Below, in pieces: positions 1 to 36,134 of a DNA stretch of 36,134 nucleotides. The first letter of the stretch is position 1, and the number at the start of each line of letters is the position of its first letter. The DNA lies in assembly GCA_902384525.1 (NCBI GenBank), contig CABMCA010000014.1:1-36134 (forward strand). The letters are read 5' to 3'. The notes under the pieces were generated by a model. That model was not told where the DNA came from. It worked only from the letters and a program-made list of their open reading frames with translations, and did no database searches. The position numbers and the translations under genes were made by a program. The DNA is from an uncultured archaeon. Its GTDB lineage: Archaea; Halobacteriota; Methanosarcinia; Methanosarcinales; Methanoperedenaceae.

Positions 1-825
1 CTCAGGGTTGACGCCAACATTTCCATCATGGGCGGCCAGCGCGCCGAGATAAAGAACATCTCATCGCACAAGGGCGCAGAACGGGCGCTTTTGTTTGAGA
101 TCGTGCGCCAGAAGAACGTGCTCAGAAGAGGCGGCGTGGTAGTCCAGGAGACGCGCCACTTTGATGAGGCGCGCGAAATTACGCTTTCCATGCGTTCCAA
201 AGAAGAAGCGCATGACTACCGATATTTCCCCGAACCCGATCTTGTGCCTCTTAAGATATCAGGCTGGGCCCCTGCTATCAAGGCAACGCTGCCAGAGCTT
301 CCGGATGCAAGAAGGATGAGATTTGTGGAGCAATATGGCATCACTGATGATCATGCCAAGGCACTCACATCTGAGCGCAAAGTTGCGATATTCTACGAAG
401 AGGTCGCGAAAAACGTTGATCCCAAGATGGCAGCGGTCTGGATATCCGATGTTCTTAAAGGTGAATTGAATTACCGCGACCTGACTATCGATGCTTTCAA
501 GAAAGAGCATATGCTTTCTGTTATCGGGCTGCTTGTGGGTAAGAAAATAACAGAGGATGGCGCAGTTGATATTATCAGGACTCTCCTTGATAAAGGCGGC
601 TCGCCTGAAGAGATCGTGAAAGAAAAAGGTCTCCTGAAAGTGGAAGGAGATATAGTTTCAACAGCAGCGGAAGAAGCCATCAAGGAGAATCCAGTCGCTG
701 TTGCTGATTTTAAAGCCGGGAAAGAGAAGGCGCTCAACTCGCTTGTGGGCGCGGTCATGAAGAAGACAAAGGGAAGAGCTGATGCGAGGACGGCGCGGGA
801 GATATTGCTGGGGAAGCTGGGGTAA
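1..825 (+). CDS. gatB: Aspartyl/glutamyl-tRNA(Asn/Gln) amidotransferase subunit B, 3' part (5' end outside window)
   Basis: GatB is the tRNA-binding and kinase-like subunit of the GatCAB amidotransferase, which converts misacylated Asp-tRNA(Asn) or Glu-tRNA(Gln) in the cytoplasm. The reading frame is open from the first base and begins inside the conserved RVDANISI stretch. It continues through AEIKNISS and the diagnostic DYRYFPEPDL, then the helical domain, and ends in the YqeY-like tail (TAREILLGKLG). The DYRYFPEPDL form and the tail point to GatB rather than the related archaeal GatE. About 275 residues are visible; the N-terminal catalytic half lies upstream of the window. The last 105 bases recur twice downstream (1823-1867 and 6831-6935), which marks this 3' end as an insertion point. 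Confidence 0.95.
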   Translation, partial: LRVDANISIMGGQRAEIKNISSHKGAERALLFEIVRQKNVLRRGGVVVQETRHFDEAREITLSMRSKEEAHDYRYFPEPDLVPLKISGWAPAIKATLPELPDARRMRFVEQYGITDDHAKALTSERKVAIFYEEVAKNVDPKMAAVWISDVLKGELNYRDLTIDAFKKEHMLSVIGLLVGKKITEDGAVDIIRTLLDKGGSPEEIVKEKGLLKVEGDIVSTAAEEAIKENPVAVADFKAGKEKALNSLVGAVMKKTKGRADARTAREILLGKLG

Positions 826-835
826 GAGCTATTAA

Positions 836-1519
836 ATGGATGAGAATCTAATTACAAATTGGTTAATCGCCATTGGCACAATAGCTTTAGCTATTATAGC
901 AGTCTTCCAAGACAAAATTCGTTCTTGGTTGATGAGACCGAAGTTGAATGTTTCAATCGTTGTTGCTCCGCCGGATTGTCATAAGACTACTTTAGTTTCC
1001 TTTACCCAAGATGGACGATTAATTGAAGCTGATTGCTATTATTTTAGGATTCGTGTAAAAAATATAGGTAACCAAAGAGCTGAATTGGTTGAGGTATTCG
1101 CGGCAGAGTTATTAAAGCAACAAGCTGATGGGTCATTTAAGAAAATGGATTCGTTCTTACCGATGAATCTTGTTTGGGCTCACATCAAGCGACCATTTTT
1201 CGATGCGATTTCGCCCGGAATGGAAAAACATTGCGATTTGGGGCATGTCATCGAACCACCTAAGAGAGCAATGTTTGGGGGAGAGGATAATCCACAATTA
1301 GGTATTCCGGCGGATAAAACAATCTTTAGCTTTGACCTTGCGGTAAAACCAAATACCATGAGCCATCTCATCCCTCAAGGAAAGTACCGTCTTGCACTTC
1401 AAATTGCTGCAGCAAATACGGAACCTGTTAAAAAAATTCTAGAGATCACGCTTACAGGTAGTTGGTATGATGATGAGGCAAGAATGTTTAGTGATGGGAT
1501 TGGAATTCGAATACTCTAA
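836..1519 (+). CDS. Hypothetical membrane-anchored protein
   Basis: I do not recognise this 227-residue protein. One hydrophobic helix (about residues 8-24) is followed by a basic stretch (KIRSWLMRPK), so it is probably anchored at the N-terminus with the rest in the cytoplasm. The remainder looks like a beta-rich globular domain (KLNVSIVV, YFRIRVKNIG, YRLALQIAAAN). The start ATG lies only 10 bases after the gatB stop and has no clear Shine-Dalgarno sequence, so it may be read through from gatB. Composition is more AT-rich than gatB. It is the first gene after the gatB 3' end and is probably cargo of the inserted island. Confidence 0.7.
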   Translation: MDENLITNWLIAIGTIALAIIAVFQDKIRSWLMRPKLNVSIVVAPPDCHKTTLVSFTQDGRLIEADCYYFRIRVKNIGNQRAELVEVFAAELLKQQADGSFKKMDSFLPMNLVWAHIKRPFFDAISPGMEKHCDLGHVIEPPKRAMFGGEDNPQLGIPADKTIFSFDLAVKPNTMSHLIPQGKYRLALQIAAANTEPVKKILEITLTGSWYDDEARMFSDGIGIRIL

Positions 1520-1534
1520 TGTAAACCTAGGGGC

Positions 1535-1817
1535 CAACACAGATGTTTTTTCTTTTCCTCTTTCAATGTTCACGATTATACTGTTGTCTATGAAGATTTT
1601 CATGGTAAAATGCCTAAGGTCTTGAGCCTCTTTCTTGAATCTTTTCTTATTTTTGCAAGCACCGTATCGAAATCTTGAGGTAGAAAGTCGCGAGATTCCT
1701 TGATTTTTTGGTAAACTTTTTCTCACAATTATATTTTCATTATTTTGATACATATTTACATTATCCTCTTCCATAATCCCCAGCACTTCTCTTATTTTAT
1801 TGGGGATGGTTATTTCA
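1535..1817 (-). pseudogene. Decayed vapBC copy (AbrB-type antitoxin plus start of PIN toxin)
   Basis: Reading the minus strand, an AbrB-like segment (ITIPNKIREVLGI, then NNENIIVRKSLPK) clearly resembles the intact VapB at 6498-6743. After KSLPK the match continues only in a shifted frame. The toxin start MKIFIDNSIIVNIERGKE (ATG at 1603) then corresponds to the first residues of the intact VapC, but homology stops near 1535 after fewer than 30 residues. The antitoxin N-terminus is missing because the copy is joined at about 1817 directly to a gatB 3' fragment. Frameshift, truncation at both ends and loss of most of the PIN domain show that this copy is dead. Confidence 0.8.
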
Positions 1818-1822
1818 GCAGA

Positions 1823-1867
1823 AAAGGAAAGGCGCTCAACTCGCTTGTGGGGGCTGTGATGAGGAAG
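1823..1867 (+). repeat. Partial copy of the gatB 3' coding sequence (copy B)
   Basis: This stretch aligns without gaps to gatB 721-765 with 6 differences in 45 bases. In the gatB frame it reads KALNSLVGAVMRK. Three of the differences are synonymous third-position changes and one gives K to R. Homology stops after RK and the frame runs on to a TGA at about 1882. It is flanked by the decayed vapBC copy and the helicase gene, and lies in the same orientation as gatB. Confidence 0.8.
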
Positions 1868-1930
1868 CACTTGTTCAAACCGTGATGGGAATTTGGTCTG
1901 GATATAATACAAAAGGCACTATTTTTCCAA

Positions 1931-4450
1931 TCAGCTATTAAAATCCATATCTATAACATCTATATGATTTTGAATTTCGTCCAAAAACATACTTTCGTTA
2001 TCTTTTTGAGTATAGATGATTATGTCTTCTTTTGCCCTTGTAAGTGCGACATAAAATAATCTTCTTTCCTCTTCTTCTTTATATTTATATTTGGTTTCCA
2101 TTGCTGGTTCAAATATTAAAGGATCTTCTTTTTCGCTTGGAATACCATGCAAACCCTTGTTAACACTGAGGATAAATACGGTTCTGGCCTGCAAACCTTT
2201 ACTTTTATGAACTGTCATTAAAGGAATAGAAGAAGGACTTCTTGTATCAATTTGTATAGATACATCATTAAGATAACCGTAATCCAAAATTAGTTTTAGC
2301 AATGGACTTTTTTCTCTATATAAAATATATATATCCTGAGGTGCATATCCTTTTTGTAGGTATTGTTTTACCTTTTTTACACAATGCTCAGCAGCTTGTT
2401 GAATATATGTTGAGGGATTTTTATGAAAATATGAATAAACACTGATTTTCTTTTCTCTGATATCATTGGCCCTTGTTTCTTTTGCAAGTTGAGCATCGCG
2501 ATTATATTTAATTAGATTTGCTCCTGCATCAACTATAGATTTGATACTTCTATAATTGATTGAAAGATCAGTTCTGGCAGGATTATCAAAATAATTGCCA
2601 AATTTTACAAAAAATTCAAGGTTTGACCCACTAAATCCCATAATACTTTGCCAATCATCACCTACACAAAATAATTTGCAATTCGTATTTTTTGCCATTA
2701 ATTTTTTTATGAGTTTATACCTTTGACTGCTTATATCTTGATATTCATCGATCAGTATATGATCGATCGAATTATTATATAACAATTGATTCGATTCCAA
2801 TATTGTCAAAGCTTGATTGATCATATCAGAAAAATCTATTTCATCTGTTTGATTTAGCGCTTTTTCATAATTTTTGTAAATTACCAATGCAAGTTCAGAA
2901 AAAGCTTTTTGTTTGGGAGACCAAGTTTTTTTTTCAAGTCTTTCATTGATATTTTGAGGTGTTAATCCATTTGTTTTAGCTTTTGTTATAAATGTTGCAA
3001 TATCTTTTGGGATTCTTTCAATGGATTCCTTGCCCAGTTTCCAAATTCGTTCTACTAATTCAGTATAACTTATCGGTGATAAAATGATATCTTTGGTTGG
3101 ATTTTTTCTTCTAATTTCATTTGTTAATTTAGTTTTAAAATATTCGATAAAATCGTTTCTTTTTGATTCTCGATAACTGATTTGTAAAAGAGTATATTCT
3201 GGATGTTGTTTGAATTTTTCAATTTTAAGTTGCATTCCTCTCTTATATTCTAATGATGGATCATCATTTTTGAACCATTCAGGTACTTCAGCATTTTCAT
3301 TTAGTGCCCAATGCTCGATGTATAAATCGTATTCTGGCAGAAAAAAATCAGGTTTTGGAGTTTTTAGTTGGCCGTTTTTATCATGATAATTCATCCAATA
3401 TGAAGGATATTCATATCTTACTTGAATATATTTACCATTAATTTTATGACTCAAAAAAAAGTTCAATATAATTCTTTCACCCTCGCTTTTTACCTTTGTT
3501 CCATTTAGGGCAACATAACTCAAATTTTTCAGATAATTATACCATTCGTCTTTCGTTTCATAGTCTGACTCCGTCCTAAGTCGTTCCTGATTTCCCAAAG
3601 ATAATAAATATTGCAGAATTTTTTCTTTAAATGAAAAATCTTTTTCCTCTTTTTTATAAAGAGACGTGATGAAATCAGTATATTCAAAATCAAAGTTATT
3701 GCTATTAAATTTTAATTTTGGCTTAACTGCAGCCGTGTTAAGAATCTCAAAGCCCAGTGAGTGGAATGTTTTTACTTTAACATCATCTATTCCGAATCTT
3801 TTCTTAAGTCTTTCCTTTATGTCGTTTGCAGCCTTCGTTTGATACGCCAAAACAAGTATCCTATTTGGCTCTACTCTCTCCTGTTTCCTAAATACAAGAT
3901 AGGCTATTCTTGTGATTAGTACTTCTGTTTTACCTGACCCTGCACTAGCTACTACAAGATTATGCTTATCATCTGTAATAATTGCTGTTTTTTGGTTATC
4001 ATCAAAATTAATTTCCGATTTTAAGAAAAAAGAAGCATATTCTTTTTTTCTTCTTTCAATTAATTCATGGTTAAAATTCTCTATTGATTTTTTTGAATCA
4101 ATTACTTTGTCTATTGAATTTTCAACTATATCATTTGACAATTTAAATATATTTGATTCTTTTTTTAAATAATAAAGAAATTTGTGATATTCATTGAGTT
4201 TATCGAGTACATCTTCTCTGACTGAATGTATCAGATATGCATCAGAGTTTTTTATATTGTATAAATAATTTTTAATCTTTTGATTATTATCTTCTATATT
4301 TTTTTTTAAATTTTGTATAATTTTGTCTTCTTCATCATCTAGATTTTTATGGAATAATTTCTTCCTCTTAACATCGTTCATAAATTCGGATTCAATTTCC
4401 ATGAATTTCTCAATATCTATTGTGGAAATTCTAAGTATATTATGTTGCAT
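1931..4450 (-). CDS. UvrD/Rep-family DNA helicase of helicase IV (HelD)-like type with an inserted nuclease-like domain
   Basis: This 839-residue SF1A helicase has a Q-motif (Q153), Walker A ASAGSGKT (168-175), the motif Ia region LAYQTKAAND, TFHSLG, motif II DEYQD, motif III VGDDWQSIMGFSGS, motif IV INYRS, motif V VHKSKGLQA and motif VI FYVALTRAKED. Between the 1A and 1B parts (about 320-430) is an insertion with GE, PDF (367-369), IEHW (E379) and EYKRG, the pattern of the restriction-endonuclease-like domain in helicase IV relatives. The first 150 residues are lysine-rich and probably coiled coil. It would unwind DNA 3' to 5', possibly with nicking activity. It stands alone in the island and is extremely AT-rich, which suggests transfer. 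Helicases of this kind occur in repair and in defence loci, and the sequence cannot decide between these. Confidence 0.85.
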   Translation of the reverse strand: MQHNILRISTIDIEKFMEIESEFMNDVKRKKLFHKNLDDEEDKIIQNLKKNIEDNNQKIKNYLYNIKNSDAYLIHSVREDVLDKLNEYHKFLYYLKKESNIFKLSNDIVENSIDKVIDSKKSIENFNHELIERRKKEYASFFLKSEINFDDNQKTAIITDDKHNLVVASAGSGKTEVLITRIAYLVFRKQERVEPNRILVLAYQTKAANDIKERLKKRFGIDDVKVKTFHSLGFEILNTAAVKPKLKFNSNNFDFEYTDFITSLYKKEEKDFSFKEKILQYLLSLGNQERLRTESDYETKDEWYNYLKNLSYVALNGTKVKSEGERIILNFFLSHKINGKYIQVRYEYPSYWMNYHDKNGQLKTPKPDFFLPEYDLYIEHWALNENAEVPEWFKNDDPSLEYKRGMQLKIEKFKQHPEYTLLQISYRESKRNDFIEYFKTKLTNEIRRKNPTKDIILSPISYTELVERIWKLGKESIERIPKDIATFITKAKTNGLTPQNINERLEKKTWSPKQKAFSELALVIYKNYEKALNQTDEIDFSDMINQALTILESNQLLYNNSIDHILIDEYQDISSQRYKLIKKLMAKNTNCKLFCVGDDWQSIMGFSGSNLEFFVKFGNYFDNPARTDLSINYRSIKSIVDAGANLIKYNRDAQLAKETRANDIREKKISVYSYFHKNPSTYIQQAAEHCVKKVKQYLQKGYAPQDIYILYREKSPLLKLILDYGYLNDVSIQIDTRSPSSIPLMTVHKSKGLQARTVFILSVNKGLHGIPSEKEDPLIFEPAMETKYKYKEEEERRLFYVALTRAKEDIIIYTQKDNESMFLDEIQNHIDVIDMDFNS

Positions 4451-4700
4451 ATAGTGTATTTATAATTAAAGAATATACTGAACATCATCTCAAAAGTTTA
4501 TAAAGACTTGCTCCTCCGTACTAAGAAAAATGCAAAATTCCTTAATCCAATGATTGCTTCTTTTCGTGAAAAGGTTCAACCATGGACTTTCGTTTATACT
4601 ACGTTCGCAGCGCGCTATCAATTCCGCTTCACATTACGTTTTGGTAGTGGTTGATACTGGAAATAATGAATATTATTGGATTTTTGAAAGATCACTTGGG

Positions 4701-4752
4701 GGGATGAGCCGCCCTGAAAAGCGGCGAGAGTTGGGCATCAATGCGAACTGCG
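4701..4752. repeat. Dispersed GC-rich repeat, copy R1
   Basis: The core GGATGAGCCGCCC-GAAAA-GCGGCGAGAG, a GGGC motif and ATGCGAAC(T) are shared with copies at 5335-5390 and 5947-5999. Inside R1 the bases GCCGC and GCGGC form a perfect 5-bp hairpin around CCTGAAAA. It corresponds only to the second half of R2 and R3. Confidence 0.65.
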
Positions 4753-4835
4753 TAGATGGCTTTTTTTGTAATAGGGTCAAAAATGGGAAAATGGCAACGC
4801 CAGTCGATGGGGTTTGTGTGAAGGGAACACGGATA

Positions 4836-4903
4836 ACGCGGATTTTGCGGATATTCACGGATTTCGTATCTGTGTCGATCCGCGTCATCAGCGCCATCCG
4901 CGT
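4836..4903. repeat. Imperfect inverted repeat with GCGGAT / ATCCGC units
   Basis: ACGCGGAT (4836-4843), followed by further GCGGAT and CGGAT units, faces two copies of ATCCGCGT (4878-4885 and 4896-4903). The arms could fold into a hairpin. No coding signal is associated with it. Its origin is unknown; dispersed repeats of this style are common in many genomes. Confidence 0.55.
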
Positions 4904-4987
4904 TCTATTTTAGACCAAATGAATGTGAAGCGCCTAAACACAATAAGGTTGAATGGAAATAGCTCAGCGCCGATTGCGTGGGTTAGC

Positions 4988-5022
4988 GATGCACCGGAAG
5001 AAGGTACGAGAGGCGGCGCGGG
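4988..5022. repeat. Degenerate fourth copy of the GC-rich repeat
   Basis: GATGCACCGGAAGAAGG, then CGAGAGGCGG, resembles the R2/R3 core GATGAGCCG-CCGGAAAAGGGGCGAGAGG. It has substitutions and a small deletion. It is the weakest member of the family. Confidence 0.4.
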
Positions 5023-5109
5023 AAGCGGAGGACAGCAGGAAATTGTTACATTTTCTTTCAATACCATTATGTATAGAACGGAAATTAACAACGAACTAAA
5101 CGAACACAA

Positions 5110-5133
5110 ACGAACTCGTGTGTGTGAGTTCGT
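5110..5133. repeat. Perfect 8-bp hairpin
   Basis: ACGAACTC (5110-5117) and GAGTTCGT (5126-5133) are exact reverse complements separated by a GT-repeat loop. The surroundings carry several more CGAAC and GTTCG units. No T-run follows, so I do not call it a terminator. Confidence 0.5.
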
Positions 5134-5294
5134 ACCCGTTCGTACAAGTTCCTTGTTTCGTTTTCATGATGCTGGGAGTTTGTCTGGGGCTATGTCGTGC
5201 GCCACATTTTAATCTATTTAATTTAATAATTATTTTTATATTGTAAACCTTAATAATGTTTCTCTGCGCCCCGGAAATGAGCAACTCGTTCCCC

Positions 5295-5390
5295 GGCTCC
5301 CCCCAAATCTGCTGACAAAGCCCGCATCCACTGCGGAGGATGAGCCGACCGGAAAAGGGGCGAGAGGCTGGGCGACAAAGCGAATTGTGC
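5295..5390. repeat. Dispersed GC-rich repeat, copy R2
   Basis: This is a full-length copy. It starts GGCTCCCC-CAAAT, runs through CAAAGCCC and CTGCGGAGGATGAGCCG, and ends GGGCGACAAAGCGAA. R3 has the same order of blocks. It lies just downstream of the hicA stop on the minus strand. Confidence 0.65.
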
Positions 5391-5444
5391 AAAGTCCCAC
5401 ATTCAATATAAATGAGGCACAATATTACTTTATTACCTATAAAT

Positions 5445-5658
5445 TTAAAGATGTTCTAATAATTCTTCTAATGAAACTCCCGATTGATCCAATATACTTT
5501 TAAGAGTGGGTTTCTTTACAGGATCATGTAATGGCACAGTAACTGTTGCTTCCCCTTTTTGCATAAATACGTGGCTCCCTTTCTGCCGTACTATTATGAA
5601 ACCTATTTTATTCAAAGATCGGATAATTTTTACCAGATACAGAAGGAAGTTTAGGCAC
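5445..5658 (-). pseudogene. hicA: HicA-type mRNA interferase toxin, frameshifted
   Basis: HicA toxins are small dsRBD-fold ribonucleases. A GTG at 5658 gives PKLPSVSGK. After five A residues in a row (plus-strand T5 near 5626) the homology jumps frame and continues KIIRSLNKIGFIIVRQKGSH, then VPLHDPVKKPTLKSILDQ and a C-terminal SLEELLEHL before TAA. The joined product of about 70 residues is a typical full-length HicA, including the conserved GSH histidine. Two A residues appear to be missing from the usual SGKK run. As written, translation stops after about 16 residues. It could be a real inactivation or a homopolymer sequencing error. It overlaps the hicB stop by 8 bases, so the pair was one operon. 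Confidence 0.75.
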
Positions 5659-5857
5659 TTGCAACTTCCACCATACAGACTTCAGCATACGTCCGCGCCT
5701 GCTCATGTGAGACTTCAAGAACTAATTCAATTGCTTCTTTAATATTTTCGAGAGCCTCTTCTTTTGTCTCTCCTTCACTTATTGCAGCGGGAAGTTCAAG
5801 ACATTGGACTGTATATCCACCTTCATCAGCTTCTTCGAGTTTTACTGTGAATTGCAT
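5651..5857 (-). CDS. hicB: HicB-family antitoxin
   Basis: This 68-residue protein has the HicB fold signature: FTVKLEEADEGGYTVQCLELPAAISEGETKEEALENIKEAI. HicB proteins neutralise HicA toxins and can repress their own promoter. It is the short form without an added DNA-binding domain. Its ATG at 5857 follows an AT-rich leader with a TATA-like TTTAATAATT. The overlapping downstream hicA carries a frameshift, so this antitoxin may now act alone. Confidence 0.85.
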   Translation of the reverse strand: MQFTVKLEEADEGGYTVQCLELPAAISEGETKEEALENIKEAIELVLEVSHEQARTYAEVCMVEVASA

Positions 5858-5910
5858 GTTTGATAATTGGATTTGTAATTATTAAAACTATGGGCTGCAC
5901 CCCTTTCCTG

Positions 5911-5999
5911 GGCTCCCTACAAATGTTTGGCCAAAGCCCCCCAACTGCGCAGGATGAGCCGCCCGGAATAGTGGCGAGAGGCTGGGTGACAATGCGAAC
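5911..5999. repeat. Dispersed GC-rich repeat, copy R3
   Basis: The block order is the same as in R2: GGCTCCC-ACAAAT, CAAAGCCCC, CTGCGCAGGATGAGCCGCC, GGCGAGAGGCTGGG, then GACAATGCGAAC. It lies between the vapC stop and the hicB start, so each of these two minus-strand TA operons is followed by one repeat. Confidence 0.65.
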
Positions 6000-6072
6000 A
6001 GCAGAATCTTTATAATAAATACAAACCCACGCTGGCACAGCTGCACGCTCACCGACCGCGCCGCCGAAGAGC

Positions 6073-6501
6073 TCACATTTTCTTCTTAAGCTCAGCCGGA
6101 GTTATTGCTGCTTTCTCCACACCCGGTATTATAGTAAAATGCTTTTTATTCCCGGTAAGCAGCCAGTCCCCCTTCTCACGAACAAAAGTAGCAGCAATAG
6201 CCACGTCCTGATATTCGATCGGAAGCCCGTTCGCTATGAGATAGGCATTTATTTTTCCTATAATTTCCGCAATTTCCATATCAAGTGGTACGATCTGGAA
6301 ACATGCAAAAAGTTCTTTTGCTTTTTTCGTGGCTTTTTTATAGTCTGTCCTGAGATATGTCCCTGTAAATATCTCGGATGCAACGACAGAGCTTATCAGA
6401 ATAGAATTATTTTGTTCAATCAAATGGTCAAGTAATCCTGCTGTTTCTTCTTTTCCTCGTTCAATATCCACGATTACACTGGTGTCTATGAAAATTTTCA
6501 T
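6073..6501 (-). CDS. vapC: VapC-type PIN-domain ribonuclease toxin
   Basis: This 142-residue protein has a complete set of PIN acidic residues: D6 (IDTS), E43 (ASEIF), D99 (YQDVAIAA) and the N118 region (LTGNKKHF). VapC toxins cleave tRNA or other structured RNA in the cytoplasm using Mg2+ or Mn2+. The start ATG at 6501 overlaps the vapB stop in an ATGA, which indicates translational coupling with the antitoxin. This is the only intact copy in the window; related fragments lie at 1535-1603 and 7474-7606. Confidence 0.92.
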   Translation of the reverse strand: MKIFIDTSVIVDIERGKEETAGLLDHLIEQNNSILISSVVASEIFTGTYLRTDYKKATKKAKELFACFQIVPLDMEIAEIIGKINAYLIANGLPIEYQDVAIAATFVREKGDWLLTGNKKHFTIIPGVEKAAITPAELKKKM

Positions 6502-6743
6502 GGTAAAATGCCCATGGCTTTGAGCCTCTCCCTGGAATCTTTTCTCATTTTTGCACGCACAGTATCGAAATCCTGTGGCAGAAAGTCGCGGAACTCCTTT
6601 ATTTTTGGCAAAGTTTTTCTAACTATGATCTTTTCATTATTCAGGGACATATCAACACTATCCCCTTCCCTGATCCCCAGCGCTTCCCTTATTTTTTTGG
6701 GGATGGTTATTTGTGCATGCCTTGTCACTGTAACGGTTGTCAT
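6498..6743 (-). CDS. vapB: AbrB/SpoVT-type antitoxin (VapB)
   Basis: This 81-residue protein starts with a swapped-hairpin AbrB domain (MTTVTVTRHAQITIPKKIRE, then LGIREGDSVDM), followed by a C-terminal tail rich in charged residues that probably wraps the toxin. I chose the ATG at 6743 because the open frame further upstream encodes only a low-complexity Tyr/Ile run from AT-rich promoter DNA. It overlaps vapC by 4 bases. The TA complex probably represses its own promoter at the regularly spaced half-sites at 6750-6795. Confidence 0.9.
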   Translation of the reverse strand: MTTVTVTRHAQITIPKKIREALGIREGDSVDMSLNNEKIIVRKTLPKIKEFRDFLPQDFDTVRAKMRKDSRERLKAMGILP

Positions 6744-6749
6744 AAATAT

Positions 6750-6795
6750 TAGTATGAATTGGTAGTATTTAATATTTACTAATAATTTGTAGTAA
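6750..6795 (-). promoter_or_regulatory. Putative vapBC operator: phased TAGTA/TACTA half-sites
   Basis: TAGTA occurs at 6750-6754 and 6763-6767, TACTA at 6777-6781, and TAGTA at 6790-6794, spaced 13, 14 and 13 bases. The DNA between is AT-only and holds the likely TATA element for vapB. The middle pair forms an inverted repeat around TTTAATATT. Such spacing suits binding by an AbrB-type antitoxin oligomer; this is inferred. Confidence 0.45.
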
Positions 6796-6830
6796 TAATA
6801 TGCAATTCTCATCATCTTTTGCTAACACAG

Positions 6831-6935
6831 GAAGAAAAAGCGCTCAACTCGCTAGTGGGTGCGGTCATGAAGAAGACAAAAGGAAGAGCGGATGCGAGGG
6901 CAGCGCGGGAGATATTGCTGGGGAAGCTGGGATAG
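6831..6935 (+). repeat. Second copy of the gatB 3' end (copy C), including the stop codon
   Basis: It aligns gap-free to gatB 721-825 with 11 differences in 105 bases. Seven are silent, counting the stop change from TAA to TAG; the rest give K to E and T to A. The reading frame is preserved to the stop. This pattern means the copy diverged while it was part of a working gatB, not as a dead duplicate. It marks the right border of an insertion at the gatB 3' end. There is no start or upstream half here. Confidence 0.88.
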
Positions 6936-7049
6936 GCACAGCCGCCCGCTTGTCGATGGCGCCGCTACGCATCATCGGATGCCTCAACAAGAGATTTATA
7001 CAATATACCCTTTATCATCCCTGCCGACCTGATAATAAGGCTGGTTAAA
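6936..7049. other. Sequence downstream of gatB copy C; no gene seen
   Basis: A short GC-rich stretch after the gatB stop (GGCACAGCCGCCCGC, then GCGCCGC) passes into AT-rich DNA. The beginning loosely resembles 6033-6068. I see no open frame with protein character. Confidence 0.4.
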
Positions 7050-7154
7050 TTGAAGCTCATCTCAAAAGATGAAGCTATGGATGCACTAAATAAACCCAAA
7101 CCCTATGTTAGCCAAAAAAATTATAATAATGCAAAAGAAAATCTGGAGGATTGA
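7050..7154 (+). CDS. Candidate 34-residue ORF ahead of the UPF0175-like gene
   Basis: A TTG-initiated frame reads LKLISKDEAMDALNKPKPY and ends KENLED at a TGA (7152-7154), 2 bases before the next gene's ATG. The residue mix looks like a soluble helical peptide, but no good ribosome-binding site precedes it. It could instead be the surviving tail of a longer gene or chance. I do not recognise a family. Confidence 0.3.
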   Translation: MKLISKDEAMDALNKPKPYVSQKNYNNAKENLED

Positions 7155-7156
7155 AT

Positions 7157-7456
7157 ATGGAAGCAGTATCTTACCCATTAAGAATACCAAAAAACGTCAT
7201 ATATCTTGCGAAACTAAGAACAAAAGAAGAACATGTAGATAAGTCAACAGCATTAAGGCAGTTCCTCTATCTGGGTGCAAGAGACTACGTGATGGAACTA
7301 TACCAGAAAGGCAGGATCTCGCTTGGCAGAGCAGCGGAACTTCTCGATATGAATACATTTGATATCCTGAGATTGGTAAAAAAGCAGGGTTATCCTGAAG
7401 TGACTGTGGAGCAACTCAAAAAAAGTAAGAAGACAGCAAAAAGTTTAACAATATGA
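7157..7456 (+). CDS. UPF0175-like small antitoxin / DNA-binding protein
   Basis: This 99-residue protein begins with a ribbon-helix-helix-like segment (SYPLRIPKNVIYLAKLRTKE, DKSTALRQFLYLGARDY). It ends with the helix-turn-helix-like GRISLGRAAELLDMNTFDILRLVKKQGY that is typical of UPF0175. Such proteins usually serve as antitoxins or regulators beside a PIN-type toxin. I chose the ATG at 7157 because GGAGG at 7145-7149 sits 7 bases upstream; a TTG at 7151 is less likely. No toxin follows: the next DNA is a vapC remnant on the other strand, so the gene is an orphan. Confidence 0.75.
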   Translation: MEAVSYPLRIPKNVIYLAKLRTKEEHVDKSTALRQFLYLGARDYVMELYQKGRISLGRAAELLDMNTFDILRLVKKQGYPEVTVEQLKKSKKTAKSLTI

Positions 7457-7473
7457 GCCAATGAAATTCCTAT

Positions 7474-7606
7474 CTTCACAATTTTTTTTAAACTCCACTG
7501 GAGTAACCGCCCGCCTTTTCCAAACCAGGAATTATATCAAAATGCTTCTTATTCCCGGTAAGCAGCCAGTCCCCCTTCTCGCGAACATTTCCATATCAAC
7601 ACTATC
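7474..7606 (-). pseudogene. Decayed vapC fragment (third vapBC relic)
   Basis: Bases 7474-7586 align with the 3' part of the intact vapC (6073-6185). A long near-identical run covers AATGCTTCTTATTCCCGGTA and the following AGCAGCCAGTCCCCCTTCTC. Homology to vapC then breaks off. A short run at 7592-7606 matches vapB positions 6648-6662 exactly, but the overlapping bases also match an internal vapC site near 6275. The copy therefore suffered a large internal deletion and encodes no PIN domain. Confidence 0.75.
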
Positions 7607-7846
7607 TGTTGTAAATCAATGATTTTACGATTTTATGGAAATCCCTGGCTTTTCTTCCGATTTTTCCGAACAAAAAATCAAAGTAACCAAAATCTTTTTT
7701 AATTGTATCGAGCAATACAATATTGCCTATTGGGAAATTTACACTTTCATGCAAGGTTGTTCACAAAAACTTCTGAAATTTGAAGGATTTATCATAACAC
7801 GTCCACCGGAATTCCCGCAGAGCTATAATAATTTGAGGTAATATCT
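7607..7846. other. Non-coding leader region before the glycosidase-like gene
   Basis: A 68-codon open frame begins at 7635 but lacks a recognisable family or strong ribosome-binding site. I treat the region as untranslated. It contains AT-rich DNA that may hold the promoter of the gene at 7847. Confidence 0.4.
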
Positions 7847-9154
7847 ATGAAATCAACAATAATAGCTATACTGTTTTTGTGTATACTACTGAGCATATCA
7901 GGTGTTGCAGAAGCAACAACATATGCAGGATGGAGAAGCTCTCCATATGGAGAACAAACAAGCAGGCCAGCCATGTATTGGATTAACGTAGCAAATACAA
8001 TGGCTGCAAAATTTCCAGGCTCTACACCCTTTGGCGTTTGGCTCGTAGGTGAGGCTGTTGATGACGGTACATTACTTTACATGCCATGTACTTCTACAAC
8101 GAATATTAATTGTCGAGGTAGTGATATTTATGAACCCTATCTCAGCGCATTTGATGCAGCGGGTGTAAAAGTAATACTGCAAGTTGAACCAAGGAATGCC
8201 AATGTGCCCACGCTGATCAATATTGTCATGAATAGATATAAGAAACATCCATCAGTTATAGGATTCGGGATCGACAATGAATGGTTTGGGACATGCACCG
8301 AAGGGTGTACTGCTACAGCAGCGCAAGTAACCTCGTGGAATAAGGCTCTTCATGCAATAAATCCGAATTATGTACTCATGATTAAACATTTTGATGAATT
8401 GAAACTTCCCACAGGTATTCCGACAGACATACTCGTTGTATGCGACGATCAGTTTAACATTAATCTGCCTTCACTTGTTGAAGAACATAGAACGTTAGCA
8501 TCAAGGTTTCCAAAAAATCCATTTGTGGCTCAGATCGGATACCCCAGCGATAAAGCAATATGGGGAACTATGTCAGACCCCGCAAAAACTATCGGAACAG
8601 CAATTCAAACAGCAGTTAGAAAACCAATATCTGTAATATGGGTGGATTTCAGCATTACAACTGTTTTCCCTCCGTCTAAATATGGCTATACATCGCTATC
8701 AGCAATCAAGAATGAGGGATTTGAATCTGGTAAATCATACTGGTCTTTTTATACAAATGGTATAGGAACATTCACTGTCGGATCAAATGTGGGTCAGATA
8801 GGTACAAAATCCGCAGCAATCCGTATAACCAAATCCGGTAAAAACACACAGCTATACCAGACTGGTATAGTACTGGAGCCAAATACCCGTTACAGGGTTA
8901 ATTTCATGGCAAAATCAAATACTGGTCATGACCTCGCAATTAATTTATACAAACACAGTTTCCCGTATACTGATTATGGATTAAACTATGTTGCAGGCAT
9001 AACACCGGCATGGAAACAATACTCCGTAGCTTTCACAACAAAAGGTTTCTCAAGAACAGTAAGTGATGGGAGAATAAGATTCTGGTTAGCCCCATATGCA
9101 AAAGCTGGAGACATATACTACATTGACGGCGTAAAAATTAGTAAGGTAGTGTAA
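7847..9154 (+). CDS. Secreted glycoside hydrolase-like protein with C-terminal carbohydrate-binding domain
   Basis: This 435-residue protein begins with a Sec signal peptide (MKSTIIAILFLCILLSISGVAEA, cleavage probably after A23), so it acts outside the cell. Residues 25-280 look like a (beta/alpha)8 barrel: YWINVAN, GVWLVGEAV, GVKVILQVEP, HPSVIGFGIDNEWFG with E145 as candidate acid/base, and a late strand PISVIWVDF. From about residue 288 a jelly-roll carbohydrate-binding domain of the CBM4/9 type starts (NEGFESGKSYWSFYTNGIGTF) and runs to the end (GDIYYIDGVKISKV). GAGGT at 7835-7839 lies 7 bases before the ATG. The substrate cannot be read from the sequence; neighbouring glycosyltransferases suggest a surface polysaccharide. 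The exact family is not certain. Confidence 0.75.
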   Translation: MKSTIIAILFLCILLSISGVAEATTYAGWRSSPYGEQTSRPAMYWINVANTMAAKFPGSTPFGVWLVGEAVDDGTLLYMPCTSTTNINCRGSDIYEPYLSAFDAAGVKVILQVEPRNANVPTLINIVMNRYKKHPSVIGFGIDNEWFGTCTEGCTATAAQVTSWNKALHAINPNYVLMIKHFDELKLPTGIPTDILVVCDDQFNINLPSLVEEHRTLASRFPKNPFVAQIGYPSDKAIWGTMSDPAKTIGTAIQTAVRKPISVIWVDFSITTVFPPSKYGYTSLSAIKNEGFESGKSYWSFYTNGIGTFTVGSNVGQIGTKSAAIRITKSGKNTQLYQTGIVLEPNTRYRVNFMAKSNTGHDLAINLYKHSFPYTDYGLNYVAGITPAWKQYSVAFTTKGFSRTVSDGRIRFWLAPYAKAGDIYYIDGVKISKVV

Positions 9155-9217
9155 ACAACCACATCTTTTCAATAGGAGCATAAAAAACGAAGGCATGAAC
9201 AACAATTGAAACTGAAC

Positions 9218-10297
9218 TTATTTTTCAGATTTTAAGATTTTCTCATATACCAACTCATATTTATCCACCATTTTTTGGAGGCTGAAGTTCTCTTCAACAT
9301 GGCGGCGACATTCTTTTCGATCGATAGATTTAATTTTTTTAACTGCCTCGATCATCCCGTTCAGGTCATCAACTATGAAACCTGTCCTGCCATCCTTTAC
9401 AATCTCCCTGACTGAGCCGCGGTTAAAAGCGATCACAGGTGTACCGCAGGCCATAGCTTCGATCATTACCAGGCCAAACGATTCTTCTAATTTTATCGGG
9501 AAAAGAAGGGCTGCAGCACTTATATATAAGCGGGGCATATCGTAAACGGGAAGTATTCCTTCATAACTGATTATACCACCAATTGCAGGTTTTATTTTTT
9601 TCATCCAATAACTATTTGTACTGACAGCAGGCTCACCAGCAATTTTCAGTGGCAAATTTGTTCTCTGAGCAACTTTAATTGCTACATCAATTCCTTTTTC
9701 TGGCACAAACCTTGAAGCAGATAATAGGTAATCTCCCTGCCGAGCACTAAATGGATATTTTTCAAGATCGATACCATGATATACTGTATCTATAAAATTT
9801 ATATTTTTAAGCGGCAAGCGTTGGGAATCACTTATTGATACATAATAGATGTTTTTATTCTTTCTATACATGGAATAAATAAAGTGTCGCCAGTTGGAAA
9901 TGGGATCATGCAGGGTAAAAACGGTAGGAACTTTGCTATTGATTGCAAAGTTGATTGCCATATCAACCGGATGAATATGAATAATATCAAATTCTCCTTC
10001 CGCAGCTCTACGATAAATCTCTGAGATAAATACCTGCTCATAAAAATTTATAATGCTATGATTTTTAAAATCTATTGATTCGCCTATTTGCGGATGGTTA
10101 AACAGCGGCGGCATATCTAAATCAACGACCTTCGCCTTTGACTTTGTGCCCTTAGCACCAAAGAGTGTCACAGAATGACCACGTTTTGCCATCTCAGAGG
10201 CCAGGGCGGCTGTAAGATGAAGCGGGGCATGAATTATGTTTTCTTTGTTTGCCGGCGGTGTGGGTAGCAAACCACTGCAAAACATGGCAATGCGCAT
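9218..10297 (-). CDS. GT4-family glycosyltransferase
   Basis: This 359-residue GT-B fold enzyme has an N-terminal acceptor domain with MRIAMFCSGLLPTPP and KRGHSVTLFGAKG, the hinge histidine region FTLHDPI, the donor-site start YLLSASRFVPEKGIDVAI, and the EX7E motif in EESFGLVMIEAMACGTPVIAF followed by GSVREIV. These retaining enzymes move a sugar from a nucleotide donor. The target is probably a glycan or lipid at the inner face of the membrane. It is divergent from a related enzyme at 10437. A TATA-like ATATATAGA at 10319-10328 lies about 25 bases from the ATG, so the transcript may be almost leaderless. Confidence 0.88.
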   Translation of the reverse strand: MRIAMFCSGLLPTPPANKENIIHAPLHLTAALASEMAKRGHSVTLFGAKGTKSKAKVVDLDMPPLFNHPQIGESIDFKNHSIINFYEQVFISEIYRRAAEGEFDIIHIHPVDMAINFAINSKVPTVFTLHDPISNWRHFIYSMYRKNKNIYYVSISDSQRLPLKNINFIDTVYHGIDLEKYPFSARQGDYLLSASRFVPEKGIDVAIKVAQRTNLPLKIAGEPAVSTNSYWMKKIKPAIGGIISYEGILPVYDMPRLYISAAALLFPIKLEESFGLVMIEAMACGTPVIAFNRGSVREIVKDGRTGFIVDDLNGMIEAVKKIKSIDRKECRRHVEENFSLQKMVDKYELVYEKILKSEK

Positions 10298-10436
10298 AAT
10301 TTCATGTTTGCATACCCTGATATATAGATTTACCCTATTGCATAAATATGTGAAGTTACATACATGAAGACTAGGGAGTTTTAGTTCAAGAAATAATAAG
10401 ATTAAGAATTTGAGAGTTTAGTGGGGAAAAGACAAA

Positions 10437-11597
10437 ATGAGAATTGCAATAGTTGCTCCTTCAGTCTGGTATAGGATAGCTCCCCCGCATGAATCAAAAT
10501 ATGGCGGGGCGGAAAAAATCGTTTATTGGTTATGCGAGAAGTTAGTGGAATGGGGGAATGATGTAACCTTATTTGCCACGGGAGATTCGAAAACTTCGGC
10601 AAAACTGGTACCAACATATCCCTGTTCTGTTCTTGGGCAGGATAATAAAAATGGGCAAAATGGTAAAAATAGCGTTTCCTGGAACGATATAACTGATAAT
10701 CTGCTAAGCTTACGGAAAGCGTTAGAAGTCGAAGAGAAATTTGAAGTTATACATTCTCATGTATATGGTGATCCGCTTGTAACTTCTTCATTAAATGGAT
10801 CAGGAGTCCAGGTACTGAGCACAATACACAATAGTATGAGTGCTAAAGACATGGGTTGGGGAAATATTATCCTATACAGATATGCGAAAAACAGAAAACA
10901 TCATCGTTTTGTTGCTATTAGCAAATCACAGACAATACACGATGATGCGGGATTGCCTTACAAAGATATTGTACATAACGGGATTGATCTTTCCAGCTAT
11001 AAAACCAAAAGACGATTGAAGAGAAAAAATGACACGCTCCTGTGTCTTTCCAGGATTGATCCACAGAAAGGTATAGAACATGCTATCGATGCAGCGGAAA
11101 AATCAGGCATGAAACTTATTATAGCCGGAAGAAAACATCCTGGTAAGGAAGAAGAATTCTTCAAGGACCGCATAGAACCGCGCTTACAAAAAGGTGTAGT
11201 GGAATACGCTGGTGAGGTAAGCGATAAAGAAAAAGTTAAGCTGCTCAATGCAACTGCAGGAGTAATTTTTCCATCATTATGGAGAGAACCTTTTGGCCTG
11301 GTGCCTATTGAAGCCGGGGCTTGTAGTTCGCCTCTGGTCGCTTTTGAATGCGGGGCAATTCCTGAAATAGTTATAAATGGCAAAACAGGTTTTTTTGTTC
11401 AGCCGCATAATAAATATGGAAAGCCAAACATAAAAGAATTGGTAAAAGCAATAAAGAGAATAGATGAAATAGAGCCAAAAGACTGTCTTGATCATATTAA
11501 AAATAAATTCACAGCAGATAGAATGGTCAAAAAATATTTAAATATATATAGAGAATTAGAAAATAAAACCGGAAAATTTCCTATAGAGTTTTGTTAA
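10437..11597 (+). CDS. GT4-family glycosyltransferase
   Basis: This is a 386-residue GT-B enzyme with an N-terminal segment MRIAIVAPSVWYRIAPP, the glycine-rich YGGAEKIVYWL, GNDVTLFATGDS, LSTIHNS, LCLSRIDPQKGIEHAIDAA, and the EX7E block EPFGLVPIEAGACSSPLVAFE with GAIPEIV. It is a paralogue in overall layout of the divergent gene at 9218-10297 but clearly diverged. Its last 17 bases overlap the convergent MFS gene (11581-11597). The context with trehalose genes suggests a role in glycan or compatible-solute metabolism, but its substrate is unknown. Confidence 0.88.
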   Translation: MRIAIVAPSVWYRIAPPHESKYGGAEKIVYWLCEKLVEWGNDVTLFATGDSKTSAKLVPTYPCSVLGQDNKNGQNGKNSVSWNDITDNLLSLRKALEVEEKFEVIHSHVYGDPLVTSSLNGSGVQVLSTIHNSMSAKDMGWGNIILYRYAKNRKHHRFVAISKSQTIHDDAGLPYKDIVHNGIDLSSYKTKRRLKRKNDTLLCLSRIDPQKGIEHAIDAAEKSGMKLIIAGRKHPGKEEEFFKDRIEPRLQKGVVEYAGEVSDKEKVKLLNATAGVIFPSLWREPFGLVPIEAGACSSPLVAFECGAIPEIVINGKTGFFVQPHNKYGKPNIKELVKAIKRIDEIEPKDCLDHIKNKFTADRMVKKYLNIYRELENKTGKFPIEFC

Positions 11598-13200
11598 TCT
11601 CCTCGGTTACCTCCTTTCGCGAGATGCTCCTTAAGCGCTTTTTAAATGCAGATCTGAACATAGTACTTTTGATCATCCGTCTCCTGTTGAAACTGCTGAG
11701 GGAACTTTTAAAATTATTTATAACTCTTACATTCTCAATTGTGCTCCTCAAAACAGAAAATGGAAATTGCATCGTACTTCGCAAACCGCTTGCAGTGGAA
11801 AATGATCTCATATCTCTTCTTACTTCAGAAATAATTTCATTTATTACGATCTTCTCCTCAACTTCTCCTACTTCCTTTACCAGTGCCAGTCTGTGTATGG
11901 AATAAAAACCAATCAGGAATGCAAAAAGAAAAAAGAAATCCAACGATTGAAAATACAGAGCATCAAAAAAATTAACACCTTGCGGACTTTCCCAGCCAAT
12001 TTGCGCCCAGAGTTTTCGAACCTGGAAAAAATCTGCAAATAAACCACCAAGCACCGGTGCAATACCTGCTGATAACGAATTAACAAAACTGCTTGCTGCT
12101 AAATATGACGTGGCCTGTCCTTGTGGTGCTAGTTTGAGCCCGATATTTCCGGATGAAAGAGTTATTCCTGCTGAGGAAATACCCATCAGCACATGTATGA
12201 TCACCAATAATGGCATGGTAAATATATACTTCTCAGGTCTTGCCGTGAAAGTCCATGCAAGAATGCATACTATGAATAAAGGACCGTTTATGCTGAGTAT
12301 AGATTTATTACTGAATCTATCAGAATATTTTCCCCACAAACGCAAGAATGCAATACTAATGACCTGATTCAATACCATTAGAATTATAATAGTTGACATA
12401 TCGAGATTTAATCTTTTAAGCATGTAAACAGTGAAAAAAGGAGCTGCCAGGTTTACGGCAAAATTCCACGATCCAAGGAAAATTATCAGGTTTTTAAAAT
12501 TGGTATCTTTGAAAGGTTGAAAAAGCAGCCTGGAGAAATTGATCTTTTCTTTGATGATCACCATACGAGGCTCAGGTATGTTTGAAAGAAAATACAGTCC
12601 TGAAATACCCGCCAGGAATCCGACGAAAAAAATAAATGAATATGCATATAACTCGTTCTCAGGATATAGTTGCTTCCAGTAATCTATAAAAATTCCAGCA
12701 GCAAGACTGAATAAAATTCCCACTATACTTGCATATATCATTCGTTTACCGAAAAAAGATCCCATTTGATTCATGGGAACAAGATCGCGCATCCATGAAT
12801 TCCAGCTGCAGGCTCCGATGGCTGAGAAAGCCGCATTTATTATTAAAGCGATGATGAGCAGGGTCAGGGGGTTCTTGATAAAAACTAAGAAAGGGATCAG
12901 AGCTATCAGCAGCCAGAATGACCTGCTTAGTGCCGTGCTCAGGATACAGATTTCTCTTCTGACCCTGTATTTCTCCACAATATATATCGCAGGTAATTGG
13001 ATCAGTTGTCCTAGAGGCGGGATGGCTGCAAGAATACCGATAGTCAGGTTTGAAGCACCAAGTTTTAACGCAAAAGCAACAAGGAACACTCCACCTGTCA
13101 ATGTTGCGATTGCCTGTGTTGTGAGGCCGTCCATTATCACATTATTGAGACCGGATTTTAATTCGCCTTCTGTTAACGAATCTTTAACTGGGAATTTCAT
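11581..13200 (-). CDS. MFS transporter (12-TM type) with basic C-terminal tail
   Basis: This 539-residue membrane protein has two six-helix halves. The first runs from about residues 25-215 (LTTQAIATLTGGVFLVAFAL, LTIGILAAIPPLGQLIQLP) and the second from about 230-430. It contains conserved MFS-like loops (VEKYRVRREI; GKYSDRFSNK). The C-terminal 100 residues are cytoplasmic and very basic. The start ATG (13200) lies inside the 3' end of the trehalose synthase gene, overlapping it by 17 bases, so the two are translated together. The coupling suggests transport of trehalose or a related sugar; the transport direction and substrate are inferred only from this. Confidence 0.85.
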   Translation of the reverse strand: MKFPVKDSLTEGELKSGLNNVIMDGLTTQAIATLTGGVFLVAFALKLGASNLTIGILAAIPPLGQLIQLPAIYIVEKYRVRREICILSTALSRSFWLLIALIPFLVFIKNPLTLLIIALIINAAFSAIGACSWNSWMRDLVPMNQMGSFFGKRMIYASIVGILFSLAAGIFIDYWKQLYPENELYAYSFIFFVGFLAGISGLYFLSNIPEPRMVIIKEKINFSRLLFQPFKDTNFKNLIIFLGSWNFAVNLAAPFFTVYMLKRLNLDMSTIIILMVLNQVISIAFLRLWGKYSDRFSNKSILSINGPLFIVCILAWTFTARPEKYIFTMPLLVIIHVLMGISSAGITLSSGNIGLKLAPQGQATSYLAASSFVNSLSAGIAPVLGGLFADFFQVRKLWAQIGWESPQGVNFFDALYFQSLDFFFLFAFLIGFYSIHRLALVKEVGEVEEKIVINEIISEVRRDMRSFSTASGLRSTMQFPFSVLRSTIENVRVINNFKSSLSSFNRRRMIKSTMFRSAFKKRLRSISRKEVTEEINKTL

Positions 13201-15442
13201 TGTGAATTCCTTTATTAATGATATCCGATATCACATTAACTTCAACCATTTGCCTGAGAAGTTCTATAACTTCCGCATAATTATGAAGATTAAACCTTGC
13301 ATATGATTGAGTAATCCCGACCCTGATTGAATAAGCTGTATCAGGAAGGATCTTGAATAGATCCTCATCTGTGAAATCATCGCCAATCGCAAGTATGAAA
13401 TCGTATTCGTTCTTTGATATCCAGTGCATTCCAGCTGTGCCCTTGTTAAAGCCTGCGTTGCGGATTTCCACAACTTTATTACCCTGCATTACCTGAACAT
13501 CAATATTTGCAGTAAGATTTACCAGAGTATCCATCAGGTCTTTTGCTTGCTGAGAACTCTGTTCAGGGTCAGCTTTGCGATAATGCCATGTAATAGAAAA
13601 ACCTTTTTCCTCTATGAAGGATCCGGGGACCCTGTCCACATATAGCCTGAGTAAAGGAAGTATCCTGGTTTTCCATTGATCATTCAATTGTTTAGCTATG
13701 CTCCAATCACAATTTTTTTCCTTGATCAATATCCCATGTTCGGCCACAATGTTTATATTCGGCAATTCAAACCATCGCTCAAGCGTATCTTTGTCCCGGC
13801 CGCTTAACAGAACAATTTCATTTCGCATATCTTTTAAATAACTCATAAGAATATTCAGAGTGTCCTGGTTCGGTACTGCCATCTCAGGGCTTGGAACAAA
13901 AGGAACAAGTGTTCCATCATAATCCAATAAAATAAGCCTCCTTCTGGCTTTATTGAAATCTACTTTCATTTCTTCTTTGACTTTACGATTTAATAATCTT
14001 GCATCGAATCTTTTTTGTTCCTCACCTACGGAAATCAGATCATGAAGGAAATCATGCGCCCATTTCACAACATCATAACATTTAAGCCTTTCCTGCATGA
14101 TATGGTTCTTCCTGATCTGCTCTTCCTGAGGCATTTCCAGCGCCTCTTTTAATGCTTCAGTTATCTCTTCCGTATTATTGGGATTTATGATGATGGCTTC
14201 TCCGAGTTCTTTTGAAGCACCTGCCATTTCACTCAGTATAAGAACACCTGTCTTATCGGTTCTTGCTGCAATATATTCTTTTGATACGAGATTCATACCA
14301 TCTCTTAAAGGCGTAATCAATGCAATGTCGCTTCTTTTATAAAGGGCAATAAGAGAGCCGAATGGCAGGAACCTGTACTGGTAGGATATTGGCGTCCAGT
14401 CGATGCTGCCGAACGTTCCATTTATCCTGCCGACAAGTTCGTCTATTTCTTTTTTATTCTGCTGATAGTGTTCTACTCCTATGCGTGAAGGAACAACTAT
14501 TAATAGAAGTATTAATTTTTTATGCCATTGTTTATATCTTTCAAGGAAAATTTCATAGCTGCGAAGACGGTTGATAATACCTTTAGTATAATCCAATCTG
14601 TCAATAGAAAGAATTATTCTGTAGTTTGCAAGCGTCCTGTCGAATGTATCTTCTTCTTTCTGAACCTGCACATTGTTTGTATGATTATTGAATTTCGGGA
14701 AATCAATACCCATGGGATATGTATCAGCTCTTACGATCTTGTTCTTCGTGATAATCTTGCCCATATTGTGCTCATGACCCAATATGCGCAGAACACATCT
14801 TAAGAAATATTGGGTATATTCATGCGTATGGAATCCGGCCAGATCAGCTCCCAGTATCCCTTCCAGTAATTCCTTCTGCCATTTTTTGGGCAACATCCTG
14901 AATATTTCAAACGAAGGAAAAGGGATATGGAGAAAAAATCCAACCGGATTTTCAGGGGACCTTTTTTTCAGGAGTCCAGGAAGAAGCATGAGATGATAAT
15001 CATGAACCCAGACGATATCATCAGGTTTTATGATTTCCATAATAGCTTCGCAGAACATTTCGTTTACATACTTGTAAGATCTCCATGAATCCTCATCATA
15101 TACGGTATAAAAAGGAAAATAGTGAAATAGCGGCCAGATAGTTTTATTGCAGAATCCATGGTAGAATTTATCCATGATTTCTTCGGAAAGAAAAATAGGA
15201 TATGCATTGAAATCAGAAAGCGCTTTTAATTTTAATTGTTCTTTCTGTTTTATATCTTCAACTGTTATCCCGGGCCATCCGATCCAGATATATTTTAACT
15301 CTATAAACGATGAGGTTTTCATTGAATCAATATATGCTGAAAGACCTGACACCATGCCGCCTACGCTTTCCTTAAATTCGAACATACCTTCTTTTTCAAC
15401 AACAGTGAAAGGCAGCCGATTTGAAATTATGAGCATTCTCAT
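13184..15442 (-). CDS. Bifunctional trehalose-6-phosphate synthase / phosphatase
   Basis: Residues 1 to about 470 form the GT20 synthase (OtsA-like), which joins UDP-glucose or another NDP-glucose to glucose 6-phosphate. The motifs are ISNRLPF, the glycine-rich GGMVSGL, WVHDYHLMLLP, FFLHIPFPS, FHTHEYTQYFLR, SIDRLDYTKG and PLRDGMNLVSKEY. Residues about 500-735 form an OtsB-like HAD phosphatase with LLDYDGTLVPF (nucleophile Asp), LLSGRDKDTL, AEHGI and GDDFTDEDLF. The single chain can therefore make trehalose from sugar phosphates, a compatible solute. Fused synthase/phosphatase proteins are known in other lineages. It leads an operon with the overlapping MFS gene. A TATA-like run is at 15511-15524. 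Confidence 0.95.
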   Translation of the reverse strand: MRMLIISNRLPFTVVEKEGMFEFKESVGGMVSGLSAYIDSMKTSSFIELKYIWIGWPGITVEDIKQKEQLKLKALSDFNAYPIFLSEEIMDKFYHGFCNKTIWPLFHYFPFYTVYDEDSWRSYKYVNEMFCEAIMEIIKPDDIVWVHDYHLMLLPGLLKKRSPENPVGFFLHIPFPSFEIFRMLPKKWQKELLEGILGADLAGFHTHEYTQYFLRCVLRILGHEHNMGKIITKNKIVRADTYPMGIDFPKFNNHTNNVQVQKEEDTFDRTLANYRIILSIDRLDYTKGIINRLRSYEIFLERYKQWHKKLILLLIVVPSRIGVEHYQQNKKEIDELVGRINGTFGSIDWTPISYQYRFLPFGSLIALYKRSDIALITPLRDGMNLVSKEYIAARTDKTGVLILSEMAGASKELGEAIIINPNNTEEITEALKEALEMPQEEQIRKNHIMQERLKCYDVVKWAHDFLHDLISVGEEQKRFDARLLNRKVKEEMKVDFNKARRRLILLDYDGTLVPFVPSPEMAVPNQDTLNILMSYLKDMRNEIVLLSGRDKDTLERWFELPNINIVAEHGILIKEKNCDWSIAKQLNDQWKTRILPLLRLYVDRVPGSFIEEKGFSITWHYRKADPEQSSQQAKDLMDTLVNLTANIDVQVMQGNKVVEIRNAGFNKGTAGMHWISKNEYDFILAIGDDFTDEDLFKILPDTAYSIRVGITQSYARFNLHNYAEVIELLRQMVEVNVISDIINKGIHNEIPS

Positions 15443-15510
15443 TTAAATTCCCCATCATAACATAATTTCCGATATTAATATACCTATCTGGTTCGATGTT
15501 AGAATATTAA

Positions 15511-15524
15511 ATATATATAAAAAC
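15511..15524 (-). promoter_or_regulatory. TATA-box candidate for the trehalose operon
   Basis: On the minus strand this reads TTTTTATATATAT, about 70 bases upstream of the ATG at 15442, in an otherwise moderately AT-rich gap. That distance would give a leader of about 40 bases. Confidence 0.4.
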
Positions 15525-15547
15525 CAACGCTCCAGAATAACTTCATA

Positions 15548-15859
15548 TTAATCCTCCACCGACTCATCTATCCAATTAAGGTAATCTGTCAAACCTTCCT
15601 CGATCTTGAACGACACGACACATGGAACTTCATAACTGTGGATATCTTTTACTCTCTTCTCGATTTCCTTTACTTTATCTGATCTTGTTTTTACGATTAT
15701 CCCGAATTCGTTTGCTTCATCTATGCTCTCTTTCCATCTGAAAATGGAAGTGATAGGGAAAATATTTGCGCAGGCAGCAAGGCGCTCCTCGACAAGTTTG
15801 CGACCGATCATCCTCGCTTCTGCCATATCCCCGGCGGTTATATATATTATTGAAAACAT
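15548..15859 (-). CDS. cutA: CutA1-family divalent cation tolerance protein
   Basis: This protein of about 103 residues has a ferredoxin-like fold that forms trimers. It shows the family sequence IIYITAGDMAEARMIGRKLVEERLAACANI, then FRWKESIDEANEFGIIVKTRSDKV, and SYEVPCVVSFKIEEGLTDYLNWI. CutA1 binds divalent metals; its physiological role is not settled. I chose the ATG at 15859 because GGTGA lies just upstream; a TTG at 15871 would add four residues. It is divergent from the membrane protease gene at 15930. Confidence 0.92.
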   Translation of the reverse strand: MFSIIYITAGDMAEARMIGRKLVEERLAACANIFPITSIFRWKESIDEANEFGIIVKTRSDKVKEIEKRVKDIHSYEVPCVVSFKIEEGLTDYLNWIDESVED

Positions 15860-15929
15860 TAAGTCACCCAAAGCTTAATATGTATAATGAGTTTAATAAT
15901 TTACTGATAATACTCCCGGAGACAAATTT

Positions 15930-17669
15930 TTGAACTACACAGATCTTTTATTGCCACTGTTCTTATTCTACTGGCTCATTGTCGTGATCCTTAACAGGCG
16001 CGGGATACTGGCAAAATATAATATAACTGCTTATGGACCATTACTGATGATCCGCACAACGAAAGGACAGGAATTTCTTGACAGGCTTGCAGTTCATAAA
16101 ACATTCTGGAGAACATTTGCCAATATCGGGCTGCCTGCTATGCTTCTCGGTATGCTGATAATGTTTCTACTGATACTGTTCATCGACTACTCACTGATAA
16201 CATCATTCCAGACGCAGACAGTGCCCCAGCCCACCAAATTCAACGAACCCCGCAATATTTTCCTCATCCCCGGAATTAATGAATATATCCCATTGTACTG
16301 GGGGGCAATTGCATTGATCGTAACGCTCATGGTACATGAGTTTTCCCATGCAATCCTTTGCAAAGTGGAAGGTATCAAGGTAAAATCCATGGGAATATTG
16401 CTGGCTCTTGTCCCTGTGGGTGGTTTTGCGGAACCTGACGAAGAACAGTTGCTGGGGAAAAAGGAAGACAGAACCGATATAGAAAAAGAATCCCCGGCTG
16501 AAGAATCCCGGGCAGGTGTACCCGCAACAGAAGAACCTGCTGAACCAAAGCGAATAGCCACCCGCAGCGAGCGCGTGCGAGTGCTTACGGCAGGAGTAAT
16601 GGCTAATTTTGTCACAGCAATTATTGCTTTTTTCCTGTTTTTCACATTACTTGGCTCTATTTCAACAGTGGGAGACGTAATGGTCACAACGGTTATCCCT
16701 GGCTCTCCTGCACAACTTGCTGGCGTTAACCAGAGCATGATATTGACAGGAATAAATGATATTAAAGTCGATAATGCATCCGATTTTCTTTCATATGCCA
16801 GTACGATCACACCCGGCAGCAATGTAAAATTGAATCTGGTTGAGAACGGTGTACCAAAAGAAATAAATCTGATAGCTTCCGGGAAAAATGTTACACTTGC
16901 AGGCGTAAAGGTATTGACCGTAACAGAAGGCTCGGCTGCCCAGACTGCTGGAATAAAGGAAGACATGATAATAACCAGAATAGATGATACTGAGATCAAA
17001 GAGCTCAAAGATTTCATCAATTTCATGAATTCCACAAAAGAGGGGCAGAAAATCGATATATATCTATTAAGTAACAGCTCTCTTAATGCTTCAACTGAAG
17101 TGTTCAAAGGTGTTGAACTTGGAAAAAATCCCTCCCATGTGAATACCAATAAAGGTTTCCTTGGTGTATCCTATTCTCCTGAACAGGGAGCAGTAAGTTA
17201 TTCCATCGGGATGGGGATAGGTGAATTCCAGGCAAAAACATATCTTAATATGTTGAAGAGTATCCCATCGTTAATGACCGGGATATATGGATGGGTAATT
17301 ATATTTGGCCTTCCAATATTTGGCTTTGCCGGTGAGGGATTCCCCGGCTTTAGTGGCATGCTAATGAATTTTTATGAGCCCACAGGCTGGGTAGCAGTGT
17401 TCGGTGTAGTTGTGTTCTGGATGTTAAATACCCTGTTGTGGATCGGATGGATGAATTTCTATGCCGGCCTATTTAACTGCCTTCCAGCAGTACCTCTTGA
17501 TGGCGGGCATGTGTTCCGCGATGTCATGACTTCATTCCTGTCAAAGGTGTTCGGAGATGGCGAGAAAGTGGAAAGGATATCCAACGCGATCGTGCTGGTA
17601 TTTGCAGTATTGATCCTTTTGTCTTTTGTGTTCGTGATGATAGCGCCATACGCAGCGCATGGATTTTAA
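15930..17669 (+). CDS. M50-family membrane metalloprotease with PDZ domains (site-2 protease type)
   Basis: This 579-residue protein has N-terminal membrane helices (about 5-22 and 68-88), then HEFSH (136-140) in a membrane segment as the zinc-binding, catalytic motif. A charged linker (170-210) follows, then a helix ending near 230, two PDZ-like domains (about 240-310 and 315-400), and C-terminal helices with LPAVPLDGGHVFRD, which supplies the third zinc ligand. Family members cut substrates inside the membrane after a first cleavage by another protease, often releasing a regulator. Initiation is at TTG 15930, with a GGAG about 8 bases upstream and no nearby ATG. Its substrate is not evident from neighbours. 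Confidence 0.9.
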   Translation: MNYTDLLLPLFLFYWLIVVILNRRGILAKYNITAYGPLLMIRTTKGQEFLDRLAVHKTFWRTFANIGLPAMLLGMLIMFLLILFIDYSLITSFQTQTVPQPTKFNEPRNIFLIPGINEYIPLYWGAIALIVTLMVHEFSHAILCKVEGIKVKSMGILLALVPVGGFAEPDEEQLLGKKEDRTDIEKESPAEESRAGVPATEEPAEPKRIATRSERVRVLTAGVMANFVTAIIAFFLFFTLLGSISTVGDVMVTTVIPGSPAQLAGVNQSMILTGINDIKVDNASDFLSYASTITPGSNVKLNLVENGVPKEINLIASGKNVTLAGVKVLTVTEGSAAQTAGIKEDMIITRIDDTEIKELKDFINFMNSTKEGQKIDIYLLSNSSLNASTEVFKGVELGKNPSHVNTNKGFLGVSYSPEQGAVSYSIGMGIGEFQAKTYLNMLKSIPSLMTGIYGWVIIFGLPIFGFAGEGFPGFSGMLMNFYEPTGWVAVFGVVVFWMLNTLLWIGWMNFYAGLFNCLPAVPLDGGHVFRDVMTSFLSKVFGDGEKVERISNAIVLVFAVLILLSFVFVMIAPYAAHGF

Positions 17670-17704
17670 TAAACGCAAATCAAGAGCAGACACAGGTAAA
17701 ATCA

Positions 17705-18081
17705 TTACCTGATCCTCTCTATTATCCCATCAAACCCGCCACCAAAACTCGCAAGATGCTGAATACCCCTGATTTTTCATTAACTCTATCGTGGAACAAT
17801 CCGTAAAACTCAACTTTTTATCTGCATATTTCACAAAACTGTTCCAGCTTTTCTCCAGTATATCCTCATCCACAAAAATGAGATTAATAAACCGCACAAT
17901 ATCTTTGTCTCCATTTCCGAGTATCAGATCCCTGACTCTTATCGCTTTACTGGTCTGAGGTAAATGCCGCACCATATTTATTTGTCAGGATTTCTTCAAC
18001 AATATGAGTGGCCGGGATATGACGCTCGTCCCTCTTGTTAACATATGCGATGAATATCCCGGTATCTATGAAAACACTCAT
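17705..18081 (-). pseudogene. PIN-domain toxin, broken by deletion and frameshifts
   Basis: From ATG 18081 the frame gives a PIN N-terminus (MSVFIDTGIFIAYVNKRDER, then EEILTNKYGAAFTSD) but stops at TAA 17947-17949 after 44 residues. The following part in another frame gives TSKAIRVRDLILGNG and KLSFTDCSTIELMKNQG. The final piece IQHLASFGGGFDGIIERIR fits only in a third frame, after a run of four G. Compared with complete PIN proteins, a stretch including the second conserved acidic residue (the usual DE after TSD) is missing. With one deletion and two frame changes it cannot be functional as written. It overlaps the upstream antitoxin gene in an ATGA. Confidence 0.8.
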
Positions 18082-18260
18082 TTTTCAGCCCCATAAACTA
18101 CCATATCGATCTCTTTTTCAGTCGTAATGACGCCCCAATCGCCCTGGAGACTTTTTATTTTCTTCATCTCTTTTTCAGAAAGCGGAAGTTTAAGAAGCCT
18201 GGCAAAAAAATTCTCTTTTTTTGATCGTGTAAACTCTATGATACTGGAGAACAACTCCAT
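18078..18260 (-). CDS. Small antitoxin-like protein upstream of the broken PIN toxin
   Basis: This 60-residue protein contains a hydrophobic first helix (MELFSSIIEFTRS) and a second part SEKEMKKIKSLQGDWGVITTEKEIDM. Its stop overlaps the toxin ATG by 4 bases, the usual layout for a VapBC-type operon, which is the main reason for the assignment. I do not recognise a named antitoxin family with confidence. With the toxin broken it is probably a leftover or a free regulator. Confidence 0.6.
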   Translation of the reverse strand: MELFSSIIEFTRSKKENFFARLLKLPLSEKEMKKIKSLQGDWGVITTEKEIDMVVYGAEK

Positions 18261-18266
18261 TATTGT

Positions 18267-18542
18267 TCATACTTTATATTTTATATATATTAATACTGTT
18301 ATGGTAATGACCAGAGCTAATATGATTATAAAGGATAGATGGTTACCCTCGAGTACGAAGCCGAAAATCCCGTTATACCCTTCTTCTCCAGACTCGCCCG
18401 GCAGTCCTACTGCGTCTGAAAAGCGCTCTTCTATCCCTTTATCTCCTGTTATACTATAGATGAAAAGGCTCAATGCCACAAATATGAGCACGATAGCCCC
18501 GAATATAATGATCCCCTTTCTATTAATTTGCTGTAGCTGCAA
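18267..18542 (-). CDS. CbiN/NikN-like (PDGLE-type) small membrane subunit of a Ni/Co ECF importer
   Basis: This 91-residue protein has two membrane helices (about 10-30 and 68-88) enclosing an extracellular loop (GDKGIEERFSDAVGLPG). The spacing matches the PDGLE/CbiN-like component that helps the CbiM subunit load metal. The start is TTG at 18542, and the strong Shine-Dalgarno AGGAGGTGAT lies 9 bases before it inside the end of cbiM. It forms a transcription unit with cbiM. The metal (nickel or cobalt) cannot be decided from this subunit. Confidence 0.8.
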   Translation of the reverse strand: MQLQQINRKGIIIFGAIVLIFVALSLFIYSITGDKGIEERFSDAVGLPGESGEEGYNGIFGFVLEGNHLSFIIILALVITITVLIYIKYKV

Positions 18543-18548
18543 CTGGCA

Positions 18549-19184
18549 TCACCTCCTGAAAATGTCAGGCCTGACCCTCATAATATACGAGACCACATAT
18601 CCCGTGATAAAGGCTTCTATGATTGCAACGCCCATGTTGACGGCAGCGATTAGTGAGAGGTCATAGAGCGTAATCGGCTGACTGACGCCCTGTATGCCCG
18701 ATATGAGAATTATCAATATCATCGCAATATTGCCGAAAAGGAGTCCTATTATCGTTCCAATGCCTGCTTTAAAGAACGTATCGAGATTGAACTTTCCAAG
18801 AGCCTTGTATATGCTGTATGAAACTGTAACTTCGGTCATGCTTACGAGTAAGTTCGCTCCAATCATGCCCCATCCGCCATGACCGATCGCGGCCGATAAT
18901 ATGTTTACGATGAGCACAATGATGCCGCCAATCGCTGGCCCGGTAAGTATACCAATAAGGGAGGTCAGGTTCATATGTACACCTCCGAACAGGGGTATGC
19001 TGACCTGGAATATCGCAAATGAGGCGGACGTTAACATCGAAGCCAGCGTTATTGTTCTATTATCTATTTTCTTAACTTTCTTCAGCCAATACAGGCATAA
19101 GCCTAAAATTATGAGGGCTAAAATCCACCATGTAATAATCCATTGTATAGAAAATGCTCCATCCGGGAGATGTATATGTGCCAT
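18549..19184 (-). CDS. cbiM: CbiM/NikM substrate-binding membrane subunit of a Ni/Co ECF importer
   Basis: This 211-residue polytopic membrane protein starts MAHIHLPDGAF. The histidines next to the N-terminus match the metal-binding N-terminal region of CbiM/NikM proteins. The conserved IPLFGGVHMNLTSLIGILTGPAIG supplies another His, and GHGGWGMIGANLL follows. I chose the ATG at 19184, with GAGAGG 4 bases upstream, over a TTG at 19196. Its last sense codons AGG AGG also form the ribosome-binding site for the next gene. A palindromic operator and a TATA box lie 42-68 bases upstream, in the gap behind cbiO. Confidence 0.9.
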   Translation of the reverse strand: MAHIHLPDGAFSIQWIITWWILALIILGLCLYWLKKVKKIDNRTITLASMLTSASFAIFQVSIPLFGGVHMNLTSLIGILTGPAIGGIIVLIVNILSAAIGHGGWGMIGANLLVSMTEVTVSYSIYKALGKFNLDTFFKAGIGTIIGLLFGNIAMILIILISGIQGVSQPITLYDLSLIAAVNMGVAIIEAFITGYVVSYIMRVRPDIFRR

Positions 19185-19225
19185 GTTACCTCTCAAGCAG
19201 AGAAACTACCTCAACAATTATAAAT

Positions 19226-19244
19226 GTTTGGGTATGCCCCAAAC
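19226..19244 (-). promoter_or_regulatory. Palindromic operator in front of cbiM
   Basis: GTTTGGG-TATGC-CCCAAAC is an inverted repeat with 7-bp arms and a 5-base spacer. On the minus strand the TATA box TTATAAAG (plus 19244-19251) abuts it directly, so a bound repressor would block transcription. The same palindrome precedes the regulator gene at 21465-21483. Binding by the DtxR-like protein is inferred. Confidence 0.7.
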
Positions 19245-19276
19245 TTTATAACCCAAAAGAATTTTATCTTTTAATT

Positions 19277-20164
19277 TTACCTTATCATTGAAGCTATGGT
19301 TTTGATCAGTTCATCGGCAGTTATCGGGTAATTTTCCATAGAAATGCCCAGGTTCTTTTTTATTCCCTCGTATATTTGTACGACGTTTGGCTGCCGTAGT
19401 CCCGACTTTTCTATAAGATTTTTATCATAGAATATAGATGAAGGCCTGCCCTCTGCGATAATGGAGCCATCCTTCACAATGCAAACGCGGTCTGATATCC
19501 TAGCTGCCATATCAAGGTCATGGGTTGCTATAACGATGCTGATTCCGTGGTTATTTTTTAAGTTAAGGATGATATTCTCAACCATTTCGGCATGTACTGG
19601 ATCAAGGTCAGATGTGGGTTCATCCATCGCGATTACCTTTGGCCTCATGGCAAGAACTCCGGCAATACAAACCAGTCTTTTTTGACCACCGCTCAGGTAG
19701 CTTGGCATTTTATCTAACAGGTTTTCGGCACCGACTGCTTTTAATGCTCTTATAGCTTCCATCCTATCCTGTTCGATTGTTATTCCCATGTTTATGGGAC
19801 CAAACATAACGTCATCTAATACTGTAGGCGCAAACAGCTGATCATCAGATCTCTGGAATACTACGCCAACATCTCTCCAGATATTTATGTGACTCAGATC
19901 GAGCTTTTTACCCATGACTGTGATGCTACCGCTGGTCGGCCGGAGCAATCCGTTCAAATGTTCGATGAGCGTGGACTTGCCAGATCCATTAGGGCCGCAT
20001 AAAGCCACTATCTCTTTTTCAAGTACCCTGAAACACATTCCATGAATGCCCAAACTTCCGTCAGGATATATGTGGCTCGCACAATCTACATGAATAAGCT
20101 CGTTCGCATCGGCCGTACAAATATTACATACATGTTCATTTTTCATTTTTTGTGAAATTATCAA
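19277..20164 (-). CDS. cbiO: CbiO/NikO ATP-binding subunit of a Ni/Co ECF importer
   Basis: This cytoplasmic ABC ATPase of about 295 residues powers metal uptake. It has Walker A GPNGSGKST, Q-loop VVFQRSDDQLF, signature YLSGGQKRL, Walker B VIAMDEPTSDLD and switch ATHDLD. An N-terminal extension carries two Cys (CNICTAD). AAGGAG lies 8 bases before a TTG at 20164; a GTG at 20173 overlaps that site, and an ATG exists further in, so the exact start is uncertain. The gene follows cbiQ by a few bases and is part of the regulator-cbiQ-cbiO unit. Confidence 0.9.
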   Translation of the reverse strand: MIISQKMKNEHVCNICTADANELIHVDCASHIYPDGSLGIHGMCFRVLEKEIVALCGPNGSGKSTLIEHLNGLLRPTSGSITVMGKKLDLSHINIWRDVGVVFQRSDDQLFAPTVLDDVMFGPINMGITIEQDRMEAIRALKAVGAENLLDKMPSYLSGGQKRLVCIAGVLAMRPKVIAMDEPTSDLDPVHAEMVENIILNLKNNHGISIVIATHDLDMAARISDRVCIVKDGSIIAEGRPSSIFYDKNLIEKSGLRQPNVVQIYEGIKKNLGISMENYPITADELIKTIASMIR

Positions 20165-20176
20165 TCCGATCACTCC

Positions 20177-20983
20177 TTAAAACGGCAATTTAGCGAACCA
20201 TATGAGATATATCATCAGGATCGTAGCCATTAGCATGGTGAAGTATTCACCGATGCCTATTCTCGGTATCCTGGTCGCTGCTACATATCTTCCATTAAAT
20301 CCTCTTGCTTCCATGGCCTTATTGATTCTGTCTGCCCTATCGTACGACCGTATCATAGTCAGCGCAAACACTTCGGCAAACATCTTACTCTGCCTGCGCG
20401 CGCTTTTTAGAAGCCCTCCTCCCCTTGACCTGAGAGCTTTAATCATGGATTCGACCATCTTCAAAGTGATAAAAATAAATCTGTACGACATGAGAAATAC
20501 CTGGTCAATCGGAGAAGGAAATACACGGTATATCATGGCTGAGAAATAATTGTACCTGGTGGTCATAAGGAAAAATAATGAATATGTTACCGATGCGAGC
20601 GATTTAAACAGAAGTGTAAGTAGCAATAGCAGCCCATTATCTGTGATGGTGAGGGGAAGGTATGGCACATCCAAGGAAAATATTGGCTTTCCCGGCTCGT
20701 TCCAAATTAATATTAGAACCAGCGATAGAACAAATATAAAGGGCATCGTATACCATTGGAACAATTTTTTAATAGGCAGGCCCGATAAAAAGTATAATGC
20801 TAAAACTATCAGGTAAAGACACATGGCTAATATGAGACTTTTATCGAGCGAAACAAAAAGTATAATAAGCACAAGCATTAACCCTTTTGTCCATGGGCTG
20901 ATCCTGGAGAACAATGTAGTGCCCTTTTCACTGTAAAATGTGATAAGGTCAAGGTCTGGTATATGGGGGGATAGTTCGCTCAT
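20177..20983 (-). CDS. cbiQ: CbiQ/NikQ transmembrane coupling subunit of a Ni/Co ECF importer
   Basis: This ECF T-component of about 268 residues has several membrane helices (SPWTKGLMLVLIILFVSL, LILAMCLYLIVLALYFLSG) and two cytoplasmic coupling motifs: IKALRSRGGG and INKAMEARGFNGR, matching the Ala-Arg-Gly type contacts with the ATPase. The ATG at 20983 overlaps the regulator stop as ATGA, so I prefer it to a TTG at 20998. The overlap means coupled translation with the regulator. Confidence 0.9.
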   Translation of the reverse strand: MSELSPHIPDLDLITFYSEKGTTLFSRISPWTKGLMLVLIILFVSLDKSLILAMCLYLIVLALYFLSGLPIKKLFQWYTMPFIFVLSLVLILIWNEPGKPIFSLDVPYLPLTITDNGLLLLLTLLFKSLASVTYSLFFLMTTRYNYFSAMIYRVFPSPIDQVFLMSYRFIFITLKMVESMIKALRSRGGGLLKSARRQSKMFAEVFALTMIRSYDRADRINKAMEARGFNGRYVAATRIPRIGIGEYFTMLMATILMIYLIWFAKLPF

Positions 20984-21432
20984 CCGATAATGCCCCAATG
21001 ATTATCATCAGGACAGCAGCAGCATGTATCGTGTTTGATCCTGCCGCAGATTCCCACGTTCGGATGCCCCAGTGAATTGCATATCTTATCGACCACATCC
21101 TTGGATACGAGCCCTTCGAACTTCAAAGCCTCGCCGCAAGCTTCCTGTGCTGTAAGGCCATAATGCGAAAGCATTAATTCTATGATCCTGTGCCGCCTGA
21201 CCAGAAATTCAGCAAACTCCCTGCCCTTTGGAGTCAATCTGACTCCCCTGTACGGAATATGCTCGATAAGGTCGGTTGATGACATCTCCTGGATGGTCTT
21301 AGTTATAGTCGAAGGATCAAGTTTAAAATGCTCCGAGATATCAGTCGTATGTACGATACCATCCTTTTCCAGTATGTACTTCAAATATTCGCCTTTCTTC
21401 GGGCTTAATTCAAAACCATCAATATCTTTCAT
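20980..21432 (-). CDS. DtxR/MntR-family metal-dependent repressor, probably Ni/Co-responsive
   Basis: This 150-residue protein has an N-terminal winged helix (KKGEYLKYILEKDG, HTTDISEHFKLDPSTITKTIQEM, VRLTPKGREFAEFLVRRHRIIELML). A DtxR dimerisation and metal-binding region follows (GEALKFEGLVSKDVVDKICNSLGHP). The C-terminus is rich in Cys and His (CGRIKHDTCCCCPDDNHWG), which may bind metal. It is the first gene of the regulator-cbiQ-cbiO unit and its own promoter carries the same palindrome as cbiM, so it probably represses both when metal is plentiful. ATG 21432 fits the family N-terminus better than a start at 21474. Confidence 0.82.
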   Translation of the reverse strand: MKDIDGFELSPKKGEYLKYILEKDGIVHTTDISEHFKLDPSTITKTIQEMSSTDLIEHIPYRGVRLTPKGREFAEFLVRRHRIIELMLSHYGLTAQEACGEALKFEGLVSKDVVDKICNSLGHPNVGICGRIKHDTCCCCPDDNHWGIIG

Positions 21433-21464
21433 ATGATAAAATACGTTTATGTAGAATAAATAAG

Positions 21465-21483
21465 TTTTGGGCATGCCCCAAAC
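21465..21483 (-). promoter_or_regulatory. Palindromic operator in front of the DtxR-like regulator
   Basis: TTTTGGG-CATGC-CCCAAAC differs from the cbiM site only at the outermost 5' base and one spacer base, keeping the 7+5+7 layout. On the minus strand the TATA box TTTTATAA (plus 21490-21497) lies 6 bases upstream and the ATG 33 bases downstream. This arrangement fits autorepression. Confidence 0.7.
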
Positions 21484-21498
21484 TTGAAATTATAAAAC

Positions 21499-22404
21499 TC
21501 ATTTTCCTGTTAATCTCATTACTACCAGGCTTGCTTCATACAATATTATAAACGGCAGCGCGACCATGACCTGGGTGAACATGGTGGGGTCGGGTGTGAC
21601 CCAGGCTGCGATTATCAGAAGTATGATGTATGCATGCCTCCTGTAATGAGAAAGCGTCTTCCTGGATGTAACCCCAAGATGGACAAGAAAAGTCAATATC
21701 ACGGGTAATTCAAAAGCAATTCCAAGGATTACTGTGGTCATTACAATAAAAGAAATGAATTCATAAATTGAAAAAGTCGCGTTTATCCCCAGGTTCATGG
21801 CGTCCTGATAAAGGAAACTCAGGAAAAATGGTAGCATATAAAAATATGCATATCCTGCGCCAATCAGGAACAAAGCTATTGAAGCAGTTATTGTTAAAAC
21901 AATAAGTAATTTTTTTTCACGTATAAATGGGAGGTTGGTTAGCCTGCCTTTTGCTCCCCTGTAGACGTAATACAGTATGAGAGGAGAGACTACCAGAACA
22001 CCGAATATAAGGGACATCTTGAATTCAAGCATAATTACTTCCATCGGTGTCAGGTAAATAATATTCGGTTTATATAAATACAGGTTCTGGGAAATGTTCA
22101 AAATATCATTGGAGACCCTTGTAAGGTTCTGGGCAATTATGGAATTATTCCCCGAAATAATAGAATTATTATCAGCAAGCCTTTTTGATATCGATGCAAT
22201 TTCATTGGAAATTTCAATCAATTGTTTAGCAGAATCCGGTCTGTCCGGAATGTTCAAACGCCAGAACATATCCGTTTCTATTTTCTTAATTACCTCTCCC
22301 ATATATGAAAAAGACAGGAGCGCTCCTGCTCCGAAAACAGCGACAATATAAATTATTTTTTTTTTAATTTGAGAAATTATTGAAAAAACACCTTCATACG
22401 TCAT
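21499..22404 (-). CDS. tatC: TatC, twin-arginine translocase receptor subunit
   Basis: This 301-residue membrane protein recognises twin-arginine signal peptides and exports folded proteins. The helices include IIYIVAVFGAGALLSFSY, FKMSLIFGVLVVSPLILYYVYRG, a helix ending FLIGAGYAYFYMLPFFLSFLY, and IAFELPVILTFLVHLG. A cytoplasmic loop RKTLSHYRRHAYI and WVTPDPTMFTQ complete the family pattern. It is longer than a usual TatC (about 250), because the first external loop (about residues 40-115) is expanded and rich in Asn/Ser/Ile. One base separates it from nadX upstream. A Tat substrate, the multicopper oxidase, lies about 2 kb away. Confidence 0.93.
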   Translation of the reverse strand: MTYEGVFSIISQIKKKIIYIVAVFGAGALLSFSYMGEVIKKIETDMFWRLNIPDRPDSAKQLIEISNEIASISKRLADNNSIISGNNSIIAQNLTRVSNDILNISQNLYLYKPNIIYLTPMEVIMLEFKMSLIFGVLVVSPLILYYVYRGAKGRLTNLPFIREKKLLIVLTITASIALFLIGAGYAYFYMLPFFLSFLYQDAMNLGINATFSIYEFISFIVMTTVILGIAFELPVILTFLVHLGVTSRKTLSHYRRHAYIILLIIAAWVTPDPTMFTQVMVALPFIILYEASLVVMRLTGK

Positions 22405-22405
22405 T

Positions 22406-23218
22406 TTAAGTCCCTATCTGTAATGGTTCCGTTATCTTTTTCAAAGTTGCGATTGCAGATAGCGCTGCCAGAAGACTTGTCCTTGGATTGTCAGATGACG
22501 GGACATTTTCTATGCGGGATGTGAACATTCCAAAATCCCCGATAACTGTAATTTCATGAAGGTTCCTTGAAGCTTCAGGATCAACAAAAACTTTCACATG
22601 TGTTTTTTCAGCCCCGATCCCTGCAAGGCTCAATGAGGCGGCTACATTGACATTTGCCGGGAATGACCTGACTGCTTCCTTTGCATTTCCTTGAAATATC
22701 AGGGTCTTTTCGTAAAAAGAACTAAGATCAATATTGTTTTCAACGATAAAAGGTGCGCCACTTAATCCTTTCGGGTTTTTTGTGGTTGAAAGAATAACTT
22801 TATCTATTGTCGCTATTGACGCTGATTTTAAACCGTCGATCCCGGCTATGGCTCCTGAAGGCACATAAATCCTGCAATCATTTTTCCTGGCAGCCAAAAT
22901 GAATTCTTTCAACAAATCCGGGTCCATGAGAGCGCCTACACTCATAACCATGAGGTCTTTTCCCCGTTCCAGGACCGAAAGCCCAAGTTCTCTCACTGCG
23001 GCCTGGGAAGCGCATTCCACGACTATATCTGCTTTTGATATTAATTCCAGAGGTTGGGCGATCACAGGTTTATTTTCAAGTGACCCGAACAAATTCTCAC
23101 AATGTTCACTGCTCCTGTCATAAATTGCTACAAGCTGTGCATTTATATTCCCGGTGTCTATAGCCTTACATATCCTGGCGCCTATTGCACCGCAGCCGAT
23201 AACTCCTATTTTAAGCAT
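22406..23218 (-). CDS. nadX: L-aspartate dehydrogenase
   Basis: This 270-residue enzyme oxidises aspartate to iminoaspartate with NAD(P)+, the first step of NAD ring synthesis. It has a Rossmann GVIGCGAIGARI at the start, DIVVECASQAAVRE, VMSVGALMD and VPSGAIAGIDGLKSA. A C-terminal domain includes ALSLAGIGAEKT and HEITVIGDFG. It is divergent from nadC, which catalyses the last step of the same segment; NadA is not in the window. tatC follows one base after its stop, so the two are cotranscribed. Confidence 0.93.
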   Translation of the reverse strand: MLKIGVIGCGAIGARICKAIDTGNINAQLVAIYDRSSEHCENLFGSLENKPVIAQPLELISKADIVVECASQAAVRELGLSVLERGKDLMVMSVGALMDPDLLKEFILAARKNDCRIYVPSGAIAGIDGLKSASIATIDKVILSTTKNPKGLSGAPFIVENNIDLSSFYEKTLIFQGNAKEAVRSFPANVNVAASLSLAGIGAEKTHVKVFVDPEASRNLHEITVIGDFGMFTSRIENVPSSDNPRTSLLAALSAIATLKKITEPLQIGT

Positions 23219-23297
23219 ATATTTCCTGATATGTTTCCTGATAATTTAACAGTAGCCTATAAGTCATCTCTGGATAATTAATTAGAGGGATTTGATT

Positions 23298-24137
23298 ATG
23301 CTATTAACTGAACTGGAACGTTTTGTTGAAGAAGATATCGGCTATGATGATATTTCATGCAATATAATTCCGGATTGCAGGGTCAACGCAGAAGTTATCG
23401 CTAAGGAATTCGGTATTGTTGCAGGATTATCTGAAGCCACGCAGATCTTTGAATATTTTGAAGTTTTTTCGGCTACGGATTTCCAGGATGGGGATATGGT
23501 AAAAGAAAAAGATATAATTTTCAGCCTAGATGGCGGGGCAAGATCAATACTCAGGGCAGAAAGGCTTGCATTGAATTTTCTGGGAAGAATGAGTGGTATC
23601 GCAACCCTTACGCGTGAGTATATGGAAAGAGCTGGCGGGCCAAGGATCGCAGGTACCAGGAAAACAACACCCGGATTCCGGAAATTTGAAAAAAAAGCAA
23701 TAGTTGCGGGGGGCGGAGATCCTCACAGGTATAATCTTTCAGATGCTATCATGATAAAAGATAACCATATTGCTGTGATCGGGCTTGAAAAAGCCATAAC
23801 GGCTGCTAAAAAAGCAGCAAGTTTCACGAAGAAAATAGAAGTTGAAGTGGAAACAGTAGATGATGCAGTCCGTGCGGCAAAAATGGGTGTGGATATCATA
23901 ATGTTCGATAACATGACAGTGAAGGAAATTCAAAAGGCGGTAAAAATACTTGAGGAAAAAGGGCTCAGGGATAATATCACACTTGAAGCATCAGGAGGCA
24001 TAACCATTGAAAACGTGGATAAGTATGGAAGGACAACGATTGATGTTATTTCGATCGGAGCGCTAACACATTCATCGAACTGGCTTGATATCAGCCTTCA
24101 AATTAATCCGGATATACAGGAATCCGAAAGTTTATAG
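23298..24137 (+). CDS. nadC: Nicotinate-nucleotide pyrophosphorylase (quinolinate phosphoribosyltransferase)
   Basis: This 279-residue enzyme makes nicotinate mononucleotide from quinolinate and PRPP. Visible family motifs are EDIGYDDISCN, RSILRAERLALNFLGRMSGIA, TRKTTPGFRKFEKKAI, GGGDPHRYNLSDAIMIKDNH, VEVETVDDA, IMFDNM and LEASGGI. I chose the ATG at 23298 because GAGGG (23285-23289) lies 8 bases upstream; a TTG six bases earlier is possible. It is divergent from nadX. Confidence 0.95.
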   Translation: MLLTELERFVEEDIGYDDISCNIIPDCRVNAEVIAKEFGIVAGLSEATQIFEYFEVFSATDFQDGDMVKEKDIIFSLDGGARSILRAERLALNFLGRMSGIATLTREYMERAGGPRIAGTRKTTPGFRKFEKKAIVAGGGDPHRYNLSDAIMIKDNHIAVIGLEKAITAAKKAASFTKKIEVEVETVDDAVRAAKMGVDIIMFDNMTVKEIQKAVKILEEKGLRDNITLEASGGITIENVDKYGRTTIDVISIGALTHSSNWLDISLQINPDIQESESL

Positions 24138-24182
24138 GAAAGAATAAAATACTCTTGAGGATATCTAAGGCCATGCACCTGC

Positions 24183-24257
24183 GGGGTCGTAGGGTAGCCT
24201 GGTCAATCCTTCATGCTTGGGGTGCATGAGACCTGAGTTCAAATCTCAGCGACCCCA
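24183..24257 (+). tRNA. tRNA-Pro (anticodon GGG)
   Basis: The acceptor GGGGTCG pairs with CGACCCC, with discriminator A at 24257 and no encoded CCA. The D arm is GGGT/ATCC. The anticodon arm is CATGC-TTGGGGT-GCATG, giving GGG at positions 34-36. The T arm is CTGAG-TTCAAAT-CTCAG. A TATA-like AATAAAATAC lies about 40 bases upstream. Confidence 0.93.
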
Positions 24258-24416
24258 TTTATATTTAATTCGGATTTCTATCAGATAATCATCATAATAA
24301 TCATCAAAAAATATTCTTAAAGATGAGATATTTATTTATATTATTAATGATGATGTTCCTAACTAGGAAAGGATGTAGGAGTTGTTGCAATCATTAAATC
24401 ATTTTAAAGAGTGGAA

Positions 24417-24423
24417 TATATAA
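24417..24423 (+). promoter_or_regulatory. TATA box of the multicopper oxidase gene
   Basis: TATATAA within GGAATATATAAGATAC, 66 bases before the ATG at 24489. It is the best TATA match in the 230-base gap after tRNA-Pro. Confidence 0.45.
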
Positions 24424-24488
24424 GATACTTCAGGGCATAAATTCCCTCATCTTTTGCCAAATAAAAAGAGTTCGAATGGAGGTAAAAT

Positions 24489-26816
24489 ATGTCTGAAAAA
24501 GAGGAAATCAAAAAAGGGAGTGGTGTCACGAATCCCGAAGACATCGGTAAGAATGATATGAAGAAGGACGCCATAATGCGAATGAGCAGGCGAAGATTCG
24601 TTCAGATGGCAAGCGCGACAGCGGCTGCTCTAGCATTGGGGAGAATCATAGACTTCGACATAACTCAGCCAGCTGCTGCATTCTACAATAGTAGCGGGCT
24701 GCAAAAGTTCGCCCAACCCCTGCGCGGCGTCTACCCGATTGATCCCAATGGCATTCCGGTGGCAATACCGGATGGGAAGCGATCATGGGATGACAAAGTG
24801 GCCCAGCACTATACAATTGACATCAATCAATATCAGGATACCTTGTATTCTCCCGATCCAACATTTAAAACGGCTCTGCGTGGCTACCATTCACGGGCGA
24901 ATCTGGGTGGAACTCCGCCCCAGAGACACCTCGGGGGCATCATCGTGGCGGAAAGGGGCATACCGGTGCAGATTACATTCCAGAACAACCTGACTGGTGA
25001 CCATCCCCTTCCTGTGGACGACACCATCATGGGAGCGAATCTGGGACATAATCGCGTGGCTACGCACCTGCATGGAGGTGAGGTACCGTGGATCAGCGAT
25101 GGTGGACCTTTCTCCTGGTTTAACAATACCACTAGCGGTAACTACGGAACAAGCGTGGGTACCGGTTCATCGAACATCTACAAAGCCATTAACAAAGAAC
25201 TCCAACCAGGCCAAGCCGAGGTTTATTACCCCAATCGTCAGAGCGCACGCTTGATGTGGTACCATGACCACGCGGTTGGCATCACTCGTCTTAACGCATA
25301 TTCCGGAATTGCCTCCGCCTACATAATTCGCGATAGCTTTGAGAAAGGATTGCGACGCCGGGGTTTGCCCGATTTCATCGAAAATGGCGGACGCGAGATT
25401 CCTCTCGTCTTCCAGGATAAAATCTTTGTAGGGACGGATATTGTTTCGAAAGACCCCACATGGACAGGCTTGTTAACCCCTGGTAGTCTGTGGTACCCGC
25501 ACGATTATGAAGCAGCTCGGTGGAGCAGCGCACCTGGATCAACTCAGCCCACTATCTCCGCTATCCCGGAAATGTTCGGCGACACAATGCTGGTCAATGG
25601 TGTGGTCCACCCCTTCGCACCGGTGGAACCGCGCCGCTATCGTCTGCGTATTCTTAACGCCTGCCAGGCACGCTTCCTGAATCTGCAGCTGTATGAGGAG
25701 ATTGCTCCAGGTTCTGGACAGCCGGATTTCAGCAAGCCAGGTCCCGACTTCCTCGTCATCGGAGCAGAAGGTGGCTTCCTGGCAAAGCCTGTGCTTGTTA
25801 AGCATTCGCAGATGATATTTGTGGATCCCCCCTTCAATACTACAGTGGATCCCGCGAATCCCGGAGGAAGTCTCATCACTGCTCCTGCGGAACGCTGGGA
25901 CATCATCGTAGACTTTAGCGCATTTGCAGGGAAAAAACTCCTCCTCTATAACGACGCGCCAGCACCGTTCCCGGGAGGCGATGCGCTCAATGACTATCAG
26001 GATATATCATCTACAGGGCTTAACACAAGGACGATTATGCGGTTCGAAGTCGCAACTGCAATCACAGGGACCGCAGACAAGAAGCTCAGTATTAATTCAA
26101 CAACACCTCTCGCGCTCAACCCGGATTCCTTAATCGATAAGTTCCTGGTGCCACTGAATACTCCTGTGATCGATCCAATAACTGGTAATGTAAATATCCC
26201 GTCCATAGCTACAGTTGTCCGCGAGTTAACCTTGAACGAAGTGTTCGATGAATACGGCCGACTGATCCAGATGCTGGGAACAAATACGACAGTACCATTG
26301 CCATCTGGATTCTCGATGGACCCGTCAACTCCAGACGCTCCTAACAATTATGCCCGAGCGTATACTGACACCATTACGGAGAACGTGATTAATGGTGCAG
26401 TCGAGGTCTGGCAGATCGCCAATCTCACTGGCGATACGCACCCCATGCACTTCCATCTGGTGAATGTTCAACTCCTCGCACGACAGTCGTTTGTAGACCC
26501 GGCCGATCCCCTCGGTCAATACCATTACCATGATGGCGTGCCGACCTACTTTGGGAATGCCCGTGGCCCTGATCCAACCGAACTGGGATGGAAGGAAACA
26601 GTCAAGATGAATCCGGGTGAGGTCACGACTGTCATCATGAAGTTCAACTTGCCCAAGGTTCCCTTCGATGTTCCTGCAAGTCCGCGCACAGGTGGGAACG
26701 AATACGTCTGGCATTGCCATATCCTGGAGCACGAAGAGCACGATATGATGCGACCCTTAGTGGTTATAGGGAAGAATGATAAGAAAGAGGATGACAAGAA
26801 AGAGGATAAGAAATAA
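24489..26816 (+). CDS. Tat-exported multicopper oxidase (CotA/bilirubin-oxidase-like)
   Basis: This 775-residue enzyme oxidises a substrate one electron at a time and reduces O2 at a trinuclear copper centre. After a 32-residue polar region comes a twin-arginine signal (SRRRFVQM, 33-40) and a hydrophobic stretch AATALALG-like to about 51, so it is exported folded. All four copper-binding clusters are present: HLHG (193-196), WYHDH (257-261), HPMHFH (651-656), and HCHILEHEEHDMM (742-754) with Cys743 and Met753 as type 1 ligands. The Lys/Asp tail is low complexity. GGAGG sits 6 bases before the ATG. GC content is visibly higher than in flanking genes, suggesting transfer. The physiological substrate (metal ion or organic) is unknown. 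Confidence 0.95.
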   Translation: MSEKEEIKKGSGVTNPEDIGKNDMKKDAIMRMSRRRFVQMASATAAALALGRIIDFDITQPAAAFYNSSGLQKFAQPLRGVYPIDPNGIPVAIPDGKRSWDDKVAQHYTIDINQYQDTLYSPDPTFKTALRGYHSRANLGGTPPQRHLGGIIVAERGIPVQITFQNNLTGDHPLPVDDTIMGANLGHNRVATHLHGGEVPWISDGGPFSWFNNTTSGNYGTSVGTGSSNIYKAINKELQPGQAEVYYPNRQSARLMWYHDHAVGITRLNAYSGIASAYIIRDSFEKGLRRRGLPDFIENGGREIPLVFQDKIFVGTDIVSKDPTWTGLLTPGSLWYPHDYEAARWSSAPGSTQPTISAIPEMFGDTMLVNGVVHPFAPVEPRRYRLRILNACQARFLNLQLYEEIAPGSGQPDFSKPGPDFLVIGAEGGFLAKPVLVKHSQMIFVDPPFNTTVDPANPGGSLITAPAERWDIIVDFSAFAGKKLLLYNDAPAPFPGGDALNDYQDISSTGLNTRTIMRFEVATAITGTADKKLSINSTTPLALNPDSLIDKFLVPLNTPVIDPITGNVNIPSIATVVRELTLNEVFDEYGRLIQMLGTNTTVPLPSGFSMDPSTPDAPNNYARAYTDTITENVINGAVEVWQIANLTGDTHPMHFHLVNVQLLARQSFVDPADPLGQYHYHDGVPTYFGNARGPDPTELGWKETVKMNPGEVTTVIMKFNLPKVPFDVPASPRTGGNEYVWHCHILEHEEHDMMRPLVVIGKNDKKEDDKKEDKK

Positions 26817-26984
26817 GCTTGGGGAGAATAAATCATAGGCCACTGGAGGAGGAAGCAATCCAATAGAAAGAATATTAAACTAGCAATCAACAACGGAAGA
26901 TCATTTTTAAAACGGTCTGTCGTTGTTGCTAATTTTGCCTTATGAACAAATTATTTATTAGATAAAAATGCTTAAAGGATGTAA

Positions 26985-27233
26985 ATGACTACAGTTGAAC
27001 TTTATTATTCCGACACCTGCTCAACCTGCCATCAAGTCAGGGCTCTTTTAATGGAAACGCTTCCAAAAACCATGAAATTCAAAGAAATTAACATATCCTA
27101 CCCTGAAGGAAAGCAAAAGGCATCCGAACTAAATATTATGTCAGTGCCAACAGTAGCTATCGATGAGGATGTTGTGTTTGTTGGGAGAGTTTCAAAAGAA
27201 GAACTCTTAAAAGAGCTGTCTTTAAGGAAATAA
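26985..27233 (+). CDS. Small thioredoxin/glutaredoxin-like protein
   Basis: This 82-residue single-domain thioredoxin fold has beta strand TTVELYYS, active site DTCSTCHQ (two Cys at spacing CxxC), and a cis-proline turn MSVPTVAIDEDVVFVGRV. It probably reduces disulfides in the cytoplasm, since no signal peptide is present. It lies 168 bases after the multicopper oxidase with its own AT-rich upstream region, so it is probably a separate transcript. Confidence 0.85.
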   Translation: MTTVELYYSDTCSTCHQVRALLMETLPKTMKFKEINISYPEGKQKASELNIMSVPTVAIDEDVVFVGRVSKEELLKELSLRK

Positions 27234-27346
27234 TATTTTTTCCTATACTGATTTTTTTTCCAATTAATTCAAAAAAAACAGAAAGATATATTTACTATGA
27301 GCATAATCATACTCATAACTAAAAACGGTGTAGTGTAGGAATAAAT

Positions 27347-27688
27347 ATGGATGGTGAAAAAATGAGGCGAAGCAGAATCGATATTGTTGTTAAAATATTG
27401 GATGTAGCGAAAAACGGGGTAAACAAAACGGCTATTGTTTATAGGTCAAATATTAATTTCACGCTGGCAGGGAAATATCTTAACCTGTTGGAAAAACAAG
27501 AGCTCCTTGAGAACAAATCTGACAAATATATTACAACAGATAAAGGAAAGGTATTTTTACAAAAAGCTAAAGAATTAACTCTGCAACTGGAAGCTCCAAT
27601 ACAAGAGGCTAAAGAAATGATTCCGTGGTTAGAAGTACCTCAGAAGGTTAAAATGAAATCCCAGGCGAGTGGAGCTATATACCTGTGA
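27347..27688 (+). CDS. Winged-helix DNA-binding protein (archaeal HTH_45-like)
   Basis: This 113-residue protein has a winged helix (SRIDIVVKILDVAKNGVNKT, IVYRSNINFTLAGKYLNLLEKQ, wing YITTDKGKVFLQKA) followed by a short helical tail that may dimerise. Archaeal proteins of this form are common transcription regulators. No sensory residues are evident. Translation could begin at the ATG at 27347 or at Met6 (27362), whose sequence MRRSRIDIV is a more usual start. Confidence 0.75.
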   Translation: MDGEKMRRSRIDIVVKILDVAKNGVNKTAIVYRSNINFTLAGKYLNLLEKQELLENKSDKYITTDKGKVFLQKAKELTLQLEAPIQEAKEMIPWLEVPQKVKMKSQASGAIYL

Positions 27689-27705
27689 AAGCCAGCTCTG
27701 CTTTC

Positions 27706-28521
27706 TTATCCGATCTGGAAGCATCTCATGGAAATTGAACCATATTGAAATCCTTCATAAGTAAATTTTAATGGGTCATTTTCTTCTTGTAAACCTAATA
27801 CATATATCATTGGTAAATAATGGTCAAGTGTTGGGACTGCCAGGTATGAACCATTTATATTTTGATATTCAATGAGTTTTTCGTGGTTCATATTTATAAT
27901 ATCTGATTTTGCTTCTTGATCGAATTCTAAAGCCCAATCAAAAGGTGTTGCATCAATATTTCGAAAATCAAGAATTCCAAGGTTATGAACAATATTGCCA
28001 CTACCTATGATAAGAACTCCTTTTTCCCTCAAAAAAGCAAGCTCTGACGCCAGATCATAATGATATTGTACCGGTTTTGGATGCCATTCATTAAATGTAT
28101 AATCAAGGCTCATCTCAAAAACCGGAATATCCGCTCCGGGATATATGTGCTTTAAAATTGCCCATGAAGCATGGTCTAATCCCCATTCATTGTTACATTT
28201 GATCCGGGTTTTTTGTACTGATCTTATCAAATACCTTGCGCCATCTGCACAACCCGGGCATGGATATTCTATTTCATATAATTCTTCGGGAAATCCATAA
28301 AAATCATGAATTGTCTTTGGTTTCTCCATACATGTGACGTATGTCCCATTTGTTAGCCAGTGCGCTGAAATGACCAGTATGGCTCGTGGTTTTGGCAAAT
28401 TTTTTCCTAATTTTATAAGACTGCTCGTAAAGTCGTTTTTTAAAATCATGTTCATGGGTGAACCATGACCTATGAACAATACAGGCATTTTCCTGCCATT
28501 AGTTTTTTCTATGATCGTCAC
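27706..28521 (-). CDS. DODA-type extradiol aromatic ring-opening dioxygenase (YgiD-like)
   Basis: This 271-residue protein has FIGHGSPMN near the start, ILVISAHWLTNGTYVT, and LDHASWAILKHIYPGADIPVFEMSLDY, which together supply the His ligands of the metal site. GVLIIGSGNIVHNLG and VPTLDHYLPMIYVLG follow, as in the LigB superfamily. Family members open catechol-type rings; many are uncharacterised. A GTG at 28521 begins 7 bases after an msrA remnant's stop. Internal ATG 28488 (MPVLFIGHG) is equally plausible and fits family starts better. Confidence 0.88.
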   Translation of the reverse strand: MTIIEKTNGRKMPVLFIGHGSPMNMILKNDFTSSLIKLGKNLPKPRAILVISAHWLTNGTYVTCMEKPKTIHDFYGFPEELYEIEYPCPGCADGARYLIRSVQKTRIKCNNEWGLDHASWAILKHIYPGADIPVFEMSLDYTFNEWHPKPVQYHYDLASELAFLREKGVLIIGSGNIVHNLGILDFRNIDATPFDWALEFDQEAKSDIINMNHEKLIEYQNINGSYLAVPTLDHYLPMIYVLGLQEENDPLKFTYEGFQYGSISMRCFQIG

Positions 28522-28527
28522 CCTCTT

Positions 28528-28704
28528 TTAATTGATCTCCCGACAGTACATCTGATCGGAGTTTCGCCGGAGGTATTCCTGGTGATAGTTCTCGGCAGGG
28601 TAGAACACCGTGAACGGTGTGAGCTCAGTCACGATCGGGGCACCCCATATTTTTTCCAGATCGATCTTTGCTATCATATCTCTTGCAACCTTTTCTTGAA
28701 CCAT
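28528..28704 (-). pseudogene. MsrA C-terminal remnant (peptide methionine sulfoxide reductase)
   Basis: A 58-residue frame contains the MsrA C-terminal pattern: [40 protein letters not shown], and RRNSDQMYC before TAA. The catalytic N-terminal part with GCFWC is absent; the bases upstream of 28704 are AT-rich and unrelated. It keeps an ATG but has no ribosome-binding site, so it is most likely a truncated relic. It could be a short expressed fragment in front of the dioxygenase gene, but I see no evidence for that. Confidence 0.7.
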
Positions 28705-28749
28705 TTACTAAATTTCAATAGAGTTGAATATTTAATAAGTTTATGGTTA

Positions 28750-29244
28750 TCATCTATACGATTTCAATATTTCAATACCTTTTCCTGGAAGTTCGAGCAG
28801 GCTTTTCTTAAGATCGTCTCTGTCATTTAATATTTGTTTTCCTGTTGATGCGGTCAGATGCTCTGTATGCACTTCCTCCACACTTCTTTTAAAATCGTTA
28901 TGATAGTAGGCATTTATGATCAGGTCACTCAAATCGAGTTTCTCATCAAATGCCGGTTCCTTTTCAAATAATGCAGGAACTGTGATCAGTTTTTTTCCTT
29001 CACAAGTCTTCGATATAAAACAAAAAATCGTTCTTCCGATATATTTCTTTGCAGCCGCAGCCGCAAGCCTCCCGGTTAAACCTCTTCCTTTGATGCTATT
29101 TATCAACAACCCGCAATACCCGATCTCCCCACCTTTTATGAAATACCTGGCATTAAAAACCAATTCAACAAGCCCCATGGGAACTTTGACCTGGGAATGC
29201 TCTTTATCAACTGAAAGTTCCTCAAAACCATTTAAGGTATCCAT
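28750..29244 (-). CDS. Conserved-looking protein of unknown function
   Basis: I do not recognise this 164-residue protein. It has no signal peptide and no membrane segment. It contains a Gly/Ala-rich segment (GRGLTGRLAAAAAKKYIG), a possible beta strand RTIFCFISKTC, and an acidic section (FDEKLDLSDLI). The C-terminal third is charged and helical. Two Cys occur (YCGLLI; ISKTCEGK). It starts 21 bases after the ferritin-like gene, which suggests one operon with that gene. Confidence 0.6.
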   Translation of the reverse strand: MDTLNGFEELSVDKEHSQVKVPMGLVELVFNARYFIKGGEIGYCGLLINSIKGRGLTGRLAAAAAKKYIGRTIFCFISKTCEGKKLITVPALFEKEPAFDEKLDLSDLIINAYYHNDFKRSVEEVHTEHLTASTGKQILNDRDDLKKSLLELPGKGIEILKSYR

Positions 29245-29265
29245 GAATAATCGTTGTATTGGAAA

Positions 29266-29676
29266 TTATTGACTGATCTTTTCAAGTCTCATCCTGAACT
29301 CTTTCCTGTGCCTTTTTTCTTCATCAAGTATATGCTTTAACACGCCAATAACTTCCTGATCATCAATACTTTCAATCTGATGTTTGTATATTTCAATAGT
29401 TTCTGTCTCAAGGGCTACCTGTTTTTTGAGCTGGCCGTACAGGTCATCCCCGCCAAAATCAAGCTCTTTATGTTCCATACTGGGCTTCCCGCCTCGCTTT
29501 CCTATCAGTTCGGCAAGCCAGTTCATATGCCTCATTTCATCAACCGCTATTGCTTCGGTCACCCTGCTGGGGTCACATTTTGACATTATAAAAGCATTCC
29601 TGGTATAGATCAATGTAGCTTCAATTTCCCTTGTGAAATCTTCATTCAATAAACGGATTATTTCTTCGACTTCCAG
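29266..29676 (-). CDS. Ferritin-like diiron protein (bacterioferritin/rubrerythrin superfamily), probable CTG start
   Basis: The protein (136 residues with the start proposed here) is a four-helix bundle with diiron ligands E19 (TREIEATLIY), ExxH in DEMRHM, a further glutamate in ALETETIEIYKHQ, and ExxH in EEKRHRKEF. It may store iron or detoxify peroxide. A TTG at 29649 is the first standard start, but the frame is open upstream and reads EVEEIIRLLNEDFTREIE, the usual N-terminal helix of the family. A GGGAGG (29684-29689) lies 7 bases before CTG 29676, so I extend to that unusual start. Confidence 0.75.
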   Translation of the reverse strand: MEVEEIIRLLNEDFTREIEATLIYTRNAFIMSKCDPSRVTEAIAVDEMRHMNWLAELIGKRGGKPSMEHKELDFGGDDLYGQLKKQVALETETIEIYKHQIESIDDQEVIGVLKHILDEEKRHRKEFRMRLEKISQ

Positions 29677-29773
29677 ATCAAGTCCTCCCTATTATAGAAG
29701 ATTGAACAACATAAGAGTATTTATCTTTAATTAAATACCATGTTTTTTATATCCTGCGGGTATATTCCAGCCT

Positions 29774-30229
29774 ATGTTTGAATCCTTTGAAAGCATGCTG
29801 CTTAATTATGGTTATCAGGGTCTTTTCCTGGCAAGTTTCCTGGCATCGACCATTCTTCCTTTCGGAAGCGAAGGTATCCTGATTTATCTTGTCCAGAAGA
29901 AATTCAACATACCTGCATTGGTATTGGTAGCATCAGTTGGTAACTTTCTTGGAGCCTGTACAAGCTATTACATCGGTTTTAAGGGAAGAATACTTGTCGA
30001 AAAATACCTGAGGTTTGATCCGAAAGAACTTGAAAAGGGAGAAAAAATTTTCACTAAATATGGCTCATTTGTATTGTTATTTACATGGCTTCCTTTCATA
30101 GGAGATGTAATTACAGTGGTTGGCGGATTATTGCGCCAGAATTTCAAGATTTTTTCGGTTCTTGTATTTACAGGTAAATTCCTTCGCTATCTGGCAGTAG
30201 CATATATTACAGCGTCTGTTTTTCTGTAA
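29774..30229 (+). CDS. DedA/VTT-like inner membrane protein (YqaA type)
   Basis: This 151-residue membrane protein has GYQGLFLASFLASTILPFGSE, ALVLVASVGNFLGACTSYYIGF, then an amphipathic segment EKYLRFDPKELEKGEKIF and TWLPFIGDVITVVGGLLR near the C-terminal half. These match the VTT (DedA) fold, now linked to lipid or small-molecule transport across membranes. It is short compared with full DedA proteins, as in YqaA. The gene is convergent with the radical-SAM gene 11 bases beyond. Confidence 0.82.
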   Translation: MFESFESMLLNYGYQGLFLASFLASTILPFGSEGILIYLVQKKFNIPALVLVASVGNFLGACTSYYIGFKGRILVEKYLRFDPKELEKGEKIFTKYGSFVLLFTWLPFIGDVITVVGGLLRQNFKIFSVLVFTGKFLRYLAVAYITASVFL

Positions 30230-30240
30230 TTATGTGCTTA

Positions 30241-31323
30241 TCAGGGTATGATCTCGCACCCATTATTGAATTCAGGATAATCAAAATCCGATTTTTCAAT
30301 AATTCCAGCATAAATAAGCTCTTGAATTTGCGGCAAAGCCTCCTGTAATTCCTTTACCAGGTATCGGACGGTGCTGCATATCATTTCATATCCGTTTTCT
30401 CTTAGCAGTTGCTGCGACCGGTTAACAAAAAGGCATCTACCTGCGCAAATCCGAAAAATATCGCATGATGTGCAGGGCTCACCAACTTCTGCTTTACCAG
30501 GAAGAGATGACGGGACATCATCGTATATTGATCCTATGACTGAAAAATCAAAATCAATTGAAACCGGACAGGCAGAAATCCTGCCATCCGGCATTATTGT
30601 AAAAAAATCTGTTCCGGAACCGCATCGAAGGTGTGAGTCCGTACCATTAAGAAGAGAATTCATTACACCGATAAATGGTACGATCCCGGAAACATAACCC
30701 GTTCGCTCCATCTCGGAGATCCACCATTTAATAAGTGAAGATATCCCGGAATTATAAGATTCGATCCACTCCGGAAGGCCGGGCACTGTATGTTCCCATG
30801 CTTCCCAGAACATTTCAAAATCAAGCTGCCAGTGAACATGGTCAAAACCCGGCTGAATAAGAAGGTGCATGACATTTTCATAAATATCAGTCCCCTGAGC
30901 CACAGTCATCCTGGCGACAAGGTCTCCTGCAAATTCCCTTTGCCTGATCAGCTTTATATTATCCATGATCCTGTCATAGACTCCTATCCCACGCGCCCTG
31001 TCTGTCACATTTTTTGTCCCATCTATTGATACCAGGATCGAGTGGAACTTTTTTAAATAATGAGATTTTAGTTTATTAAGGAGAAGACCATTAGTCTGGA
31101 TAACAAATCTTGCAGGCAATGAATCCATGACCTGTTCAATAGTTCCAATGCGAAGGAGAGGCTCTCCCCCATAGAATTCAAGTATTGGTTTTTCATCAGG
31201 AGAAATGAACTTTTTAAGTTCATCTATTGAGTATTGGATCTCCCTGGGTAATGAATCGCTTCCTCCTCCACAATATTCGCATTTGAGGTTGCATTCTTTG
31301 GTCAGGATTATATGGTAATGCAT
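30241..31323 (-). CDS. Radical SAM / SPASM protein, probable peptide-modifying enzyme of methanogen type
   Basis: This 360-residue protein starts MHYHIILTKECNLKCEYCGGG, with the three Cys of the CxxxCxxC motif at 11, 15 and 18 that bind the SAM-cleaving [4Fe-4S] cluster. ILEFYGGEPLL is the GGE motif and FVIQTNGLLL follows. The C-terminal SPASM-like part carries Cys in HLRCGSGTDFF, RISACPVS and EPCTSCDIFRICAGRC, then MICSTV, enough for auxiliary clusters. I associate this layout with a methanogen family annotated as peptide-modifying; the function is unproven. No precursor peptide is visible beside it. Confidence 0.85.
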   Translation of the reverse strand: MHYHIILTKECNLKCEYCGGGSDSLPREIQYSIDELKKFISPDEKPILEFYGGEPLLRIGTIEQVMDSLPARFVIQTNGLLLNKLKSHYLKKFHSILVSIDGTKNVTDRARGIGVYDRIMDNIKLIRQREFAGDLVARMTVAQGTDIYENVMHLLIQPGFDHVHWQLDFEMFWEAWEHTVPGLPEWIESYNSGISSLIKWWISEMERTGYVSGIVPFIGVMNSLLNGTDSHLRCGSGTDFFTIMPDGRISACPVSIDFDFSVIGSIYDDVPSSLPGKAEVGEPCTSCDIFRICAGRCLFVNRSQQLLRENGYEMICSTVRYLVKELQEALPQIQELIYAGIIEKSDFDYPEFNNGCEIIP

Positions 31324-31397
31324 GGATATTCTTGATTATCCACTCAAAAGATAGCTCTTATGCCTTTCAAACTTTAAAATTATTAAAAAAGAAAATA

Positions 31398-31414
31398 ATT
31401 CCCCAAATGGGGAT
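31398..31414 (-). terminator. Possible hairpin terminator after the TrmB/ArsR-like regulator
   Basis: On the minus strand TCCCC-ATTT-GGGGA forms a 5-bp stem 3-5 bases after the stop codon (31417), followed by a T-rich run. Such hairpins are not the rule in archaea, so this is tentative. Confidence 0.35.
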
Positions 31415-31416
31415 TT

Positions 31417-31791
31417 TTATTTAGTCAATTCCTTCAAGCGCTTTATGCTTGCCATCATTGCCTGTGATTCTTTTTTCTTCTGTGTTTCAAGATGTTCAAT
31501 GATGGCTTCAATATCTGTTTTTAGTTGATATATCTTATATGGTCTGCCTTTTCCAGGTTTTTTCTCTTCTCTTTCTGCTATCCAGCCCAGTTCTTCAAGC
31601 TCGCGCATAGCTATGCTGACCTCGGGCTGTCTAAGATCGGAGCCCATTTCAAGATCCCTGGAAGTTACATCCTTAACGTTTTTCAAATAAGTAAGTACTT
31701 TTGCAACATTTCTTTTTAATCCCAGCTCAATAAGTGTATCTGCAAATTCTTCATCCGCTTTGTCAAGAACATTAACTGAAAGACTTTTCAT
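31417..31791 (-). CDS. TrmB/ArsR-like winged-helix transcriptional regulator
   Basis: This 124-residue protein has a helix-turn-helix (LIELGLKRNVAKVLTYLK, VTSRDLEMGSDLRQPEVSIAMRELEELGW) with a wing KKPGKGRPYKIYQL, and a helical tail (IEAIIEHLETQKKKES) that probably dimerises. It has no sensor domain, so ligand binding cannot be predicted. The upstream gap (31792-32039) is very AT-rich with several TATA-like runs. The gene is upstream of the radical-SAM gene on the same strand, 93 bases apart. Confidence 0.78.
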   Translation of the reverse strand: MKSLSVNVLDKADEEFADTLIELGLKRNVAKVLTYLKNVKDVTSRDLEMGSDLRQPEVSIAMRELEELGWIAEREEKKPGKGRPYKIYQLKTDIEAIIEHLETQKKKESQAMMASIKRLKELTK

Positions 31792-32039
31792 AACATTTCA
31801 CCTTGTCTTTAAATGTAGTCATTAAATATAAATCTTCCGTTTTAATATATTGTATATAAGAAAAGTATTTATAATTTAAAGCTGCAAAAAAAAATTATAC
31901 TCAATAAGGGTAGACTTAATGTCATAAGTATATACTCATCATAATTATATACATCATATTTAAGTAAGAGCAAAAAAAGTCAATTTAATTTTATACTAGA
32001 GTCTTTTATAAAAAATATATTCTATAAAAACAAAAGTCC

Positions 32040-33122
32040 TTATGCAACATTGATATGCCTGTAAAGAGTATCCCTCTGTTGCGGCAATCTGTTCATTTGT
32101 TTTATCAATCCCTCAAACTCAGAAGGCGCCATATACTCACCACTTGTAGACCCGGCGCTTTTTGAGATCTGTTCTTCCATCAATGTCCCGCCAAGGTCGT
32201 TCGCTCCGCATGTCAAGGCTCTTTGTGCAAGTTCCCTGCCAAGTTTTACCCAGCTTGCCTGGATATTCCTTATAGATGGATAAAGAATTACCCTGGCAAG
32301 GGCATGTAGTTTCAAATCTTCAATTCCCCGGGAAACGCTTTTGCCCATTCCAAGTATATTATTGAAAGGCATGAAAGGAAGCGGCACAAATTCAGTGAAA
32401 CCGCCTGTTTTTTTCTGGATATCCCTTATCAACATTATATGTTCGATCCGTTCCTGCACTGTCTCAATATGCCCGTACATTATTGTTGCAGTGGTGGGTA
32501 TCTCTGAATTATGGGCTGTCTTTATGACATCTATCCATTCATGCGCTGTAAGTTTATCAGGGCAGATTTTTTCCCTTACACGGTCAACGAGTATTTCGGC
32601 GGCTGTGCCGGGCATCGAGCCAAGACCCGATCTTTTTAAATTTGAAATTGTTTCCTTATAACTCATATTGCTATTTTGCGAAGCATGATAAACTTCCATT
32701 GGAGAAAAAGCATGGATATGCATATCCGGGAATTCATTCTTAATATTCTCAAGTATGTTGCAATAATTAAAAACATCCCAATCAGGAAGAAGTCCTCCCT
32801 GGATGCATACTTCAGTAGCATTGATCTTTGCAGCTTCTCTTGTCTTTTCAAGAATTTCAGAAATTGACATGACATACCCTTCTTCTTTCTTGAATGCGCA
32901 GAATTTGCATGTACCGATGCACATATTTGTAAAATTTATATTCCTGTTAATGACATAGGTAACTCTATCTCCCGCGGTTTTTTTCCGAAGTTTGTCAGCA
33001 AGGGAAAATAAAATATCCGGATTATTTAAAAGCGTAAATGCATCATCAATTGTACAGTTTCCTGTTTCGATGCGTTCTGTGCTGTCATCACAAATCTTTC
33101 GTAATTCCTGTTTGGTCTGCAA
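32040..33122 (-). CDS. cofH: FO synthase subunit 2 (radical SAM), coenzyme F420 biosynthesis
   Basis: This 360-residue enzyme uses S-adenosylmethionine and tyrosine to form the product that CofG turns into FO, the chromophore of F420. Signature sequence: RNINFTNMCIGTCKFCAFKKEEGYVMS with the three cluster Cys (CxxxCxxC), CIQGGLLPDWD, HAFSPMEVYHAS, MPGTAAEILVDRVREKICPDK, TTATIMYGHIET, FTEFVPLPFMP and GANDLGGTLMEEQISKSAG. TTG at 33122 is the only good start. It follows cofG by 43 bases, forming a two-gene unit. Confidence 0.95.
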   Translation of the reverse strand: MQTKQELRKICDDSTERIETGNCTIDDAFTLLNNPDILFSLADKLRKKTAGDRVTYVINRNINFTNMCIGTCKFCAFKKEEGYVMSISEILEKTREAAKINATEVCIQGGLLPDWDVFNYCNILENIKNEFPDMHIHAFSPMEVYHASQNSNMSYKETISNLKRSGLGSMPGTAAEILVDRVREKICPDKLTAHEWIDVIKTAHNSEIPTTATIMYGHIETVQERIEHIMLIRDIQKKTGGFTEFVPLPFMPFNNILGMGKSVSRGIEDLKLHALARVILYPSIRNIQASWVKLGRELAQRALTCGANDLGGTLMEEQISKSAGSTSGEYMAPSEFEGLIKQMNRLPQQRDTLYRHINVA

Positions 33123-33165
33123 TTTTTGAATATTACCACCAGAATTTGCAGTTTTAATGAGATAC

Positions 33166-34179
33166 TTACTTATAAGTTTTCCGAAATCCTTCTACATCAG
33201 AAAGACGGCTTAATAGATCCTTGATCTCTTCACTGTACCATCTTTTTTTTACATATCCGGGATATATGGGCAGGCGTTCGCGAAGGGGAACATCCACCAT
33301 TGCCTGTAATTCAAGATAATTCGGCCATGGCGCCTCGGGGTTAATATAATCGATGGTTTCCGGCGATATGCCACCAAGATCGCCTGCGCCGCATTTCACC
33401 AGGTCCCGCGGAGGAATAAGATTGGGCGGCACCTGTATGGTTATTTCCGAAGGGAGTAGCTCACGCGCCATCTTTACCGTCCGTATCATCTCATCTAATC
33501 CCGGAGCAGCACATGTTGCCATTCTGGTTCCCGGTTTGGGGATAAAATTCTGGATTATGACTTCCTGGATATGCCCGAATTCTTCATGTAGGTCTTTTAT
33601 TTTACTGATCGAGCGCACCCGTTCTTCCCATGTTTCACCTATCCCCACGAGTATCCCTGTTGTGAACGGGATTTTGAGTTCTCCTGCATATTCAATGGTC
33701 TTTATCCGGGATCCGGGATTCTTTCCGACGCAGCCCTCATGTCCTTTGATATCGGCAAGGGTCTCAAGCATCAGTCCCATGCTTGCATTATATGGTTTTA
33801 ATTTTTCAAATCCCGGCTTTCCAAGTATGCCGGGATTGCTGTGAGGTAAAAGGCCAAGATTGATCGAAAGTTTGCACATGTCCAGAAGATAATCGATTAT
33901 ATTCTCATAACCAAATTCCAAAAGCCATTCCCTGAATCCCGGAACTTCCTCAGGACGCTCCCCAAATGTGAAAAGCGCCTCAGAGCACCCTGCGCGCGCG
34001 CCTTTTAAAAGTATATCCTTAACTTCGCCGGGTGAAAGAAGTTTTGCATCAGGATGATACATCTCGCGCCTGAATCCGCAATATCCGCATTTGTTCCTGC
34101 AGATATTAGTAAGAGGAATGAATACATTTCGCGAGAAAGTGACAAATGACATGGACAATAATTGAAAGGGATTATACAT
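33166..34179 (-). CDS. cofG: FO synthase subunit 1 (radical SAM), coenzyme F420 biosynthesis
   Basis: This 337-residue enzyme completes FO by joining the tyrosine-derived unit to the aminopyrimidine. The motifs are SRNVFIPLTNICRNKCGYCGF with the CxxxCxxC Cys, EALFTFGERPEE, LLPHSNPGILG, ASMGLMLETLAD, FTTGILVGIGETWEER, VIIQNFIPKPGTRMA, and CGAGDLGGISPETIDYINPEAPWP. It could also start at Met10 (MSFVTFSRNVF), closer to the family N-terminus. It leads the cofG-cofH unit. Confidence 0.95.
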   Translation of the reverse strand: MYNPFQLLSMSFVTFSRNVFIPLTNICRNKCGYCGFRREMYHPDAKLLSPGEVKDILLKGARAGCSEALFTFGERPEEVPGFREWLLEFGYENIIDYLLDMCKLSINLGLLPHSNPGILGKPGFEKLKPYNASMGLMLETLADIKGHEGCVGKNPGSRIKTIEYAGELKIPFTTGILVGIGETWEERVRSISKIKDLHEEFGHIQEVIIQNFIPKPGTRMATCAAPGLDEMIRTVKMARELLPSEITIQVPPNLIPPRDLVKCGAGDLGGISPETIDYINPEAPWPNYLELQAMVDVPLRERLPIYPGYVKKRWYSEEIKDLLSRLSDVEGFRKTYK

Positions 34180-34242
34180 AATTATGCCGAATAGGCGTTA
34201 GTTTAAAGTAACCCAAGAGATATTTAACGTCACTTCCCTTGT

Positions 34243-34325
34243 GCGGGGATAACCAAGCGGCCAAAGGTGCAGGACTTAAGATCCTGTCTCGCAGGAGTTC
34301 GTGGGTTCAAATCCCATTCCCCGCA
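34243..34325 (+). tRNA. tRNA-Leu (anticodon TAA)
   Basis: The acceptor GCGGGGA pairs with TCCCCGC, with discriminator A at 34325 and no encoded CCA. The anticodon arm CAGGA-CTTAAGA-TCCTG gives TAA. A long variable arm (CTCGCAGGAGT region) marks a class II tRNA, as expected for leucine, and the T arm has GGGTTCAAATCCC. The right side of this tRNA borders an AT-rich accessory gene. Confidence 0.93.
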
Positions 34326-34411
34326 TACTGTTTTCAGGTTCTGTTAAGTCTGTGAGTGGTCTGAATTGCTGTTAAGTGTCGAGTGGTGATCTTAATTTTG
34401 AGATGGAGTTA

Positions 34412-35788
34412 TTAATTAGAAGTCGGAGTAACTTTACTAAGTTCTGAAAGTGTTGTTTGTTTTTTATCTGGAATCCGCATTTTGTTTAAACATTTTTCTT
34501 TATCTAAAAGAAAAATATACTGTTTCCCCTTCATGTGCATTTGTAAGTAACCTGCTTTAGCTAAGCTCAAAAGGTCTATTCTTGCTGTTTCATAGGTTAT
34601 GTTATAGAGTTTTTGCATTTCATGTACAGTTATTGGTCTCTCATTTTTGCTCAAAGTAATAATAATGTCTGCTTGGCGGAAGTTTAGATTTGAGTCTGTT
34701 ATTGTTTCCAAAATCTTCTTATTTTCTGCCATTTTTTTTGCAATGTACTCTTCAAAAAATCTCAGTGCGATATCGAGCTTTCGCAAGTTAAATTTAACAA
34801 AATAAGTAATATCATTACTGGCTGTTTCAGAGTAAAGATATGCACGAACATATTTGCTCGGCGCACCTTTTATTGCTGTAGATATTGCAACGTATTCTAA
34901 CCAATTATATTTTTGTGAGATTAAATACCAATAAAATAACGCTCTCGCAGTTCTTCCGTTTCCATCATTGAATGGATGTAAATATCCAATCATATAATGA
35001 AGTACTATTCCTTTGATAATAGGATGCAGATAAAATTCAATGGACTCTGCATTAGCAAAATCGCAAACTTGCTGTAAGAGTTCGATTATTTTGCCGTGGT
35101 CGGGTGGCTCATAAATAATCTGATTTCCGTCTCTTAAAAATACTTTAACATCATTGTCTGTTCTAAAAGCCCCTTCATATGCCTTATTTTCAAGGGTGTC
35201 TCTGGTTATTTTCTTATGAATTTCCTTAATAAGTTCTAATGTCAAAAGTTGATTCGGTTTCGTATTCTCTTTAATATACATCATGGTAAGATAGTTATTC
35301 ACTATCATTTGTTCTGAGTGGGTTTGTGGTTTCCTACTTTCTCTTAACATTCGTTTTGCGACTACTCTCGTCGTAACTGCCCCTTCCAACTGGCTGGATG
35401 CTATTGCTTCTTCCATTAATGAACTGACTAAATATTTTCTTTTTATATCGACTGATGGCATCTGGGACTCAAAGTCAATTTTACCTCCAACCCGCATATC
35501 CAAATTATGAAGTTCCTTCTCAATTTGTGGAGTTTGAACATAGCGTAATGTTAACCCATCGAGTTTAATTGGTCTATTATTTAATTCCCTAGTTAACTCA
35601 GCATAACCCCATAACAGTTTTAGGTCAATGTTCACATCTTTAAATCTCATCTGCAACTCATCCCAATGCAGATATTTTGAATTAACGATATCTAAATATT
35701 GTTTAAACTCTAAAAACGATTTGATATCAATATGACTTAGCAAGCCACTGAGCTCTTTAATAGATGGTGCTTTTTCTGGGATTCTCAT
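34412..35788 (-). CDS. Fic-domain protein (AMPylase-type) with winged-helix C-terminus
   Basis: This protein of about 458 residues carries the Fic active site HPFNDGNGRTAR (271-282) in a helical core. An N-terminal inhibitory motif S-x-x-x-E-G (SSQLEG, 131-136) keeps many Fic enzymes off (class II). A C-terminal winged helix (RQADIIITLSKNERPITVHEM, TYETARIDLLSLAKAGYLQM) may bind DNA. Fic proteins transfer AMP or other groups to protein targets. It is not paired with a visible antitoxin. A GTG at 35800 would add four residues; ATG 35788 is preferred. It is very AT-rich and lies beside tRNA-Leu, so it was probably acquired. A duplicated 42-bp element lies directly upstream. Confidence 0.88.
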   Translation of the reverse strand: MRIPEKAPSIKELSGLLSHIDIKSFLEFKQYLDIVNSKYLHWDELQMRFKDVNIDLKLLWGYAELTRELNNRPIKLDGLTLRYVQTPQIEKELHNLDMRVGGKIDFESQMPSVDIKRKYLVSSLMEEAIASSQLEGAVTTRVVAKRMLRESRKPQTHSEQMIVNNYLTMMYIKENTKPNQLLTLELIKEIHKKITRDTLENKAYEGAFRTDNDVKVFLRDGNQIIYEPPDHGKIIELLQQVCDFANAESIEFYLHPIIKGIVLHYMIGYLHPFNDGNGRTARALFYWYLISQKYNWLEYVAISTAIKGAPSKYVRAYLYSETASNDITYFVKFNLRKLDIALRFFEEYIAKKMAENKKILETITDSNLNFRQADIIITLSKNERPITVHEMQKLYNITYETARIDLLSLAKAGYLQMHMKGKQYIFLLDKEKCLNKMRIPDKKQTTLSELSKVTPTSN

Positions 35789-35807
35789 AGTTATTTTCAC
35801 TCAATAC

Positions 35808-35849
35808 CTACTAATTCTGTGTTCATTAGTATTCATTAGTATTCATATA
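35808..35849. repeat. 42-bp direct repeat, copy 1 (fic upstream region)
   Basis: The 42 bases from CTACTAATTCTGTG to ATTCATATA are repeated exactly at 35875-35916, with 25 bases between the copies. Each copy contains CATTAGTATT twice in tandem. It begins 20 bases upstream of the preferred fic ATG. Confidence 0.9.
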
Positions 35850-35874
35850 AATACATCATAATATATAAAGTTAT

Positions 35875-35916
35875 CTACTAATTCTGTGTTCATTAGTATT
35901 CATTAGTATTCATATA
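35875..35916. repeat. 42-bp direct repeat, copy 2 (fic upstream region)
   Basis: Exact match to 35808-35849. Because the two copies sit between the fic gene and a divergent partial gene, they may be operators for either or both, or traces of a duplication. Confidence 0.9.
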
Positions 35917-36016
35917 TATTTTTCCTATATCACAGTATCTCCGAAAGAATATAAACTAATTTTATAAGTCTAAAACTTTTTATCATTACTATTTTTTCGA
36001 ATAGGAATATATTATA

Positions 36017-36035
36017 GGATATCCATAGTATATCC
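36017..36035. repeat. Short inverted repeat before the edge gene
   Basis: GGATAT (36017-36022) and ATATCC (36030-36035) are separated by seven bases and stop one base before the ATG at 36037. Possibly an operator or end of a mobile element; too short to decide. Confidence 0.35.
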
Positions 36036-36036
36036 A

Positions 36037-36134
36037 ATGAAAAAAGTTGAAATTCAAGCCCAGACTCATCTTGAGATTGAAGGAATCGAAGGATTCTTCA
36101 TTCGCAAAGTAACAAAATTTGGCAACAGTGCAAA
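36037..36134 (+). CDS. N-terminal part of a DUF2080-like transposase-associated protein (cut by window edge)
   Basis: The visible 32 residues read MKKVEIQAQTHLEIEGIEGF then FIRKVTKFGNSAK. The KVTKFGNSA ending and the short beta-rich start resemble small DUF2080 proteins that accompany archaeal transposases and have an AbrB-like fold. The rest lies outside the window, so the assignment is tentative. It is divergent from fic. Confidence 0.5.
   Translation, partial: MKKVEIQAQTHLEIEGIEGFFIRKVTKFGNSA

Follow-up and report, generated by a model that had tools for sequence, protein, structure and literature searches.

A predicted ZntR-type regulon of Methanoperedenaceae in which an ECF importer probably stands in place of ZnuABC

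The order of the genes, the placement of two palindromes, and the distribution of both among relatives suggest that a DtxR-family regulator in an uncultured member of the Methanoperedenaceae controls its own gene and a metal importer. These genes lie in the window, which is the whole 36,134-nt stretch of DNA that was analyzed. Judged from the sequences, the prediction of one autoregulator with two operators is very secure, and given that arrangement zinc is likely to be the metal. A little less firmly, the cluster as a whole is read as a ZntR-type regulon whose importer is an ECF system instead of ZnuABC, probably for zinc. The type of regulator is already known; the new part is the ECF importer standing where ZnuABC would.

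Gene Cluster and Operators

The regulator, the importer genes, and the promoter elements are all on the minus strand, with the gene order dtxR, cbiQ, cbiO, cbiM, and a 91-aa membrane protein. The features are as follows.

21465..21483, minus strand: operator 1, reading GTTTGGGGCATGCCCAAAA on the coding strand; precedes dtxR-cbiQ-cbiO and is conserved among cbi-type promoters
21455..21464, minus strand: putative TATA-like element for dtxR, CTTATTTATT, abutting operator 1 on the downstream side
20980..21432, minus strand: dtxR, DtxR-family regulator of the ZntR-like subfamily, 150 aa (PF01325 and PF02742); presumed to bind both operators
20177..20983, minus strand: cbiQ, ECF T component (PF02361 and TIGR02454 above cut-off)
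19277..20146, minus strand: cbiO, ECF ATPase (PF00005; best NCBIfam matches are ECF ATPases); an earlier start is possible, up to 20173
19226..19244, minus strand: operator 2, reading GTTTGGGGCATACCCAAAC on the coding strand; precedes cbiM and is conserved at the same place in relatives
19216..19225, minus strand: putative TATA-like element for cbiM, ATTTATAATT, abutting operator 2 on the downstream side
18549..19184, minus strand: cbiM, S component, CbiM-like and of MAHxHL type (PF01891)
18267..18542, minus strand: small membrane protein, 91 aa, in a CbiN-like position; follows cbiM in most cbiQOM relatives

The start of dtxR is the ATG at 21432; the start of a longer open reading frame at 21474 falls within the palindrome and is not conserved. 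The end of dtxR overlaps the start of cbiQ at 20980-20983, so the two genes are probably on one transcript. The 91-aa protein has no Pfam or NCBIfam match and is a possible CbiN-like partner. It has two helices and is conserved across cbiQOM clusters.

The palindromes described in the earlier note are present exactly at 19226-19244, where the letters of the window are GTTTGGGTATGCCCCAAAC, and at 21465-21483, where they are TTTTGGGCATGCCCCAAAC. Operator 1 lies in a short gap after tatC, and operator 2 in the 92-bp intergenic gap before cbiM. The pattern TTTGGG-N5-CCCAAA matches twice in the 36,134-nt window against 0.00 matches expected, and none of 100 shuffles contained it. Within the 2.92-Mb genome, the longer, 19-bp form is matched perfectly at these two sites in the window and nowhere else. 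A chance origin was ruled out by the shuffles and by the genome-wide uniqueness. An abundant palindrome was also ruled out, since the remaining TTTGG-N7-CCAAA matches checked in this and related genomes are mostly within coding sequence. These extra sites yielded no convincing additional members of the regulon among the genomes examined.

Conservation in Relatives

When about a hundred relatives were compared, the palindrome proved to be conserved in the promoters of the same genes. Regulator orthologues that are 83-93% identical, mostly in Candidatus Methanoperedens contigs, which marks the window's genome as Methanoperedens-like, carry it before dtxR, and more distant copies from the same genus (about 50-55% identical) have TTTGGAGTNACTCCAAA before the same gene. 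The same 17-bp frame, variably degenerate, precedes the regulator gene in many of 80 loci from Methanosarcinales and Methanomicrobiales, while in a few of the 80, such as Methanohalophilus, no clear palindrome was seen there by eye. The cbiM operator is exact in five Methanoperedens (the window, G029, G019, G016, and G021) and two Methanoregula, and in Methanothrix and Methanocella it departs from the pattern at one position. Two other Methanoperedens genomes, G002 and G003, do not have the second operator, and their gap between cbiO and cbiM is only tens of bases. The layout with two sites is repeated in further genomes sampled from the phylum, and in G087 and G348 these two are the only TTTGG-N7-CCAAA sites genome-wide.

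The proposal that one regulator, its operator, and two target promoters are seen together is therefore well supported. The palindrome occurs before both dtxR and cbiM in several genera; it is conserved across two orders and rare elsewhere, rather than absent from orthologous promoters or abundant in the genome. The earlier note had called such a layout rarely visible in archaea, but it is common within this regulator subfamily.

Related importer and regulator genes also occur in other forms. One genome (G014, locus L293) carries a cbiQOM of the window type (86-87% identity), beside which neither a dtxR match nor the palindrome was found. In L277-L289, which are phylum relatives and probably haloarchaea, a MAHxHL CbiM is found with cbiQ and cbiO and with no dtxR or palindrome nearby. 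The regulator of G021 (L071:6415-6858) has a TAA near the C-terminal end of its frame, and its tail is shorter than that of the window regulator.

Exchange of cbiQOM with znuABC

The same regulator subfamily is found with two different importers. A DtxR-like ZntR of Methanosarcina (e.g., MA0022 of Methanosarcina acetivorans) was predicted by comparative genomics to be the zinc repressor of znuABC (Haas et al. 2009, PMC2770081). The probable link of the window regulator to ZntR is by position, its subfamily and operator being those found before znuABC in Methanosarcina and others. Between it and the Methanosarcina regulators preceding znuABC in the loci compared, identity is 50-56%. The target in the window differs, being a CbiQOM cluster of the ECF type whose second operator is internal. 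In most of the 80 relatives the regulator is followed by znuABC and not by cbi genes.

The exchange appears to have happened repeatedly. On a tree of 59 regulators, linkage to cbiQOM needs at least five changes, and five are forced by well-supported branches. In one Methanoperedens (L092/L174), znuABC lies between tatC and S2P/cutA, which is the place of cbiQOM in the window. In G448, from another family of the same order, dtxR is beside znuABC, cbiQOM is elsewhere, and the operator precedes znuA, cbiQ, and cbiM, so that one operator is common to both importer types within one genome.

Genomes with this cbiQOM nearly always lack a strong ZnuA. ZnuA (PF01297) is found in 12 of 34 Methanoperedenaceae, counts that are not independent of kinship; eleven of these have the znuABC-type dtxR, and the other (G022) has znuABC with no such dtxR nearby. 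None of the seven Methanoperedenaceae with window-type dtxR-cbiQOM has ZnuA. In cbiQOM genomes from outside the genus, ZnuA matches are absent or weak (up to 72 bits), with the exception of G448; among the genomes compared that lack cbiQOM, nearly all have strong matches of 130 bits or more. The weak matches are in Methanocella, Methanothrix, and one Methanoregula, and they could be zinc importers. The genome that contains the window has no match to ZnuA or ZIP, the zinc-importer families searched. G018, G020, G030, and about ten other Methanoperedenaceae have neither ZnuA nor window-type dtxR-cbiQOM, and ZIP matches are found in some of them only.

Promoter Geometry and Proposed Mechanism

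The conserved TATA-like element of the dtxR promoter is downstream of the palindrome. The earlier note had placed both palindromes directly downstream of a TATA box. Each palindrome in the window does have an A/T-rich element upstream of it (GGTTATAAAG and TTTTATAATTTC on the minus strand), but these are not the conserved ones. Across 21 orthologous dtxR promoters, the TATA-like hexamers are concentrated 31-32 nt ahead of the start codon, just 3' of the palindrome. Conservation accordingly gives no support to the upstream element as the real dtxR TATA box. The distance from the end of the palindrome (TTTGG-N7-CCAAA) to the dtxR start is 32-35 bp in all 21 cbi-type promoters, and an A/T run at the position of the cbiM TATA element is common to five Methanoperedens cbiM promoters. 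A spacing of 31-32 nt between TATA and start codon is usual for leaderless archaeal transcripts. Since the TATA-like element comes right after the operator and at the leaderless distance, the operator probably lies over the BRE side of the TATA box. Among the znuABC-type promoters of Methanoperedens, 9-10 nt separate the end of the palindrome from the start codon. Either position would suit repression.

In the proposed mechanism, a metal-loaded dimer of the DtxR-family protein would bind TTTGG-N7-CCAAA at its own promoter, which serves dtxR-cbiQ-cbiO, and at the internal cbiM promoter. Bound next to the TATA element, on its BRE side, it would block assembly of TBP and TFB, and both transcripts would be silenced when metal is sufficient. 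At low metal the repressor would come off, and the ECF importer would be made from the CbiM S component, CbiQ, CbiO, and the small partner. The metal sensed and imported would most likely be zinc, with the ECF system in place of ZnuABC.

Which Metal Is Transported

The regulator belongs to the DtxR/MntR family and has a set of invariant residues. Both PF01325 and PF02742 are above cut-off, the predicted fold is that of DtxR/MntR (pLDDT 84.8), and the top Foldseek matches are DtxR-family structures, the top PDB matches being manganese and iron regulators. A close structural match is SSO2273 of Sulfolobus (PDB 2x4h, deposited as a hypothetical protein), which has a cysteine aligned at C99 of the window regulator; the two proteins are only about 26% identical. 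Six residues, H81, C99, E106, C118, H123, and C129, do not vary among 47 members, znu-linked and cbi-linked alike. This invariant Cys/His set fits a single metal shared by both groups, and such a thiol-rich site would fit zinc and also cobalt or nickel.

The CbiM protein of the window also departs from the characterized type. An N-terminal Met-His metal site is a feature of CbiM and NikM. Operator-linked CbiM proteins do not have it; instead, all 20 open with MAH[IV]HL, and a G-[VIL]-H motif follows farther along the chain. The window CbiM starts with MAHIHL, while nickel/cobalt-type paralogues in the genus start with MHI or similar. Its NCBIfam CbiM equivalog scores are 31-61 bits, well below the cut-offs of 172-401, and a search by sequence found no match among solved structures. 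For the operator-linked CbiM as one clade, the AU test gave p 0.096, with long branches in the tree and a window-type copy (L192) mislabelled as nickel/cobalt type.

The earlier note had assigned the system to nickel or cobalt, and under that reading the regulator senses one of these metals and CbiQOM imports it. The CbiM and CbiQ matches (PF01891 and TIGR02454 above cut-off) and the high demand for nickel and cobalt in methanogens and their kin favor this, and the characterized CbiMNQO system moves cobalt or nickel (PMC7689651). The assignment nevertheless appears unlikely because znuABC stands under the same regulator in most relatives, the importers have been swapped repeatedly, and nearly all cbiQOM genomes are without strong ZnuA. 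The window shares CbiM, CbiQ, and CbiO with NikR-NikMNQO and CbiMNQO systems, but its regulator is DtxR-like rather than NikR and its CbiM has the altered N-terminus. The genome also has two further CbiM matches and two NikR_C matches, one strong and one weaker (G000:C3:8344-8574 and G000:C94:27545-27742). It is rather improbable that a zinc-sensing regulator controls an importer of cobalt, or another metal, that substitutes for zinc during zinc shortage. This would reconcile a zinc-type regulator with the CbiM family, and cobalt can replace zinc in some enzymes (PMC2770081), but with cbiQOM genomes mostly lacking strong ZnuA, and this genome having neither ZnuA nor ZIP, some other zinc importer would be needed.

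Manganese and iron are the usual metals of DtxR/MntR regulators, and TroA/ZnuA-family importers can also carry them. That the regulator and both importer types serve manganese or iron is suggested by these facts and by the nearest named relatives being MntR and DtxR. The reading is very doubtful, however. In a hand alignment the MntR ligands Asp8, Glu99, and His103 are lost while the Cys/His-rich set is invariant, and zinc is the metal predicted for ZntR. The protein shares its fold and both Pfam domains with MntR, DtxR, and IdeR but is too short for the third (SH3-like) domain, and its curated MntR-proper score is 52-58 bits, under the cut-offs of 138-350. There is similarly little likelihood that the palindrome activates transcription, with the regulator bound just upstream of BRE/TATA and recruiting TFB. 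The palindrome is directly upstream of the TATA-like element, as activation would need, but its place in the znuABC-type Methanoperedens promoters is that of a repressor, and DtxR-family regulators of uptake are normally metal-dependent repressors.

A zinc-carrying ECF system would have consequences beyond this genome. The broader proposal, that MAHxHL CbiM proteins are zinc ECF importers and repeatedly took the place of ZnuABC under a single ZntR-type regulator among methanogens and their methanotrophic relatives, seems to us evenly poised. A literature search found no description of a CbiM system that carries zinc. If the zinc reading is true, the annotation as cobalt ECF transporter is wrong for an entire CbiM subfamily, and the zinc supply of methanogens and Methanoperedens without ZnuA is explained. 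Should the metal be nickel or cobalt after all, the prediction of the operators is still strong enough for a direct test. The locus offers a compact and testable archaeal switch, with a regulator, two operators, defined promoter positions, and importers that were naturally exchanged while the regulator was kept.

The regulator subfamily has further neighbors. In several Methanosarcinaceae (L079, L080, L083, L106, L112, and L127) it adjoins an MgtC-like membrane protein (named by eye) and no importer. In two MAGs named Methanosarcina (L102 and L145), the regulators adjoin divergent znuABC and, on a fully supported branch, are neighbors of the cbi-type clade of Methanoperedens, reflecting either misnamed MAGs or transfer.
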